Assembly (NCBI GenBank): GCA_026705925.1 | Contig: JAPOZT010000004.1 | Coordinates: 62,001 to 126,000 of the forward strand | Reading direction: 5' to 3' | DNA length: 64,000 nucleotides | Origin: Gemmatimonadota bacterium | GTDB lineage: Bacteria > JAAXHH01 | Part shown: piece by piece, positions 1 through 64,000 of the stretch | Numbering within the stretch: the stretch's first letter is position 1 | How the letters are laid out: every line of letters begins with the position of its first letter | Notes under the pieces: generated by a model | Databases searched by the model: none | Told to the model about the DNA's origin: nothing | Seen by the model: only the letters and a program-made list of their open reading frames with translations | Made by a program: the position numbers and the translations under genes

Positions 1-584
1 AAATCCTCGAAGGTGGGCTGCAGGATAAACGGATTGTTGTTACGCTCGTAACCGATTGTCGAAGTAGGCTTTACACCGAAGTCGTGGCCGGGGTAGACCC
101 CGATTCCGTCGTCCAGCTCCATCAGGCGACGCAGGCTGTCGTATTCCTTCCGCGCTTCCTCTTCAGTGGCTGTGCCGCCCACCTTGCCCACGAAAAGCGT
201 ATCCCCGGTAATCAGCTTGTCTTCCGCCAGGAGGCACATGCCGTCCTCGCAGTGGCCGGGGGTGTGGATCACGGCGAGTTTAAGTTCACCCAGCCTGAAG
301 ATCTCCCCGTCCTTGACTTCGATATCGTAGAAATACTCCGCGTCCCGGTACATCACCACGTCGAGGCCCAGTTCCTCGATCAGGTGGTCGTTGCCGTTCA
401 CGTGGTCATGATGGGAATGGGTGCAGATGATGCAAGCCAGTTCCAGGTCCAGCTCGCCCGCGCGCCGTATGTAGTACTCGGGCCGGTAGGAGGGGTCGAC
501 GGCCGCCGCTTTCCTGGTTTTCTCGTCGGCCACCAGGTAACCTAAGTTCCGGTCGCCCCCGTTTTCTATCTGTTCGAATATCAT
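1..584 (-). CDS. MBL-fold metallo-hydrolase (glyoxalase II-like), 3' end outside window
   Basis: A metallo-beta-lactamase-fold hydrolase read on the minus strand from an ATG at 584. The frame is open to the window edge, so the C-terminus is missing (194 codons seen). The zinc-ligand motif THSHHDH gives H56, H58, D60 and H61, followed by HTPGH (H111), GDTLF (D128) and a late PGHDFG. This order is typical of hydroxyacylglutathione hydrolase and persulfide dioxygenase-like enzymes. Which thioester or sulfur substrate it uses cannot be read from the fragment. A purine-rich GAGAGGAACGAGG precedes the start. It is transcribed divergently from the RNB nuclease. Confidence 0.85.
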   Translation of the reverse strand, partial: MIFEQIENGGDRNLGYLVADEKTRKAAAVDPSYRPEYYIRRAGELDLELACIICTHSHHDHVNGNDHLIEELGLDVVMYRDAEYFYDIEVKDGEIFRLGELKLAVIHTPGHCEDGMCLLAEDKLITGDTLFVGKVGGTATEEEARKEYDSLRRLMELDDGIGVYPGHDFGVKPTSTIGYERNNNPFILQPTFED

Positions 585-620
585 CCTCGTTCCTCTCGAA
601 TCGACCTTTTGCTTAAACTA

Positions 621-693
621 ACGTCCGTGTTCCTCAACTGAAGTCCGCGTCCCTTAACGAACGTCCCCGTCCCATTCGAACCGACCGTGTCCC
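621..693. repeat. imperfect ~19-21 bp tandem repeats in divergent intergenic region
   Basis: The 225-bp gap between the MBL gene and the RNB nuclease holds about four degenerate copies of a unit resembling acgtccgcgtcccttaacga. No gene or clear promoter could be assigned in this gap. Confidence 0.5.
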
Positions 694-809
694 GCGCCGC
701 CGCGACCCGGCTATCCGCATGATATCCCATCGGCCGGATGAAGTCAACCGGTTACCCGCCGCCCTTGAATTCGCTTGACTTCGACCCGGTCCGGACACAG
801 GATAAACGC

Positions 810-2855
810 ATGAAAACACGTGTGTTCAAACGCCTGGAATCCGAAAGAAACGAGCACTCCGTGCATATCGGCGACCTGATCATCTTCCGTCATCGCGGGG
901 ACATTCAAATCGGCATGCTGCAGGCGGTTTCCCGGAAGAAACTCAAGGTGGCGACCTCCGCCAACCGGGTCATGGACATCTCGACGGACCCCATCGTGCG
1001 GTACACCGATATCCGGGTCCGCGACCTGCCGGAAATGCTGGACGTCCGGCGGAAAATCGAGGACCAGGCCCTGTCCTTCGACCTGGAAGAGGTCTGGGAT
1101 GTCCTCAAGGACGACCCCTCCGTATTCACCTCCGAAGACATCGGTGAACTGTACTGGGGCGAACCCGGTTCGCCCGAACAGCGGGCGGCCATGCAGTTGC
1201 ACCTGAGCCGCCAGTGCCTCTACTTCTGCGAGCGGGACAACGGCTTCACGTCCCGCACGAACGACCAGGTCAGAAGCATCCTGGACAAGGAAGCCCGTCA
1301 GCGCGCCGTGAGCACCGAGCGGGAAGGGTTCGACCGCTGGCTCGCGGACGAAACGCAACAGGACCTTCACTCCCTGACGAACCGCCAGAAACGCTGGATG
1401 TCTCACCTTCGGGAGTACGTCATACAGGGAGACGAATACGCCGCGATCGACCAGGTTCGGACCCTGCTGAAGGAGATGGCCTCCCTGGCGGGCGGCGATC
1501 CGCAGCGATCCGTTTTCGAAGTCATGGTACGCAAGGGGTTCTGGGACGAGGACGAAAATCTCGATCTGCTGCGTTACGAGATTCCGACCGAGTTCTCCGG
1601 CGAGGTACTCGAATACGCCGCGGCCTGCCGACCCTCCGAATCCGGCCGGGAAGACCTGACCGGGTTGCCGATCCTGTCGATAGACGATGCATCCACGCAG
1701 GATATAGACGACGCCCTTTCCGCGGAACGGACCGAGGACGGCTACCGGATCGGCGTGCATATCACCGACGTGGCGGACCTCGTACCCCGGGATTCGGTCC
1801 TGGACCTCGCGGCACGGGAAAGGATGTCGTCCCTCTACCTTCCGGACCGGCACATACCCATGCTGCCGGCCAGCCTCTCCCAGGACCACTGTGCGTTGCT
1901 CGAGGGCGAAAGGCGCTGCGCCATCAGTTTCTTCTTCACGCTGTCATCCGATTTCGAGCTGCTGGATTCCCGGATCATGCCGACCCTGATCGTCAACCGG
2001 GCGAGGTTGTCCTACGACGAAGCCAACCGGTTGCTGGGGACGATCGAGCAACCATGCGCCGAAATGCTGCAGATCCTGAACCAGGCGGTGGACGTCTTCT
2101 ACCAGCGTCGCATCGACCAGGGCGCGGTCGACCTGGAACGCAGCGTGGTCTCGATCAAGGTAGATGGCGAGAAACGCATCCGGATCGTGCTCCGGGATAC
2201 TTCCACCCGGTCCGAACACATCGTGTCGGAACTGATGATCCTCGCCAACCGGACCGCCGCGGCGTACCTGTCCGAAAGGGGCATACCCGCGATTTACCGT
2301 ACACAGGCCGAGACCGACCTGGGCGACCTGGAGCAGGCGGAGCACGACGCGGTCTGGCGCTTCCTGGTACTGAGAAGAATGAAGCCCCTCGAACTCAGCC
2401 TGAAATCCCGTCCGCACGCCACCCTGGGCGTAGACACCTACTGCCAGATCACATCGCCGATCCGGCGCTATGCCGACCTGGTCCTTCAGCGGCAGTTGCG
2501 GGCGGCCCTGACGGAAGGGGCCCTGGCGGATGGCCCCCCGGCCTACGACGCCGATGAAATGATGGATGAACTGTCCGCCCTCGAACGCAGCAGGATACTG
2601 AACAAGATCCAGGCCAGGCGTGAATGGTACTGGCTGCTCAAGCACCTCGCGCAACAGAAAGACGTCCACATCCGGGCGATCGTCCTCGAGACGCGGGAGC
2701 GGAACATCCTGGTGGAGTTTCCGGATTTCGGAACGAGGATGGCGGTCAAGGTGGAGGGCAGGCCTTCACCGGGTGTAGAAATCGTGTTGACGCCCGTCGC
2801 AATCGACCCGTGGTCGGGTACGCTGAGATTGCGGCAGGTTACAGATCACTCCTGA
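810..2855 (+). CDS. RNB-domain exoribonuclease (RNase II/R family)
   Basis: A 681-aa 3'-5' exoribonuclease that would degrade single-stranded RNA in the cytoplasm. The RNB catalytic motif appears as LPILSIDDASTQDIDDALS, with the clustered aspartates that bind Mg2+. The C-terminal signature TSPIRRYADLVLQRQL is also clear. An N-terminal OB-like segment (from about residue 15) and a short C-terminal S1-like segment (from about residue 630) flank it. The protein is smaller than E. coli RNase R (about 810 aa) and resembles the shorter RNase II-like forms of cyanobacteria and plastids. The frame is open from 738, but the ATG at 810 (MKTRVFKRLE) is preferred because the upstream residues look like untranslated leader. 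Confidence 0.9.
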   Translation: MKTRVFKRLESERNEHSVHIGDLIIFRHRGDIQIGMLQAVSRKKLKVATSANRVMDISTDPIVRYTDIRVRDLPEMLDVRRKIEDQALSFDLEEVWDVLKDDPSVFTSEDIGELYWGEPGSPEQRAAMQLHLSRQCLYFCERDNGFTSRTNDQVRSILDKEARQRAVSTEREGFDRWLADETQQDLHSLTNRQKRWMSHLREYVIQGDEYAAIDQVRTLLKEMASLAGGDPQRSVFEVMVRKGFWDEDENLDLLRYEIPTEFSGEVLEYAAACRPSESGREDLTGLPILSIDDASTQDIDDALSAERTEDGYRIGVHITDVADLVPRDSVLDLAARERMSSLYLPDRHIPMLPASLSQDHCALLEGERRCAISFFFTLSSDFELLDSRIMPTLIVNRARLSYDEANRLLGTIEQPCAEMLQILNQAVDVFYQRRIDQGAVDLERSVVSIKVDGEKRIRIVLRDTSTRSEHIVSELMILANRTAAAYLSERGIPAIYRTQAETDLGDLEQAEHDAVWRFLVLRRMKPLELSLKSRPHATLGVDTYCQITSPIRRYADLVLQRQLRAALTEGALADGPPAYDADEMMDELSALERSRILNKIQARREWYWLLKHLAQQKDVHIRAIVLETRERNILVEFPDFGTRMAVKVEGRPSPGVEIVLTPVAIDPWSGTLRLRQVTDHS

Positions 2856-2873
2856 ACAGGAAGGAGCATTTCC

Positions 2874-3275
2874 TTGGTAAAGATACAATCACTGGAGCAC
2901 GTAGCCGTGGCCTACCGGGACACGGACGCCGCGGCGAAGTGGTACTGCGACGTGCTGGGCTTCGAAATCGCACTCAAGTTCAACAATCCGGGAAGCGACG
3001 CGAATTTCTACTTCGTCCGCGATCCCGCCGGCACCTGTTTCATCGAGATCATTTCCATGCCCGAAGGAGATGACACGCAACTCGCCGACATCCGGACCGC
3101 CCACGTGCATATCGCCTTCAACGTGGATGACATGGAAGAAGCGGTTGCCGTACTGGAATCGAAGGGGGTAAAGCTGGAAGGTCCGCCGGCCCGGGCCGGG
3201 GAGAACATCCTGCTTTTCTTCCGCGATCCGGAAGGCGCGCCGCTGCAACTGGTACAACGGGCGAAACCGCTCTGA
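2874..3275 (+). CDS. VOC-family (glyoxalase I-like) protein
   Basis: A 133-aa protein with the paired beta-alpha-beta-beta-beta modules of the vicinal oxygen chelate superfamily. It starts at TTG (2874), well placed 6-7 nt after AGGAAGGAG. Candidate metal ligands are H9, E58 and H79. The expected fourth ligand (glutamate in GxxIELVQ of glyoxalase I) is Q125 here, so either the metal site or the assignment as a true lactoylglutathione lyase is uncertain. It follows the RNB gene by 18 bp and is probably co-transcribed. The substrate is unknown. Confidence 0.8.
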   Translation: MVKIQSLEHVAVAYRDTDAAAKWYCDVLGFEIALKFNNPGSDANFYFVRDPAGTCFIEIISMPEGDDTQLADIRTAHVHIAFNVDDMEEAVAVLESKGVKLEGPPARAGENILLFFRDPEGAPLQLVQRAKPL

Positions 3276-3285
3276 GGCCCGGACT

Positions 3286-5907
3286 TCAGAACCCGATTTC
3301 GAAACCGAACCGGATTTCCCGGGGCGGGGCGTACTGCTGGGGATCCAGGCTCAACAGGCGACGCAGCCGGACAAACTCCTCCGACCGGCCCGTAAACGAC
3401 TCCTGGGTATATCCGTCGTCTCCCGGACGGCCCGTGTTGGCGTAGACGCTGACGACGTTCCGGCGGTCGAACACGTTCCGGACTTCCGAGAACACCGTGT
3501 AGGCGAACCGGCCGGCCCCGAAGCGCTTCCTGAGGCGCAGGTCGAGGTTTGCGAAGGCCGGCAGGCGCGCCTGGTTCCGCTCGATTTCCGTCCGTTCGCG
3601 CAGGGCGTTGATCGGCGTGTAGGGCAGGCCGCTGCCGAAATAACCGACCAGGGACATCCCCCATCCCCGCAGCGGGACGCCCAGTATGCGCCGCTGCACG
3701 GTTTCGGGCGCGAGCACGTTCACCACGGCCTTCAAGGTGTGCCGCTGGTCGAAGGCAAGCGGGAAATAACCTCTTTCCGCGGGATCGGCGGAACCGGTCG
3801 GTCTGGCCTGCTCCACGTGCTCCTGGGGCGTGGACGCGCTTCCCCGGGCGATGGAATAGGTGTAGTTGAAGGACCCGGAAATCATGCGCGTCACGTCTCG
3901 TTTCACAATCAGCTCCACGCTGCGCACCGAACCGAAGTCCGCATTGTTGAAGATGTAGTACATCCCGCCGGGATACTGGACCTGCGCCGTCGACGTCAGG
4001 TTGGAGATGGTCTTGTAGGAGGCCGTGAACCCGACGCGGACGTCCCCGGACAGCATATGCTCGAGGCCGAACTCGTAGGCCACGGTCTTCTGGGGGGCCA
4101 GATCGGGATTCCCCAGGCGTGGGGTTTCTCCGCTGAAGTCGCGCCTGAGGTTCGTATAGGCATGACGGAACTCCGGCGGCTGGTAGAAGTAGCCGTAATT
4201 GAACCGGAGCAGGCTTCGCGGCGTGAAGGAGTGGGAAATGCCCAGACGCGGACTCAGCCGTATCTTGGTCGAGTTGTTCCGTCGCACGGCATGGCCCGAC
4301 GGAAGATCGACGAAAAACCGCTGGCTTGTGTCCAGGTAATCTACTCGTAGCCCGGCGTCTACGATCCACCTGCTCAGATCCAGCCTGTTTTGCAAGTAAA
4401 GGGCGCCTTCAACGGGATTGACGGTGTATCTCTGGCCCTGCGGTACGGGCTGAAGGAACGACCGCTCGTTCCAGTCCAGCCGGTACCACTGCGCTTCGAC
4501 GCCCGCTCTGACCTGGCTCCAGAAGGCAGCCTGCCCGCTCAGGTCCGCCCTTACGCCGTAATAGGTGGCCCGTGCGTCCCGGTACAGCGGGAAGAAGTCG
4601 CTTCCTTCCGTGAACGGCAGTCCCTCGTATCGATCGGACGGCAACTGGGTGGACTCGTAGATCGACCCGTTGTATTGGCCGTGATCGTCCACCGAATAAC
4701 CCGGCCACTCCGACCAGTACCTGTCCGCCAGCATGGTGGGAAACAGGATGCTGTTGGTGGAGTACCTGTAAAACCGTGCGGTATAGAAGAGCCGCGGACT
4801 GATGTTCTGGCTGACCGACAGGTTGAGCGCCTGGCTGTCAGCCTGACGCTCAGGAAGTCCGTCCGGGTTGAAATCATAGGAAAACCCATTCTGATTACGG
4901 TGGTCATACTGAAAATGGCGCTGGCGGAAGTAGTGACCGCTGATCTTCAGCTTCAAGAGGGGATAGGGCTTGAACACCAGATTCCCCGCCACCGTGGCCA
5001 GCGAACGGCTGTTGTGGGGGATATGGTGCCCGTCGCTCAGGATCTGGCCCGACAGGAAATAGCTGCCCCTGTCCCCGAACCTGGGCAGCGCGCCGCCGAG
5101 CGTCCCCTCAAGGCGCCCTCCCCGGCCCGCCGCGGTTGCGTCGTAACTTCCCGCTTCCAGGTCGTACTGGGACTGCAGTGTCGTCGCGACCCTGAAGGTG
5201 CCCGACAGGGGACCGTTTCCCTCGCGGGTCACGATATTGACGACACCCGACATGGCCTCCCCGTACTGCGCGTTGAAGCCGCCCCGGTTGACCACCAGTT
5301 CCTCGACCGAATCCAGGGGTATATGCGTACCCATGCCGCCCAGCAGCGGATCCTCCAGGGTGGCGCCGTCCACGTAGTAGGAGATCTCGTTCGCCCGGCC
5401 ACCCCGTATGTGCAGGCCGCCCTCGGCATCGCGGACTACCCCGTTCTGGAGGAAGATCAGGTCCGACAGGTCCGTTACGGGCAAGGACTCGATTTCCCGG
5501 GGGACGATCAATTCGCTTGAAGCGGTCAGGTCCGATCGGACGGATGTTTTCCGCGCGGTGATGGTAACGGGCTCGGCCAGGTCCAGCATCGTCGTTTCCA
5601 GCTCGAAATCGATCCGCGCGGTGCGGTCGCTGTTGACGGTCAGGATCTGGGTACGGATGGGCAGGTAGCCGATCATCTGCACTTCGAGCCGGTACGCGCC
5701 TACGGGGACGTTGAGAATATAATACTCACCGTTCAAGCCGGAAATAGCGCGCGATTCGGTGCCCTCGACGCGAACCGTGACGCCGGCCAACGGATCACCG
5801 GTTGCCGCGTCCCGCACAATTCCTGTGACTTTGCCGGAGGTAACAGCCAGGGCGGAGTCCGGTGCGAGTCCGCAGTAAAGAATGACCAGCAATGCGATGC
5901 GCTTCAT
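3286..5907 (-). CDS. TonB-dependent outer-membrane receptor with CarboxypepD_reg-like N-terminal domain
   Basis: An 873-aa outer-membrane receptor. A signal peptide (MKRIALLVILYCGLAPDSALA) leads into a carboxypeptidase-regulatory-like beta-sandwich (about residues 25-105). The plug follows (about 125-230, including IRGGRANEISYYVDGATLEDP), then a long beta-barrel ending in FGFEIGF, the C-terminal aromatic expected for BamA-assisted insertion. There is no SusD-like lipoprotein beside it, so it is not an evident polysaccharide utilisation locus and the ligand is unknown. It converges on the VOC gene, 10 bp apart. The 238-bp region upstream (5908-6145) holds no gene and no promoter I can place. 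Confidence 0.9.
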   Translation of the reverse strand: MKRIALLVILYCGLAPDSALAVTSGKVTGIVRDAATGDPLAGVTVRVEGTESRAISGLNGEYYILNVPVGAYRLEVQMIGYLPIRTQILTVNSDRTARIDFELETTMLDLAEPVTITARKTSVRSDLTASSELIVPREIESLPVTDLSDLIFLQNGVVRDAEGGLHIRGGRANEISYYVDGATLEDPLLGGMGTHIPLDSVEELVVNRGGFNAQYGEAMSGVVNIVTREGNGPLSGTFRVATTLQSQYDLEAGSYDATAAGRGGRLEGTLGGALPRFGDRGSYFLSGQILSDGHHIPHNSRSLATVAGNLVFKPYPLLKLKISGHYFRQRHFQYDHRNQNGFSYDFNPDGLPERQADSQALNLSVSQNISPRLFYTARFYRYSTNSILFPTMLADRYWSEWPGYSVDDHGQYNGSIYESTQLPSDRYEGLPFTEGSDFFPLYRDARATYYGVRADLSGQAAFWSQVRAGVEAQWYRLDWNERSFLQPVPQGQRYTVNPVEGALYLQNRLDLSRWIVDAGLRVDYLDTSQRFFVDLPSGHAVRRNNSTKIRLSPRLGISHSFTPRSLLRFNYGYFYQPPEFRHAYTNLRRDFSGETPRLGNPDLAPQKTVAYEFGLEHMLSGDVRVGFTASYKTISNLTSTAQVQYPGGMYYIFNNADFGSVRSVELIVKRDVTRMISGSFNYTYSIARGSASTPQEHVEQARPTGSADPAERGYFPLAFDQRHTLKAVVNVLAPETVQRRILGVPLRGWGMSLVGYFGSGLPYTPINALRERTEIERNQARLPAFANLDLRLRKRFGAGRFAYTVFSEVRNVFDRRNVVSVYANTGRPGDDGYTQESFTGRSEEFVRLRRLLSLDPQQYAPPREIRFGFEIGF

Positions 5908-6145
5908 GGACCTTCAGTTCCTCTCGAGTTCGATACAATCATCCGTTCATAGCAGGTTGCAAATAACATGCCGACAGGCGTTTACCGCATACATTTTATG
6001 CAGGTAAGGTACAAAAACGCGGAATCCCGGGAGCAAATCGCTCGTGAAGTGCGGATTTTGCGCGGGACGCGGGCGAGCAAACCGGAAAACCCCTTCGGAA
6101 CGATGTGAAAGGTTTTTCATAGGCTCAGTCGCCCTTTGCAAAGGC

Positions 6146-7012
6146 TCAGCCATCCGTTGACCCGGTGAAGCAGGCCAGGTTGACCGCGAAACGCCGTTTC
6201 ATTTCCCGGTAGCGATCGGCTTCCTCGAACCTGCGTCGCTTCTCCGCGCCGGCGGCGTAAATATCGATTTTGCGGCACAGGGTATCCAGGGTGGCGGTCA
6301 GGGCTTCGCCTTCCAGCACTCCGCTTTGTATCAGCTTCTCCAGCGCGCGTATGCGGAAACGGTCCATGCCCCAGTACGCGCGCGACAACTGATCGTCGTG
6401 GCCGCCGAACTTCAAAAGCAGGGGTTCGTCCACGTAGAGCACGGGTTCCCGCGTGCAGATCCGAAGCCACAGATCGTAGTCTTCGCAGACCGGCAGTTCC
6501 GGGTCGAACATGCCGTAACGTTCAAACAGCTCACGATGTATCAGCGCGGAAGAAGGGGAAATGACACACAGGGGCAGACAATGATGGAAGATGTGTCCGC
6601 CGTGCTTGGCGTGTTTTTTCATGGGGTTGACCCGCCTGCCCTTGCGGATCCAGATCTCATCGGTATGGCAGAACCCGAACCTCGGTTCCCGTTCCAGCGC
6701 GCTCCACTGTCTCTCCAACTTGCGGGGAAGCCATTCGTCATCGGAATCGAGCAAGGCGATCCAATCGTGTTTCGCCGCGCTGATGCCGTGATTCCTGGCT
6801 GTGCTTACGCCCTGGTTCGCCTGGTGCAGGTACCGCACTTCAGGAAAGTTGCGGACGAGGGCGGGCGTACCGTCCGTCGAACCGTCGTCGACCACGATGA
6901 TCTCGGCCGGCGGCGCCGTTTGTTTCAGGACGGACCGGATCGCCGACGGCAGACTGCCTTCCCGGTTGTAGGTGGGAATCACCACGGAGACGGGGCGGCT
7001 TTTCGTTTCCAT
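6146..7012 (-). CDS. glycosyltransferase family 2
   Basis: A 288-aa GT-A fold glycosyltransferase. The N-terminal SVVIPTYNREGSL, the nucleotide-binding DDGSTDGT (residues 42-49), and the DXD-type metal site LLDSDDEW (around residues 88-94) are all present. An ED pair at VCEDYDLWLR fits the catalytic base region. No membrane segment is seen, so it should act on the cytoplasmic face on a nucleotide sugar, with unknown acceptor. It lies 57 bp downstream of the NtrC-type regulator on the same strand and may be read from the same transcript. No other cell-surface polysaccharide genes are nearby. Confidence 0.88.
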   Translation of the reverse strand: METKSRPVSVVIPTYNREGSLPSAIRSVLKQTAPPAEIIVVDDGSTDGTPALVRNFPEVRYLHQANQGVSTARNHGISAAKHDWIALLDSDDEWLPRKLERQWSALEREPRFGFCHTDEIWIRKGRRVNPMKKHAKHGGHIFHHCLPLCVISPSSALIHRELFERYGMFDPELPVCEDYDLWLRICTREPVLYVDEPLLLKFGGHDDQLSRAYWGMDRFRIRALEKLIQSGVLEGEALTATLDTLCRKIDIYAAGAEKRRRFEEADRYREMKRRFAVNLACFTGSTDG

Positions 7013-7069
7013 ACGGTACCAGATGACGGTGTGTACTCGGCGACGGGAACGGCACCTCCCCTGAACCCG

Positions 7070-8419
7070 TCACTGCAGGCCGTATTTCTTGATCTTGTAC
7101 TGGATGGTCCTGACCGTGACGCCGAGGGCCTCCGCCGCGCGCGTCCGGTTTCCACCGGATTCCAGCAGCGCCTGCTCGATGAGGCGTTTTTCGGCCTGAC
7201 CCCTGGAGTCCTTGAGGGACCCCTGGACGGGGATTGCGGCAGGTTCGATCGTGGACGCGTGGGAAAAGCCGGGCAGATGTTCGGGCAGGATGCGTTCTCC
7301 GTCGCTCAATACGACGGCGCTTTCGATGGCATTCTCCACTTCCCGGATGTTCCCGGGCCAGTCGTACCTCGTGCAGATCTCCAGGGCTTCATCGGAGATG
7401 TGCTTGTCGCCGAGCCCGTTCTCCCGCGTGTACTTCCGGATGAAGTAGTTGATGAGCGGCGGGATGTCGTCCCGATGCTCGCGAAGGGGAGGCACCACGA
7501 TGGGTATGACGTTCAACCGGTAGTAGAGGTCCTGCCGATAGCGCCCCTCGGCGACCGCGTCCTCCAGGTTGCGGTTGGTGGCAGCGATCATCCGGACGTC
7601 GATATGCAGCGGTTCCGTGCCGCCGAGTCGTTCGAACCGGCGTTCCTGCAGTACACGCAGCAGCTTGACCTGCACGGCCCCGCTTATCTCGCCGATTTCG
7701 TCCAGGAAGATCGTCCCGCCGGCCGCCCTTTCGAAATACCCCTTGCGCGTCGTACTCAGCGCGCCGGTATAGGCCCCCTTTTCGGTCCCGAAGAGTTCGC
7801 TTTCCAGCAGGCTTTCGGGAATAGAAGCGCAACTTACGTCCACGAAGGGATGTTCCCTCCGGTAGCTTCTGGCGTGTATCGCCCGGGCGATCAGGCTCTT
7901 GCCCGTTCCGCTTTCACCGAGCAGCAGGACTGTGGTATTGGCCCTGGCGACCTTTTCCGCCCGATTGAAGATATCCCTGATCTGCGCGCTTTCACCGATG
8001 ATTTCCGGGTCGGGGATGGAAGACTGTTTGGGGGATTTACCTGTGCGCCGCCGGTTTTTCTTCTCCTGCAGCGCGCCTTCTATGGTGGCAAGCAGTTCCT
8101 CGAACTTCACCGGCTTGGTCAGATAGGTATAGGCGCCGTCGCGCATGGCCTTGACGGCCGTCTCCACGGTGGCGAAGGCCGTCATCATGATGATACTCGT
8201 TTCCGGCGAAGTGCCGGTCATGCGCTTGATCAGGTTCAGGCCGTTGACCCGGGGCATTTTCATATCCGTGAGCAGGACGTCGAATTGGCCGTTCCGGGCC
8301 GATTCATAGGCCTGCTCCCCGTCCATCACCCCAGTGACTTCGTACCCCTCGCCCGACAGCAGCTCGACCAGCCCCTCACGGGTGTTCCGATCGTCTTCCG
8401 CGATCAGGATGCGTTCCAT
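7070..8419 (-). CDS. sigma-54-dependent response regulator (NtrC/AtoC family)
   Basis: A 449-aa activator in three parts. The receiver domain (1-115) has D9/D10, phospho-acceptor D52 and K102. The AAA+ domain has Walker A GESGTGKS (168-175), the sigma-54 contact loop GAYTGA (215-220, with Tyr in place of the more usual Phe) and Walker B FLDEI (238-242). A Fis-type helix-turn-helix ends the protein (422-449, GGNRTRAAEALGVTVRTIQ). It should open sigma-54 promoters when phosphorylated by the kinase encoded 15 bp upstream. I did not find a convincing -24/-12 promoter in the window, so its targets are unknown. Confidence 0.95.
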   Translation of the reverse strand: MERILIAEDDRNTREGLVELLSGEGYEVTGVMDGEQAYESARNGQFDVLLTDMKMPRVNGLNLIKRMTGTSPETSIIMMTAFATVETAVKAMRDGAYTYLTKPVKFEELLATIEGALQEKKNRRRTGKSPKQSSIPDPEIIGESAQIRDIFNRAEKVARANTTVLLLGESGTGKSLIARAIHARSYRREHPFVDVSCASIPESLLESELFGTEKGAYTGALSTTRKGYFERAAGGTIFLDEIGEISGAVQVKLLRVLQERRFERLGGTEPLHIDVRMIAATNRNLEDAVAEGRYRQDLYYRLNVIPIVVPPLREHRDDIPPLINYFIRKYTRENGLGDKHISDEALEICTRYDWPGNIREVENAIESAVVLSDGERILPEHLPGFSHASTIEPAAIPVQGSLKDSRGQAEKRLIEQALLESGGNRTRAAEALGVTVRTIQYKIKKYGLQ

Positions 8420-8434
8420 GGATGACCCCTGTTC

Positions 8435-10276
8435 CTATTGTCCGGCGGAAGGCTCGGTCACTTCCGCTTCCAGCGCCGGTAAGGTCAGCGTGAAGGCCGT
8501 GCCCTTCCCGGGCGTGCTTTCGACCGAGATCACGCCCCCGTGTTTCTCCGCGATCTGCTGGGCGATGGGCAGGCCCAGGCCCGTGCCAGTCGACTTGGAC
8601 GTGTAGTACACCTCGAATATACGATCCAGCCGGCCGGGATCAATACCCCTTCCCGTATCTTCGAATTTAATGTTTACCAGTGGACTTTCACCGAAGCCTT
8701 CCAGGGTCAGGTCGCTGCGGTTGCGCGGCGGCGCCCGCTCCGTGGAAATCGTAAGCGTGCCCCCGGTCTCCATGGCATCGAAAGCGTTCAGCATGATATT
8801 CAGAAACACCTGCTTGATCTGGTTCACATCGACCGATACCGGCAATTCGCCGTCCTGGTAACGGGTGTCGATGCGGACACCCCGTTCCTGGGCCGTGCCC
8901 CGATGGGTATCGACGACCTCGTCGAGCACCTCATTGATGTCGTGGGGGTAAGGCACCAGTTCGGGCGGCCGTGCGTAATTCAGGAAGTTCTCGACCAGGC
9001 TGTCGATACGCCAGATTTCCGATATCACCTTCTCGTAATGCCCGCCCCGGTTACCCCGGTCGCCGTTCTGCTTTTCCATGTCCCGCTTGAGAATCCTGAG
9101 GTTGATGATCATGGAATTGAGCGGATTCCGGATCTCGTGGGAGAGTATGGTGGCGAACTTGCTCAGCGTCGCCAGCCGTTCGGCCTGCTTCAGCCGGCGT
9201 TCCTTCTCCAGCAGCTCGCGGGCCATCTGGTTAAACTCCCGGGCCAGGGTCGTCAGTTCGCCATGGCCCGGCGTTTCAATGGTATGGGTCAGCCTGCCCC
9301 GGGCGAACAACTGCGCGCCGCGCACCAGTTCGTAGATCGGACGGACGATTTTTCGAACGACGAGAATACCGATCAGCGAGGCGACTGCCGCACTGATCAC
9401 TATGAGTACGCTGATGCCCAGGATCATGTCCCGCGACCTGGCAAAGGCCCGGTCCGCCGGCTGTTCGATGACGACCTTCCATCCGATCGGAGCGACGGTC
9501 GCGAAGGCGGCGACCATCTCACCGGACGCCCCGGTGTAGACCAGCGTGCCGCTCTGCTGTTCACCCAGTGCTATACCGACGGGAGAGCCGGACAAATCGT
9601 CCTGGCGATACACCCGTTGCCGTTCCGGATGGGCAATCAGGCGTCCGTTCCCGGTCGCGACGTAGGCGTTGCCGAATCCTTCCCGTTGTCCCTCCCCCAA
9701 TTGAATGTTGTCCACCAGGTCCCACATGTCCTTCAGGCTCACCCGTGCCGCGAGATATCCCGTGTGCTCGTCGAGACGTTGCACGGGCACGGTGATCGTC
9801 ACCGCGGGCAGGCCGTCGTCCGCGATAAACACCGGGGAGAGCGTGGTGCCGTCCTCCGGGGGAAGCGCCAGGTCAGGCCGCGCCCGCAGCGGCCCTTCGA
9901 GCCGCGTGGTCAGCCTTTCGTTGCCCGACAGGTCAAGCACGGCCAGTTCGCCGAGGAAGTCCTGCCGGATGACCAGGTTGTCGATCAGTTGCTGGTACAC
10001 CGCGTCCGTCGCGTCGATCATGTCCATGTTGTCCGCGGCGAGGTCGATCACGCGCTGTGCCTGTTCGATATAAAGGTGGATCTCGTTGCTCGCCCGACGC
10101 GCGACCTCGAGGTTGCCGTCGGCCACCGTGTCCTCGATCGAACGGCGGGCCGTCGCGAGCAGAAGCAGTCCGACGATCAGTACGGGAATGGTGGCCAGCG
10201 CGATATGGGACACGAGCAGCCGCGGCCACAAACCTTCTCGTAAGTTTCTGGGAAACATGGATTTGCGCGCCGTCAA
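8435..10276 (-). CDS. membrane sensor histidine kinase (Cache-HAMP-HisKA-HATPase)
   Basis: A 613-aa kinase. It has one membrane segment (about 19-42), a periplasmic Cache-like sensor (about 45-280), a second membrane segment (about 284-306), HAMP (about 306-360), and a HisKA domain with phospho-acceptor H380 in ILSHEIRNPLNS. The ATPase N box is NIMLNAFDA and the G boxes are DTGRGI and TGLGLPIAQQ. The open frame begins at TTG 10276, whose bases overlap the stop of the upstream gene (TTGA), suggesting translational coupling. The ATG at 10258 (MFPRNLREGL) is an alternative. It pairs with the NtrC-type regulator directly downstream. Confidence 0.93.
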   Translation of the reverse strand: MTARKSMFPRNLREGLWPRLLVSHIALATIPVLIVGLLLLATARRSIEDTVADGNLEVARRASNEIHLYIEQAQRVIDLAADNMDMIDATDAVYQQLIDNLVIRQDFLGELAVLDLSGNERLTTRLEGPLRARPDLALPPEDGTTLSPVFIADDGLPAVTITVPVQRLDEHTGYLAARVSLKDMWDLVDNIQLGEGQREGFGNAYVATGNGRLIAHPERQRVYRQDDLSGSPVGIALGEQQSGTLVYTGASGEMVAAFATVAPIGWKVVIEQPADRAFARSRDMILGISVLIVISAAVASLIGILVVRKIVRPIYELVRGAQLFARGRLTHTIETPGHGELTTLAREFNQMARELLEKERRLKQAERLATLSKFATILSHEIRNPLNSMIINLRILKRDMEKQNGDRGNRGGHYEKVISEIWRIDSLVENFLNYARPPELVPYPHDINEVLDEVVDTHRGTAQERGVRIDTRYQDGELPVSVDVNQIKQVFLNIMLNAFDAMETGGTLTISTERAPPRNRSDLTLEGFGESPLVNIKFEDTGRGIDPGRLDRIFEVYYTSKSTGTGLGLPIAQQIAEKHGGVISVESTPGKGTAFTLTLPALEAEVTEPSAGQ

Positions 10277-11955
10277 GGGGCGTTTTCGGTCCGGAACCAG
10301 GCCGAGGGCGACCGGAGCGCTTCACCTGGGCGGCCCAGGTTGTTCAAGGTAGGATCGTACGCGATGTACCGGGTATCCACGAAGTAGAGGAACATGCAGG
10401 GCTGGTCCCGGACCAACAGCATTTCGAGCTGCTGGTAGACAGGTCCGGCCTGCTCCTGGTCGGACAGCCCGAAGAGGAAGCTGATGTTGCGGTCGACCTG
10501 GCGGTTCCGGTATCCGAGCATGTTCCCCAGGCCGACGCTCTCCGAGTGGAAGACGGCGTAGAGATCGTCCGCCGTGGGCTCGAAATCCTGCACGAACAGC
10601 GCCGCGTCGTAGCTGCCGATCCCGAGCCGTTGGACCAGTTCCTTCTGGGTAACAGGCACGGGAACGACCTGGATGCCGATATGGTTCAGGTTCAGCTTGA
10701 CGACCCGCACCGTCTTCTCGGCAGAGGTCTGTCCCCTGGGAAACAGCAGCTCGAACCGGAGGGTCCGTCCCTCCCGGTCGAGGAACCCGTCGCCATCACT
10801 GTCTCCCCAGCCCTGCAGGCGCAGCAGCTCACGGGCCTCGCGCGGGCGGTAGTCGAATCCCATGTCACCGCCCTTGAACTCGAAGTCCGGATGTATGGGA
10901 CCCTGGGCCAGCACCCCGGCGCCGCGCACGAGCACCTCGTCCAGAATGCGCTGGCGGTCCGTGGCATAGGTCAGCGCGCGCCGTATGGCCGAATCTGAAA
11001 GCAACGGATGCCGGTGATTGTAGAAAACCGCCGAGAAGGCGCGGTTTCCGGGTACGATCGCCTGGATCTTCGCATCGGACCGCGCCCGCTTCAGGTCCTT
11101 CAGCGTGCCGTCGCGTTCCACTTCGATAAGATCCACTTCCCGCATGATGAAAGCCGCCTGCAGAGATTCGGATGTGGGGTAGAACCGATAGACCACCCGG
11201 TCCAGGTTCGCGCGGCCCTGATGCCAGGTTTCATTGGCCTCGAGCGTCACCATATCTTGGACGGGCCATGACGCGACCCGGTACGGTCCCAGTCCGATGG
11301 GCCGGGTCGTTTCAAGGTGCGCGCCAGTGTCGGCGAAGAGGCCGGTGCCCATCTGGTGCCGGGGCAGTATGGGCAGGGTGGCAAGCCGGTCGGGGAATGC
11401 TTCGATCGGCGATTTCATGGTGATCCGTACGGTTTGCTGATCGAGGGCGGTAATCTGTTCGATGTTCTGGAAATAGCGGTGGAAGACGGGATCGTACACC
11501 CGGGCGGCCTTGTACCGCGTGTACGTAAAGATCACGTCGGCGGCCGTCATCGGCTCCCCGTCGTGGAATTCAATACTCTGTTTAAGCCGGAACACCCAGT
11601 CGCGGCCGTTCGACAGCTTGAAGGGCAGGTAGGCCAGCCCGTCCGACGGCGTACCCGATTCATCCACGCGAAGCAGGCCGTCGCCGTAGATCAACGAGGC
11701 AATCTCCCGCTCCACACCGAGGCTGTTGAACAGGGGGTGGAAGGTGAGATCACCGGCAGCGACCTTGCCGATGGTGACCACACCGCCTTCCTGGACCGGG
11801 AGGTCCTGGGGGTCCAAACGGTCCTGGCGGTCCTGAAGCTCAGGTCGCCCCGAACGCTGGCCGAGGACCGGGTCGGGCAACAGGAGCAGGGACAGGCCCA
11901 GGATCAACGTGAAGGCAAGCGGGTGTGTGACCGTGATATGCCGTGTCTTCAGCAT
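10273..11955 (-). CDS. peptide/nickel-type ABC substrate-binding protein (SBP_bac_5)
   Basis: A 560-aa periplasmic solute-binding protein. A signal sequence (MLKTRHITVTHPLAFTLILG and following hydrophobic residues to about 32) precedes a family-5 binding protein body, with LSNGRDWVFRLKQSIEFHDGEPMTAADVIFTYTR as the recognisable core. Oligopeptide or metal-chelate binding proteins have this fold. There is no permease or ATPase gene next to it. Instead its stop codon overlaps the start of a histidine kinase, which points to a sensing role as well as or instead of transport (inference). The start codon is ATG with only a weak ribosome binding site. Confidence 0.9.
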   Translation of the reverse strand: MLKTRHITVTHPLAFTLILGLSLLLLPDPVLGQRSGRPELQDRQDRLDPQDLPVQEGGVVTIGKVAAGDLTFHPLFNSLGVEREIASLIYGDGLLRVDESGTPSDGLAYLPFKLSNGRDWVFRLKQSIEFHDGEPMTAADVIFTYTRYKAARVYDPVFHRYFQNIEQITALDQQTVRITMKSPIEAFPDRLATLPILPRHQMGTGLFADTGAHLETTRPIGLGPYRVASWPVQDMVTLEANETWHQGRANLDRVVYRFYPTSESLQAAFIMREVDLIEVERDGTLKDLKRARSDAKIQAIVPGNRAFSAVFYNHRHPLLSDSAIRRALTYATDRQRILDEVLVRGAGVLAQGPIHPDFEFKGGDMGFDYRPREARELLRLQGWGDSDGDGFLDREGRTLRFELLFPRGQTSAEKTVRVVKLNLNHIGIQVVPVPVTQKELVQRLGIGSYDAALFVQDFEPTADDLYAVFHSESVGLGNMLGYRNRQVDRNISFLFGLSDQEQAGPVYQQLEMLLVRDQPCMFLYFVDTRYIAYDPTLNNLGRPGEALRSPSAWFRTENAP

Positions 11956-12096
11956 GAAAACACCGCCCAGTAGGAGCTGATCTGGAGGGGGGATCGTGTG
12001 AGTGTCAACATTTTAATACCGATTGGGCCGCCTGTCAAGCAGATTACGGCTCCGGGGCACGGGCCAACGCGGGCCGATAGCCAACACGGGCCGACA

Positions 12097-12147
12097 CTGA
12101 AGGCGGGACGACGCTGAAGGCGGGACGACGCTGAAGGCGGGACGACG
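12097..12147. repeat. three perfect tandem copies of a 17-bp unit
   Basis: The unit ctgaaggcgggacgacg is repeated exactly at 12097-12113, 12114-12130 and 12131-12147. Related GGGCC-rich half-copies lie just upstream (12060-12096). It sits 12 bp before a promoter-like -35 box. Confidence 0.95.
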
Positions 12148-12159
12148 GCCAACTTCCGA

Positions 12160-12188
12160 TTGACACACAGCGGCCGGCCGGATAGATT
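12160..12188 (+). promoter_or_regulatory. sigma-70-type promoter for lipoprotein and tRNA-Gln
   Basis: TTGACA (12160-12165), a 17-bp spacer and TAGATT (12183-12188), about 50 bp before the lipoprotein start and reading toward tRNA-Gln. Confidence 0.6.
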
Positions 12189-12239
12189 GAGCCGGGCCGC
12201 GGGTACCGCGGTCGTCGGGCAACAGTATCGGGTATTCCT

Positions 12240-12638
12240 ATGGATGGATTCATCGGCTCATGGTCAAAGCGAATGCGAGCCGGTTGCGTCGCTGCCCTGT
12301 TCGTCGGGGCATTCGTGCATGCGGCCTGCGGAGGCGAAGACACCTACGTGCTGACCGTTTACAACACGCTGGAGAGTACGGAAGCCATACGGGTCGACCT
12401 GGCAGGGGACGCGAGGGAACTGCCGATAGGCGCGTACGCGGAGTACTGGTCCGTCAAGCCCGGTACGCATATCCTGTCGGTGGAATCCCCTACCTGTTCG
12501 GGGGTCGACCGCAACTCAGTGGAAGTCGCCGCCGATACCATTCTCCGGTACCGGGCTGAAAGAAACGTACAGACGGGGGCGTGCGAATTCTCGTCGCTGG
12601 TGGAAGTCTTCCGGTCCGAAACGCCGACCGGACCGTGA
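12240..12638 (+). CDS. small predicted lipoprotein, function unknown
   Basis: A 132-aa protein I do not recognise. The N-terminus is basic then hydrophobic and ends in HAACGGE, a plausible lipobox with the lipidated cysteine at about residue 30. The mature part is about 100 aa, beta-rich in appearance, with two further cysteines (SPTCSG and GACEF) that could form a disulfide. The ATG at 12240 is used here. An internal ATG at 12273 (MRAGCVAALF) would give a shorter and more typical signal peptide. It probably lies in the cell envelope and is followed immediately by tRNA-Gln. Confidence 0.65.
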   Translation: MDGFIGSWSKRMRAGCVAALFVGAFVHAACGGEDTYVLTVYNTLESTEAIRVDLAGDARELPIGAYAEYWSVKPGTHILSVESPTCSGVDRNSVEVAADTILRYRAERNVQTGACEFSSLVEVFRSETPTGP

Positions 12639-12642
12639 GTTT

Positions 12643-12714
12643 TCCGGGGTCGTTCAATTGGCAGGACACCAGATTTTGGTTCTGGCTATCCAGGTTCGAG
12701 TCCTGGCCCCGGAG
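12643..12714 (+). tRNA. tRNA-Gln (anticodon TTG)
   Basis: The full cloverleaf can be drawn. The acceptor is TCCGGGG/CCCCGGA, the anticodon arm CCAGA-TTTTGGT-TCTGG with TTG at positions 34-36, and the T arm CCAGG-TTCGAGT-CCTGG. G is the discriminator and no CCA is encoded, so the window's CCA-adding enzyme would be needed. It ends 4 bp before the convergent MarR gene. Confidence 0.96.
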
Positions 12715-12718
12715 TTTG

Positions 12719-13201
12719 CTACTTTGAATTCGCCGCTACTGACTTCAGTACTTCATCTTCGGTCCGCCACAACAACTCCAGCGAATCCACCACGGACTCC
12801 AGGCTCACCTCATCCCACTTCTCCGCGATCAGCAACGCACGCTTTCGCGCGTGATTCAGAAACAATTCCGTCGCTTCCCTACCGTGATCGGTCAGTTCAC
12901 AGATGATCAGCCTGCGGTCGGTCGGACTTGAACCTCGCCTGACGTACTCCTTTTGAACCAGGTTCTTCACGATGATCGTCGTGTGGGCGATCGAAGTGCC
13001 CAGTTCGCCCGCGATATCGCTCATCTTCAACGGCCCGAAGTATCCCAGCAGGAACAGGGTGTTGATTTGGTGGGCGTTCAGGTCCAGCCGTTTGAGTTCC
13101 GCGATACGACCGCTGAACATCAAGCGGTTCAGGTGTTCAACCGCATACACGAACCTTTCGATCAGTTTGCCTTCCGGGCCTGTTTTCGGTTTTTTCTGCA
13201 T
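12719..13201 (-). CDS. MarR-family transcriptional regulator
   Basis: A 160-aa winged helix-turn-helix regulator. The recognition region MSDIAGELGTSIAHTTIIVKNLVQKEYVRR and the wing SSPTDRRLIICELTDHGRE are the standard MarR pattern. Proteins of this family bind as dimers to operators near their own promoters and are released by small ligands. The 216-bp upstream region is distinctly AT-richer than its surroundings and contains a good promoter. No target gene is obvious, because the neighbours on this strand are oriented away or lie further upstream. The ligand is unknown. Confidence 0.9.
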   Translation of the reverse strand: MQKKPKTGPEGKLIERFVYAVEHLNRLMFSGRIAELKRLDLNAHQINTLFLLGYFGPLKMSDIAGELGTSIAHTTIIVKNLVQKEYVRRGSSPTDRRLIICELTDHGREATELFLNHARKRALLIAEKWDEVSLESVVDSLELLWRTEDEVLKSVAANSK

Positions 13202-13259
13202 CGTCGTCTTAACGTAAACGTGGGTTCACTCATCTCATAAAGAAATCGACTATTCTCTA

Positions 13260-13287
13260 AATATAAACATTTCTTCTAAAGTAACAA
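13260..13287 (-). promoter_or_regulatory. promoter of the MarR gene with candidate operator
   Basis: On the minus strand TTGTTA (13282-13287), a 16-bp spacer and TATATT (13260-13265) lie about 58 bp before the marR-type start. The plus-strand text has two related half-sites, ttctctaaa and ttcttctaaa, over the spacer and -10, possible regulator contacts. Confidence 0.5.
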
Positions 13288-13417
13288 CCGAATCAATACA
13301 GACCAGCGTCCCTATCGAAAATAACGATACGGGAAGATGAATCGTCTGTTGATCGGAAACTGAAGAACTGTAACGGATGGCCGCGGGCTATACGTCTCCG
13401 TAATACCGCGGCCGATG

Positions 13418-14605
13418 TTACGCCTGGATCTGTCCCAGGGCCTGGTCCAGGTCGGCGATCAGATCGTCGGCGTTTTCGATCCCCACGGAGAACCGGACGA
13501 GTTCGTCCTTGATGCCGATCTCGAGGCGCTCGGACCGGTCCATTTCATAGAAGGACATGATGGCGGGCTGCTCGATCAGGCTCTCCACACCGCCCAGGCT
13601 CGGCGCGATGTAGGGGATGCGCACCGCGTCGATGAAGCGGATGGTCGTATCCATGTCGCCGTCGACCTCGAAACTCACCACGCCGCCGAAACCGCTCATC
13701 TGCTTGCACGCGATTTCATAACCGGCGTGGCTCTCCAGACCTGGATAGTACGTCTTCCGGATACGCGGATGGCCCTCCAGGAAACGGGCGACGGCCAGGC
13801 CGTTCGCGTTGTGCTGTTCCATGCGCAGGGCGAAGGTCTTCAGGCCGCGTATCAGCAGGTACGCGCCGTGTGGATCGACGATGCCCCCCGTGACGTCGCG
13901 GAACTCGCGGACGGCGGCGATGAGCGGCGCGCTGCCCACGACGGCGCCGGACAGCAGGTCGTTGTGGCCGCCCAGGTATTTCGTGGCGCTGTGGAGGACC
14001 AGGTCGATCCCGAAATCCAGGGGTTTCTGGTTGTAGGGGGTGGCGAACGTTCCGTCGATCAGCACTTTTACCCGGTGCCGGGCGGCGATCTCCACGACCT
14101 GCTCCAGGTCGATCACGTTCAGGTACGGATTCGTGGGAGATTCGGACACGATGAGCCGGGTCTTTTCGGTGATCGCCGAGGCCAGTTCATCGTAGTCGCC
14201 CGTCTTGACGAAGGTCACGTCTATGTTGTACCGCGGGAGGATCTGCCGGCAGAACTGGCGGCTGCGCCGGTAGCACTCATCCATGACGATCACGTGGGCG
14301 CCCGAGGAGAGCATGGCGAGCAGCACGGAGGTGAAAGCGCTCATCCCCGAAGAGAACAGGGCGGCGTCCTCACCGCCTTCCAGCTCGGCGATCTTGCGCT
14401 CCGCCACCGACTTGGTGGGGTTGCCGTAGCGTCCGTATTCCTCACGGTCGACCTCTCCTGTCGTGTAGTCGATCAGCTCCCGGGTGTTCTGGAAGACGTA
14501 GGTAGAGGTCTGGACGATGGGATTGGTCACCGACGAAAACGGTTTGTCGCGGTGTTCCCCGCCATGCACGGAGCGGGTGGACAGTCCCTTCTTGTTACGC
14601 GGCAT
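13418..14605 (-). CDS. PLP-dependent trans-sulfuration enzyme (cystathionine gamma-synthase/lyase family)
   Basis: A 395-aa Cys/Met-metabolism enzyme. It shows EYGRYGNPT (the Tyr/Arg phosphate contacts from the neighbouring subunit), FSSGMSA around the cofactor phosphate, DGTFATPYNQKPLDFGID and the Schiff-base lysine K209 in HSATKYLGGH. The family includes cystathionine gamma-synthase, beta- and gamma-lyases and O-acylhomoserine sulfhydrylases, and the exact reaction cannot be fixed from motifs alone. It lies 24 bp after an acyl-CoA mutase gene and is probably co-transcribed with it. No metA/metX is in the window. Confidence 0.9.
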   Translation of the reverse strand: MPRNKKGLSTRSVHGGEHRDKPFSSVTNPIVQTSTYVFQNTRELIDYTTGEVDREEYGRYGNPTKSVAERKIAELEGGEDAALFSSGMSAFTSVLLAMLSSGAHVIVMDECYRRSRQFCRQILPRYNIDVTFVKTGDYDELASAITEKTRLIVSESPTNPYLNVIDLEQVVEIAARHRVKVLIDGTFATPYNQKPLDFGIDLVLHSATKYLGGHNDLLSGAVVGSAPLIAAVREFRDVTGGIVDPHGAYLLIRGLKTFALRMEQHNANGLAVARFLEGHPRIRKTYYPGLESHAGYEIACKQMSGFGGVVSFEVDGDMDTTIRFIDAVRIPYIAPSLGGVESLIEQPAIMSFYEMDRSERLEIGIKDELVRFSVGIENADDLIADLDQALGQIQA

Positions 14606-14629
14606 ATGATCCGGTTTCCTTTATGGTTC

Positions 14630-16309
14630 CTAAAAAACCACGGATTCCTCGTACGACCCGTGCACTTCCTGCATCACGCCCACGATCTCGCCCAGCGTGG
14701 CGTAGGCCTTCACCGCGGCCAGCATGGGGGGCATGATATTCTCCTCGTTCCGCAGCGCGGTACCCAGGGTGTCGAGGGCGTGGCGGACCGCCGGACCGTC
14801 TCGCCGCCGCCGCACCCCGTCCAGGCGGATACGCTGTTCCCTTTCGATACGGGGGTCGATGCGAAGCGTCTCCAGGTCGCGGTCTCCGGGGGTGACGAAA
14901 TCGTTCACCCCGGTGATGACCCGTTCCCCTTCTTCGATCTCCGCCTGGTACCGGTTGGCCGCGGCCATGATCTCGCGCTGAGGAAAGCCCGCTTCGATCG
15001 CCGCGACCATGCCGCCGAAGCCGTCGATCTTCTTGAAATAGGCCTCGGCCTCCTCTTCCAACCGGTTCGTCAGGGACTCGACGTAGTACGATCCTCCCAG
15101 GGGATCGACCGTGTCGGCCACGCCGGTTTCATGGGCGATGATCTGCTGGGTTCGCACGGCAATGCGGGCCGCCTTCTCAGAGGGCAGCGCGTAGGCTTCG
15201 TCCAGCGCGTTGGTATGCAGCGACTGGGTGCCGCCCAGCACCGCGGACAGCGCTTCCACGGCCGTGCGCACGATGTTGTTCTCCGGCTGCTGCGCGGTCA
15301 GGCTGCACCCGGCGGTCTGGGTGTGGAAGCGCAGCATCCAGGATCGCTCGGACCGGGCGCTGTACCGCCGGCGCATGTGGCGCGCCCAGATCCTCCTGGC
15401 GGCGCGGAACTTGGCGATCTCTTCGAAGAAATCGATGTGGGCGTTGAAGAAGAAGGACAGCCGGGAGGCGAACCGGTCGACTTCGAGGCCTGAAGCAACG
15501 CAGGCGTCAACGTAGGCAAACCCGTCCGCCAGGGTGAAGGCCAGTTCCTGGGCGGCCGTCGCGCCCGCTTCCCGGATGTGGTACCCGCTGATGCTGACGG
15601 GGTTCCACCGGGGAACGCGCTCCGTACAGAAAACCACCGTGTCGGATACGAACCGCACCGCCGAGGCCGGCGGGCAGATCCACTCTTTCTGCGCAATGTA
15701 CTCTTTCAGGATGTCGTTCTGCAGCGTGCCCCGCAACTTGGTCCAGGGTATGCCTCTTTGCTCCGCCAGGGCGAGGTACATGGCCAGCAGCACGGCAGCC
15801 GGGGCGTTGATGGTCATGGACGTGCTGATCCGGTCCAGCGGGATGCCGCTGAACAGAGTCTCCATGTCTTCCAGCGTGTCGACGGCGACCCCGCAGACGC
15901 CCACTTCGCCTTCGGAGGACGGGTGGTCCGAATCCAGCCCCATCAGCGTGGGTACGTCGAAGGCCACCGACAGGCCGTCCTGGCCCTGTTCCAGGAGAAA
16001 CTTGAAACGGGCGTTGGAATCGGCCGCGGAACCGAAGCCGGAGAACTGCCGGATGGTCCAGGGCCTGCCCCGGTACAGGGACGCGTGGATCCCGCGCGTG
16101 TAGGGGTACTGCCCGGGGTATCCTTCGTCCTGCAGATAACCGGCATCGGCCGGTCGGCCGCCCGTGTACAACCCTTCCACCGGAGATCCGGAGATATTGG
16201 TGAAGGAGGGCTTGCGCAAGGGCAGGGGCCGCCCCCCGTCTTTGACTTCCTTCGGCCTTCGTTCGATAACGTCCCTCGGCCTTCGTTCGATTTCGCCCAT
16301 TGAGTCCAC
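14630..16309 (-). CDS. acyl-CoA mutase large (substrate-binding) subunit, isobutyryl-CoA-mutase-like
   Basis: A 559-aa methylmalonyl-CoA mutase-family catalytic subunit without the C-terminal B12-binding domain, so a separate B12 subunit is required and is not in the window. Landmarks are [12 protein letters not shown] (84-93), [16 protein letters not shown] and [12 protein letters not shown] with the conserved histidine. At the two positions that are Tyr and Arg in methylmalonyl-CoA mutase, this protein has F89 and Q207, the pair reported for isobutyryl-CoA mutases. The first 25 residues carry a short duplicated stretch ([16 protein letters not shown]). ATG at 16309 or at 16300 could start it. 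Confidence 0.88.
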
Positions 16310-16451
16310 CCGGCAAGATCCAATTACGTCACTTAATTGCGCCAGACTATTTCAGTTACACCCGCGAGCAACACCGTAATATAGCCCCGGGCAGGGGGTC
16401 GTCAAGCGGGAAGTGCCCCCTTGAAACACCCGCGGAGACCGCCGAATTCCG

Positions 16452-16481
16452 TTGACATTTCCGGCGCGGCCGGATTAAGAT
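16452..16481 (+). promoter_or_regulatory. sigma-70-type promoter for the LON-N/thiT genes
   Basis: TTGACA (16452-16457), an 18-bp spacer and TAAGAT (16476-16481), about 155 bp before the start at 16636. The leader between them contains a short repetitive stretch (gatgttcgcgatgatcgcga) at about 16510-16540 and no recognised riboswitch. Confidence 0.55.
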
Positions 16482-16635
16482 TCGCATGACCCGATCACGC
16501 GTTATGTTCGTGATGTTCGCGATGATCGCGATGATCGCGCGCGGCGATTTCCGGATTCGCCGCCCACCGTGCCGCGTTCCCCTTCCACTGCAACGTGGGG
16601 TTCCGTGTCATTCTCTCGAATTCCGTACATCCAGC

Positions 16636-17295
16636 ATGGCTATGAACAGTCCAGAAATACCGCTCTTTCCGCTCAACACCGTGCTCTTTCCGGGCATGCC
16701 CCTGCACCTGCACATTTTTGAACCGCGCTACAAGGAAATGGTGCACAAGTGCATTGAAGAGAAAACGGAGTTCGGCATACTCCTCCTTCATGAAACCCAG
16801 TTGTGCCAGGTGGGCTGCACGGCCCGGATCACGCAGATACTGAGGCAGTTCGAGAACGGTTCCATGGATATTCTCACCGAAGGCCGCAGGCGGTTCCGGG
16901 TCCTCGACGTGCTGAACCGCGAGTCCTACCTGGAAGCCGTCGTGGAGTACTTCGACGACGAGAACGAGGACATTCCCTCCGACCTCCTGAAGAAGGTCCT
17001 GAACGCCTACCAGAAAATGATCCGCCTGCAGACCAGGGGCGTGGGCGCCATCCGCGGCATCTTCGACCCGGTGCACTTCTCCTTCATCATCGCGTCGACG
17101 ATCGACATGGTCCTGAAGGAACGGCAATCCCTGCTGGAACTGACTTCCACCACGGAACGGATCCGAAAACTCGACTCGGCCCTCCTCGTGACCATGCAGA
17201 AACTGGACAAGCAGGAAAAACTGAAGCGCGTCGCCGAAATGAACGGACATGGCAAGCACGAGCCCGAAGAAAGCGAATCCAAAGGCGTCGAATAG
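16636..17295 (+). CDS. LON peptidase substrate-binding (N-terminal) domain protein
   Basis: A 219-aa stand-alone LON-N (PUA-like) domain protein. EIPLFPLNTVLFPGMPLHLHIFEPRY is the family signature. The body contains FGILLL, the GC-ARI segment and DILTEGRRRFRV, and there is no AAA+ or protease domain. Family members of this size are common in bacteria, with no settled function. The frame is open from 16486, but the ATG at 16636 gives the conserved N-terminus. Its last 47 bp overlap the start of the thiamine transporter gene in another frame, implying translational coupling. Confidence 0.88.
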   Translation: MAMNSPEIPLFPLNTVLFPGMPLHLHIFEPRYKEMVHKCIEEKTEFGILLLHETQLCQVGCTARITQILRQFENGSMDILTEGRRRFRVLDVLNRESYLEAVVEYFDDENEDIPSDLLKKVLNAYQKMIRLQTRGVGAIRGIFDPVHFSFIIASTIDMVLKERQSLLELTSTTERIRKLDSALLVTMQKLDKQEKLKRVAEMNGHGKHEPEESESKGVE

Positions 17296-17884
17296 CGCCG
17301 CCGGTACGCGCCGCCTGACGGCCATGGCCGTGGCCGTGGCCCTCGCGGTCCTCCTCGGGTTCATCCGTCTCTACCGGCTGCCGTGGGGCGGCTCGCTTTC
17401 GCTCAAGATCCTGCCCCTGGTCTACCTTGCGATCACCTACGGCCCCAGGGCGGGCATGGCCGGGGGCCTCGCAGCGGGCCTGGTCACGCTGATCGTCGAC
17501 CCGGTCATCCTCCATCCCATACAGGTCTTCCTGGACTACCTGCTTCCCTACGCGCTGATCGGGATCATCGGCTTCTTCCCTTCCTGGCCCCGGGTAGGCA
17601 TCCTTGCGGCCGGCGTACTCCGCCTGGCGAGCCACGTGGTGTCCGGCGCGGTCTATTTCGCGGCCTTCACGCCCCCGGAACTGAACCGGCAGGTCTACGA
17701 ACTGATCCGGGATTACACGGGGATCACCCTCTCCCCCCTGCTCCAGGAATGGACGGCGCCGTGGCTTTACGCCCTGCTGTACAATGCCAGCGTCGTCGTC
17801 CCCGAAACGGTCCTGATCATCCTCATTGCCCCGCCGCTGGTCCGCCGGCTCAACCGCGGATTCGCGCCGTCGCAAACCGGGTGA
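17249..17884 (+). CDS. thiT: ThiT-like thiamine-specific ECF transporter S component
   Basis: A 211-aa membrane protein with about six hydrophobic segments. PWGGSLSLKILPLVYLAITYGPRAGMAGGLAAG matches the L1-loop and substrate region of ThiT, and HPIQVFLDYLLPYALIGIIG matches its second conserved block. As an S component it captures thiamine and needs an energising EcfA/A'/T module, which is not in this window. The ATG at 17249 overlaps the LON-N gene. An internal ATG at 17324 would remove a hydrophilic 25-residue extension. The next genes downstream encode TPP-dependent enzymes, a fitting context. Confidence 0.82.
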   Translation: MASTSPKKANPKASNSAAGTRRLTAMAVAVALAVLLGFIRLYRLPWGGSLSLKILPLVYLAITYGPRAGMAGGLAAGLVTLIVDPVILHPIQVFLDYLLPYALIGIIGFFPSWPRVGILAAGVLRLASHVVSGAVYFAAFTPPELNRQVYELIRDYTGITLSPLLQEWTAPWLYALLYNASVVVPETVLIILIAPPLVRRLNRGFAPSQTG

Positions 17885-17950
17885 GCTAAAGGCGTGGAAA
17901 CCGCTGAAACCGAGCGGGATCGGCGGCGTATCGGCGGGGGTATTTTCCTC

Positions 17951-17979
17951 TTGCCTGGCCGTCGGCCCGCCCGTATTAT
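17951..17979 (+). promoter_or_regulatory. sigma-70-type promoter for the E1 alpha/beta genes
   Basis: TTGCCT (17951-17956), a 17-bp spacer and TATTAT (17974-17979), about 60 bp before the E1 alpha start. Confidence 0.55.
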
Positions 17980-18039
17980 GTCACAGTTCGTCCGAACCTT
18001 TTATTTCGTTAGCCTTTACCGTTCAGGAGCGATGGATCC

Positions 18040-19059
18040 ATGTCCGAATCCCTGGAGCTGATCACGACCTCCAGTGACGAAGGAACGCTGCCGCTGCCCG
18101 AGCCGCTGTGCCGGGAAATCTACGACAAAATGCTGACCATACGGCGCTTCGAGGAGGCCGTGCTGGACATCTACACCCAGGGCCTGATGCGCGGCCTGGC
18201 GCACCTGTACATCGGCCAGGAAGCCTCGGCCGTGGGCATCTGTTCGGCATTGAACGACGACGACTACCTCACCAGTACCCACCGGGGCCACGGCCACCTG
18301 ATCGCAAAGGGCGGCAAGGTCGACCGCATGATGGCGGAAATGATGGGCAAGGTCGACGGCTACAACCGCGGCAAGGGCGGCACCATGCACATCGCCGACA
18401 TGAGCCTGGGCATCCTGGGCGCCAACGGGATCGTGGGGGGCGGCATGGGCATGGCGACCGGCGCGGCGCTGAGCGGCAGGATGCGCGGCAGCGGGCAGGT
18501 GGCCGTGTGCTTCTTCGGGGACGGCGCCATCAACCAGGGCGCCTTCCTGGAATCCGCCAACCTGGCTTCCATCTGGTCGCTGCCCGTCCTGTTCGTCTGC
18601 GAGAACAACCACTATGGAGAATATACGGCCGCCAGCGACGTAACGGCCGTCCGGGAACACGTGGCCGAACGGGCCGCGGGGTTCAACATGCCGGCCCTGG
18701 TGGTGGACGGCAACGACGCCGTTGCGGTGCACCAGACCGCGGTGGAGATGGTGAAACGGGCCCGGACCGGCGAAGGGCCGTGCCTGATCGAGAACAAGAC
18801 CTACCGGTACCGCGGGCACCACGTGGGCGACGGCGACCCGGAAAAGACCTACCGGACCCAGAAGGAGACGGACACCTGGCTCGCGAAAGATCCCATACCC
18901 CGCTTCGCCCGGCGCATGCTGAAGGCGGGCATGGTCGACGAGGCGGAACTGGATTCCATCGACGCGGTAATCACAAAGCGGGTAGAAGACGCCGTGACCT
19001 TCGCGAACGAATCCCCCTATCCCGCAGCCGACGAGGTGACCGACCATGTCTACGCCTGA
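18040..19059 (+). CDS. pdhA: 2-oxoacid (pyruvate/acetoin) dehydrogenase E1 alpha subunit
   Basis: A 339-aa TPP-binding subunit. The thiamine-pyrophosphate motif runs from GDGAINQGAF to FVCENNHYG (about residues 160-190). Further conserved blocks are HRGHGHLIAKGG, GKGGTMHIADMSLGILGANGIVGGG and TYRYRGHHVGDG. Proteins of this length serve pyruvate or acetoin dehydrogenase complexes. It overlaps the beta-subunit gene by 14 bp. E2 and E3 genes are not in the window, so substrate assignment rests on family resemblance. A thiamine transporter gene lies 155 bp upstream. Confidence 0.9.
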   Translation: MSESLELITTSSDEGTLPLPEPLCREIYDKMLTIRRFEEAVLDIYTQGLMRGLAHLYIGQEASAVGICSALNDDDYLTSTHRGHGHLIAKGGKVDRMMAEMMGKVDGYNRGKGGTMHIADMSLGILGANGIVGGGMGMATGAALSGRMRGSGQVAVCFFGDGAINQGAFLESANLASIWSLPVLFVCENNHYGEYTAASDVTAVREHVAERAAGFNMPALVVDGNDAVAVHQTAVEMVKRARTGEGPCLIENKTYRYRGHHVGDGDPEKTYRTQKETDTWLAKDPIPRFARRMLKAGMVDEAELDSIDAVITKRVEDAVTFANESPYPAADEVTDHVYA

Positions 19060-20047
19060 GCGGGTAATCACCTATGGCGAAGCGGTCCGCGAGGCCATCG
19101 CGGAGGAAATGCGGCGGGACGAAACCGTCTTCTTCATGGGAGAGGACGTGGCCGCCGCGGGCGGTGTATTCAAGGTCACCGTGGGCCTGCTCGACGAGTT
19201 CGGCGAAGACCGGGTGCGGGACACGCCCATATCGGAAGCGGGCATCATGGGCGCCGGCGTGGGCGCCGCCCTGACGGGCATGCGGCCCATCGTCGAGATC
19301 ATGTTCGGCGACTTCATCACCATCGCCATGGACCAGATCGTCAACCAGGCCGCCAAGATGTGCTACATGACCGGCGGACAGGCCAAAGTGCCGCTGACGA
19401 TCCGGACCACCATCGGCGCGGGCCGTTCCTCGGCGGCCCAGCACTCCCAGAGCCTGCAGGCCTGGCTGTCCCACATACCCGGCGTCAAGGTGGCCATCCC
19501 CTCCACGCCGGCCGACCTGAAGGGCCTGCTCAAGACCTCCATCCGCGACGACAACCCCACCGTCATCTACGAAGACAAGATGATGTACGCCCTGAAGGGT
19601 CCGGTACCCGATGACGACGACTACACCATCCCCTTCGGCGTGGCCGACATCAAGCGGGAAGGGTCGGACGTGACTCTCGTCGCCACCTCGAGCATGGTGC
19701 ATACCGCGCTCAAGGCCGCGGACATGCTGGACAAGGAGGGTATCGGCGCGGAGGTGGTGGATCCCAGGACGCTTTCGCCCCTCGATATGGACACGATCAT
19801 TCGTTCCGTCGAGAAGACCAGCCGCGCCGTGGTGGTCGACGAGGCCTACCAGAGCTACGGAGTCACGGGCGAACTGGCCTCGCGGATCGCCGACGAGGCC
19901 TTCGACTACCTGGACGCCCCCGTGAAGCGCGTAGGGGCCATGGACGTCCCCGTACCTTTCAGCCCCGGGCTGGAACCGGAAACCATACCCGACGAGGCGA
20001 AGCTGGTCCGCACCGTCCAGAGCCTGTTCCACGACGTCCCCGTATAG
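19046..20047 (+). CDS. pdhB: 2-oxoacid (pyruvate/acetoin) dehydrogenase E1 beta subunit
   Basis: A 333-aa transketolase-like subunit that completes the E1 heterotetramer with the upstream alpha subunit. Conserved blocks are FFMGEDVAAAGGVFKVT, DTPISEAGIMGAGVGAALTGMRPIVEIMF and the C-terminal VVVDEAYQSYGVTGELASRIADEAF. Start and upstream stop overlap by 14 bp, the usual arrangement for stoichiometric synthesis. The stop codon is followed by a near-copy of the same 18 bp (20045-20062 and 20063-20080), one of several gene-end duplications in this window. Confidence 0.9.
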   Translation: MSTPERVITYGEAVREAIAEEMRRDETVFFMGEDVAAAGGVFKVTVGLLDEFGEDRVRDTPISEAGIMGAGVGAALTGMRPIVEIMFGDFITIAMDQIVNQAAKMCYMTGGQAKVPLTIRTTIGAGRSSAAQHSQSLQAWLSHIPGVKVAIPSTPADLKGLLKTSIRDDNPTVIYEDKMMYALKGPVPDDDDYTIPFGVADIKREGSDVTLVATSSMVHTALKAADMLDKEGIGAEVVDPRTLSPLDMDTIIRSVEKTSRAVVVDEAYQSYGVTGELASRIADEAFDYLDAPVKRVGAMDVPVPFSPGLEPETIPDEAKLVRTVQSLFHDVPV

Positions 20048-20092
20048 ACAGAGACTGCGGATTAGACCGAGACTGAGGAGCGATCATTTCAT

Positions 20093-21412
20093 ATGAACCT
20101 GTGGCGCCTGCCCCTGCACTGGAAGATCATCATCGGGTTGATTCTCGGTCTGCTATACGGGATCCTCTCCGCGGCCATGGGATGGAGCCGGTTCACCGAG
20201 GACTGGATCACGCCCTTCGGCGACATCTTCCTGAACCTGCTCAAAGTCATCGCCGTGCCCCTCGTGCTGGGCTCGCTCATCATGGGCGTCGCCTCCCTGT
20301 CGGACGTGAGGAAACTGTCGCGCATCGGAGGCAGGACGATCGCCATCTACATCCTCACGACGACGGTCTCCGTAACCATCGGGCTGGTCATGGTCAATCT
20401 GCTCGAACCCGGGACGGGCGTGCCCCAGGGGTTGCAGGAACAATTGCAGGCGGCTTACCAGACCGACGCGGAATCCGACATGGAACGGGCCGAAACGGCC
20501 AGGGAGCGGGGGCCGCTGCAGGTATTCGTGGACATGACCCCCGACAACATCTTCGGCGCGCTGAGCAACAACGGGCGCATGCTCCAGGTCGTCTTCTTCT
20601 CACTTCTCTTCGGCATCGCCCTGGTACTGATCCCATCCGACAAGAGCAAACCCCTGGTGGATTTCTTCTCCGGTCTCACGTCGGTCATCATCCAGATCGT
20701 GAACATGATCATGGTCGTCGCGCCGATCGGCGTCTTCGCCCTGATCGCCAAGACCATCAACCAGGTGGCCCGGGACGACCTGTCCGCCGTCGGTGAACTC
20801 CTCGGCGCCCTGGGGTTTTACTGCTTGGTGGTTCTCCTGGGACTGCTGATCCACGGCATCATCACCTACCCGGTCATGCTCAAGATCTTCTCCAACATGA
20901 AAATCGGGCGGTTTTTCCGGGGTATCGCCCCGGCCCAGCTCCTGGCCTTCTCATCCAGTTCCAGCGGGGCCACGCTCCCGGTCACCATGGACGTGAGCCA
21001 ACGGAATCTCGGGGTTTCAAAAGAGGTTTCGTCCTTCGTCCTGCCTCTGGGCGCTACGATCAACATGGACGGCACCGCGCTCTATCAGGCCGTGGCCGCC
21101 GTGTTCATCGCCCAGGCCCTCGGCCTCGGGCTCGACATGACCGCCCAGTTGCAGATCGTCCTCACGGCCGTCCTCGCCTCCATCGGCACCGCCGCCGTGC
21201 CCGGCGCGGGCATCATCATGCTGATCATCATCCTCGAGACCATCGGCGTTCCGGCCGCAGGCATCGCGCTGATCCTCGGCGTCGACCGAATCCTCGACAT
21301 GTGCCGCACCGCGGTGAACGTCACGGGCGACGCCGCCGTGGCGACCTCGGTGGATGCCATGGAGAAACGTGCGGCCAACACGACCGCCGCAACGTCCAGT
21401 CAGACCGCGTAA
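20093..21412 (+). CDS. dicarboxylate/amino acid:cation symporter (GltP/DctA family)
   Basis: A 439-aa inner-membrane transporter of the DAACS family (SLC1-like fold). The re-entrant hairpin serine-rich motif SSSSGATLPVTMDVSQ and the NMDGTALYQAVAAVFIAQ motif of transmembrane segment 7, which forms substrate and sodium sites in GltPh, are both present. So is the segment-8 stretch DRILDMCRTAVNVTGDAA. Likely substrates are glutamate, aspartate or C4-dicarboxylates, driven by Na+ or H+. It follows the E1 beta gene by 45 bp and may share its transcript. The end of the gene is duplicated downstream (cagaccgcgtaac, then cagtccgcgtaac). Confidence 0.92.
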   Translation: MNLWRLPLHWKIIIGLILGLLYGILSAAMGWSRFTEDWITPFGDIFLNLLKVIAVPLVLGSLIMGVASLSDVRKLSRIGGRTIAIYILTTTVSVTIGLVMVNLLEPGTGVPQGLQEQLQAAYQTDAESDMERAETARERGPLQVFVDMTPDNIFGALSNNGRMLQVVFFSLLFGIALVLIPSDKSKPLVDFFSGLTSVIIQIVNMIMVVAPIGVFALIAKTINQVARDDLSAVGELLGALGFYCLVVLLGLLIHGIITYPVMLKIFSNMKIGRFFRGIAPAQLLAFSSSSSGATLPVTMDVSQRNLGVSKEVSSFVLPLGATINMDGTALYQAVAAVFIAQALGLGLDMTAQLQIVLTAVLASIGTAAVPGAGIIMLIIILETIGVPAAGIALILGVDRILDMCRTAVNVTGDAAVATSVDAMEKRAANTTAATSSQTA

Positions 21413-21494
21413 CGACCTGTCAGTCCGCGTAACCTCTACCGCGAAACCAACGATTTTAAATGTGATTCCGTGAGCGCGCCCGCCAGCGTCCCGG

Positions 21495-22865
21495 TCAGTG
21501 CGTCCGGCCGTATTGCTCGTAGAACCAGGCCGCGCTGTCGATGCCCCGATAGAAATTGGGCAGGTGAAACTTCTCGTTGGGCGCGTGGGCGTCGCAGTCG
21601 GGCAGACCGAAGGCCATCAGGACCGTGGGCAGGCCAAGTATCTCCTCGAACATGGCCACCACCGGTATACTGCCGCCTTCCCGGATGTAGACGGGCTCCT
21701 TGCCGAAGCCCCGCGTAATGGCCTGGTGGGCGGCCGTCACGGCGGGATGGTCCCGAGCCGTGAGGACCGGTTTGCCCGTGCCGTGATGGATGACTTCCAC
21801 CTTGACCGAAGTTGGTGCAAGGCTTCTGACGTAGTCCTCGAACGCGTGGGCGATCCTTTCGGGGTCCTGGTTCGGCACGAGGCGCATGCTCACCTTGGCC
21901 ATGGCCTTCGACGGGATCACGGTCTTCGATCCCTCGCCCGTGAATCCCCCCAGCATCCCGTTCACATCGAGGGTGGGCCGCGCCCAAAGGCGTTCCAGGG
22001 TCGAGTAGCCTTTCTCTCCTGTGGATCCCGGCAGGCCCAGTCTCCCGGTGAAGCCTTCCTCGTCAAAGGGCAACGCGGCAAGCGACGCACGCTCTTCGCC
22101 GCCCAGGGGCAGGACGTCGTCGTAGAACCCCGGCACGGTGATCCGTCCGTCGCCGTCCACCATCTTGCCCAGTATCTCCGACAATACGTTCAGGGGGTTG
22201 GGAACCGCGCCGCCGTAGACGCCCGAATGCAGGTCCTTGTTGGGTCCCTCGAGTCGGACCTCCATGTAGGCCATGCCCCGCAGGGCATACCCGATCGAGG
22301 GCTGCTCGTAGTCGAACATGGACGTGTCGGAAATGACCACCACGTCCGCCCCCAGTTCCTCCCTGTGGCTTTCCAGGTAGGCTTCCAGGTTCTCGCTCGA
22401 TACTTCTTCCTCGCCCTCGATCAGCAGGCGGACGTTCACCGGCAGGCGGCCGTTCTCCCGCAGGTGGGCCTCCAGCGCCTTCACGTGCAGCCAGACCTGC
22501 CCCTTGTCGTCCGTCGATCCCCGGGCGTAGAGGTTGTCGCCTCGTACCACGGGATCAAAGGGATCACTCTCCCAGAGCTCAAAGGGTTCCGCGGGCTGGA
22601 CGTCGTAATGGCCGTATAGCAGGACGGTTGGCCTGCCGGGCGCGCCGAGCCAATCCGCCGTCACGATGGGATGGCCGGGCGTGGGATTCACGGCCACGTT
22701 CTGCATGCCGATCCGTTCCAGTTCGTCGGCGAGGAAACGGGCGCAACGGCGCAGGTCCTCTCGGTGGTGGGGATGGGTGCTCACGCTGGGAATGCGGAGG
22801 AAGTCCTTCAAGCCCTCCAGGGCCTGGGTACGCTGTCCTTCCAGGTAGGAAATGACTTTATCCAT
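21495..22865 (-). CDS. M20-family dipeptidase
   Basis: A 456-aa zinc peptidase of the M20 family (carnosinase-like dipeptidases). Metal and catalytic residues lie in LLYGHYDVQPAEP, RGSTDDKGQ (bridging Asp) and IEGEEEVSS (general base and metal Glu). The late PVVAMFEEILGLPTVLMAFGLPDCDAHAPNEKF carries the final histidine ligand. There is no signal peptide, so it is probably cytosolic and releases amino acids from imported dipeptides. It converges on the symporter gene; the 82 bp between them hold no clear terminator. Confidence 0.92.
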   Translation of the reverse strand: MDKVISYLEGQRTQALEGLKDFLRIPSVSTHPHHREDLRRCARFLADELERIGMQNVAVNPTPGHPIVTADWLGAPGRPTVLLYGHYDVQPAEPFELWESDPFDPVVRGDNLYARGSTDDKGQVWLHVKALEAHLRENGRLPVNVRLLIEGEEEVSSENLEAYLESHREELGADVVVISDTSMFDYEQPSIGYALRGMAYMEVRLEGPNKDLHSGVYGGAVPNPLNVLSEILGKMVDGDGRITVPGFYDDVLPLGGEERASLAALPFDEEGFTGRLGLPGSTGEKGYSTLERLWARPTLDVNGMLGGFTGEGSKTVIPSKAMAKVSMRLVPNQDPERIAHAFEDYVRSLAPTSVKVEVIHHGTGKPVLTARDHPAVTAAHQAITRGFGKEPVYIREGGSIPVVAMFEEILGLPTVLMAFGLPDCDAHAPNEKFHLPNFYRGIDSAAWFYEQYGRTH

Positions 22866-23004
22866 AGGTCTGCGATTCCGTTCGTTGGGGATGGTGAGAT
22901 GGTTCGGGCCTAAAAGCCGCGTGCATCTGGCAGGTTAAAGGAACGGCGGGCGGCGGAGCAAGGAGAAAAACACGGGGTCCGGGAGCGGGATTCGACATTT
23001 CGGC

Positions 23005-23053
23005 CACGGGCTTCCCGTGTGGGCTTGACAGTACGCCGGGATGGTCTTAGACT
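23005..23053 (+). promoter_or_regulatory. K+ channel gene promoter with upstream inverted repeat
   Basis: TTGACA (23025-23030), a 17-bp spacer and TAGACT (23048-23053). Five bp before the -35 box sits a perfect inverted repeat CACGGG-CTT-CCCGTG (23005-23019), a candidate regulator site or hairpin. The rest of the 272-bp divergent gap shows nothing else. Confidence 0.55.
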
Positions 23054-23137
23054 GGTAACTTCGCAATGCAGTGCACGGTGTGGGCAGGATTCGCCGCGTC
23101 GTGACTCGAAACCGCAACCGGCCATCCGGGATTCGCC

Positions 23138-24832
23138 ATGCAGACCTTCTTAAGACAGTACCTTGGCGTATTGCGCACCACGATCGGATCGGGAAACCTG
23201 AAGTTCTTCTACCGGTTCTTCATCCTCCTCTTCCTGCTGATCCTGGTCTATACGTTCCTGTTCCACCAGCTGCAGGAAATGGAGGGGCGGGAACATACGT
23301 GGTTCACCGGATTCTACTGGACGCTGGTCACCATGACCACGCTCGGGTACGGCGACATCGTCTTTACCAGCGACCTGGGCCGGGTTTTCTCACTGTGCGT
23401 GTTGCTGACGGGCCTGACGACGCTGATCATCGTGCTTCCCGTGGCCTTTGTCGAGTTCATCTACCGTCCCTGGCTCAGCGCCCACTCCATCGCGCGCGCG
23501 CCCCGATCGCTGGAACCGAACTTTCAGGAACACGTGGTCATCACCCATCACGACGAGGTGACGAGTTCGCTTGCCGCCAGGCTCAAGCAGTACGGGAACG
23601 ACTACGTATTCATCATACCCGATCTGGACGATGCGTTGCTCCTCCACGACCGGGGCCTGAATGTCGTATACGGCGACCTGGACAACGCGGAGACCTACCG
23701 GCGTGCCAATGTGGACCAGGCGGCGCTCGTCGTGGCCACCGGCAAGGACACGCTGAACACCAGCATCGCCTTCACGATCCGGAATATCAACCGGGAAATC
23801 CCCATCCTGGCCACGGCGAATTCACCCGACTCCGTGGATATCCTCGAACTGGCGGGCTGCACCCACGTGATCCAGCTGGGACAGCAGATGGGGCAGCTCC
23901 TCGCCCGTCTCGCTTCGAGCGTGGATTCCATGTCCCACGTACTCGGAAACGTCGAGGACCTGATGGTCGCCGACGCGAGCATCGTGGATACTCCGCTCAT
24001 CGGCAAGACCCTGCGCGAGACGCGTCTTCGCGAACTGACCGGCGTCACGGTCGTCGGCGTGTGGGAGCGGGGACGGTTCCACGTGATCGCGCCCGATACG
24101 CCGCTGACCGAGCGGATGATCCTGGTGCTCCTGGGGACGGAAAGCCAGATCACTTCCTACAACGAGCTTTTCGCCATCTACAATGTTTCCGATCCGCCTA
24201 TCGTCATCATCGGCGGCGGACGCGTGGGACGGTCCGCGGGAGGCACGCTCGTGGAGCGGGGGCTGGACTACCGGATCATCGAGCAGCAGGCCGACCGGAT
24301 CCGGGATGAAAAGCACTACGTACTGGGCGACGCGGCGGATATCGAAACCATGAAAAAGGCCGGACTCATGGACGCGCCTACCGTCATCATCACGTCCCAT
24401 GAAGACGACATGAACATCTACCTCACGATCTACTGCCGCAAGCTGCGGCCGGATATCCAGATCATCACCCGGGCGAAACAGGAAAGAAACGTGGAGGCGC
24501 TTCACCGGGCGGGTGCGGATTTCGTCATGTCCTACGCTTCCATGGGCGCCAACATCATCCTGAACCTGCTCAAGCGGAACGATATCGTCATGATCACGGA
24601 AGGGTTGAACTTCTTCCGGGTCCGGCTCCCCCGCGAACTGGCCGGCAAGACCATCGCCGAGTCACAGGTCTACCCGGAGACGGGATGTTACATCGCGGCC
24701 GTATTTACCGGGAAGGAGAGCATCGTGAGTCCCCCGCCGTCGATGAAACTGTCCACCGGGTGCGAGATCCTGCTCATCGGGACGATCGAAGCGGAAAACA
24801 GGTACCTGGAGCGGTACGGGAAGAAGACGTAA
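23138..24832 (+). CDS. two-TM potassium channel with two RCK (TrkA) domains
   Basis: A 564-aa ligand-gated K+ channel. Transmembrane helix 1 (about 26-44), a pore helix and selectivity filter TLGYGD (68-73), and transmembrane helix 2 (about 84-106) are followed by two regulator-of-K-conductance units. The first (about 131-250) has lost the glycine-rich dinucleotide motif: THHDEV stands where GxGxxG is expected. The second (about 348-470) keeps it as GGGRVG. A TrkA-C-like domain ends the protein. It should form a tetrameric K+ pore in the inner membrane with an octameric cytosolic gating ring. The gene stands alone with its own promoter. Confidence 0.93.
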   Translation: MQTFLRQYLGVLRTTIGSGNLKFFYRFFILLFLLILVYTFLFHQLQEMEGREHTWFTGFYWTLVTMTTLGYGDIVFTSDLGRVFSLCVLLTGLTTLIIVLPVAFVEFIYRPWLSAHSIARAPRSLEPNFQEHVVITHHDEVTSSLAARLKQYGNDYVFIIPDLDDALLLHDRGLNVVYGDLDNAETYRRANVDQAALVVATGKDTLNTSIAFTIRNINREIPILATANSPDSVDILELAGCTHVIQLGQQMGQLLARLASSVDSMSHVLGNVEDLMVADASIVDTPLIGKTLRETRLRELTGVTVVGVWERGRFHVIAPDTPLTERMILVLLGTESQITSYNELFAIYNVSDPPIVIIGGGRVGRSAGGTLVERGLDYRIIEQQADRIRDEKHYVLGDAADIETMKKAGLMDAPTVIITSHEDDMNIYLTIYCRKLRPDIQIITRAKQERNVEALHRAGADFVMSYASMGANIILNLLKRNDIVMITEGLNFFRVRLPRELAGKTIAESQVYPETGCYIAAVFTGKESIVSPPPSMKLSTGCEILLIGTIEAENRYLERYGKKT

Positions 24833-24858
24833 GTTCCGGCCGCCAGGTCATGCGCAGT

Positions 24859-25995
24859 TCATGCGCAGTACGCTTTGGCTACTTCCGTGAGGACCTCGGC
24901 GCAGACTTCGATCGACGCCACGTCCACCCATTCGTTGTCCCCGTGAAAGTCACCGCCCGCCGGACCGTAGATCACCGTCGGGATCGAGCGCTCGCTCAAC
25001 AACGCGGCATCCATCCAGCCCGCACTCCCGGCGACACGGGGCCGGCGGCCCGACGACCGTTCGGCGACCGTCCTGACCTGTTCGACGATTTCATGACCGG
25101 AATCGATCGAAAAAGGCCGCCGTTCGAAGGTCAGATCGATCGTGGCTTGAAAACCCGGATCGGCCCGGCGGCACCGTTCGGCTATTTCCTCCAGCTCCGT
25201 AATTACGCTTCGAGCCGTCTCTCCCGGAACCGTGCGCCTTTCCACCCCCAGGCGGCAGGTCGCGGGATAGCTTGACATCTCGCGGCCGCCGGCGATGACC
25301 GATGCATGCACCGATCCGGAACCGAGCAACGGATCACCTGCTCGTTGTTCCAGTTCGGCCTGAAGATCCTCGAGTCCCCGGAGAAACGCCCCCATCTTCG
25401 CGATTGCGTCCAGTCCATCCTCCGGCCTGGAACCATGGGCGGCGCGGCCCCGCGTAGTGACGTCCGCCCAGACGAAACCCTTGTGCGCGACCAGGACATC
25501 CCCGCTGGTGGGTTCCGTCACGATGGCTGCGTCGGCCGTCACGCCGCTGTCCAGAACGGCCGTGGTACCGACGCTGTAGGCCTCTTCGTCCGCAACGGCC
25601 GTCATGACCACGTCCCCCCTCAGATCCATGGTCCGCGCACGGGACAACGTAACCATCATTGCGGCCACCGAAGCCTTCATGTCTCCAGCACCGCGGCCGT
25701 ACATCCTGCCCGCTTCGACCCTCGGACGGAAGGGGTCGTCCATGCCCTCCACGCCGACCGTATCGAAATGACCGTTCAGGATGAGCGAGCGCCCGCCCCC
25801 CGTACCCCGTGCGACGGCAACCACGCTGGGACGCCCGTCCGCGTCCACGATCCGCACGTCGAGGGAGCTGTCCCGGCACCAGTCCGCGACGAAGGCGGCG
25901 ATTTCCTGCTCGCCCGCAGCGTCCGGTGACAGCGTGGGATTGGTCGAGTCGATCGAAACGAGTTTTGCGGTGAGCTCCTGGAGCGTGCCGGTCAT
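24859..25995 (-). CDS. M20-family peptidase/deacylase (ArgE/DapE-like)
   Basis: A 378-aa M20 metallohydrolase. Motifs are [25 protein letters not shown] (bridging Asp), [12 protein letters not shown] (catalytic Glu and metal ligand) and a late [16 protein letters not shown] (histidine ligand). Relatives remove acyl groups from amino acids (ArgE, DapE) or cleave glutamate (CPG2-like), and the substrate cannot be decided here. Its ATG overlaps the stop of the hybrid kinase gene by 4 bp (ATGA), so the two are translationally coupled. The stop codon lies in a perfect 11-bp tandem duplication (tcatgcgcagt at 24848-24869). Confidence 0.88.
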
Positions 25996-28900
25996 TTTTC
26001 ACTCCCGGCCTGCTGTTTCGCTTCGGCGACGCGTTCCGCGAGGACCGGCTTCAAACGGTCCAGTTCATGGGTGAGCGCTTCCAGAACCTCTTCCGCGCCA
26101 TCCAGATCGCCTTCCCGGCCCATCTTTTCCAGGCGCTGGGCGGCATCGACGGTGGCCCCGGCCTGGAAAACCCCCGCGGAACCCTTCAACGTATGGGCAT
26201 GCCGTCTCAGGTCGGCGGCGTTCCCCCCATCGATCGCTTCGCGAATACCGGTCTCGAGCCCGGGGCACTCCGCCAGGAAGAGTCCGGCCAGTTCGGCGAT
26301 CACGGCCTCGTCCCCGCCAACCTGCGCAACGGCCTTTTCCCAATCGACCGGCGCGGAGTCCGATGACGGCGCGGAGGCCGGTGACGGCGCGGAGGCCGGT
26401 GACGGCGTGGATTCCGATAATGGGACGGAGTCCGGTGACGGTGCGGCCGTCTCCCGGTCCGCCGTTGAAGCGGACTCCCCGGATGATGTCTGCGCGCCTT
26501 CCACCGCCGCGTACAGCAATGGCGCCTGGATGGGCTTGGACAGGTAATCGTCCATCCCGGCCTCGATGCACCGCTCCCGGTCGCCGCTCATGGCGTGGGC
26601 CGTCATGGCTATGATGGGGATATGATCGCCGCCCGATTCCAGGCTGCGAATGGACCGCGTCGCCTCCAGTCCATCCATTTCAGGCATCTGCACGTCCATC
26701 AGGATCAGGTCGAACACACCGGACTTGAACCGTTCCACCGCTTCCCGGCCGTTATTCGCCACGGTAACCCCGTGACCCCTGGACTCCAGCATGAGGACCG
26801 CGACGCGCTGGTTCACGGCGCCATCCTCGGCCAGGAGGATGCGTCGGGACACAACCCCCTCGGACGAGCCTTCGGCGCTCTCTTCCAGTGCGGGAGCGCC
26901 CGTGCCGGCCACCGTATCCATGATAGCATTCAGCAGGTCGGACTGCTTGACCGGCTTGCTGACCGTACAGGCGATTCCGAACGACTTGCCGAACTCAAGG
27001 TCGTCCCGGTGTCCTGCGGAAACCAGCAGGATGACGTCAAGGTCCCGTCCTTCGGTGCACCGGTTGATCTCCCGGATGAGCCCGTATTCTTCCATTTCCT
27101 GCATGGTCTCGTCCAGCAGGACCAGCCGGATGGCTTCGCCGCCATCGCCGGTAAGGGCGGTGAGGGCTTCCACGCCCGTACCGGCTTCCGTAGTCCCCAT
27201 GGACCATTCGGCCAGCATGTCGACCAGGAACCCACGATTGGTGGGATGGTCGTCGACCACGAGTACCTGCAGGCCGGTCAGCGGTCCGGCGTCCACGGCC
27301 GGCTTAACCACCGCGTCGCGCTGTTTTCGCATTTCAACGGTAAAGTGGAAGGTGCTACCCCGGCCTTCTACGCTTTCGACCCAGATGCGGCCGTTCATCA
27401 TGGCGGTCAACTGCGCGCAGATGGCCAGTCCCAGGCCCGTACCGCCGTACTTGCGCGACATGGAACTGTCCGCCTGGCTGAAGACGTCGAAGATCAACTG
27501 CTGCTTGTCTTCCGGTATGCCGATGCCGGTGTCGGTCACCGCGCAGGCAAGCGTCACGGTTTCCTCCGATTCCGAGGCCTGGGACATGGAAAGGACCACG
27601 TCTCCTGCTTCCGTGAACTTGATGGCGTTTCCGACCAGGTTGATCACGATCTGGCTCAATCGTCCCGGGTCGCCCAACAGCTGGTCCGGCACGTCTGGAG
27701 CGACCCGGTACGCCAGCTCGAGGCCCTTTTCCGCAGCGGGGATCGACATGGCCTGCACGGTATTGGCGATGCGCTCCCGCAGGCCGAAGGGGATCGATTC
27801 GAGTTCCAGGCGGCCCGCCTCGATCTTCGAGAAGTCCAGGATATCGTTCAACAGGCCCTGGAGCGATTCCGTGGACTGATCGATGAGCCGCATGAACTCC
27901 CGCTGCCGGGAGGTGAGGTCGGTATGCAGCATGAGCTGGGTCATGCCGGTGATCCCGTTGATCGGCGTGCGGATTTCGTGGCTCATGTTGGCGAGGAACT
28001 CGCTCTTTGCCCGGCTGGCCTCCTCTGCCGACTCCTTGGCTTCCTGGAGTTCCCCCTGGAAAAGCACCATGTCGTGGGTCGTCTGCTCCAGCAGGGCGTT
28101 CTGCCGGTGCAGTTCGTGAGCCATCCGGGTGCGTTCCGCGTCGATCTGTCCGATCGAACGGGCGTTCCACCAGATCAGGATGTTGAAGGCGATCACGTTG
28201 CAGACCACGAAGATCGAATGACCGAACTCCACACCGTAGAACCCCGCCCTTTCCCCCTGGAACTGAAGCCAGCCCAGGATGATGGGAATGAGAAAGGCCG
28301 CGGGGAGCAAACGGCGGGCCATGAGGCCGCCGGCCGTGGCGCTGACCAGCGTGGCCGCAGGTTCGCGGCGGGGCCGCGCGCAGAAGATGCCGACGCACAG
28401 TACGCCGAAGCCCAGCGCGGTGTTCAGCGTTATGGGGATCACGCCGGAAACCCGGTACAGGACCATGGTGCTGTAGATCGCACCGGCCAGGGAAAGCAGG
28501 GCGATGATCCCGGCGTTCATGACGCAAGCGTGGGACAGCCAGTGCCGCGGACCCCGCAGGTCGAGCAACAGGAGCGCCAGACCCACGAGCATGAACGTAA
28601 AGGCAGTGTGCGGCGCCATGCGGCTGCCGCTCAGGGACTCGGCGAAAAGCCACTGGTCGATCCCCCGGCCGCTCAGGTCGAAGTCGAAGAGCTTGGCGGT
28701 GCCCAGCGCCATGAGCAGCGCCGCGCCGGCGAAACCCGCCCACCTGCGATAGGCCGAAGCGTTCCTCGGCAGCAAGGCGCATAATGTTACGCCGGCCAGC
28801 AGAAAGGCGGCGGCCGTGAGCGGGTTCATGGGAACCCGCCCGGGGTTGATCAGACCCCGCAGGACGGCGAGATCGAACAGCCAGCCGGCGAGCACGAGCA

Positions 28901-29072
28901 CCGAACAGGCGATGACGATCACGCTGCACAGGTACGCGGCTTTCTGCAGCAGCCGCACCCACGCCGCGTCGATCTCTGTCGAAGCCGCGTCGATCTCTGT
29001 CGAAGCCTTGTCGATCTCCGTCGAAGCCGCGTCGATCTCTGTGGAAGCCGCGTCGGTTTCCGTTGAAGCCAT
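25992..29072 (-). CDS. membrane hybrid histidine kinase with two receivers and HPt
   Basis: A 1026-aa phosphorelay kinase. Five 7-residue ASTEIDA-type repeats (2-36) precede about eight membrane helices (45-305) and a coiled coil (310-355). HisKA has H365 (NMSHEIRTP); the ATPase has [18 protein letters not shown] and [10 protein letters not shown]. Receiver 1 (600-720) has phospho-acceptor D654 and receiver 2 (742-860) D793. A Pro/Ser/Ala repeat linker (875-908) leads to an HPt domain with H960 in [10 protein letters not shown]. The terminal HPt implies transfer to a separate receiver protein. The gene 34 bp upstream encodes exactly that, the receiver-glutamate dehydrogenase fusion. No periplasmic ligand domain is visible. 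Confidence 0.94.
28965..29070. repeat. 21-bp tandem repeats encoding ASTEIDA heptads
   Basis: Five in-frame copies of about 21 bp at the 5' end of the hybrid kinase gene, differing at a few positions (one copy has K for A). They encode a hydrophilic N-terminal tail before the first membrane helix. Confidence 0.9.
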
Positions 29073-29106
29073 GGCCTACCTCCCGGTCAACGCAGGCCGG
29101 CAGTCG

Positions 29107-30753
29107 TCAGGGGAAGATCCCCCGAAGCAGTTTCGCCTGGGTCACCCGGCTGATCCCCTCGATCAACGCCGCGGTACGCATGTCTATATGGTCTTCGGAC
29201 GCCCGGTGGACGGTCCTTTCGAAGGCGTCGATGAGGATGTTGTGCAGCCTGGTGTTGATCTCCTCGAGCGTCCACGTGTAGTTCTGGGTGTCCTGCACCC
29301 ACTCGAAGTACGAAACGGTCACGCCACCTGCGTTGCCCAGGACGTCCGGCAGGATGAATACGTCCTTTTCCCCGAGGATCTCGTCGGCATCGAGCGTGGT
29401 GGGTCCGTTGGCCCCTTCCGCCAGGAGCCTGCACTTCAATCGGTCCGCGTTGTCGCCGGTGATCTGGTTCTGCAACGCGGCCGGAGCGAGGATGTCGCAG
29501 GGCAGTTCCAGCAATTCCTGGTTCGTCACCTCGTCGGCCTCGGGATAGCCCGACAGGAAACGGTTTTTCTCGCAGTACTTGAAGACGTCCTCCAGCGACA
29601 GTCCATTGGCGTTGTAGATCCCGGTAGTGACGTCGCTTACCGCGACCACCCTGACTCGGTCCGCATCCAGGAATCGCGCCGTGTTGCTGCCCACGTTGCC
29701 GAAGCCCTGGACCACCGCCGTGGCGCCGTCCAGGGACATGCCCATGTGCTGCGCGGCCGCCTCGACCAGGTAGACCAGGCCGCGGCCGGTGGCTTCGCGG
29801 CGTCCCAGGGACCCGCCCAGCACGACCGGCTTGCCGGTGACGACGCCCGGCACCGTGTAGCCCGCCTGCTGGCTGTACGTGTCCATGATCCAGGCCATGA
29901 CCTGCTCGTCGGTGCCCATGTCGGGGGCCGGGATGTCCTTGTCCGGTCCGATGATGTCGATGATTTCCGACGTGAAGCGGCGGGTGAGACGCTGCAGCTC
30001 GCGGCGGGACAGGTCGGTCGGATCGATCCGGACGCCACCCTTGGCGCCGCCGAAGGGCAGGTTGATCAGCGCGCATTTCCAGGTCATCCACATGGCCAGG
30101 GCGGAGACCTCCCCCAGGTTCACGTCCTCGTGGTAGCGGATGCCGCCCTTGGTCGGACCCATGGTGAGCAGGTGCTGCACCCGGTATCCGAAGACGTTCT
30201 CCACGAGATGGTATTCGTCCCGGCGAAAGGGGAGCGTCACGATATGGGTCCGTTGGGGAAAGAGCAGCCGTTCCCGGATGTTCTCGTCCAGCCCCATGAT
30301 CTGCGCGGCCTTCAAAAACTGCTGCTGGGCCAGTTTGAACATGGCCGAATCCCACTCGCCACTGCGCGCGCGCACGCGTTCGATGGCATAGTGGATGGAC
30401 CGGGACAGCAGGGTCGTATTGGCCTGGGTCTTCACGATGTAGTCCTGCGCGCCCGCTTCCACGGCCGTGGCGGCCAGGGAAACGTCGTCGAGCCCGGTGA
30501 GTATGATGACCGGCAGTTCCGGTGCCGCCGCGCGCACGCTGTGGAGCGTGTCGAGATCGGCGCTGTCGGGCAGGACAAGGTCCAGCAGCACCACGTCGAA
30601 AGACGCCTCTCCGATCAGGTCCAGTCCTTCCCGGAGCGTCCCGGCGACGTGAAGCCGGGTCGTAAGCCGACTGGATTCCATGTAGTGACGAATCAGCTGC
30701 ACGTGCACGGGGTTGTCTTCGATCATAAGGACTTCGACGGTATTTTCCGGCAT
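29107..30753 (-). CDS. response-regulator receiver domain fused to Glu/Leu/Phe/Val dehydrogenase
   Basis: A continuous 548-aa frame with two complete domains. Residues 1-125 are a CheY-like receiver: acidic pair E12/D13, phospho-acceptor D58 in VVLLDLVLPDSAD, T86 in VIILTGLDD and K108 in DYIVKTQ. From about 133 it is a glutamate dehydrogenase-family enzyme. It shows K202 in GPTKGGIRYH, K226 in MTWKCALINLPFGGAKGG, K238, catalytic D278 in PAPDMGT, and Rossmann motif VVQGFGNVGSNTARFL (about 347-362), ending near the usual ~415-residue length. It should interconvert an amino acid such as glutamate and its 2-oxoacid with NAD(P). Phosphorylation presumably alters activity or oligomerisation (inference). 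It lies between hisA and the hybrid kinase. Confidence 0.93.
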   Translation of the reverse strand: MPENTVEVLMIEDNPVHVQLIRHYMESSRLTTRLHVAGTLREGLDLIGEASFDVVLLDLVLPDSADLDTLHSVRAAAPELPVIILTGLDDVSLAATAVEAGAQDYIVKTQANTTLLSRSIHYAIERVRARSGEWDSAMFKLAQQQFLKAAQIMGLDENIRERLLFPQRTHIVTLPFRRDEYHLVENVFGYRVQHLLTMGPTKGGIRYHEDVNLGEVSALAMWMTWKCALINLPFGGAKGGVRIDPTDLSRRELQRLTRRFTSEIIDIIGPDKDIPAPDMGTDEQVMAWIMDTYSQQAGYTVPGVVTGKPVVLGGSLGRREATGRGLVYLVEAAAQHMGMSLDGATAVVQGFGNVGSNTARFLDADRVRVVAVSDVTTGIYNANGLSLEDVFKYCEKNRFLSGYPEADEVTNQELLELPCDILAPAALQNQITGDNADRLKCRLLAEGANGPTTLDADEILGEKDVFILPDVLGNAGGVTVSYFEWVQDTQNYTWTLEEINTRLHNILIDAFERTVHRASEDHIDMRTAALIEGISRVTQAKLLRGIFP

Positions 30754-30755
30754 GT

Positions 30756-31526
30756 TTACTCTCCAGGGTCCTTGGCGCCATGATCCGGCGCGGTCGGGGC
30801 GGACTGGTATTTGCGCACGGCTTCCGAGAGGTCGATCGTTCCTTCGTACAGGGATTTCCCCAGAACTACCCCTTCCAGGCCGTCCGCGGCGGCCCCGGCA
30901 GCCCGTTCGAGGTCGTCCAGCGTGGCCACGCCCCCCGAGGCAATCACCCGCAGTCCGCTCTCACGGGCCAGGCGCGCCGTCGAACCGGTATTCAGTCCGT
31001 TCATCGTACCGTCCCGGTCGATGTCCGTGTAGACGATCCTGCGGATCCCGGCTTCCTTCATGGCCTCCGCCAGTTCGAGGGATGAAAAGGACCCGCCGGA
31101 CGTCCAGCCGTTTACCGCGACCCGTCCCGCCCGGGCGTCGATGCCGACGACGATGCGTTCCGACCCCCATTCCTCCACCGCCTGCCGCACCATGTCGGGT
31201 CGCTCCACGGCCGCCGTGCCCAGGATGACCCGGCGCACCCCGAGGTCCAGCCATGCCTCCACGGCCTCGGGCGTACGGATGCCTCCGCCCAGTTGCACCG
31301 GCATTTCGGCCTGTTCCATGATGGCGACGACACTCGTCCGGTTGCCTTCTTCGCCGGTGAACGCGCCGTCCAGGTCGACGACGTGCAGGTAGGTCGCGCC
31401 CTGCGATTTCCATCTCAACGCGACTTCCGTCGGGGAATCGCCGTACACCGTTTCCCGGTCGCGCCTGCCCTTGACGAGGCGGACGCATCGCCCCTGTCTG
31501 ATGTCGATGGCGGGGTAGAGTTGCAT
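30756..31526 (-). CDS. hisA: phosphoribosylformimino-AICAR ribotide isomerase
   Basis: A 256-aa half-barrel-duplicated TIM barrel that performs the Amadori rearrangement of ProFAR to PRFAR in histidine synthesis. MQLYPAIDIRQGRCVRLVKG gives the first catalytic Asp (D8). VDLDGAF, QLGGGIRT, the second Asp region VVGIDARAGRVAVNGW and TDIDRDGTMNG follow, with the phosphate loop ASGGV. The start at 31526 is chosen because it gives the conserved N-terminus and follows GAGGGTG at good spacing. An ATG at 31544 is also in frame. No other his gene is in the window. It leads, by 2 bp, into the receiver-GDH fusion. Confidence 0.92.
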   Translation of the reverse strand: MQLYPAIDIRQGRCVRLVKGRRDRETVYGDSPTEVALRWKSQGATYLHVVDLDGAFTGEEGNRTSVVAIMEQAEMPVQLGGGIRTPEAVEAWLDLGVRRVILGTAAVERPDMVRQAVEEWGSERIVVGIDARAGRVAVNGWTSGGSFSSLELAEAMKEAGIRRIVYTDIDRDGTMNGLNTGSTARLARESGLRVIASGGVATLDDLERAAGAAADGLEGVVLGKSLYEGTIDLSEAVRKYQSAPTAPDHGAKDPGE

Positions 31527-31631
31527 TGGTATCATCACCCTCATGAGCCCTGTCCGACGGCGCGCTTTCGGACCACGCGTCCTGTGCTAAAGATGGACCG
31601 AAAAGCGCCGGCCTGTCAACCGACAAATCCC

Positions 31632-31660
31632 TTGACTTGGATGATCCGGACCCATAGTTT
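31632..31660 (+). promoter_or_regulatory. possible promoter for the cca-nnr-nadC-birA genes
   Basis: TTGACT (31632-31637), a 17-bp spacer and a poor TAGTTT (31655-31660), in the divergent gap before cca. A minus-strand TTGACA (31614-31619) that could serve hisA lies 12 bp away but has no convincing -10. Confidence 0.35.
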
Positions 31661-31773
31661 TCGGTGGAATCCGGCTCGATGGCTACCGGGCGTCCCGGCC
31701 CATTCTTCGCCGGTTCCCCGTGCGATGGCCGACTTCCCCTCCGACCCACGACCCCACGCCTTTTGAATACCCG

Positions 31774-33231
31774 ATGTCAGCCCTTGTCGATCCTGTTCAG
31801 CCCCTCTTGAAGGTCCATAGGCGACTGGCCTCCGACCTGGCCGACCTGTGCCGGGAAGTGAATCACGAGGTCTATCTCGTGGGCGGTTCCGTGCGGGATG
31901 CCATCCTGGACCGCACGGTACGGGACCTTGACCTCACGCTCGCGGCGGACGGACTGGCGCTGGGACGGAAACTGGCGGACCGCCTCCGGTGTCCCTTCGT
32001 GCCCCTCGACGATACGGACCGAACCGGGCGCGTCGTGTTGCGGCGCCGGTTCACGATCGATATCTCGTCCTTCAAAGGCGATTCCCTGGAGGCGGATCTA
32101 CGCAAGCGGGATTTCACCATAAACACAATGGCCGTGCGCCTGGCGGACCTGCTGGACGGCCGGCCGTCGATCATCGATCCCCTGGGCGGCGCGGCCGACC
32201 TCGCGGCAAGGCGGCTCAAGGCCGTATCCGAGGCTTCCTTTCGCGACGACCCGCTGCGCGTATTGAGGGCGTTCCGGCTTGCTGGCCAGTTCGGCCTGGA
32301 CATCACACCGCGGACAAAGACGTGGATCGCGGCATGCGACGAAGACCTGCGGAGGGTATCGGGAGAACGCCTGCTTTACGAACTGTCCCTGATCATGGGT
32401 CGGCGCCGCACCTCGGACCAGGTGTCCGCCATGATCCGCTCCGGCGTGTTCGGATCGCTCTTTCCCGGGTGGATGGGATCGTCGTCGACTTCGGCGAAAA
32501 CATCGTCTACGAAATCGCCGTCGATATCACCCTCACTGCGCCTGGAGCGGACGGACCGGCTCATCGCGCGGGACGTATTCCTGGAGGATCAGGGGCTTTA
32601 CACCCATCTTACCGGTTACGAAGCTAAAATGGCAGGCGACCGGACCAGCCTGTGGATCCTCCGATTCGCCAGCCTCCTGCTGTGCGGCATCCGGGCTGGC
32701 GGTGCGGCCTGCGCAACGGCTGGCGGAACGGATGCCAGTGCGGACCCAACCCTCGACCGGGTCGAAGGCGTGGCCGACCGGTTGAGGCTGAGCAAGCGGG
32801 AAAGGCAGGCGCTCCACCAGTTGGTGTTCGGGGCGGTAAGGCTGCTCGAAGGGGCCGTTTCGCAGGAACCGGATGACGAGGCGCTCTGCCGGATTTTGCG
32901 CGGATCGAAAGACGATACTCCCGACGTGGCACTCCTCGCCCTGGCGCACGGACCGGACGAGGGAAGCGCGGCGGGCGGCACGACCGCGAAGGCCGCGCGC
33001 CGGCTTCTGTGGCTTTACGCCCGGCACCGGAGCCTTCGGGCAAAGGGCCTGATGCTGAACGGCGCGGACATCATGGACGACCTGGGCCTGGCCGAGGGAC
33101 CGAAGGTCGGCCGCCTGCTGGATAAGCTTGAAACAATCCAGACCATACATGATATTCGGACCAGGGAACAGGCCCGGAAGCTACTCTACGACGATGCCGC
33201 GGATGGCCTGACCGGCAAGAAAAGCGCATAG
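31774..33231 (+). CDS. CCA tRNA nucleotidyltransferase / poly(A) polymerase family protein
   Basis: A 485-aa class II nucleotidyltransferase. YLVGGSVRDAILDR (GGxxR motif), the metal-binding DLDLTL (D51, D53) and the KRDFTINTMAVRL block are the signature. RDDPLRVLRAFRLAGQFGLDI is the tRNA-head motif following it. The middle (about residues 240-262) is an unusual Ser/Thr-rich linker. It would add or repair the CCA end, and both tRNAs in this window lack an encoded CCA. The ATG at 31774 is preferred over the upstream ATG at 31720, since it starts just before the conserved domain. The nnr gene follows within 25 bp. Confidence 0.88.
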   Translation: MSALVDPVQPLLKVHRRLASDLADLCREVNHEVYLVGGSVRDAILDRTVRDLDLTLAADGLALGRKLADRLRCPFVPLDDTDRTGRVVLRRRFTIDISSFKGDSLEADLRKRDFTINTMAVRLADLLDGRPSIIDPLGGAADLAARRLKAVSEASFRDDPLRVLRAFRLAGQFGLDITPRTKTWIAACDEDLRRVSGERLLYELSLIMGRRRTSDQVSAMIRSGVFGSLFPGWMGSSSTSAKTSSTKSPSISPSLRLERTDRLIARDVFLEDQGLYTHLTGYEAKMAGDRTSLWILRFASLLLCGIRAGGAACATAGGTDASADPTLDRVEGVADRLRLSKRERQALHQLVFGAVRLLEGAVSQEPDDEALCRILRGSKDDTPDVALLALAHGPDEGSAAGGTTAKAARRLLWLYARHRSLRAKGLMLNGADIMDDLGLAEGPKVGRLLDKLETIQTIHDIRTREQARKLLYDDAADGLTGKKSA

Positions 33232-33256
33232 CGTGACCGGACTGCGAGTTTTGACC

Positions 33257-34822
33257 ATGAAACTCTGTACCACCCTTCAGATGCGGTCGATCGACCGTCG
33301 CACCATCGAAGACTACGGCCTGTCCGGCTATGAACTCATGGAAAGGGCGGGCTGCCGGGTGGCGGAAACCGCGAAGCAGCTGCTGGACGGCGTGGCCGGC
33401 AAGGCGGTCGCCGTGGCGTGCGGGAAGGGGAACAACGGGGGGGACGGATTCGTGGCCGCCCGGTATCTCCACCTGTGGGGTGCTTCGGTCACCTGCCACG
33501 TGCTCGCCGCCAGGCGGGCCCTGCCGGTCGTCGCAGCGAAACACCTGGAACGGCTCGAGGAAGCCGGCCTGATACCGGACTTCCGGCCCGACGGTCCGCT
33601 CGAACTGCCCGACCGGCCCCCGGCGCTGATCATCGACGCGCTTCTCGGCACCGGGTTGAAGGGCCCCCCGCGCGATCCGTACGGAGCTGCCATCGCGGTG
33701 ATCAACCACAGTCCTTCCCCCGTGCTCTCCGTCGATACCCCGTCGGGCCTGGCGCCCGGCTGCGGGTTTCCGCAGTCCCGCACCCTTGCGGAATGGACCT
33801 GCGTGCTTGCCGACCATACCCTCGCGATCGGACTGGTTAAGGTCGACCTGGCCACCTTCCCCGGCCGTTCCTGGTGCGGCGGTTTGGAAGTCGCGGACAT
33901 CGGCTTTCCCGATTCTGCCATAGAGGCGGAGGGGTTGTACCTTTTCATGCCCGAGCGAAGCGAGATGTCCGACCTGATCCCGGTTCACCGGCCCGGGGAC
34001 CACAAGGGAAGCCGCGGAAAGGTCGCTGTCCTCGCCGGCTCTGCGGGCATGGCGGGAGCGGCCACGATGGCTTCCCGCGCGGCCCTGCGCGGCGGCGCGG
34101 GCATGGTCATGCTCGGAGCGCCCGCGGGCCTGATGGATGCCCTGACGGCCAGGCACACGGAAGTGATGCTTCGCGGCCTGCCCAAAACGGCCGAAGGAAC
34201 GCTTTCGCTCGCCGCCGAACCCGACATCGATGCGCTACTCTCCTGGGCCGACGTGCTGGCCATCGGTCCGGGTCTCACGCGCCACGAGGAAACCTCCGAG
34301 TTGGTCCGCCGCGTCGTATCGAACAGCGAGCGGCCGGTCGTCATCGACGCCGACGGGGTGAACGCTTTCGCAGGCAAAGCGGACGGCCTGGGCGGCGCGG
34401 CACCGGAAATCATCATGACGCCCCACGTGTTCGAGTTGTCCAGGCTGACCGGCATGGCCGCCGACGACATCGAGGCGGACCGGGTCGCGGCCGCGAGACA
34501 AGCCGCCGGTTCCCTGCGGGTCACGCTCGTGCTCAAAGGCGCCGCCTCGCTGGTGGCTTCCCCCGATGGTCAGGTCTCGGTGAATCCCACCGGGAACCCG
34601 GGGATGGCCACCGCCGGATCGGGCGACGTGCTGACCGGCCTCATCGCGGCCCTGCTCGGTCAGGGACTCGGTGCGTGGGACGCGGCCCGCCTGGGGGTAT
34701 ACCTCCACGGCCTGGCCGGCGATCTCGGCGCGGAAGCCATGGGGCCGCACAGCCTGGTGGCCGGTGATCTCATCGACCATTTGCCCGGTGCGTTCCTGCG
34801 TACCGGCGAGGGGCGGATTTAA
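33257..34822 (+). CDS. nnr: bifunctional NAD(P)H-hydrate epimerase / dehydratase
   Basis: A 521-aa nicotinamide-repair enzyme. The N-terminal YjeF epimerase domain (1-210) has VACGKGNNGGDGFVAARYL and LIIDALLGTGLKGPP. The C-terminal ribokinase-like dehydratase (about 225-515) has HKGSRGKVAVLAGSAGMAGAA, the IGPGL loop, DADGVNAF and the nucleotide-site NPGMATAGSGDVLTG. It re-forms NAD(P)H from damaged hydrates using ADP or ATP. The GTG at 33233 is in frame, but the ATG at 33257 gives the standard N-terminus. The next gene, nadC, makes NAD, so the pair is functionally coherent. Confidence 0.95.
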   Translation: MKLCTTLQMRSIDRRTIEDYGLSGYELMERAGCRVAETAKQLLDGVAGKAVAVACGKGNNGGDGFVAARYLHLWGASVTCHVLAARRALPVVAAKHLERLEEAGLIPDFRPDGPLELPDRPPALIIDALLGTGLKGPPRDPYGAAIAVINHSPSPVLSVDTPSGLAPGCGFPQSRTLAEWTCVLADHTLAIGLVKVDLATFPGRSWCGGLEVADIGFPDSAIEAEGLYLFMPERSEMSDLIPVHRPGDHKGSRGKVAVLAGSAGMAGAATMASRAALRGGAGMVMLGAPAGLMDALTARHTEVMLRGLPKTAEGTLSLAAEPDIDALLSWADVLAIGPGLTRHEETSELVRRVVSNSERPVVIDADGVNAFAGKADGLGGAAPEIIMTPHVFELSRLTGMAADDIEADRVAAARQAAGSLRVTLVLKGAASLVASPDGQVSVNPTGNPGMATAGSGDVLTGLIAALLGQGLGAWDAARLGVYLHGLAGDLGAEAMGPHSLVAGDLIDHLPGAFLRTGEGRI

Positions 34823-34841
34823 CCCTGGAAAGCAGGATTCC

Positions 34842-35720
34842 GTGGACACGAACTTCGATCCGGTGTCGCTTGAGGAAATCGTGACCCGCGCCTTGCGGGA
34901 AGACATGGGAGACGGCGACGTCACCACCGAGTGGACGCTGGTGCCCGACACGGTAGCCTGCGCCCGATTCGAGGCCAGGCAGTCCGGTGTCCTTTCCGGA
35001 TTGTACCCGGCATGTCTCACGTTCCGGGAAGCGGATCCCGGCCTGGAGTTCCGGACCCGGCTGACCGATGGCGATCGTGTGGAACCCGGCCAGCCCATCG
35101 CCGAAGTTCGGGGCGCCGCGCGGTCGTTGCTCACCGGCGAACGGACGGCGCTCAACTTCATGCGCCACCTTTCCGGCATCGCCACCATGACCCGGCAGTA
35201 TGTCGATGCCGTGCGGAACACCGGCGCGCGCATCGTGGATACCCGCAAGACCACGCCCGGTCTCCGCGACCTGGAGAAAAGGGCCGTAGTGCACGGGGGC
35301 GGAACCAATCACCGCCACGGTCTCTTTGACATGGTGCTGATCAAGGACAACCACATCGCCGCCGCGGGAGGCATCGCCGCCGCGGTTCGCAGATGCAGGT
35401 CAAACATGGAGCAATCGGGCAGGCGATACGACATCGAAGTGGAGACGAGTAGCCTGGACCAGGTCGAAGAGGCCGTGCGCAGCGGGGCGGACTGGATCAT
35501 GCTGGACAACATGAGCGATGAAGAAATGCGGACGGCGGTCGGCCGGATCCGCGCGTTGACCGCGGCGGATCGGTCCATCGTGATCGAAGCGTCAGGAGCG
35601 ATCACGCTGGAACGGATCGAGGAGATCGCGAAAACCGGCGTCGACGTGATTTCCGTCGGCGCCCTGACCCATTCCGCGCCGGCGCTCGATATCAGTCTGA
35701 ACATAGTGGAGACCGCCTGA
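34842..35720 (+). CDS. nadC: quinolinate phosphoribosyltransferase (carboxylating)
   Basis: A 292-aa enzyme that makes nicotinate mononucleotide from quinolinate and PRPP in de novo NAD synthesis. Motifs are ALREDMGDGDVTTEWT, ERTALNFMRHLSGIAT, VDTRKTTPGLRDLEKRAV, GGGTNHRHGLFDMVLIKDNHI and the EVETSSLDQVEEA/DWIMLDNM phosphate-site residues. The start is GTG at 34842 after GCAGGATTCC. The open frame extends upstream through the nnr gene without support. No nadA or nadB is in the window. Confidence 0.95.
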   Translation: MDTNFDPVSLEEIVTRALREDMGDGDVTTEWTLVPDTVACARFEARQSGVLSGLYPACLTFREADPGLEFRTRLTDGDRVEPGQPIAEVRGAARSLLTGERTALNFMRHLSGIATMTRQYVDAVRNTGARIVDTRKTTPGLRDLEKRAVVHGGGTNHRHGLFDMVLIKDNHIAAAGGIAAAVRRCRSNMEQSGRRYDIEVETSSLDQVEEAVRSGADWIMLDNMSDEEMRTAVGRIRALTAADRSIVIEASGAITLERIEEIAKTGVDVISVGALTHSAPALDISLNIVETA

Positions 35721-35800
35721 AATTGGATGCGTCGAAACCCCTGGCCGGGCCCCGCTCCCGCCGCCGGGTTTGGCGCCGGTGTCACCGGAACGGAACGACG

Positions 35801-36649
35801 ATGAAACCCCCTTCCCCGAGCGAGGAGTTGGCAGGACACCAGGACCGGTACGACGCGCCCCGCATGCGCGCGAAGCTGTCATCGCGGATCTTCGGCCGGG
35901 TACTGGAATACCACGAGCGGGTAGGGTCCACCAATGACGTGATCCTGGACCTGGCCGCACAGGCCGCGCCCCATGGGACGGTCTGCCTTGCCGATGAGCA
36001 GTCGGCCGGCAGGGGCCGCCGCGGATACGGGTGGTTTTCGCCCCCCGGATGCGGGATCTGGACTTCCGTCCTGCTCCGGCCCCGGCTGTCCGCCGCCCGG
36101 ACTCCTCCGCTCACGTTGTGCGCGGCCGCGGCCGTGGCCCGCGTCCTAGAGGAGGCCGCCGGCGTGTCCGTGGAGATCAAATGGCCGAACGACCTGCTCA
36201 TGGGAGGACGCAAGGTCGCCGGGATCCTGGCGGAGTCCCGCGTCGTATCCGGAGACGAGCCGGTCATCGTGATCGGCATGGGGATCAACGTAAACCACAC
36301 CCGTGAACAGTTCCCCGACGAGCTTTCCGCTTCCGCCACTTCACTGCGCATCGAGTCGGGCCGACCCGTGGGTCGCGCGGAACTGTTCCTGGCCATTCTG
36401 GCCTCCGTCGAATCCGCTTACGGGCACTACCTGGAATCGGGGCCCTCTTCCCTTCTGGCCGAAGTCGACGACCGGCTCGCATGGCGGGGGTTGCCGGTCG
36501 AGGCCGACAGTCCCGCCGGAGCCGCCGGGCACGTATCCCATATCGATGAGGAGGGCGGCCTGGTGCTCGATCGACAGGACGGCGGCCCCCTTGTCATCCG
36601 TTCAGGATCCATCAGACTGCTCAGACTCCGCAATCACGCACGGCCATAG
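35801..36649 (+). CDS. birA: biotin--[acetyl-CoA carboxylase] ligase
   Basis: A 282-aa biotin protein ligase. RVGSTNDVILDLA, the biotinyl-AMP loop QSAGRGRRGYGWFSPPG, and VEIKWPNDLLMGGRKVAGILAE are the family hallmarks. The C-terminal small domain is present. There is no N-terminal helix-turn-helix, so it is a ligase only, without the BirA repressor function. Its likely target is the AccB protein encoded at 57.4 kb. The ATG at 35801 is chosen; a TTG at 35723, right after nadC, would add an atypical Arg-rich extension. Confidence 0.92.
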   Translation: MKPPSPSEELAGHQDRYDAPRMRAKLSSRIFGRVLEYHERVGSTNDVILDLAAQAAPHGTVCLADEQSAGRGRRGYGWFSPPGCGIWTSVLLRPRLSAARTPPLTLCAAAAVARVLEEAAGVSVEIKWPNDLLMGGRKVAGILAESRVVSGDEPVIVIGMGINVNHTREQFPDELSASATSLRIESGRPVGRAELFLAILASVESAYGHYLESGPSSLLAEVDDRLAWRGLPVEADSPAGAAGHVSHIDEEGGLVLDRQDGGPLVIRSGSIRLLRLRNHARP

Positions 36650-36676
36650 TCGTCTACCGAAGGGAGACCAAGCCTC

Positions 36677-37531
36677 ATGGGATTACTTGTCGATGTCGGG
36701 CTGCCGCTGGCGCTCGCCTTCATCATGTTCGGACTTGGGCTCGGGCTCACCTTCGACGATTTCGCCCGGGTGGTGCGCCGGCCGCGCGACTTCGTGGTGG
36801 GTGCCCTCTCCCAGATCGTCCTGCTGCCGGCGGTTGCCTTCGTCCTCGCCAGCGTGTGGCCGCTGGCGCCGGAACTCGCTTTGGGCCTGATGATCATCGC
36901 CGCCGCGCCGGGCGGCCCGACCTCCAATATCCTGACCGCGTTTGCTCGCGGCGATGTCGCGCTGTCGATCTCGCTGACCGCGGTGATCAGCCTGGCCAGC
37001 GTGATCACCATTCCGGTCATCGTGGTCTTCGCCTATGGGCAGTTCATCGGTAACTCGGCGGAGCAGGACATATCGGTCGCCGGTGCCGCACTCAGCGTCT
37101 TCCTGATTGTCGCCGTTCCGGTGCTGATCGGTCTTCTTATCCGCCGCTTCGCGGAAGGCTTCGCACTTCGGTTCGAACCAGCGGCCCGCAAGGTCTCTGC
37201 GGTGCTGTTGATGATCGTACTCGCCGGCGCGATTTTCGATCAACGCGCCAACATCGTCTCCTATTTCGCACAGGCCGGACTGGTCACACTCGTCCTCAAC
37301 TTGCTGATGATGACACTTGCCTGGTTTCTCGCCCGGATGTTCGCCACCGGGCCGACCCAGCGGACCGCCATTTCGATCGAATGCGGCATACAGAACGGGA
37401 CGCTCGCGATCGCGGTGGCGGTTATGCTGTTCGGAGGCGGGCTCGCGACCATGCCGGCGGCGACCTACAGCCTGATCATGTTCGCCACCGCGCTGATCTA
37501 TATCGCCGTGCTGCGGCGTAGCGCCACATAG
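36677..37531 (+). CDS. bile acid:sodium symporter (BASS/SBF) family transporter
   Basis: A 284-aa membrane protein with about nine to ten hydrophobic segments. LPLALAFIMFGLGLGLTFDDF is the conserved first motif. LMIIAAAPGGPTSNILTAFARGDVALS and IECGIQNGTLAIAVAVMLF are the crossover-helix motifs that bind Na+ and substrate in the ASBT fold. Bacterial members carry bile acids, pyruvate, pantothenate or other organic anions, and the substrate here is unknown. It lies 28 bp after birA and closes this gene group. Confidence 0.9.
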   Translation: MGLLVDVGLPLALAFIMFGLGLGLTFDDFARVVRRPRDFVVGALSQIVLLPAVAFVLASVWPLAPELALGLMIIAAAPGGPTSNILTAFARGDVALSISLTAVISLASVITIPVIVVFAYGQFIGNSAEQDISVAGAALSVFLIVAVPVLIGLLIRRFAEGFALRFEPAARKVSAVLLMIVLAGAIFDQRANIVSYFAQAGLVTLVLNLLMMTLAWFLARMFATGPTQRTAISIECGIQNGTLAIAVAVMLFGGGLATMPAATYSLIMFATALIYIAVLRRSAT

Positions 37532-37650
37532 CTCCGGATTACCCACAAGCGCCACACACAGTCACATCCCCGCGAACGTCCCAAAATACCGCTGGCGGCT
37601 CTGATCCCGCGAGTGCAACAAACTTGCGCGCGACCCAACACAAAAAAAAC

Positions 37651-37679
37651 TTGCGTTCGCTAGTGAGCCTTCATATATT
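37651..37679 (+). promoter_or_regulatory. sigma-70-type groEL promoter
   Basis: TTGCGT (37651-37656), a 17-bp spacer and TATATT (37674-37679). The -10 box overlaps the CIRCE operator. The surrounding 297-bp gap contains no gene. Confidence 0.8.
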
Positions 37680-37704
37680 AGCAGACTGGAAGTTTGAGTG
37701 CTAA
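37678..37704 (+). promoter_or_regulatory. CIRCE operator (HrcA binding site)
   Basis: TTAGCAGAC, a 9-nt spacer and GAGTGCTAA. The right arm is identical to the CIRCE consensus TTAGCACTC-N9-GAGTGCTAA and the left arm matches 7 of 9. The position over and just after the -10 box predicts HrcA repression relieved by heat shock. hrcA itself is not in the window. Confidence 0.9.
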
Positions 37705-37828
37705 TTTCAGTATTGTTACTTGTTGAATATACAAGTATTTAGACGACTCAAAAGTGCGTACAGCCAAGCCTGTTCGTCTTGCTCGGAATCGCCCGGTACC
37801 ACCCGGCGAAACATAGGGGGTAGCAGAA

Positions 37829-39451
37829 GTGCCAGCAAAACAACTTTCATTCGACGCCGATGCCCGGCAGGCCCTCAAACGCGGCGTGGACGCCCTGGCT
37901 GACGCGGTCCGTGTCACCATGGGTCCCAAGGGGCGATGCGTCGTGCTCGACAAGAAATTCGGCTCGCCCACTTTCACGCTGGATGGCGTCACGGTGGCGA
38001 AGGAAATCGAGCTCGAGGACAACTACGAAAATATGGGCGCCCAGATGATCAAGGAAGCCGCGTCGAAGACGAGCGACGTGGCCGGCGACGGGACGACCAC
38101 GGCCACCGTGCTCGCCCAGGCCATCTACGCGGAAGGCTTGCGGAACGTGACTTCCGGCGCCAATCCCATGGATCTGAAGCGGGGTATCGACAAGGCCGTG
38201 TCTGCGGTGGTCGGTTCGATCGCTGAAATGTCGAAGGGCGTGGAAGGACGGAAGGAAATCTCGGAGACCGCCACGGTTTCGGCCCATGGCGACGCCACCA
38301 TCGGCGACCTTATCGCGGACGCGATGGAAAAAGTGGGCAAGGATGGCGTCATCACGGTCGAAGAGGCCAAGAGCATGGAAACCTCCCTCGATGTCGTGGA
38401 GGGCATGCAGTTCGACCGCGGTTATCTGTCGCCTTACTTCGTTACCGACTCCGAGTCCATGGAAGCCGTACTCGAGGATACGAAGATCCTGATTCACGAC
38501 AAGAAGATCAGCGCCGTCAAGGATATCTATCCCGTCGTCGAGAAGATCGCCCAGAGTGGTTCCCCGCTGCTGATCATCGCCGAGGACATCGAGGGCGAGG
38601 CCCTTGCCTTGCTGGTGGTCAACAAGCTTCGTGGCACCCTGAAGGTCGCCGCGGTCAAGGCGCCCGGGTTCGGCGACCGCCGGAAGGCCATGCTCGAGGA
38701 TATCTCCATCCTGACCGGCGGAACGGTCATCTCCGAGGACGCCGGCTTCAAGCTGGAAAACGTGACCGTGGGCGACCTGGGCACGGCCAAGCGCGTCAAC
38801 CTCGACAAGGACAACACGACGATCGTCGAAGGCGCCGGCGGCACCGACGCGATCCAGGGACGCATCAACCAGATCCGCGCCCAGATCGAGGAAACCACCT
38901 CCGATTACGACCGGGAGAAGCTGCAGGAACGCCTGGCCAAGCTGGCGGGCGGCGTGGCGGTCATCAACGTGGGCGCCGCGACGGAAGCCGAGATGAAGGA
39001 AAAGAAGGCCCGGGTCGAAGACGCGCTCAACAACGCCAAGGCGGCCATCGAGGAAGGGGTCGTGCCGGGCGGCGGCGTCACGTTCATCCGCGCGCTTTCC
39101 GCACTGGATAACGGACTGGACACCGAGGGCGACGAAACCGTCGGCGCCGGCATCGTGCGCAAGGCGCTCGAAGCCCCAGTGAGGCAGTTGGCGGAAAACG
39201 CCGGTCTGGAAGGTTCCATCATTCTGCAGAAGATCCGGGAAGGCGAAGGCGGATACGGTTACAACTTCGAATCCGATGCCTATGGCGACATGTCGGAAAC
39301 GGGCGTGATCGAGCCCGCCAAGGTTTCCCGCGTAGCGCTGCAGCACGCCGCGAGCATCGCCGGCCTGCTGCTGACCACCGAAGCGCTGGTGGCGGAACTC
39401 CCCGAAGACACCCCGCCTCCGGCCATGCCCCACGGCGGCGGCATGTACTAA
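37829..39451 (+). CDS. groEL: 60 kDa chaperonin GroEL
   Basis: A 540-aa cytosolic chaperonin. [21 protein letters not shown] and [15 protein letters not shown] form the ATP site, and [33 protein letters not shown] is the GroEL signature. The protein ends in [12 protein letters not shown], a Gly/Met tail. It starts at GTG (37829) 8 nt after AGGGGG. There is no groES directly upstream, unlike the usual groESL operon. Expression should follow CIRCE/HrcA control, and the gene is closed by a strong terminator. The stop region is duplicated (39448-39465 and 39470-39487, 16 of 18 identical). Confidence 0.98.
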
Positions 39452-39520
39452 GCGGCACGCTTCGATGTTCTAAGCGCGACGCTTCGAAGAGGAACCGGTC
39501 CCCGACCGGTTGCAGGTTAA

Positions 39521-39546
39521 CCCCCGGTGGCTCCACCGGGGGTTTT
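39521..39546 (+). terminator. rho-independent terminator after groEL
   Basis: The stem CCCCCGGTG / CACCGGGGG with a 4-nt loop is followed by TTTT. It is the clearest intrinsic terminator in the window and isolates groEL from the next gene. Confidence 0.92.
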
Positions 39547-39549
39547 CTC

Positions 39550-39578
39550 TTGCGACGGCCAGTCGCCGATTCTATATT
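39550..39578 (+). promoter_or_regulatory. promoter for the aminotransferase-like/folB/folK genes
   Basis: TTGCGA (39550-39555), a 17-bp spacer and TATATT (39573-39578), beginning just after the groEL terminator and 54 bp before the next start. Confidence 0.6.
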
Positions 39579-39631
39579 TTCCCGAGACCGGCGGCGGATG
39601 CGAAAGACAGGTCCTGGGCGACGGAGCGACC

Positions 39632-40888
39632 ATGAGAAATCCGGTGGTGATAGAACGCGCGGAACGGCTTCACCAGATCCCGCTGAACCGGCCCCTGGAG
39701 CATTCCCGGTACTTAAGAAGACTGGCCGCCAGGGGGATCGAGCCCATAGACCTGACCACGGGCATTGCCGACCCTCACGCACGGCACGATGCCATCGAGA
39801 AGACCTTCGACGCCGATTCGGCCACCGGCGGTCGAGACGGGTCAGACGGACCAGGCAGTCCGGAAGTTTCGGCCGAGACATCCCGGCTCGCAGGCGACGC
39901 GTTCCGCAGGGCATTCAGCAACTGGTTCGCGTACCGCTTCGACGTGGAGATCGATCCGGACACCCAGGTCCTGCCCTTCGCGGGTTCGGCGGTCGGCCCG
40001 GCCTGCGTGGCCATGGCGCTGGTCAATCCCGGCGAAACCGTGCTGGCGCCCGACCCCTCCCACCCGGCGTACCGGACCAGCGCCGTGCTGGCGAACGGAC
40101 AGATCCAGTCCTATCCCCTGCACGGGCGGAACGATTTCCTCCCCAACCTGAAGCAGATCGAACCCCGGGTCGCCGGGCAGGCGAAGCTGATGTACGTTGG
40201 TTTTCCCAACGACCCGACCGGCGTTGTGGCGGACCATTCGTTCTTCCGGGAACTCATCGATTTCGCACGCAGGCACAACATCATCGTCTGTCACGACGCG
40301 ACGCAGCATTTCCTGACGTACGACGGGATCGAAGCCCCGAGCCTTCTGCAGACGCCCGGCGCGATGAACGTGGGCATCGAGCTGTTCTCCCTTTCCGTGC
40401 TGCCCGGCGGCATGTTCCGCGACCTGGGCGTGGCGGTGGGCAATCCTTCCGCGCTGGCCGCCATGTCCCAGTTGACTTCCCATCTGCATGCTCCATTGCT
40501 TCCCGGCCTGCTCGCGGCCGCGGCCGCTGAGTTCCCCCGTCTGGACCGGCACGTGGAAGCCATGGTTTCCCGGTGCGGGTCGCAGAGGGACCTGATGGTA
40601 ACGGGGCTGCGGGACCTCGGCTGGCACCTGCCCGCGCCCGGCGGCGGACCTTACGTCTGGCTTCCCGTGCCGCTCCGCTATTCCTCCGTTCGATTCAGCA
40701 TCCTGCTGCGCAAGGCGGGCGTGTTCGTCGTGCCCGGCGCATACCTGGGCGAATACGGCGAAGGATACGTCCGAATGGCCTTCAACGGCGAAGAGGCCCA
40801 GATCCGTACCGCCCTCGACCGCATCGACCGGCAGATGTCGCGATTCCGATTGCGCAAGCGGGCGTTCCCCGCGGTCAGTCTGGCCTGA
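39632..40888 (+). CDS. class I/II aminotransferase-fold protein lacking the PLP lysine
   Basis: A 418-aa protein with the overall layout of a fold-type I aminotransferase: YVGFPNDPTGVVAD, HDATQHFLTYDG, FSLSVLPGGMFRDLGVAVGNP and a C-terminal GYVRMAFN with the carboxylate-binding Arg. Several cofactor residues are changed. The lysine of SxSK is V256, the Asn of NNPTG is D194 and the Tyr after the cofactor Asp (D222) is Q225. It should not form the usual internal aldimine. A binding, regulatory or non-PLP role is possible, as is a different mechanism. It heads a group with folB and folK. Confidence 0.82.
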   Translation: MRNPVVIERAERLHQIPLNRPLEHSRYLRRLAARGIEPIDLTTGIADPHARHDAIEKTFDADSATGGRDGSDGPGSPEVSAETSRLAGDAFRRAFSNWFAYRFDVEIDPDTQVLPFAGSAVGPACVAMALVNPGETVLAPDPSHPAYRTSAVLANGQIQSYPLHGRNDFLPNLKQIEPRVAGQAKLMYVGFPNDPTGVVADHSFFRELIDFARRHNIIVCHDATQHFLTYDGIEAPSLLQTPGAMNVGIELFSLSVLPGGMFRDLGVAVGNPSALAAMSQLTSHLHAPLLPGLLAAAAAEFPRLDRHVEAMVSRCGSQRDLMVTGLRDLGWHLPAPGGGPYVWLPVPLRYSSVRFSILLRKAGVFVVPGAYLGEYGEGYVRMAFNGEEAQIRTALDRIDRQMSRFRLRKRAFPAVSLA

Positions 40889-40901
40889 ACGGATCCGCCA
40901 A

Positions 40902-41270
40902 ATGCCCGGAGACTGGATCAGCGTGCGGGGTATCCGCACATTCGGCCACCATGGCGTGACGGCCCTTGAACGGTCACGGGGGCAGGTCTTCGAAGCCCAC
41001 GTCGCATTGCGCCTGGACCTGTCAGAGGCGTCCCGGACGGACCGACTGTCCGATACCGTGGACTACGCGGACGTCTGCCGGCGCGTGGGACGCGTCCTGG
41101 GCGGCGATCCGTGCCGTCTGCTGGAGGCGGTCGCCGGCCGGGTGGCGGACGAACTGCTTACCGCCTACCCCCCTGTGGACCAGGTCGTGGTCAGACTGTG
41201 GAAGCCCGGTGTGGCCGCGGACCTGCCGCATTCGGGAACCCCCGGGGTCACCGTGCATCGAAGCAGGTAG
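40902..41270 (+). CDS. folB: dihydroneopterin aldolase
   Basis: A 122-aa folate-pathway enzyme that cleaves 7,8-dihydroneopterin to 6-hydroxymethyl-dihydropterin. VRGIRTFGHHGVTALERSRGQVFEAHVAL, the DTVDYADVCRRV block (Tyr and adjacent acid) and LLEAVAGRVAD with the catalytic-region Glu match the family; the C-terminal KPGVAADLPHSGTPGVTVHR is standard. It starts 13 bp after the aminotransferase-like gene, and folK follows. Confidence 0.93.
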   Translation: MPGDWISVRGIRTFGHHGVTALERSRGQVFEAHVALRLDLSEASRTDRLSDTVDYADVCRRVGRVLGGDPCRLLEAVAGRVADELLTAYPPVDQVVVRLWKPGVAADLPHSGTPGVTVHRSR

Positions 41271-41307
41271 GCGGACCAGGCGGACCAGGCGGACAGCAAG
41301 GTGCGAA

Positions 41308-41802
41308 ATGGCGTCAGTCGCGCTGGGACTGGGCAGCAACATCGGGGATCGCGTCGCCAGGTGCCGGCAGGCGCTGTGCGAACTGGCCGGAAATGGGGCG
41401 ATCCGGATCGTCAGGCGCTCGTCATGGTACGAGACGCGGCCGGTAGGCCACGCCGGCCAATCCGATTTCGCCAACGGCGCGGCCCTCCTGGAGACCACGC
41501 TGGCGCCAGTGCGACTCCTCGAAACGCTCAAGGACGTCGAAATGCGCATGGGACGTTCCGTTACGTGGGAAAAAGGGCCCCGCGAAATCGATCTCGACCT
41601 GTTGCTCTACGACGATCTGGTCCTCGGACGGCCGGGTCTCGACATTCCCCATCCCGCCATGGCGCAACGGGCCTTCGTGCTCGTTCCCCTGACGGAAATC
41701 TCACCGAACCTGGTCCATCCGGTGCACGGGCGAACCGTTTCCGACCTGCTGGACGACCTGAAACCCGTGGACCATCTCGTCCGCTACCTCGCCGCACCTT
41801 AA
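41308..41802 (+). CDS. folK: 2-amino-4-hydroxy-6-hydroxymethyldihydropteridine pyrophosphokinase
   Basis: A 164-aa HPPK that transfers pyrophosphate from ATP to the FolB product. GLGSNIGDR, SSWYETRPVGHAGQSDFANGA, the signature GPREIDLDLLLYDDLVL and IPHPAMAQRAFVLVPLTEI are all present. A short run of gcggaccag repeats (about 41270-41295) separates it from folB. No folP is in the window. The downstream GlmU-like gene begins 11 bp after its stop. Confidence 0.95.
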   Translation: MASVALGLGSNIGDRVARCRQALCELAGNGAIRIVRRSSWYETRPVGHAGQSDFANGAALLETTLAPVRLLETLKDVEMRMGRSVTWEKGPREIDLDLLLYDDLVLGRPGLDIPHPAMAQRAFVLVPLTEISPNLVHPVHGRTVSDLLDDLKPVDHLVRYLAAP

Positions 41803-41813
41803 CCGGAGCCCCG

Positions 41814-42647
41814 ATGGAAGAAGCCAACGGCGATCTGATCACGCTGATCCTGGCCGCGGGAAAAGGCACCAGGATGCACTCCGACCTGGCGAAGGTGCTG
41901 CACCGTATTAGCGGCCGGCCGATGATACACTACGTGCTGGACACGGCGCGTGCGCTCCGGCCACGGAGGATCATCGTCATCGTCGGACACCAGGCCGACG
42001 CGGTACGGCGGGAACTGGCCGGATCGACCGGATTGCCCGAATCGCACGGACCGCCCGAATCGCCCGGACCAACCGGGCCAACCGGACCGCCCGTGGAATT
42101 CGCCGTGCAGGAGGAACAGCTGGGCACCGGCCACGCGGTGCGCCAGGCCGGACCGCTGCTGGCCGGAGAAAGCGGTGTCGTCCTCGTACTCGCCGGTGAC
42201 ACGCCCCTGATTCGTCCTTCCACCCTGGCATCGTTGATCCAAGCGCACCGCCGGGACGGCGCCGCGGCCTCGGTACTCACCGCCGGCGTCGACGACCCCA
42301 CGGGACTGGGACGCATCCTGCGCGACGGCGCGGGCCGAATCGACCGGATCGTCGAGGAGAAGGACGCCACGGAGGAACAGCGGGCGCTCAAGGAGATCAA
42401 CACCAGCACCTATTGTTTCGAACCGGTCCTGCTGCTGCGGGCCCTGAACCGGCTGTCCCCGGAGAACAGGCAGGGCGAATACTACCTGACGGACACCATC
42501 GAGATCCTCCGGCGGGAGGGTCACCGCATCGCGGACGCACCGGCCGGCACACCGGAAGAAACCATGGGGATAAACACCCCGGAGCAACTGTCGGCGGCCG
42601 AATCCTGGCTGCTGGAACGGGACCGCGCGCGGCCTCGCGACGGCTAA
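41814..42647 (+). CDS. UDP-N-acetylglucosamine pyrophosphorylase-like nucleotidyltransferase (GlmU N-terminal domain only)
   Basis: A 277-aa sugar nucleotidyltransferase. LILAAGKGTRMHSDLAKVLHRISGRPMI is the pyrophosphorylase signature, with QLGTGHAVRQA, LVLAGDTPLI, EEKDATEEQ and INTSTYCF following as in GlmU. The left-handed beta-helix acetyltransferase half (about 220 more residues) is absent. Another protein must therefore acetylate glucosamine-1-phosphate, or this enzyme receives GlcNAc-1-P made elsewhere. A Gly/Pro-rich insertion of tandem origin occupies residues about 71-93 between strands. The nucleotide sugar is inferred, not proven. Confidence 0.85.
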   Translation: MEEANGDLITLILAAGKGTRMHSDLAKVLHRISGRPMIHYVLDTARALRPRRIIVIVGHQADAVRRELAGSTGLPESHGPPESPGPTGPTGPPVEFAVQEEQLGTGHAVRQAGPLLAGESGVVLVLAGDTPLIRPSTLASLIQAHRRDGAAASVLTAGVDDPTGLGRILRDGAGRIDRIVEEKDATEEQRALKEINTSTYCFEPVLLLRALNRLSPENRQGEYYLTDTIEILRREGHRIADAPAGTPEETMGINTPEQLSAAESWLLERDRARPRDG

Positions 42648-42654
42648 AAAACAG

Positions 42655-42684
42655 TTGACACCACACCCGCTCACTCTGTATATA
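42655..42684 (+). promoter_or_regulatory. sigma-70-type promoter for the LytR_C-rsfS-ribosomal gene cluster
   Basis: TTGACA (42655-42660), an 18-bp spacer and TATATA (42679-42684). It is the best promoter in this gap and is followed by about 260 nt before the first start codon. Confidence 0.7.
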
Positions 42685-42689
42685 TAGTG

Positions 42690-42935
42690 GTCTGGAAAGC
42701 GAATCGGATTCCGCCTGTCGAACCAGCGTTCGATTTGACGGCGGAACTGTGTCGAGACCGGGGTACAAAGGGGGATCGCATGGTGAAAGGAACTGGTCGA
42801 TGAAGCACTGTTGGTACCCTACCTATGTTTCCCTTCCTGGTGTATTCCCCTAGTAAGCTCTCCGGTTATTTCTGGCAAGCAGATATCGATGGTCGCAAGG
42901 TCCCGTAGCAGGCCGTACCTTCGGACGCGTACCGC
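42690..42935 (+). other. long untranslated leader or small RNA candidate
   Basis: About 245 bp with no open frame of note, downstream of a strong promoter. A stable stem-loop can be drawn at 42711-42744 (outer CCGCC/GGCGG, inner TCGAAC-CAGC-GTTCGA). It does not match tmRNA, RNase P, SRP or riboswitch cores that I know. Confidence 0.35.
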
Positions 42936-42947
42936 GTGGGATCCGCC

Positions 42948-43469
42948 ATGACGAGACAGGTCATCCAACCCTCCGCAAACCGGCCGGACGCCGATGCGGA
43001 AGGACGCGGGCCAGGCGGACGCTGGCGCGTTCGGGTGCTTGAAGGCGTGATCGTCATCCTGCTCGGACTGAACGCCTACCTGGTCTACTCGGTGGCGACC
43101 TCGTCCGCATTCTCAACGTCCGCCGAACGGTCCGTCGAGGCGGTCGTCGACCCCTCGGCCTTCCATATCCAGGTGGAAGTCCTGAACGGATGCGGTGAAC
43201 GGGGGATCGGACAACGGGCCATGCGATTCCTCCGGGAACGGGGATTCGACGTGGTCAATATCGACAACGCCGACCATTTCGAGTACCGGGAAACGGTCGT
43301 GCTGGACCGCAGGGGAACGGACGGGCCGTCCGAGGCCGCCCGCGCGGTCGGAAACGCATTGGGTACGCAATACGTCCTGCTCCAGCGGAACGATGACCGC
43401 CTGGTGGACGTATCGGTGGTGATCGGCAAGGATTACGGCGAACTGCTCTTTTCCGTGGAGAACGACTGA
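42948..43469 (+). CDS. LytR C-terminal domain protein, single membrane anchor
   Basis: A 173-aa protein with a cytoplasmic basic N-terminus, one membrane helix (about residues 33-52, VIVILLGLNAYLVYSVAT) and an exported LytR_C domain (about 73-173). VEVLNGCGERGIGQRAMRFLRERGFDVVNIDNADHF and the GTQYVLLQRND stretch are typical of this domain. Stand-alone LytR_C proteins are often found just before rsfS, as here. Their role is unsettled, probably in the envelope. The ATG at 42948 is preferred to the in-frame GTG at 42936. rsfS follows after 2 bp. Confidence 0.82.
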   Translation: MTRQVIQPSANRPDADAEGRGPGGRWRVRVLEGVIVILLGLNAYLVYSVATSSAFSTSAERSVEAVVDPSAFHIQVEVLNGCGERGIGQRAMRFLRERGFDVVNIDNADHFEYRETVVLDRRGTDGPSEAARAVGNALGTQYVLLQRNDDRLVDVSVVIGKDYGELLFSVEND

Positions 43470-43471
43470 TC

Positions 43472-43903
43472 GTGACGTTGGCATCGCAGGAAATCGCGGA
43501 GCAGGCGACCCTTTCCATGCTGGCCAAGAATGCGGCGGACGTGATAATCATCGACCTCAGGGGGCTCTCGTCCATCACGGACTATTTCGTCATCGGGACG
43601 GCGGGTTCGGAACCGCAGATCAAGGCGGTCGTCGAACAGGTGTCGTCGGATCTCAAGGAACGGGAAACGACGCCCTGGCACACGGAGGGCAAACAGAGCT
43701 GGCGGTGGGTACTCCTCGACTACGTGGACGTGGTCGTACACGTGTTCAGAGCGGAAGTCCGCGCTTTCTACGGACTCGAGCGGCTCTGGGGAGACGCGCC
43801 GCGGGTCGCCGTTTCGACCGACGCGGCAACGGGTGAAATCATCCGCACGTCCGATGCGGGCGTCCCCGGGGACAGGGTGGACGCGCTGGAACACGAGGCT
43901 TAG
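43472..43903 (+). CDS. rsfS: ribosomal silencing factor RsfS
   Basis: A 143-aa RsfS/YbeB/Iojap protein that binds ribosomal protein uL14 and blocks subunit joining under starvation. LRGLSSITDYFVIGTAGSEPQIKAV, WHTEGKQSWRWVLLDYVDVVVHVF and the FYGLERLWGDAP end are the family core, with about 30 extra C-terminal residues. The start is GTG. It lies in the growth operon ahead of ribosomal protein genes. Confidence 0.95.
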   Translation: MTLASQEIAEQATLSMLAKNAADVIIIDLRGLSSITDYFVIGTAGSEPQIKAVVEQVSSDLKERETTPWHTEGKQSWRWVLLDYVDVVVHVFRAEVRAFYGLERLWGDAPRVAVSTDAATGEIIRTSDAGVPGDRVDALEHEA

Positions 43904-43904
43904 A

Positions 43905-44822
43905 TTGGGCATTCTCGTCGTCGGAACGGTGGCGTTTGATTCGGTGAAGACGCCGGAAGGAGAGGCAAACGACGCGATCGGGGGGTCGGCGACCTATTTC
44001 TCGGCGGCCGCCAGTTTCTACGCGCCGGTAGACGTCATCGCCGTCGTGGGGGACGATTTTCCCATGGCGTCCCTGGATTTCCTGCGGGAGAGACAGGTCG
44101 ACGTATCGGGCCTGGAGGTGAAGGAAGGAAAGACCTTCCGCTGGGCGGGCGAATACGCCGCCAACATGAACGACCGACGCACGATAGACACGCAGTTGAA
44201 CGTGTTCTCCGGATTCAAGCCAGTGCTGACGGAGCGGCACCGCGCACACGATCACGTGTTCCTGGCGAATCTCGATCCTGACGTACAGCGCGACGTGCTG
44301 ACCCAGTCATGCCGTACGGACCAAACCGGACGTCCCGGCGTCGTCGCCTGCGACACCATGGACTTCTGGATCGAGGGGCAAAAGACGTCCCTGCTGTCGA
44401 CGCTGAGCGGGGTGGACGTGCTGATCATCAACGACAGCGAGGCCCTGCAACTGGTGGATGACCACAACCTCGTGCGGGCGGCGGAACGCATCCTGGAGCT
44501 CGGCCCACGGGCGGTAGTGGTCAAGAGAGGCGCGCACGGCGCGACGCTCTGCACGTGTGACGCCTGGTTCGGCATCCCTTCATACCCCGTGGCCGACGTG
44601 GTGGATCCGACGGGCGCAGGGGATAGCTTCGCGGGCGGATTCATGGGTTACCTCGCCCGGTCGGGTGAGACGGGCGTAGGCGCGCTGAAACGCGCCATGG
44701 TGCACGGCAGCGTCATGGCCTCGTTCAACGTAGAGGATTTCAGTGTCAGGCGGCTCGAATCGCTTACCGAAGCCGAGATTACGGACCGCCACGATCGGTT
44801 CATGGAGATGATTACACCATGA
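43905..44822 (+). CDS. PfkB-family carbohydrate/nucleoside kinase
   Basis: A 305-aa ribokinase-fold kinase. It has an N-terminal GGSATYFSAAASF substrate-region motif, NDSEALQLV, a VVVKRGAHGATL strand and the catalytic/anion-hole signature DPTGAGDSFAGGF near the C-terminus. The start is TTG at 43905, 6 nt after GAGG and directly behind the rsfS stop. Its stop overlaps the mtnA start (ATGA). The coupling to mtnA suggests a role around methylthioribose or adenosine salvage, but this is context only. The sugar or nucleoside substrate is not readable from the sequence. Confidence 0.86.
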   Translation: MGILVVGTVAFDSVKTPEGEANDAIGGSATYFSAAASFYAPVDVIAVVGDDFPMASLDFLRERQVDVSGLEVKEGKTFRWAGEYAANMNDRRTIDTQLNVFSGFKPVLTERHRAHDHVFLANLDPDVQRDVLTQSCRTDQTGRPGVVACDTMDFWIEGQKTSLLSTLSGVDVLIINDSEALQLVDDHNLVRAAERILELGPRAVVVKRGAHGATLCTCDAWFGIPSYPVADVVDPTGAGDSFAGGFMGYLARSGETGVGALKRAMVHGSVMASFNVEDFSVRRLESLTEAEITDRHDRFMEMITP

Positions 44823-45889
44823 ATGTCAAGACCATCCGGTGGGAGCGTGACGAAGACGTGCTGGTATTGCTGGACCAGACGCGCCTGCCCGGCGAAGTGG
44901 TCTACACCAAATGCCGGGACATCGCCTCCGTGGCGGAAGCCATCCGGCGGCTGAGAGTACGCGGTGCGCCGGCCATCGGCGTCGCCGCGGCTTTCGGGGT
45001 CGTCGTCGGGGTCCAGCACAGCCGCGCGGCCGACTTCGCCTCTTTCAGCCGGGAAGTCGACGAAGCCGCGGAACTGCTGGCGGCCACCCGTCCCACGGCG
45101 GTCAACCTTTTCTGGGCGCTGGATCGGATGCGCCGGACCGTCCGTGAACACGGGAGCAATACGGTAGAGGACATCAAGCGCGCCTTGCTCAGCGAAGCCC
45201 TGGCCATACAGTCGGAAGACGAGCACACGTGCCGCCTGATCGGTGAGCACGGCGCCGCATTGCTCCGCAGCGGACAGACGGTGCTCACCCACTGCAACGC
45301 CGGCGCGCTCGCCACGGCCGGCGCGGGAACGGCCCTCGCCGTGGTGTACCAGGCGCACAATGAAGGCAAGCGGGTCCACGTGTACGCCGATGAGACCAGG
45401 CCCGTCCTCCAGGGCGCCAGGCTGACTTCGTGGGAGCTGAACCGGGCGGGCATAGGCGTGACGCTCATCTGCGACAGCATGGCTGCCCAGGTCATGAAAG
45501 AAGGCCGGATCGACTGCGTGATCGTGGGCGCGGACCGTGTGGCCGCCAACGGCGACGTCGCCAACAAGATCGGTACTTACGGCGTGGCCGTGCTGGCCGA
45601 CGCGCACGACGTGCCCCTGTACGTGGCGGCGCCTTATTCTTCGATCGACCTGTCCATCGAATCGGGCGCCGGAATCCCGATCGAAGAACGCGAAGCCGCC
45701 GAAGTAAGCCAGGGACCGGGCGGACGCACCGCCCCCGAGGAAGTGGAAGTATACAATCCCGCATTCGACGTAACCCCGGCCCGTTACGTGTCTGCGATCA
45801 TCACGGAACGCGGCGTGGCCAGACCGCCCTACGCCGAGAGTCTCGCCGCGCTGTCACACCATGCTTGGGAACCGGCCGTCACCGGATAA
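44819..45889 (+). CDS. mtnA: S-methyl-5-thioribose-1-phosphate isomerase
   Basis: A 356-aa aldose-ketose isomerase of the methionine salvage pathway, in the eIF2B-related family. [15 protein letters not shown], the catalytic cysteine region [38 protein letters not shown], and the catalytic Asp in [25 protein letters not shown] are clear. No mtnB, C, D or K is in the window. It overlaps the PfkB-kinase gene by 4 bp and precedes rplM by 35 bp. Confidence 0.93.
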
Positions 45890-45924
45890 AGAAGCGTGTA
45901 CCATCAAAGGAGCGTGTACCATCT

Positions 45925-46353
45925 ATGAAGACACCAACGGTTAAGAAGGAAGACCTGCAGCGGGACTGGCACGTCGTGGACGCCGACGGCAAGGTACTGG
46001 GCAGGCTGGCCAGCGAAGTGGCCAAGATCCTGCGCGGCAAGCACAAGCCGATCTACTCGCCGCACCTGGACACCGGTGACCACGTCATCGTCATCAACGC
46101 GGAAAAGGTGGTGCTGACGGGCAAGAAGCCGCAGAACAAGCTCTACTACCGCCATAGCGGCTATCCCGGCGGTTTGAAGACGATCAGCTACGAACGCATG
46201 GCCGCCCGCCATCCCGACCGGGCGCTGCGCATGGCCATCAAGGGCATGTTGCCGCATAACGCCCTCGGCCGGAAGATCTTTCGCAAACTCCGCGTGTACG
46301 CCGGCGCGGAACACCCCCACAGCGCCCAGAAACCGGTCGCGCTGGAACTTTAG
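45925..46353 (+). CDS. rplM: 50S ribosomal protein L13
   Basis: A 142-aa primary rRNA-binding protein. [54 protein letters not shown] and the signature region [24 protein letters not shown] are present. An AGGAG lies rather far (12 nt) from the ATG because an agcgtgtaccatc segment is duplicated in the leader (45893-45905 and 45911-45923). The last 12 bp including the stop are also duplicated (46341-46366). rpsI follows. Confidence 0.97.
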
Positions 46354-46385
46354 AGCTGGAACTTTAAAAAGGAGCGTAACGGAGC

Positions 46386-46790
46386 ATGAATTCGGATACC
46401 CATGGACACCACGCGGTGGGCCGGAGGAAGCGGGCCATCGCCAAGGTATGGCTTCGCGCGAAGAAGGAAGGCGCCAGTCACCAGGTCAACGACAAGCCGC
46501 TGCTCGACTACTTCGACCGGCCCGGTCTCGTCGCCGCGATCGAGGAACCCCTGGTGCTCACCGAGATGAACGACCAGGTCGTCGTGTTCGCACGGACCTT
46601 CGGCGGCGGCAAGACCGGCCAGGCCGGGGCGTTAAGACTCGGCATCGCGCGGGCGCTGAAGGACATGGACGAAAGCCTGCACGCGCCGCTGCGCGAAGCG
46701 GGCATGCTGACGCGGGATTCACGCATCAAGGAACGCAAGAAATACGGACTGGCCGGCGCACGCAAACGGTTCCAGTTCTCTAAGCGTTAA
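46386..46790 (+). CDS. rpsI: 30S ribosomal protein S9
   Basis: A 134-aa protein. The N-terminal [15 protein letters not shown], the signature [19 protein letters not shown] and the C-terminal [17 protein letters not shown], which reaches the P-site tRNA, are all standard. It is preceded by AAAAAGGAG and pairs with rplM as in most bacteria. Confidence 0.97.
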
Positions 46791-46842
46791 TTCACCGGAC
46801 GCAGGCCTGACCGCCTGCCAGACAAGGAGATCAGTACCGCCT

Positions 46843-47595
46843 ATGGGGATTCCGACCATACAGGACCTGCTGGGTGCGGGCGTACACTTCGGCCACCAGA
46901 CCCGACGCTGGAACCCGAAGATGAAGGAGTTCATTTTCGCCGAGCGCAACAACATCTACATCATCGACCTGAAGAAGACGCTCAGCCAGATCGAAATCGC
47001 GTATGACGCCGTGCGCAAGGCCGTCGAGAACGGGCAGTCCGTCCTCTTCGTGGGCACGAAGAAGCAGGCCAGACCCATCATCATCGAAATGGCGCAGCGG
47101 TGCGGCATGTTCTACGTCGCCGAACGCTGGCTCGGTGGCATGTTGACGAACTTCCAGACCATCCAGACCAGCGTCAAGCGCCTGGAAGAACTCGAGAAAA
47201 TGAAAGAGCACGGCACCATGGAGGCGCTCACGAAGAAAGAGGCCGCCAGCCTGGAGAAGGAGCGGGAGCGCCTGCAGAAAGTACTGGGCGGCATCCGCGA
47301 AATGCGCGACCTGCCCGGCGTCATCTTCGTGGTGGACGCCCGCAAGGAACGGATCGCCGTCGCGGAGGCGAACACCCTGGAGATCCCCATCGTCAGCATC
47401 CTGGATACGAACTGCGATCCTGACCTGATCGACTATCCCATACCCGGTAACGACGACGCACTCCGGTCCATCAGCCTCATCACGGAAGTCGTCGCGAGCG
47501 CCGCGGAGGAAGGGCTGCGCAATTCCGGACGGCCTGTACCCGGGGACGAGGCACCGGTCGAAGAGGTCGAAGAGGTCGAAGAGCAGCAGGCCTGA
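46843..47595 (+). CDS. rpsB: 30S ribosomal protein S2
   Basis: A 250-aa protein with [46 protein letters not shown], the [17 protein letters not shown] block and the late [23 protein letters not shown]. The acidic tail contains a 9-bp triplication encoding VEEVEEVEE. It starts the conserved rpsB-tsf-frr order and is probably transcribed with rpsI. Confidence 0.97.
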
Positions 47596-47693
47596 AGCGG
47601 ATACGTGGCCGGAGAAAGGCGGCCGTAGCGGATGATCGGAATACGATCGTGTCCGATCTTGACCGAGCTGTCCGCTAGATTTCATACGATTTC

Positions 47694-48290
47694 ATGACTA
47701 TATCAGCCAGTGACGTAAAGACGTTGAGAAGCCAGACCGGCGCCGGGATGATGGACTGCAAGCGGGCCCTCCAGGAGACCGAAGGCAGTATCGAAAAGGC
47801 GGTCACGCTCCTGCGCGAGAAAGGCATCATGGCGGCGTCCAAGAAGAGCGCCCGGGAGGCGAAAGAAGGCATCATCCATACCTACATCCATCCCGGCAGC
47901 CGCATCGCCACCATGGTCGAGATCAATTGCGAGACCGATTTCGTCGCGCGGAACGAGTCCTTCCAGACCTTGGCCCGCGATATCGCCATGCAGGTGGCGG
48001 CCACCCGCCCCCTCGCCGTGGACCGGGACCAGATCGAAGAAGCCGTCCTGGAACAGGAACGGGAGATCTACCGGAACCAGGCGCGGAACGAGGGCAAGCC
48101 GGATCATATCATCGACCGGATCGTCCAGGGTAAAATCGAGAAGTTCAACCAGGAAAACTGCCTCCTGGAACAGCCGTTCATACGGGATACCGACAAGACG
48201 GTGCGGGACCTGATCACGGAGGCGGTGGCCACGCTGGGCGAGAACATCATGGTTAGACGGTTCGTCCGGTACGAACTGGGCGGAGAATAA
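47694..48290 (+). CDS. tsf: elongation factor Ts (short form)
   Basis: A 198-aa EF-Tu nucleotide exchange factor. LRSQTGAGMMDCKRALQET is the N-terminal signature, and the TDFVARN motif (in NCETDFVARNESFQ) binds EF-Tu. At about 200 residues it is the compact type, lacking part of the second core subdomain of the 280-residue E. coli protein. Next on the strand is frr, with no pyrH between them. Confidence 0.96.
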   Translation: MTISASDVKTLRSQTGAGMMDCKRALQETEGSIEKAVTLLREKGIMAASKKSAREAKEGIIHTYIHPGSRIATMVEINCETDFVARNESFQTLARDIAMQVAATRPLAVDRDQIEEAVLEQEREIYRNQARNEGKPDHIIDRIVQGKIEKFNQENCLLEQPFIRDTDKTVRDLITEAVATLGENIMVRRFVRYELGGE

Positions 48291-48350
48291 CCGCCGAACA
48301 ACCCTGCCGGCAGGAACGCAACCGGTTTTCCGACGCCAGAGAGGTGTACC

Positions 48351-48911
48351 GTGGAAGCGAAAGAGATCATCAAGGAAACCAGCCGAAAGATGGATCAGTC
48401 CGTCGAGGTGCTGCGCATGGAACTCGCCGGCGTCCGGGCCGGCCGGGCCAATCCGGCCCTGCTGGACAACATCCAGGTGGAAGCATACGGGACCATGACC
48501 CCCATCAACCAGGTCGCCACCGTCAACACGCCGGACGCCCGTACGATCTCGATACAGCCGTGGGACAAGCAGATGGTGTCCGAAATCATCCGCGCCATCC
48601 AGACCTCCGACCTGGGGCTCATGCCGAATTCCGACGGCAACGTCATCCACCTGCCGGTACCTGCGCTGACCGAAGAGCGAAGGCTTGAATACGTGAAACT
48701 GATCAAGAAACTGGGCGAGGACGGCAAGATCGGCATCCGGAACGTGCGCCGGGAAATGAACGAGCGCATCAAGGCCGAAGAAAAGGCCCACCGGTTGTCG
48801 GAAGACGAAAGCAAGCGGCACCAGAAGACCATCCAGGATCTCACCGACCAGCATACCTCCTCCATCGACAGCGCCATTTCGGTAAAAGAACAGGAAATCC
48901 TGGAGATCTAG
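48351..48911 (+). CDS. frr: ribosome recycling factor
   Basis: A 186-aa factor that splits post-termination ribosomes with EF-G. It begins at GTG after GAGAGGTG. MDQSVEVLRMELAGVRAGRANPALLDNIQVEAYG, the hinge QVATVNTPDARTISIQPWD and the C-terminal helix KIGIRNVRREMNERIKAEEKA match the family closely. It sits 60 bp after tsf and is followed by a 20-bp tandem repeat. Confidence 0.97.
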   Translation: MEAKEIIKETSRKMDQSVEVLRMELAGVRAGRANPALLDNIQVEAYGTMTPINQVATVNTPDARTISIQPWDKQMVSEIIRAIQTSDLGLMPNSDGNVIHLPVPALTEERRLEYVKLIKKLGEDGKIGIRNVRREMNERIKAEEKAHRLSEDESKRHQKTIQDLTDQHTSSIDSAISVKEQEILEI

Positions 48912-48920
48912 GCGGAAACC

Positions 48921-49000
48921 GGCCATCCGGGCCCATGACCGGCCATCCGGGCCCATGACCGGCCATCCGGGCCCATGACCGGCCATCCGGACCCATGACC
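48921..49000. repeat. four tandem copies of a 20-bp unit between frr and uppS
   Basis: The unit ggccatccgggcccatgacc is exact at 48921-48940, 48941-48960 and 48961-48980. The copy at 48981-49000 has one G-to-A change. GGCC/GGGCCC palindromic cores lie in each copy. It fills the gap before uppS. Confidence 0.97.
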
Positions 49001-49023
49001 GCCGGCGGCCTTACGGAGGTGAC

Positions 49024-49803
49024 GTGGGTCGATACGCAGAGCAAGACCGGGCGGTCTCGGAAGAAGGACTCGATCCGGAGCGCATGCCCCGCCACATCGC
49101 GTTCATCATGGACGGCAACGGCAGGTGGGCGAAGAAGCAGGGGCTCGCGCGGGACCAGGGGCACTCCGCGGGGGTCGAGTCCGTTCGCGAAATGATCCGG
49201 TGCGCCGGAGAGTTCGGCGTGGGGATCCTCACCTTCTTCGGGTTCTCCACCGAAAACTGGAATCGTCCCAGGCGTGAAGTCGCCGCCATCATGCAGTTGA
49301 TCGTCGAATCGCTCCGCGGCGCCGTCGAGGAAGCCAGCGCGCACGGGATCCGGGTCTCCTTCCTGGGCCGGTGGGACGAGCTGCCGGAATCCAACCGGCA
49401 GGTCATCAAGCAGATCACAGAGCAGACGGCGGGCAACGACCGCCTGCTGCTTAATTTCGCCCTGAATTACGGCGGCAGGCAGGAGATCGTCGAAGCCGCG
49501 CAGTGCATCGCCCTGGACGTCCAGGCGGGCCGGCTGGATCCGGAAGCCATCGACGAATCGCTTTTCGCGTCCTACCTATACACGGAGCACCTGCCCGACC
49601 CGGACCTGTTGATCCGGACCAGCGGGGAGATGCGGATCAGCAACTTCCTGCTCTATCAGCTGGCCTATACCGAACTCCTGGTCTCTTCGGTCCTCTGGCC
49701 CGATTTCTCGCGAAGCCACTTCATCGGGGCCATCAGGGATTACCAGTCGAGGGAGCGCCGATTCGGCCGAACCGGCGAACAGGTCTCCTCACACAGCACG
49801 TAA
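49024..49803 (+). CDS. uppS: isoprenyl (undecaprenyl diphosphate) transferase
   Basis: A 259-aa cis-prenyltransferase that builds the lipid carrier for cell-wall and polysaccharide synthesis. HIAFIMDGNGRWAKKQGLARDQGHSAG holds the catalytic Asp (D30). TFFGFSTENWNRP and LLIRTSGEMRISNFLLYQLAYTEL complete the signature. It starts at GTG (49024) after ACGGAGGTGAC. cdsA follows after 14 bp. Confidence 0.95.
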   Translation: MGRYAEQDRAVSEEGLDPERMPRHIAFIMDGNGRWAKKQGLARDQGHSAGVESVREMIRCAGEFGVGILTFFGFSTENWNRPRREVAAIMQLIVESLRGAVEEASAHGIRVSFLGRWDELPESNRQVIKQITEQTAGNDRLLLNFALNYGGRQEIVEAAQCIALDVQAGRLDPEAIDESLFASYLYTEHLPDPDLLIRTSGEMRISNFLLYQLAYTELLVSSVLWPDFSRSHFIGAIRDYQSRERRFGRTGEQVSSHST

Positions 49804-49817
49804 CGGAGTGCATCTCC

Positions 49818-50660
49818 ATGACGGCCTTCGCGGAGACGTGGATCCGAATCCTGGTCGGCGCGGTGTTCATCCCGTGCATCGTGCTCATTTGCTGGGCCGG
49901 CGGGACGAGCCTCTTCGTGTTCGTCACCCTGGTCGTGCTCTTCGGCCTGCGCGAGTACCACGGCATCGCCGCGGCCAGGGACCTGGAACCCAACTGGTAC
50001 GTCGGCGTACCCGCGGCTATTCTGCTGTGTCTGGACGCCTGGCTCGAAGCGGGACGCCACACCCCCCTGATTCTTACGGCCCTCCTGCTCACGACCGCCG
50101 CGGCTGAAGTATTCAGAAAGCGCGTGCAATCCCCCTTTTACAACATCGCCGCCACGTTGTTCGGCGTGGCCTGGATCGGCCTGCTCGGCAGCCACCTGAT
50201 CCTGCTGGGCAAGTGGCCGATGGACGGCGCGGACGTCGTCGAATGGGGAGAGTGGGCCATGACGCCGGCCCTGCTCGCTATCGCCATACCCTGGTCCTAC
50301 GACGCCTTCGCCTATTTCACGGGCCGGTTGATGGGCCGCCATAAGCTGCTGTGCCGCGTCAGCGCGAGCAAGACCGTCGAAGGCGCCGTCGGGGGGCTGA
50401 TCGGCGCCGTCGCCTTCATGTTCGCACTTCAGTACGCCCTTTTTCCCTTTCTCAGTCCGCTGCACTGTGTCGTCCTGGGCGCCGCCGGCGCCATCGTCGC
50501 CCAGCTGGGCGACCTCGCGGAGTCCCTGGTGAAAAGAGACGCCGGCCTGAAGGATTCCTCCCGCATCATCCCGGGACATGGCGGCATCCTGGACCGGTTC
50601 GACAGCGTATTCTTCGCGGCGCCTTTTGTGTATTACTACCTGGCCTACGTGACCGGATGA
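49818..50660 (+). CDS. cdsA: phosphatidate cytidylyltransferase
   Basis: A 280-aa integral membrane enzyme that makes CDP-diacylglycerol. About seven to eight hydrophobic segments are seen. The C-terminal signature SASKTVEGAVGGLIGA, then QLGDLAESLVKRDAGLKDSSRIIPGHGGILDRFDS, contains the metal-binding acidic residues. The frame is open upstream inside uppS, but the ATG at 49818 gives the correct N-terminus. After the stop, short gacggcccg repeats precede dxr. Confidence 0.95.
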   Translation: MTAFAETWIRILVGAVFIPCIVLICWAGGTSLFVFVTLVVLFGLREYHGIAAARDLEPNWYVGVPAAILLCLDAWLEAGRHTPLILTALLLTTAAAEVFRKRVQSPFYNIAATLFGVAWIGLLGSHLILLGKWPMDGADVVEWGEWAMTPALLAIAIPWSYDAFAYFTGRLMGRHKLLCRVSASKTVEGAVGGLIGAVAFMFALQYALFPFLSPLHCVVLGAAGAIVAQLGDLAESLVKRDAGLKDSSRIIPGHGGILDRFDSVFFAAPFVYYYLAYVTG

Positions 50661-50712
50661 AGCAGCGGACGGCCCGGACGGCCCGAACAGACGGACGGAG
50701 CATAGATTAGCC

Positions 50713-51909
50713 ATGAAACGCATCGCCATCCTGGGCTCGACGGGTTCGGTCGGCACGCAGACGCTGGAGGTCATCGCGGCCTTTCCGGACCGGTATACGG
50801 CGCACAGCCTGACGGCCAGGAGCCGGATCGACCTGCTGGAGGAGCAGTGCGCACGTTTCGGCCCGCGCATGGTTGCCGTCCGGGACGCGGAATGCGCCGA
50901 ACGTGCCAGGCAGGCCGCCGGGTTCGCGCGAGGAGGCGGCGGACAGCCTGGTCAGCCCGGACCGTCGATCCACACCGGTGAGGAGGGCCTGATCGAAGCG
51001 GTCACCCACCCCGACGTGGACCTGGTCATCAGCGCCCTTCCGGGCAGCGCGGGGCTGGTCCCCACGCTGCGGGCGATCGAAGCGGGCAAGACCATCGCCC
51101 TGGCCAACAAGGAGATCCTGGTCATGGCCGGCGAGATCGTGATGGAATCGGCGCGGTGCAACGGGGTGGAGATCCTGCCCGTGGACAGCGAACACTGCGC
51201 GGTGCACCAGTGCCTGGCCGGACAGGACCCGGACCGGATCCAGCGCGTGGTCCTCACGGCATCGGGCGGGCCCTTCCGCGACAGCGCGCCCGCGGCCCTG
51301 GCGCGCATGACTTCGAAGGACGCGCTGAACCATCCCACCTGGAACATGGGACAGAAGGTCACGATCGATTCCGCCACGCTCATGAACAAGGGATTCGAGG
51401 TCATCGAGGCCCACTGGCTCTTCGGCCTCCCCGTCTCGAAGATCGACGTGGTGATCCATCCCCAGTCCATCATCCACTCCATGGTCGAAATGGTCGACGG
51501 GTCGCTGCTGGCCCAGATGGGTCCGACGGACATGCGCATACCGATCCAGTACGCCCTCTCGTACCCCGAGCGCCTTGAATCTCCCTGGCCCCGGTTCGAC
51601 ATCACGCGGAACTGGTCCCTGACCCTGGATCCGCCCGACGAGGCCATGTTCCCGTGCCTGGGGCTGGCCTACGAAGCCATCCGTCACGGGTCCACCGTGC
51701 CCGCCGTCCTGAGCACCGCCGACGAGATGGCCGTCGAGGCCTTCCTCCGGCAGCGGATCGGGTTCACCGACATACCGCGCATCATCGCCGACGCCATGGA
51801 CAGGCACCTGGCCGCGACGAATCTCACGGCGCCCGTCACCCTGGAATCCATCATGGCGGCGGACCGGTGGACCCGGTCGTTCTGCGAGGAAAAGTTGATT
51901 GCAGGATAG
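50713..51909 (+). CDS. dxr: 1-deoxy-D-xylulose 5-phosphate reductoisomerase
   Basis: A 398-aa NADPH-dependent enzyme of the MEP isoprenoid pathway. ILGSTGSVGTQTLEV is the nucleotide loop and ANKEILVMAGE, PVDSEHCAVHQCL and TASGGPFRD are the metal and substrate residues; the HPTWNMGQKVTIDSATLMNKG and VVIHPQSIIHSMVEMVDGS blocks follow. A Gly/Gln/Pro-rich insertion (about 74-84) lies in a surface region. It feeds the precursors used by UppS two genes upstream. Confidence 0.96.
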   Translation: MKRIAILGSTGSVGTQTLEVIAAFPDRYTAHSLTARSRIDLLEEQCARFGPRMVAVRDAECAERARQAAGFARGGGGQPGQPGPSIHTGEEGLIEAVTHPDVDLVISALPGSAGLVPTLRAIEAGKTIALANKEILVMAGEIVMESARCNGVEILPVDSEHCAVHQCLAGQDPDRIQRVVLTASGGPFRDSAPAALARMTSKDALNHPTWNMGQKVTIDSATLMNKGFEVIEAHWLFGLPVSKIDVVIHPQSIIHSMVEMVDGSLLAQMGPTDMRIPIQYALSYPERLESPWPRFDITRNWSLTLDPPDEAMFPCLGLAYEAIRHGSTVPAVLSTADEMAVEAFLRQRIGFTDIPRIIADAMDRHLAATNLTAPVTLESIMAADRWTRSFCEEKLIAG

Positions 51910-52020
51910 TGCCGAAAACCTGTATATTCCATAATTGATTGCCGCGCGCCTGCAGGGGCGGGGGAACACCGGGAACATCGGAAGCAAACGGATCAGAGAC
52001 GGCAGAAGCAGAACGGAGAC

Positions 52021-53349
52021 ATGGGCATGCTGACCACCGTGTTATCGGCGATTTTCGTACTGGGATTGCTGGTCTTCTTCCACGAGCTTGGCCATTTCCT
52101 GGCCGCCAAGCGCATGGGCATCAGGGTGGAACGGTTCTCCCTGGGCTTTCCGCCCAAGATGATCGGAAAGAAGGTAGGGGACACCGAGTACTGTATCTCC
52201 TGGATCCCCCTGGGAGGATACGTGTCCATGGCCGGGGAGCGGCCCGACGCCCAGTCCGAAGAGGAAGTCGGCAAACCGTGGGAATTCCAGTCCAAGTCCG
52301 TGGGGGCCCGCGCCTTCGTCATCGCGGCCGGTCCGGGGGCGAATTTCATCCTCGCCTTCATCATCTTCTGGTTGTTCTACGCGACCATGGGTGTGATGCT
52401 CGTCGATACGACCACCGTGGGCCGGGTGGACGTCGCAAGCCCCTATGCCGCGGCAGGATTGCAGGTCGGCGATGAAATCCTCGAAATCGACCAGGCGGCC
52501 GTCGATACCTGGGAGGATGTCCGGGAACGGCTCGCGACCGGCGCGGGGGCGTCCCTGTCCCTGAAGCTGCGCCGGGACGGGCAGGACCGGACGGTCCAGG
52601 TGCGGTACGACGATGGCGGGACGGCGGAACGGCTGGGCGGGCTCGACTATTTCCGCGCGTCGGCCGTGAGCACGGTCATCCCGGATTCACCCGCCGAGCA
52701 GGCCGGTCTGAGACCCGGGGACGTGATCACGTCCGTGAACGGCGTTCCGGTCACGCAGTGGTACGAGATGGTCGAGCAGATACGCGTCCGGCCGGGCATG
52801 GAGACCACGTTGTCGTGGTCCCGGAACGGCCAGTCCCACCAGGTGATCATCATACCCAATACGGCACAGGACCTGGACCGGGAGACCGGAGACGTCATCG
52901 ACATCGGCCAGATCGGCATCACCCAGCAGGACCACATCAAACGCAGCCCGATCGGAATCGCCACCTCCGCCGGGCTGGCCGGGACGCAACTGGTGGCCGT
53001 CACCTTTACCATCGTCGACTTTGTCGGGAAACTGGTCATGGGGCAGGTGTCCACCGACTCGGTGGGCGGGCCCATCGCGATCGCCCAGATGGCGGGAGAC
53101 AGCGCCCGCCAGGGCGCGAGCAGCCTCTTCAGTTTCATGGCCTTTCTGAGCATCAACCTCGCCATCCTCAACCTCCTGCCCATACCCGCGCTGGACGGCG
53201 GCCAACTGCTCATCCTGGGCGTCGAGAAGGTCATCCGGCGTCCGCTTTCCCTCAAGTATCGGCTGGTATGGCAGCAGACGGGTATGGCCCTGCTGCTGTT
53301 GCTGATGGTGTTCGTGGTATTCAACGATGTCACACGGATCTTCAGGTAG
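52021..53349 (+). CDS. rseP: RIP metalloprotease RseP (site-2 protease, M50)
   Basis: A 442-aa inner-membrane zinc protease. HELGH (H21, E22, H25) lies in the first membrane helix, two PDZ domains (about 125-200 and 210-285) face the periplasm, and LLPIPALDGGQLL near the C-terminus supplies the third ligand. It would cleave anti-sigma factors and remnant signal peptides. The order dxr-rseP is widely conserved. No anti-sigma factor gene is nearby. Confidence 0.96.
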   Translation: MGMLTTVLSAIFVLGLLVFFHELGHFLAAKRMGIRVERFSLGFPPKMIGKKVGDTEYCISWIPLGGYVSMAGERPDAQSEEEVGKPWEFQSKSVGARAFVIAAGPGANFILAFIIFWLFYATMGVMLVDTTTVGRVDVASPYAAAGLQVGDEILEIDQAAVDTWEDVRERLATGAGASLSLKLRRDGQDRTVQVRYDDGGTAERLGGLDYFRASAVSTVIPDSPAEQAGLRPGDVITSVNGVPVTQWYEMVEQIRVRPGMETTLSWSRNGQSHQVIIIPNTAQDLDRETGDVIDIGQIGITQQDHIKRSPIGIATSAGLAGTQLVAVTFTIVDFVGKLVMGQVSTDSVGGPIAIAQMAGDSARQGASSLFSFMAFLSINLAILNLLPIPALDGGQLLILGVEKVIRRPLSLKYRLVWQQTGMALLLLLMVFVVFNDVTRIFR

Positions 53350-53371
53350 TTTCGCGGCGAAGGGAGGGCAC

Positions 53372-55687
53372 ATGCGTTCCGGGAGAAGTCTCGGCGCCGC
53401 CGGTCGTACGTGGTACGTCCTCGTCGTCACCGTGATGCTGGCCGCCGTCTGTCCCCGGGAGTACGCGTTCGGACAGGTGGACCGGGCAAGGGCCCTGGAA
53501 CATTACGCGGAGGGCGGCCTTCACGACGCCAGGAACGATCCCGCCAACGCGATCAAATCCTACCTACAGGCGCTGGAGTACGATTCCACCTCGGCGGAAA
53601 TCCACACCGCCCTCGCCCGGGCCTACTACCGCGTGACGGAGCGCGACAAGGCGCAGCAACACGCCACCACGGCGGTGGAGCTCGATTCGACGGCCACGGA
53701 TTCCTGGTTCATACTGGGCAGATACCAGGCCGAACTGGGCAGGTACGTGCCGGCCCGGGCCGCTTTCGAACGGGTCGTCGCGCTGGAACCGGGCCACATC
53801 GAGGCCCATATCGCCCTTTCCCAGCTTGCGAGCCGTTTGAATGATCCGGACGCCGCACTTAGAGAACTGGAAACGGTGAGCCGCCTGGCGCCGCGCAATC
53901 CCGAATTCCACTTCAAACTGGCCGATGTCTACAAGCAGAGAGGGATGTACGACAAGGCGGTCATCGCGCTGCAGAAGGTGCTCGATGACTATCCCGACTC
54001 GATCCCCGCCCGGGTGGGCCTGACGGAGATCTATGAGCAAAGGCGGCAGTGGGACCGGGCCGTCGTCATGTACCGTGAGATTATCGCACTGGGCCCCGAC
54101 CGGGAAGCGGCCCTGCGCCACCGGCTCGCGCAGCTCCTGAGGTTCCTCGGCCGGGCGGGCGAAGCGGTCGAGGAGTACCGCGTGCTGCTGGAGCACAACC
54201 GGACCTCCCCGGCCCTGTGGGCGGAACTGGGAGAGACCTACCAGGATCTGGGTGGCCAGGAGCAGGCGCTTTCCATCCTGGGGGAGGGCCTCGAACTGCA
54301 CCCCGGCTCGGCGGAACTTCATGGTACGCTGGGCGACGTGCTGCTCGACCAGGACAAGCCGGCGGAGGCTGTAGCGCCGCTGCAGCAGGCGATCGCCCTG
54401 GACGAACGCGAAGTGAGATACCGGATCGGCCTGGGGATGGCCTATCGCGCCACCGGACAAACTGAACAGGCCGTGAACGCGCTGAACGAGGGCCTGGGCG
54501 TCCTGGGAGACCACCCCGATCTCTACCTGAACCTGGGCTTCGTCTACCAGGAAGCCGGCGACTATCCCCTCGCCGTCGACGCGTACAGGTCGGCCGTCGC
54601 CGCGGATCCCGCACACGGACGGAGCTGGATTTCGCTGGGATACGCCCTCATGGAACAGGGACAGACACAGGAGGGCATCGCCGCGTTGCACGAAGGCGTG
54701 GAGCAGTTGCCGGATGACGTAACCCTGCGCCTGAACCTGGCGAACGTCTACCTCGAAAACGGGATGTACAACCAGGCCATCGACCAGTCGCAGAAGAGCA
54801 TCGGCATCAACCGACATGATCCGCGCGGGTGGATCAGCCTGAGCCTGGCCTATCTCCGCCAGGAACAGTTCGCACAGGCCGAACGCGTGCTCACCCAGGC
54901 CCTGTCGATCCTGCCCGATCTGCCCGAGTTCTACCTGTACCTGGGCGTGAGTTTCATGTCCCGGGAGGAATTCGACCAGGCCGGCGCGCACTTCCGCAAG
55001 GTCGTGGAGCTCAACCCGCTGGACGGTAGAGGGTGGGTGAATCTCGGCCTGTCCCATCTGCGCCAGGAGGATTACGAGACCGGTGTCCAGGTCCTTCGCG
55101 ACGGGTTGGAAAAAGCGCCCGGGAACCCAGACCTGTGGTTCTACCTGGGTTACGCCCATACCGAGCAGGAAGATTACGAAGAAGCCATCTCGATCACGAA
55201 AGAAGCGGTCGAGCGGTTCAACGACCACCACCGCCTCCATTTCCTGCTGGCGCAGAATTACGACCAGTCGGGGCAGTTCGAGAAAGCCGTGGCCACCTTC
55301 GAGACCGCCCTTGAAATCGATCCCGAAGACATCTACACGCTGAACTACCTGGGATACATCCTGGCCGACCGGGGCCTGCGGCTAGAAGAAGCCAAAGTGA
55401 TGATCGAGAAAGCCCTCGAGAAAGCTCCTGAAAACGGCGCGTTCCTCGACAGCCTGGGATGGGTGTATTACCGGCTGGGCGACTACCGGAAAGCGCGGCA
55501 GTACGTGGAAAAGGCCCTGCAATTCGAAGACACGAGCGCCACGGTACACGACCATCTCGGGGACATCTACAACCGCCTCGGTATGCATAGAAGCGCTGTA
55601 CGTTACTGGCAGCGCGCCCTCGAAATGGAAGACATAACCCCCGAGGAAACCGAAGAGATCCAGCAGAAGCTCCAAGATGCCAGGTAA
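53372..55687 (+). CDS. exported tetratricopeptide-repeat protein
   Basis: A 771-aa protein with a signal peptide (MRSGRSLGAAGRTWYVLVVT and following, to about residue 35) and roughly twenty TPR units filling the rest, for example DNLGDIYNRLG-like and WFYLGYAHTEQEDYEEAI-like helices. TPR superhelices bind partner proteins, so it may scaffold envelope machinery. The ATG at 53372 follows GGGAGGGCAC. An upstream in-frame ATG at 53327 lies inside rseP and would spoil the signal peptide. It overlaps the next lipoprotein gene by 11 bp, so the two probably act together. Confidence 0.88.
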   Translation: MRSGRSLGAAGRTWYVLVVTVMLAAVCPREYAFGQVDRARALEHYAEGGLHDARNDPANAIKSYLQALEYDSTSAEIHTALARAYYRVTERDKAQQHATTAVELDSTATDSWFILGRYQAELGRYVPARAAFERVVALEPGHIEAHIALSQLASRLNDPDAALRELETVSRLAPRNPEFHFKLADVYKQRGMYDKAVIALQKVLDDYPDSIPARVGLTEIYEQRRQWDRAVVMYREIIALGPDREAALRHRLAQLLRFLGRAGEAVEEYRVLLEHNRTSPALWAELGETYQDLGGQEQALSILGEGLELHPGSAELHGTLGDVLLDQDKPAEAVAPLQQAIALDEREVRYRIGLGMAYRATGQTEQAVNALNEGLGVLGDHPDLYLNLGFVYQEAGDYPLAVDAYRSAVAADPAHGRSWISLGYALMEQGQTQEGIAALHEGVEQLPDDVTLRLNLANVYLENGMYNQAIDQSQKSIGINRHDPRGWISLSLAYLRQEQFAQAERVLTQALSILPDLPEFYLYLGVSFMSREEFDQAGAHFRKVVELNPLDGRGWVNLGLSHLRQEDYETGVQVLRDGLEKAPGNPDLWFYLGYAHTEQEDYEEAISITKEAVERFNDHHRLHFLLAQNYDQSGQFEKAVATFETALEIDPEDIYTLNYLGYILADRGLRLEEAKVMIEKALEKAPENGAFLDSLGWVYYRLGDYRKARQYVEKALQFEDTSATVHDHLGDIYNRLGMHRSAVRYWQRALEMEDITPEETEEIQQKLQDAR

Positions 55688-56522
55688 CACGTCCGGACGG
55701 TGTGGGCGGCCCATGATGCTCGCCTGCCTCGGGCTCCTGCTCCTGTCCTGCCGTCCTCCGCCTCCAGCGCCGCCGCTCCCGCCGGTCGAGCAACTGCTCC
55801 TGGAAATCGACGCGGCCTCCAGGCGCCTCCAGGATTTCAGGGGCAGTGCGGTTGTGAGGACTTCCTACGCGGACCGCCGGGGCCGCGCGTCCCTCCGTAT
55901 TCGGTATCTCAGTCCGGCACGGTACCGTATCGACGTGCACAGCGCCCTCTTCCAGATTCTCGCCGTCGTCCTGATCCACGACCTCCGCGTGCGGCTGTAC
56001 ATGCCCCGGGAAAACACGGTGTTCGAAGGTACGCTCGAGGCGCGCGACGCGCCTGTTCCGGGGCTCGACCTGACGCTGAACGACGTGCACGCTGCTGTGA
56101 CCGGGACCATAACGCCCGGCAGGTACCAAGGGCTGCCCGTAGCCGACTACCGCCGCGAAGGGAACCTGGCGGCCGTCACGCTTGAGGACGATGAAGTGCG
56201 GCGGACGCTGTGGATCGACACGGGCAGGATGACGGTCACGCGCGAAGCGTCGGAATCTCCGGTGAGCCGGGGTTTCGACACCCGTTCAATCACCAGGACC
56301 TTCGAACGCTTTCGAGACCGGAACAGGGTCTGGAGGCCGGACCGCGTCCGCATCACCCGGGACGGCCCCGGGGCGGGGACGTTCGAATTGATCTACCGGA
56401 CCCAGTCGGTCAATCGCGGTCTGCAGCCGTCAGACATCGACGTGCGTCTCCCTGAAACCGTCGTCCGCCGTCCCCTGGAAGAGGCGGAGACGGTCTTCGA
56501 AACCGTGGACGGGACGCCGTAA
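55677..56522 (+). CDS. LolA/DUF4292-like outer-membrane lipoprotein
   Basis: A 281-aa predicted lipoprotein. The signal LACLGLLLLSC ends at a lipobox cysteine (residue 25), followed by a Pro-rich linker and a beta-rich body of the LolA/LolB/DUF4292 kind (LLLEIDAASRRLQDFRGSAVV, YLSPARYRIDVHSALFQILAVVLI). Proteins with this fold carry or sense lipid or lipoprotein acyl chains. Its coupling to the TPR protein resembles envelope-biogenesis pairs seen in FCB bacteria. The stop codon sits within a short duplicated acggg(g)acgccg. Function beyond fold is inference. Confidence 0.75.
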   Translation: MPGNTSGRCGRPMMLACLGLLLLSCRPPPPAPPLPPVEQLLLEIDAASRRLQDFRGSAVVRTSYADRRGRASLRIRYLSPARYRIDVHSALFQILAVVLIHDLRVRLYMPRENTVFEGTLEARDAPVPGLDLTLNDVHAAVTGTITPGRYQGLPVADYRREGNLAAVTLEDDEVRRTLWIDTGRMTVTREASESPVSRGFDTRSITRTFERFRDRNRVWRPDRVRITRDGPGAGTFELIYRTQSVNRGLQPSDIDVRLPETVVRRPLEEAETVFETVDGTP

Positions 56523-56551
56523 ACGGGGACGCCGGATGCCCGACAATTCCC

Positions 56552-56581
56552 TTGACAGCCGTTTGGTATCCCGCCTATATT
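56552..56581 (+). promoter_or_regulatory. promoter for tRNA-His
   Basis: TTGACA (56552-56557), an 18-bp spacer and TATATT (56576-56581), 23 bp before the tRNA. It probably also feeds the efp-acc-gcv genes. Confidence 0.75.
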
Positions 56582-56603
56582 GCCTGCTCCATTTGATGGT
56601 GAT

Positions 56604-56678
56604 GGTGGGCATAGCTCAGTTGGTTAGAGCGCTAGACTGTGGCTCTGGAGGTCGCGGGTTCGAATCCCGTTGCCCACC
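56604..56678 (+). tRNA. tRNA-His (anticodon GTG)
   Basis: The acceptor GTGGGCA/TGCCCAC with the extra G at -1 opposite C73 is diagnostic for tRNA-His. The anticodon arm CTAGA-CTGTGGC-TCTGG carries GTG. CCA is not encoded. Confidence 0.97.
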
Positions 56679-56756
56679 CTTTAAATCAGGACGCTTTATT
56701 CCCGCCCGGACCTGATCCACGGCGCGCTGAAATTTCGACGGTGGCGCGCAGTAGTT

Positions 56757-56785
56757 CCGACGGTGCTGCGCCGAAGTACCGTCGG
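56757..56785. repeat. perfect inverted repeat in the efp leader
   Basis: CCGACGGT (56757-56764), a 13-nt loop and ACCGTCGG (56778-56785), 57 bp before efp. There is no T-run, so it is not an intrinsic terminator. It could be a leader hairpin or a protein site. The 164-bp gap holds nothing else I can name. Confidence 0.5.
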
Positions 56786-56842
56786 TGAACCGGATGCCGC
56801 GTAACGGCCGATGAAGCCGTCAAAGGAGACCAGCCCGATTTT

Positions 56843-57400
56843 ATGGTGAACGCTACGGACCTGCGCACCGGTATGACCATCAGGATCGATGGATCCATAT
56901 ACTTCATCACGGGTTGCGAACACATCAAACCGGGCAAGGGAACGGCCTTTTCGCGCACCCGCCTGAAGCATATCCACACCGGGGCCGTGATCGAAAAGAC
57001 CTACAAGGCCTCGGACAAGCTGGAAGACGTGCGGGTGGAACGGCGCAAGTTCCAGTTCCAGTATACCGACGGCGACATGTACTACATGATGGACCTGGAG
57101 ACCTACGAACAGGTTCCGGTAGGCGCGTCGATCATCGGCGACTTCAAGGATTATATCAAGGACAGCATGACGCTCGAACTACTCACCGCGGACCAGGGCG
57201 TCGTAGGCATCGAGATGCCGAATTTCATCGAGCTGGAGGTTACGCAGACCGATCCGGGTATCCGCGGCGATACCGCGACGGGAGGCACCAAGCCGGCCAC
57301 GCTCGAGAGCGGCGCCGTGGTGCAGGTCCCGCTGTTCATCAACACCGGCGACGTGCTGCGCATCGATACGCGGTCCCGCGAATACGTAGAACGGGTGTAA
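56843..57400 (+). CDS. efp: translation elongation factor P
   Basis: A 185-aa three-domain factor that rescues ribosomes stalled at polyproline. The modification loop is [12 protein letters not shown] with K32 at the tip, the position lysylated in E. coli-type EF-P. The C-terminal signature region [26 protein letters not shown] is complete. No epmA/epmB-type modification gene is in the window. accB follows after 22 bp, the common efp-accB-accC order. Confidence 0.96.
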
Positions 57401-57422
57401 CCGCCCTTCCGAGGAGCCTGAC

Positions 57423-57890
57423 ATGGGAATCGATGAGGTGCTCAAGCTGATCGAATCGCTGCGGGATACGGACATCCAGGAAGTCGAGGTGGCCGAGGGC
57501 GACCGGAAGATCCGGATCGTGCGCATGACGCCCGGCGCGACCGCGGCCGCCGTCCCCGCACCAGCAGCGGATACGCACGCGCAGGCCGCCGCGCCACCCG
57601 CGGAACACGTGCGGCAGGGCGACGGCCAGGCGGACTCCGCGGACAGTACCTACGTCGAGGTGACCTCGCCCATGGTGGGTACCTTCTACCGGTCACCCGA
57701 GCCCGACGCCGACCCCTTCGTTCAGGAGCAGGACCGGATCAGCACCGGCCAGCAGCTGTGCATCATCGAAGCCATGAAGCTGATGAATCCCATCCAGTCC
57801 GAATTGAACGGGCGCGTGATGGCCATCCTGGTGGAAGACGCCCAGCCCGTCGAATACGGCCAACCGTTGTTTCTGATCGAACCGGCATAG
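57423..57890 (+). CDS. accB: acetyl-CoA carboxylase biotin carboxyl carrier protein
   Basis: A 155-aa carrier. An N-terminal helix region (1-35) is joined by an Ala/Pro-rich flexible linker (about 40-75) to the biotinyl domain with thumb ([19 protein letters not shown]) and biotinyl lysine K119 in IIEAMKLMN. It swings carboxybiotin between AccC and the AccA/D carboxyltransferase, which are not in the window. BirA at 35.8 kb would biotinylate it. Confidence 0.97.
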
Positions 57891-57896
57891 GAAGCG

Positions 57897-59243
57897 ATGT
57901 TCCAGAAGATCCTCATCGCCAACCGCGGCGAGATCGCCCTGCGCGTCATCCGCTCGTGTAAAGAGTTGAACATCGCGACGCTGGCCGTCCACTCCGAAAC
58001 GGACCAGGACTCCCTCCACGTCCGCTTCGCCGACGAGGCGGTCTGCATCGGCAGCAACGCGCCGAACGACAGCTACCTGAACATACCCCGCATCATCAGC
58101 GCGGCGGAAATCATGAACGCCGACGCCGTGCATCCCGGATACGGTTTCCTGTCCGAGAACCCCCACTTCGCCGAGGTCTGCGAATCCTGCGATATCGCCT
58201 TCATCGGACCGCCGTCCAGGGCCATCCGCCTCATGGGCGACAAAGCCGAAGCGCGTAAGACGGTGGCGGCCTCCGACGTCCCCACCATTCCGGGTACGGA
58301 AGACACCGTCGACGACGAGGAAGCCGCGGTTGAGGCTTCCAAGGAGATCGGGTTTCCCCTGGTCATAAAGGCCTCCGCCGGAGGCGGCGGGCGGGGAATC
58401 CGCATCGTCCGCGACGAGGAAGAGTTACGCGAAGCCTTCCGCCTGGCTTCGCGAGAGGCCCAGAACGCCTTCAACAACCCCGCCCTGTACCTGGAAAAGT
58501 ATATAGAAAAGGCCCGGCATATCGAGGTGCAGGTCCTGGGCGACCGTCACGGCCAGGTCGTCCACCTCGGCGAGCGGGACTGTTCGATCCAGCGGCGGCG
58601 GCAGAAGCTCATCGAGGAGTCGCCGTCCCCTTTTGTCGACGACGAACTGCGTTCCGGGCTGGGAGAGGCCGCCCTGCGCGCGGCGCGGGCGATCGACTAC
58701 GAAAACGCGGGCACCGTCGAGTTCCTCGTGACCGAGGACCGCCAGTTCTATTTCATGGAGATGAACACGCGCATCCAGGTGGAACACCCCGTGACGGAAA
58801 TGGTCGTTTCACAGGACCTCGTAAAGGAACAGATCCGCGTCGCTGCGGGCCATCCCCTGGGGTTCGCGCAGGAAGATGTGCAAATGCGGGGACACGCCAT
58901 CGAATGCCGGATCAACGCCGAGGACCCGGACCGGAACTTCATGCCCTCCACGGGTGAGATCACGAGTTTTCACACGCCAGGCGGTTACGGGGTGCGGGTG
59001 GACAGCCACGTGTACGCCCAGTACGTCGTCACGCCCTTCTACGACTCCATGCTGGCGAAGCTGATCGTCTGGGGAAAGGACCGGGAGGAGGCCATGACGC
59101 GGACCGAGCGGGCCCTTGAGGAGTTTATCGTCGAAGGCATCGACACGACGATACCGTTCCACCAGTTCATGTTGAAACACCCGACCTTCCGTTCCGGGCA
59201 GGCGGATACGGACTTCGTTGAATCCCTGAGTTCCCTGAGTTGA
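57897..59243 (+). CDS. accC: acetyl-CoA carboxylase biotin carboxylase subunit
   Basis: A 448-aa ATP-grasp enzyme that carboxylates biotin on Acc[54 protein letters not shown] (ATP lid), [20 protein letters not shown] and the catalytic stretch [18 protein letters not shown] are all present. It follows accB by 6 bp. The last codons SLSSLS come from a 9-bp in-frame duplication (tccctgagt at 59223-59240) just before the stop. Confidence 0.98.
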
Positions 59244-59248
59244 CGAAA

Positions 59249-59379
59249 TGACCGGCGGCAGCCCGCGTCGGGCCCGGGCGCCGGTGTTGACAATTGACCG
59301 GCAGCGGCGGTCCGCATCGGACCCAGGCGCCGGTGTTGACAATTGACCGGCAGCGGCGGCCCTCGTCGGGCCCATATGC
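59249..59379. repeat. ~49-bp direct repeats between accC and gcvH
   Basis: About two and a half copies: 59249-59294, 59295-59343 and a partial one at 59344-59379. Each contains tgaccggc-agcggcgg, a cgtcgggccc-like segment and gccggtgttgacaat. The 151-bp gap is otherwise empty, and no glycine riboswitch core is seen. Confidence 0.93.
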
Positions 59380-59394
59380 CGGAGAAAGGAACGC

Positions 59395-59775
59395 ATGAAC
59401 ACGCCCTCAGATCTCCGCTATTCGTCCGAACACGAGTGGGTGCGCCTGGAGGGCGACATCGCCACCGTCGGCATCACCGACTTCGCGCAGTCTGAACTGG
59501 GCGACATCGTCTTCGTGGAACTGCCTTCGGAAGGCGACCCGGTGGCCGAGATGGGCGTCTTCGGGGCGGTGGAAGCCGTGAAGACCGTATCGGACCTCTA
59601 CAGTCCCATGGGCGGGACCGTGACGGAGGTCAACGACGACCTGGAAGACAACCCCGAGGCGGTCAACCAGGACCCCTACGGCGACGGATGGATGATCAGG
59701 CTGAAGGTGGACGACGCGGGCGCCTTCACCAGCCTGATGACCGCCGCGGACTACCGGTCCTTCGTCGGCGCCTGA
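59395..59775 (+). CDS. gcvH: glycine cleavage system H protein
   Basis: A 126-aa lipoyl carrier. LRYSSEHEWVRLEGDIATVGITDFAQSELGDIVFVELP and the lipoylation site K63 in GAVEAVKTVSDLYSP, with EVNDDLEDNPEAVNQDPYGDGWMIRLK, are standard. It shuttles the aminomethyl group from the P protein encoded by the next two genes. Its stop-codon context (ggcgcctgaggcggccgc) recurs exactly 73 bp downstream at 59840-59857. Confidence 0.97.
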   Translation: MNTPSDLRYSSEHEWVRLEGDIATVGITDFAQSELGDIVFVELPSEGDPVAEMGVFGAVEAVKTVSDLYSPMGGTVTEVNDDLEDNPEAVNQDPYGDGWMIRLKVDDAGAFTSLMTAADYRSFVGA

Positions 59776-59857
59776 GGCGGCCGCGGTCGAACGATACTTC
59801 ATCGCCCAGATGACCGTCGCAGTCGATAGATTCTGCACTGGCGCCTGAGGCGGCCGC
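59767..59857. repeat. 18-bp exact duplication of the gcvH stop context
   Basis: ggcgcctgaggcggccgc at 59767-59784 (containing the gcvH TGA) and again at 59840-59857, with a third partial tggcgcttgag near 59876. This fills the 134-bp gap before gcvPA. Confidence 0.93.
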
Positions 59858-59909
59858 AGACCATCATTCCTACGCTGGCGCTTGAGAGCCCGGTCCCTGC
59901 GGAGCATCC

Positions 59910-61253
59910 ATGACGTACATCCCCAACACAGACGCCGACCGCCGGGCCATGATGGAAGCCATCGGCATCGGGTCGGTCGAAGAACTGCTGACCGTCGTCC
60001 CGGACGATGTCCGGCTCGACGGCCCCCTGGACCTCCCGTCCGCCCTGTCGGAACTCGAACTCCACGATACGATGGGCGAGATGGCCGCCCGCAACGGTTC
60101 GGCCGACCGGATGGCATCCTTCGTGGGCGGCGGCATGTACGATCACTTCGTACCCAGCGCGATCGGCCACCTGGCCGGCCGCTCCGAATTCCTGACTTCC
60201 TACACGCCCTACCAGCCGGAAGTAAGCCAGGGCACGCTCCAGGGCATCTACGAGTTCCAGACGATGATCTGCGAGCTGACGGGCCTGGAGGTGGCCAACG
60301 CCTCCATGTACGACGGCGCTTCGGCGACGGCGGAAGCGGCCATGCTGGCCCGGTCGGCCACGGGGCGCGACCGCGTGATTCTCGCAGGCAGCGTGCACCC
60401 CCATTACGTCGAGACGGTCCGTACCTACGCCCACGGGCCGGGCATCGAGGTGGAGACGCTGCCCTGCCCGAACGGCGCGCTGGATCCCGACTTGCTGGCG
60501 TCGGCTCTGACCGACGATACGGCCTGCGTGATCGTACAGCATCCCAATTTCTACGGCTGCCTGGAATCCATGCGCGACCTGGAACGGGTCGTGCACGGCG
60601 CGGGCGCCCTCCTGGTCATGGCCGTGGACCCGATCTCCCTCGGGGTCATCGAGTCTCCGGGCGCCTACGGCGCGGACATCGCCGTGGGGGAGGGGCAGTC
60701 CATGGGCAACCAGGTGAGTTACGGCGGCCCGGCCCTGGGTTTCTTCGCGGCACGGGACCGCTTCGTCCGGCGCATGCCCGGGCGCATCGCGGGACAGACC
60801 GTCGACCAGGCGCAGCGCCGGGGGTTCGTCCTGACGCTGCAGGCCCGCGAACAGCATATCCGGCGGGACAAGGCGACGTCGAACATCTGCACCAGCCAGC
60901 AGCTCAATGCCCTGATGGCGACCATCTACCTGTCGTTGATAGGGAAAGAGGGGTTGAAGCAGGTCGCGGAACTGTGCCTTCACAAGAGCCACTACGCGGC
61001 GGCGCGCATCGCGGACCTGCAGGGCTACGAACTCGCCTTCGACCGGCCGTTCTTCAAGGAATTCGTGGTGCGGACGCCGGCCGCTCCCGGTGAGATCGTT
61101 ACCCGGCTCGCTGACGATGGGTTGCTGGCCGGCATCGACCTGGGACGCTTCCCGTCATTGAAAATCGAAGACGGCCTGCTGATCGCGGTGACGGAACGGC
61201 GTACACGCGCCCAGATCGACCGGCTGGTCGAAGCGCTGGGGCGATTCAGTTGA
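59910..61253 (+). CDS. gcvPA: glycine dehydrogenase (decarboxylating) subunit 1
   Basis: A 447-aa N-terminal half of the split P protein. The N-terminal MTYIPNTDADRRAMMEAIGIGSVEEL is diagnostic for this subunit. FVGGGMYDHFVPSAIGHLAGRSEF, TSYTPYQPEVSQGTLQGIYEFQT and the SNICTSQQLNALMATIYLSL block follow. It lacks the PLP lysine, which belongs to the partner subunit encoded 18 bp downstream. Confidence 0.97.
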   Translation: MTYIPNTDADRRAMMEAIGIGSVEELLTVVPDDVRLDGPLDLPSALSELELHDTMGEMAARNGSADRMASFVGGGMYDHFVPSAIGHLAGRSEFLTSYTPYQPEVSQGTLQGIYEFQTMICELTGLEVANASMYDGASATAEAAMLARSATGRDRVILAGSVHPHYVETVRTYAHGPGIEVETLPCPNGALDPDLLASALTDDTACVIVQHPNFYGCLESMRDLERVVHGAGALLVMAVDPISLGVIESPGAYGADIAVGEGQSMGNQVSYGGPALGFFAARDRFVRRMPGRIAGQTVDQAQRRGFVLTLQAREQHIRRDKATSNICTSQQLNALMATIYLSLIGKEGLKQVAELCLHKSHYAAARIADLQGYELAFDRPFFKEFVVRTPAAPGEIVTRLADDGLLAGIDLGRFPSLKIEDGLLIAVTERRTRAQIDRLVEALGRFS

Positions 61254-61271
61254 GTATGGAGAGGATGTAAT

Positions 61272-62774
61272 TTGTCGGAACCGCTTATATTTGAACTGAG
61301 CTCCCCCGGACGAAGGGGAGTCTCACTGCCCGCGCCGGACGTGCCCGTCAAGCCGGTTTCGTCGTACCTGCCCGACGCGGACCTCCGCGCCACGCCGCCC
61401 GGGTTGCCCGAGGTCAGCGAGGTCGATGTCGTCCGCCACTATACCCGGCTGTCCACCCTGAACTATCATCCGGACCGGGCCATGTACCCTCTGGGTTCGT
61501 GCACCATCAAGCACAACCCGAAGGTCAACGAGGACATGGCGGCCCTGCCGGGATTCGCGCGCCTGCACCCCATGCAGCAGGACGAGACCTGCCAGGGCGG
61601 CCTCCAGCTGATGTACGAACTCTCGCGGGATCTCGCGGAAATCGCCGGACTGGAAGGGGTCACGCTGCAGCCCGCGGCTGGCGCCCACGGAGAGCTGACC
61701 GGCTTGATGATCATGCGGGCCTATCACGAGGCGCACGGACATGCCCGGCGCAAGGTCATCATCCCCGATTCGGCCCACGGCACCAACCCGGCCAGCGTCA
61801 CCCTGGTGGGCTACGAGACGGTGCAGATCCCGACCAATGCCCAGGGGCTCGTGGACACCGGCCAATTGGCGGAGCTGATCGACGGGGAGACGGCCGCCTT
61901 CATGCTCACCAACCCGAATACGCTGGGGCTTTTCGAATCGGAGATACGCACCATCGCGGACATCGTCCACGACGCGGGGGCGCTGCTCTACATGGACGGG
62001 GCGAACCTCAACGCGGTGCTCGGCATCACCCGGCCCGGCGACATGGGCTTCGACGTCGTCCACTTCAACCTGCACAAGACCTTTTCCACGCCCCACGGGG
62101 GCGGCGGTCCGGGCGCAGGACCCGTAGGCGTGCGGAGCGACCTGGTCCGGTTCCTGCCGACGCCCGTGCCGGTGAAGGACGGCGACGCGTACCGGTTCGA
62201 CTACGACCGCCCGGATTCTATCGGCCGGGTCCGCGGCTTCGGCGGCAGCTTCGGCATGATGGTCCGGGCCTACGCCTATATCCGGGCCAACGGTCCCGAC
62301 GGCCTGCGCCAGGTGAGCGAGAACGCCATCCTGAACGCCAACTACATCATGCGGCGCCTGGAAAAATGCTATCCCCGCACCGTCCTCGTCCACGGCACCC
62401 AGAATGAGACGCCCATTCCCGCCGAAGTGCCCTGCCAGCACGAGTTCGTGGCCTCCGGTACCCGGTTCCGCGAGCACGGCGTCCGGATGCTGGACATCGC
62501 CAAGCGCCTGCTCGACTACGGTTTCTACGCACCGACGATCTACTTCCCGCTCATCGTGCCCGAGGCGGCCATGGTCGAACCCACCGAGACCGAGAGCAAG
62601 GAGTCCATCGACCGGTTCATCGACGCCATGACGGCCATCGCCGAAGAAGTGGAAAACGACCCGGATCTGGTCCGGAACGCCCCACACACCACGCCGGTCG
62701 GCCGCCTCGACGAGGCGCGCGCCGCCCATCCGAAGACCCTGAACCTGCGATACCGGAAGTCGCTGGCGGAGTAG
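61272..62774 (+). CDS. gcvPB: glycine dehydrogenase (decarboxylating) subunit 2
   Basis: A 500-aa PLP-binding half of the split P protein. [28 protein letters not shown], the [11 protein letters not shown] phosphate loop and the Schiff-base K269 in [20 protein letters not shown] are present. The start is TTG (61272) after GGAGAGGATGTAAT. With gcvH and gcvPA it forms the P and H components, while gcvT is not in the window. A short gap with small aacgcc(g)tcccg repeats separates it from the convergent isomerase-like gene. Confidence 0.97.
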
Positions 62775-62884
62775 GGCCGATCGGGTTCTCGTGGGATCCG
62801 CGGACGGCCCTGCCGGCGAGCACGAATGGGGTGCGCCAACGCCGATCCCGTTCCCGGCGGAGAGCGCTAACGCCGGTCCCGGCC

Positions 62885-63691
62885 TCAGAGCGTCATCATC
62901 CGGTCGTACGCCGCTTTCGCCGCGACGGAAATCTCCACCGGGTCCTTCTCCCAGTATTCCTCCCGAAAGATTTCGACGGACAAAGCACCCGCATAGCCTT
63001 TCTCCCGCAATACGCCCATCATGTCCTTCAAGGGAAGCACGCCTTCGCCCATGTAGACGCGATGCTGGTCGGTCAGGTCGGCCGGCGGCAGGTCCTCGCA
63101 GTCGTCGACGTGGACGATCAGCAGCCATTCGGTGGGGATCGCCCGAATGTCGTCGAGCGGGACGCCCGACTTGTAGTAGTGGAAGAAATCCACCATCAGT
63201 CCCAGGCTGCCGTGTCCGACCCGCTCGATCACCTCCAGGGCCTCGCGGGGTCCGGGGATGAAGGGATGTCGCCCAAGGGGCTCGATGGCGATCTTCACGC
63301 CTTGGTCGGCGGCCCGTTCGGCGTAGTCGCGGGCCGTGGCGGCCATGGTATCGTAGGCCTCATCCCGGTCCATGCCGTCGGGCGGCGCGTCGGCGCAGAC
63401 GAGAAGGACGGGGCAGTCGATGGCCGCGGCCACCTTCGCCGCATGTTCAACGGCCTGAAGCTGTTCCCTGTTGTCGGAGAACCCGACCAGCCCATAGGGA
63501 CAGAGCGAGGCCACTCGCAGCCCGTGCGCATCCAGGAGTGCCTTCAACTCGGCAGTATCGTGGGTTTCCAGGTACGCATCGAGTTTCCTGGACCAGATCT
63601 CCACGGCGTCGAACCCCGCCTTCGCCGCGGCTTCCAGGTCCTGCTCGAGGGTATAGGGCATAGTCGTCGCGCCGTTGATGCAGGAATACAT
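62885..63691 (-). CDS. sugar phosphate isomerase/epimerase-like TIM-barrel protein
   Basis: A 268-aa protein of the xylose-isomerase-like (AP endonuclease 2) TIM-barrel superfamily. The metal-site residues are suggested by IAIEPLGRHPF (Glu), LGLMVDFFHYY (Asp, His), IVHVDDCEDLP (His) and GALSVEIFREEYW (Glu). Members isomerise or epimerise keto-sugars, inositols and hydroxypyruvate, and the substrate is unknown. The start at 63691 (MYSCINGATT) gives the usual N-terminus; the frame extends to 63730. It converges on gcvPB. Confidence 0.83.
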   Translation of the reverse strand: MYSCINGATTMPYTLEQDLEAAAKAGFDAVEIWSRKLDAYLETHDTAELKALLDAHGLRVASLCPYGLVGFSDNREQLQAVEHAAKVAAAIDCPVLLVCADAPPDGMDRDEAYDTMAATARDYAERAADQGVKIAIEPLGRHPFIPGPREALEVIERVGHGSLGLMVDFFHYYKSGVPLDDIRAIPTEWLLIVHVDDCEDLPPADLTDQHRVYMGEGVLPLKDMMGVLREKGYAGALSVEIFREEYWEKDPVEISVAAKAAYDRMMTL

Positions 63692-63825
63692 GGCAGTTCT
63701 CGCTTCCTCACCTCTTTCGAATTGGGACATGTGGGTCCGTAATCAGAGCTGCTTCTTGAACTGGATCTTTCGCGTCTTTCGTTCCTGCTCTGCGCGCGGT
63801 CCCGCTCGTAAACACTTGTTCTTGC

Positions 63826-63854
63826 ATTAGTACCATGTACGTCTCGAATGTCAA
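63826..63854 (-). promoter_or_regulatory. possible promoter of the isomerase-like gene
   Basis: On the minus strand TTGACA (63849-63854) lies 16-17 bp from TACTAA/ACTAAT (about 63826-63832), some 135 bp before the start codon. The -10 is poor. The rest of the window end (63692-64000) shows no gene. Confidence 0.3.
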
Positions 63855-64000
63855 CCGATCTGTCGGCGCCGGGCTGGCGGCGCTCGGGTGAAGCGCTGGC
63901 GGCACGCTGGCGATGCGTCAGCTGTGTACGGACCACGTGCCAGCGGTGTCCCGGCGATGGACATTGTCTGGTTTTTTAAGCCGTTTTTTCTTGACCTTCC

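Follow-up and report, generated by a model that had tools for sequence, protein, structure and literature searches.

The known targets of response regulators are mostly transcription and second messengers. A gene that joins a receiver domain to a glutamate dehydrogenase (GDH) raises the question of whether a two-component signal can be delivered directly to an enzyme of central metabolism. This gene, called REC-GDH here, lies in a 64,000-nucleotide stretch of a Gemmatimonadota genome, which was analyzed as a whole and is referred to as the window. A preliminary description, made from the sequence of the window, considered REC-GDH to be a dehydrogenase gated by phosphorylation.

Gene and Domains of REC-GDH

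REC-GDH encodes 548 amino acids on the minus strand of the window (29107-30753), with an ATG at 30753 and a TGA at 29109-29107, according to the ORF list, the Pfam matches, and the residue table. The frame is uninterrupted, as the preliminary description had reported without naming the strand, and the residues that it had listed for the receiver (E12/D13, D58, T86, and K108) and for the dehydrogenase (K202, K226, K238, D278, and the GFGNVG loop) were all found at those positions. The receiver domain covers residues 8-117 (30403-30732, minus strand, calculated from the start codon) and is matched by Response_reg (PF00072) at 68.1 bits, over the curated cut-off. E12, D13, D58, T86, Y105, and K108 are all present, with the D58 codon at 30580-30582 on the minus strand, and among them are the acidic pair, the phosphorylatable aspartate, the threonine or serine, and the lysine by which a response regulator is recognized.

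The rest of the protein contains both domains of the GDH (ELFV) superfamily. ELFV_dehydrog_N (PF02812) matches residues 166-294 (29872-30258, minus strand) at 175.8 bits and represents the assembly and substrate domain with K202, K226, K238, and D278. ELFV_dehydrog (PF00208) matches residues 313-545 (29119-29817, minus strand) at 260 bits and represents the nucleotide-binding domain with GFGNVG at 350-355 and S481. Both scores exceed the curated cut-offs. The reference was the GDH of C. symbiosum (1bgv), in which we take K89, K113, K125, D165, and S380 to be the binding and catalytic set. At an offset of 113, K202, K226, K238, and D278 presumably correspond to K89, K113, K125, and D165, and the match of REC-GDH 159-546 to chain positions 47-447 of 1bgv is consistent with this offset. 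With S481, the glutamate-type binding and catalytic residues are all present. The scores for the NCBIfam equivalogs GdhB_Halo (490.6 bits, cut-off 620) and GdhA_Arch (480.1 bits, cut-off 750) are below the cut-offs, so the substrate and cofactor of REC-GDH are putative assignments made from its residues. A 655-amino-acid frame on the plus strand (28816-30783) runs antisense to REC-GDH; many long antisense frames occur here, and it was not taken as a gene.

Genomic Neighborhood

Directly upstream of REC-GDH lies hisA (30756-31544, minus strand, PF00977), and its TAA is followed by AC and then by the ATG of REC-GDH, which leaves a two-base gap. GGAGAG at 30759-30764, read by eye, resembles a ribosome-binding site. 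The gene 34 bp downstream of REC-GDH encodes a hybrid histidine kinase of 1026 amino acids (25992-29072, minus strand), identified by Pfam, adjacency, and orthology and not foreseen in the preliminary description. Its Pfam domains are HisKA (355-420), HATPase_c (467-581), two receivers, and HPt (PF01627, 927-1008; 26049-26294, minus strand). A hydrophobicity scan found six hydrophobic segments in residues 48-301 (28170-28931, minus strand), where no Pfam match was listed, and this region is taken as a membrane sensor. The kinase is the probable phosphodonor of REC-GDH, and its HPt domain is the presumed donor to D58. The kinase end overlaps by 4 bp with a gene for a deacylase of the M20 ArgE/DapE family (24859-25995, minus strand; ORF list and Pfam), which is also found downstream of the kinase in the congeners L020 and L021.

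M20 peptidase or deacylase genes occur at two places near REC-GDH in the window (24859-25995 and 21495-22865), and another adjoins the fusion in a planctomycete (L143:3719-4987). A sodium:dicarboxylate symporter gene (20093-21412) is located about 8 kb from REC-GDH, and its best NCBIfam match is the glutamate/aspartate symporter GltP, below the cut-off.

REC-GDH is the only gene of the GDH (ELFV) family found in the window's genome, which is 94% complete. No large NAD-GDH was found in this genome, and GOGAT is present. In a search with PF00208 at 1e-20, 15 of 40 genomes gave a single hit, and 11 of these belong to the window's family (nine congeners together with G012 and G013).

Distribution and Origin of the Fusion

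The whole fusion is present in 10 of the 11 other genomes of the same genus at 93-98% identity, and the copy in the eleventh (G004, locus L018) is cut by the contig end. Named relatives of this genus are MAGs labelled Gemmatimonadetes SB0665_bin_8 and Candidatus Latescibacterota. At 76-80% identity, the fusion occurs in G012 and G013 of the same family and in G015 of the same order; in G014, which is of the same order and 83% complete, only two unfused GDHs with 49% identity were seen. Among the best 80 loci of a contig search, 11 were fused by a test for a receiver in the same ORF (L020-L028, L031, and L032). They include Rhodopirellula sp. JC639, Halomonas stenophila, Aestuariicella hydrocarbonica, Sinorhizobium shofinae, and Lujinxingia vulgaris, as well as MAGs of Myxococcales, Planctomycetaceae, Gammaproteobacteria, and Gemmatimonadota. 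Sinorhizobium fredii NGR234 also carries the fusion. Beyond the window's lineage, the fusion occurs in Planctomycetota, Myxococcota, Alphaproteobacteria, and Gammaproteobacteria.

Surveys of families, classes, and a phylum were based on even samples, E cut-offs of 1e-120 or 1e-150, and a few scored candidates per genome, so that all of their counts are lower bounds. Fused genes were found in at least 6 of 151 genomes of the Halomonas family, at least 2 of 199 of the Sinorhizobium family, at least 1 of 369 of the Aestuariicella class (Aestuariicella itself), and at least 11 of 235 of Myxococcota, where nine GDH-only matches were also found. In the class of Rhodopirellula, at least 22 of 297 genomes were fused by match span, 16 of which were ORF-checked, and G652 has GDH alone with an internal stop. 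Among plasmid records, 9 of the 13 with a match at 1e-100 carry the whole fusion, and all nine belong to Sinorhizobium or Ensifer. The same frame is thus found in congeners, other phyla, and complete plasmid records, so a frameshift or a chimeric assembly, which the preliminary description had named as a threat to its reading, can practically be dismissed, as can a gene-calling artefact. A chance ORF is excluded by the Pfam scores and the cross-phylum conservation.

A GDH tree was built from 94 rows, namely 45 fused genes, with three of the 12 same-genus genomes (the window, L020, and L021) among them, and 49 unfused genes; L018, L019, and L083 were left out and the unfused rows were thinned. 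The 45 fused and four unfused genes form one clade (100/99), and the fusion state requires two changes on the tree. This pattern is compatible with a single old origin of the fusion. The first branch of the clade is L147, with weak support (93/75). The available flanking DNA of the four unfused members (L029, L030, L033, and L148) contains no receiver fragment among ORFs of at least 50 amino acids, so loss of the receiver is likely, and a split receiver gene next to them was rejected by the same search.

In two Lokiarchaeota loci (L079:10028-10912 and L088:3697-4587), a stand-alone protein of about 295 amino acids has a receiver 39% identical to that of REC-GDH. Its gene and that of an unfused GDH converge, a kinase is encoded about 1 kb from that GDH, and the arrangement is possibly an unfused analogue of REC-GDH.

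Kinase Genes Adjacent to REC-GDH

Of the 45 fused genes, 28 have a kinase ORF no more than 300 bp away (27 on the same strand), compared with none of 81 unfused GDH genes. The profile used for this count was derived from relatives of the window's kinase and may overlook distant kinases. When both flanks had to extend for 1 kb or more, the counts were 28 of 42 fused versus 0 of 73 unfused, with no adjacent kinase in 14 of the 42; the cut fused locus L018 was left out of these counts. Four unfused GDH loci have a kinase within 5 kb. Since the fusion is essentially of one origin and the rows are related, the counts are not independent, and the Fisher p of 1e-16 was set aside as an argument for this reason. 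A test that takes the phylogeny into account could draw on 1-2 pairs for the link between fusion and kinase adjacency and was without power.

With the same flank requirement, adjacency was found at 25 of 26 fused loci outside Planctomycetota and at 3 of 16 within it. The 13 planctomycete loci with both flanks and no adjacent kinase are L023, L027, L135, L137-L145, and L147; in L141 a kinase is located 3.6 kb away on the opposite strand. The Myxococcales locus L026 has no kinase in its short flank. Eight neighbors taken from five of the kinase-less planctomycete loci showed no common partner, and they were assigned to M20 peptidase, HGLS, subtilase, DUF1501, PSD1/PSCyt, YitT, and sulfatase or to nothing.

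The placement of the adjacent kinase varies: it is downstream on the same strand, upstream on the same strand (L025, L133, L134, and L136), or convergent (L028). A full-length domain scan covered 26 of the 28 adjacent kinases, the exceptions being the cut copies in L015 and L136. HisKA, HATPase_c, and two receivers occur in all 26, and HPt occurs in 22. Their sensors include PAS, GAF with or without PAS_3, YfiR-like, CHASE, and dCache-HAMP-PAS, and none was found in L028. The four Myxococcota kinases in which no HPt match was found (L155, L156, L157, and L163) all end after the second receiver, so a relay through HPt would not be theirs unless HPt comes from elsewhere.

When the core of the window's kinase was searched in 23 genomes chosen for having an adjacent kinase, with up to 51 candidates scored per genome, the GDH-adjacent kinase was the best match in 21 and the second best in the other two (G1174 and G1151). 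A kinase tree of 51 rows contained 27 of the 28 adjacent kinases (L015 being too short), 23 of the 24 non-adjacent kinases that were fetched, and a second, convergent kinase of L134. One clade of this tree, with moderate support (89/87), unites 19 adjacent kinases, which belong to the window's lineage, L022, Planctomycetota, and Proteobacteria. The eight adjacent kinases of Myxococcota fall in a neighboring clade, mixed with non-adjacent kinases. These trees and searches suggest that the adjacent kinase and REC-GDH have largely been inherited together. The varied placement, the constant core with a varied sensor, and this co-inheritance are given more weight than the raw adjacency counts.

Two-Gene Block on Rhizobial Plasmids

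In nine Sinorhizobium or Ensifer plasmids and in locus L031, a kinase ORF follows REC-GDH every time, and two Sinorhizobium plasmid kinases agree with the domain pattern of the adjacent kinases. The plasmid annotations name REC-GDH a 'Glu/Leu/Phe/Val dehydrogenase dimerization domain-containing protein' and its neighbor a 'response regulator' or 'hybrid sensor histidine kinase/response regulator'. The shared DNA is a block of about 4.7 kb, with one boundary about 40-110 bp upstream of REC-GDH and the other no more than about 35 bp from the end of the kinase. Its boundaries were compared between L173, L174, L175, L181, and the L176-L180 group, which provide at least five contexts. Beyond this block, no further homology was found between these loci in flanks of 6-8 kb on either strand, and the annotated flanking genes differ between plasmids. 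L031 shares further short pieces (185-595 bp) with some plasmids at other distances. S. fredii CCBAU 45436 has a shorter kinase frame (L180:7616-9517), and in S. fredii NXT3 the annotation splits the kinase into two overlapping genes (L174:9796-12643). The REC-GDH and kinase block behaves as one unit; the transfer of both genes as a unit on rhizobial plasmids was outside the predictions of the preliminary description. On an Ensifer adhaerens plasmid (L181:1-5275), the pair is found near genes for methylaspartate ammonia-lyase, CoA-transferase, CoA ester lyase, and fumarate hydratase, a glutamate-catabolism setting.

Structure and Receiver-Dehydrogenase Junction

The AlphaFold2 model of the REC-GDH monomer has a mean pLDDT of 89.3 and a pTM of 0.76. 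According to its secondary structure, receiver helix alpha5 (113-132) is followed by a short break and by the first GDH helix (137-153), and this junction is encoded at 30295-30417 on the minus strand. Residues 111-140 have a pLDDT of 63-77, which is of moderate confidence and together with the pTM means that the placement of the receiver is not fixed in the model. In each of the 45 fused genes, K108 and Q145 delimit a stretch of 38 residues, and this invariant length would suit a receiver that is rigidly coupled to the GDH assembly domain. Among 27 representatives, the most conserved receiver elements are beta3, beta4, beta5, and the loop after beta3 (0.82-0.85). Conservation is 0.75 for alpha4 and 0.86 for the first GDH helix, and alpha5 (0.64) is not above alpha1 (0.62) or alpha3 (0.64), so conservation does not mark out alpha5.

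In a phmmer search of the PDB, hexameric GDHs matched REC-GDH 136-548, with 1b26 of Thermotoga maritima at the top, and Foldseek with the AlphaFold2 model retrieved the same GDH enzymes. The best stretch of all 56 solved sequences listed at E <= 1e-30 in the phmmer search leaves the receiver unmatched. A complex of GudB with its counter-enzyme glutamate synthase (7mfm) is among the structural matches.

Members without Catalytic Residues

The receiver residues (E, D, D, T/S, Y/F, and K) are kept in 43 of the 45 fused genes, the exceptions being L147, with V at the T86 position, and L146, which is cut before the acidic pair. K202, K226, K238, and D278 are kept in 42 of the 45. The three other genes were outside the predictions of the preliminary description. 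L152 and L153, from two genomes of the Halomonas family, have L, Q, G, and A at K202, K226, D278, and S481, and L163 of Myxococcota has L at K202 and G at D278. All three have intact receiver residues and an adjacent kinase, and their genomes contain one or two other PF00208 genes each. The dN/dS of the GDH part of L152/L153 is 0.135 (one pair), indicating purifying selection; it was computed on stop-to-stop frames, and since untranslated codons upstream of the start may enter the N-terminal receiver values of other pairs, those values were disregarded. The GDH and kinase trees place L152/L153 and L163 in different groups; two separate origins of K202L and D278G are therefore probable, though the GDH branches are long. 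These members make a dehydrogenase output unlikely as the role of every member.

Proposed Mechanism and Alternative Explanations

With a probability of about 0.6, REC-GDH is the output of a dedicated two-gene phosphorelay in which phosphorylation of D58 alters GDH catalysis or the hexamer state. This reading is based on the observed domain architecture, residue conservation, kinase adjacency and co-inheritance, and the occurrence of the pair as one plasmid block; from these we infer the phosphotransfer path, the gating, which may activate or inhibit, and the presence of a signal. The hybrid kinase would sense a lineage-specific signal, in the window through its multi-pass membrane region, and would autophosphorylate on the HisKA histidine. 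The phosphate would pass to the kinase receiver or receivers, then to the HPt histidine (in the window and most relatives), and from there to D58 of the receiver fused to GDH. The canonical T86/Y105/K108 switch would then shift the alpha4-beta5-alpha5 face, and alpha5, continuing at fixed length into the first GDH helix, could carry the change to the GDH assembly domain. Catalysis or the hexamer state would be altered, and the signal would set the glutamate/2-oxoglutarate flux without new transcription. The gated dehydrogenase of the preliminary description gains from the intact receiver and GDH catalytic residues, the old and conserved fusion, and the adjacent HPt-bearing hybrid kinase, and it loses ground with the members that lack catalytic residues. 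The four HPt-less kinases also weaken the phosphorelay slightly.

The receiver could instead serve as a phosphorylation-dependent device for assembly or localization, which acts through partner binding, location, or stability and changes the GDH kinetics little. We regard this as unlikely. The length-invariant junction into the assembly domain, the kinase pairing, the catalytically altered members that retain receiver and kinase, and the GudB-glutamate synthase complex 7mfm would all suit such a device. Against it, the four catalytic residues are kept in 42/45 genes, the fused gene is the only PF00208 hit in 15/40 genomes, and no interaction partner was found.

Reverse flow appears decidedly unlikely as well; here, the GDH fold would sense glutamate, 2-oxoglutarate, or NAD(P)H and control the phosphorylation of its own receiver, which would be a sink or feedback for the kinase. 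L152, L153, and L163 are what such a system might look like, with catalytic residues gone, the receiver intact, a kinase adjacent, purifying selection on the GDH part (L152/L153), and other PF00208 genes in the genome, and the four kinases without HPt raise this alternative slightly. The retention of catalytic residues in all but three of the 45 genes speaks against it, as do the kinases themselves, which mostly have their own sensor domains and, in 22/26, their own HPt. A passive relic or solubility domain without a regulatory role is highly improbable, since phospho-site residues are kept in 43/45 genes across several phyla and the kinase association and shared plasmid block oppose it, even though the four GDHs without a receiver inside the fused clade show that a receiver may be missing and 13 planctomycete copies have no adjacent kinase.

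The phosphorelay reading can be extended further. It is conceivable, if somewhat against the odds, that a relay with a central-metabolism enzyme as output has been carried from phylum to phylum as a compact pair of genes whose sensors can be swapped, and that at least two lineages then lost catalysis by K202L and D278G and kept the receiver, the GDH fold, and the kinase as a pure signaling output.

Comparison with Known Systems

The GDH part of REC-GDH resembles the hexameric GDHs of Thermotoga maritima and Thermus thermophilus (1b26, 3aog, and 3aoe), with 50-51% identity and a target-normalized TM-score of 0.88-0.93. It differs from them in that the matches span residues 136-548 at most, with the receiver outside. 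The title of 3aoe describes a hetero-hexamer, one subunit of which we take to be regulatory. Control of GDH by partner proteins or transcription is known from RocG/GudB-GltC and GdhZ-KidO. REC-GDH is similar to these systems in that GDH is the regulated glutamate node, but we know of no case among these enzymes in which a receiver is part of the GDH.

The window's kinase shares HisKA, HATPase, receiver, and HPt relay parts with hybrid kinases of the BarA, ArcB, and TorS type. Its best NCBIfam match is BarA (NF008318), at 514 bits against a cut-off of 890 and thus below the level for that family. Unlike these kinases, it has two Pfam receivers and adjoins REC-GDH.

In agreement with the preliminary description, which knew of no characterized example, a full-text literature search recognized no published description of REC-GDH, within a reach that leaves most subscription journals and bioRxiv outside. 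The parts of PMC1183210, PMC11237479, PMC12918730, PMC2674652, and PMC4618731 that were consulted describe no REC-GDH fusion.

If the phosphorelay reading is true, a receiver inside GDH would let a signal act on the nitrogen/carbon balance rapidly and post-translationally, and in some bacteria the signal may feed directly into an enzyme of central metabolism instead of into gene expression. Direct two-component gating of a primary-metabolism enzyme is testable in strains that carry the fusion, such as S. fredii NGR234, H. stenophila, A. hydrocarbonica, L. vulgaris, and Rhodopirellula sp. JC639, and the members without catalytic residues would separate catalysis from signaling.

Response regulators with enzymatic outputs are a known class, which includes CheB, diguanylate cyclases, EAL/HD-GYP proteins, and PP2C. 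REC-GDH shares with them an N-terminal receiver with an intact phospho-site, an enzymatic C-terminal part, and a kinase next door. The enzymes of this class make or break signals or modify signaling proteins, whereas the output of REC-GDH is an enzyme of central nitrogen and carbon metabolism. The domains and the enzymatic-output regulators were already known; as far as could be found, the combination of a primary-metabolism enzyme under a receiver with a hybrid kinase that travels along is new.
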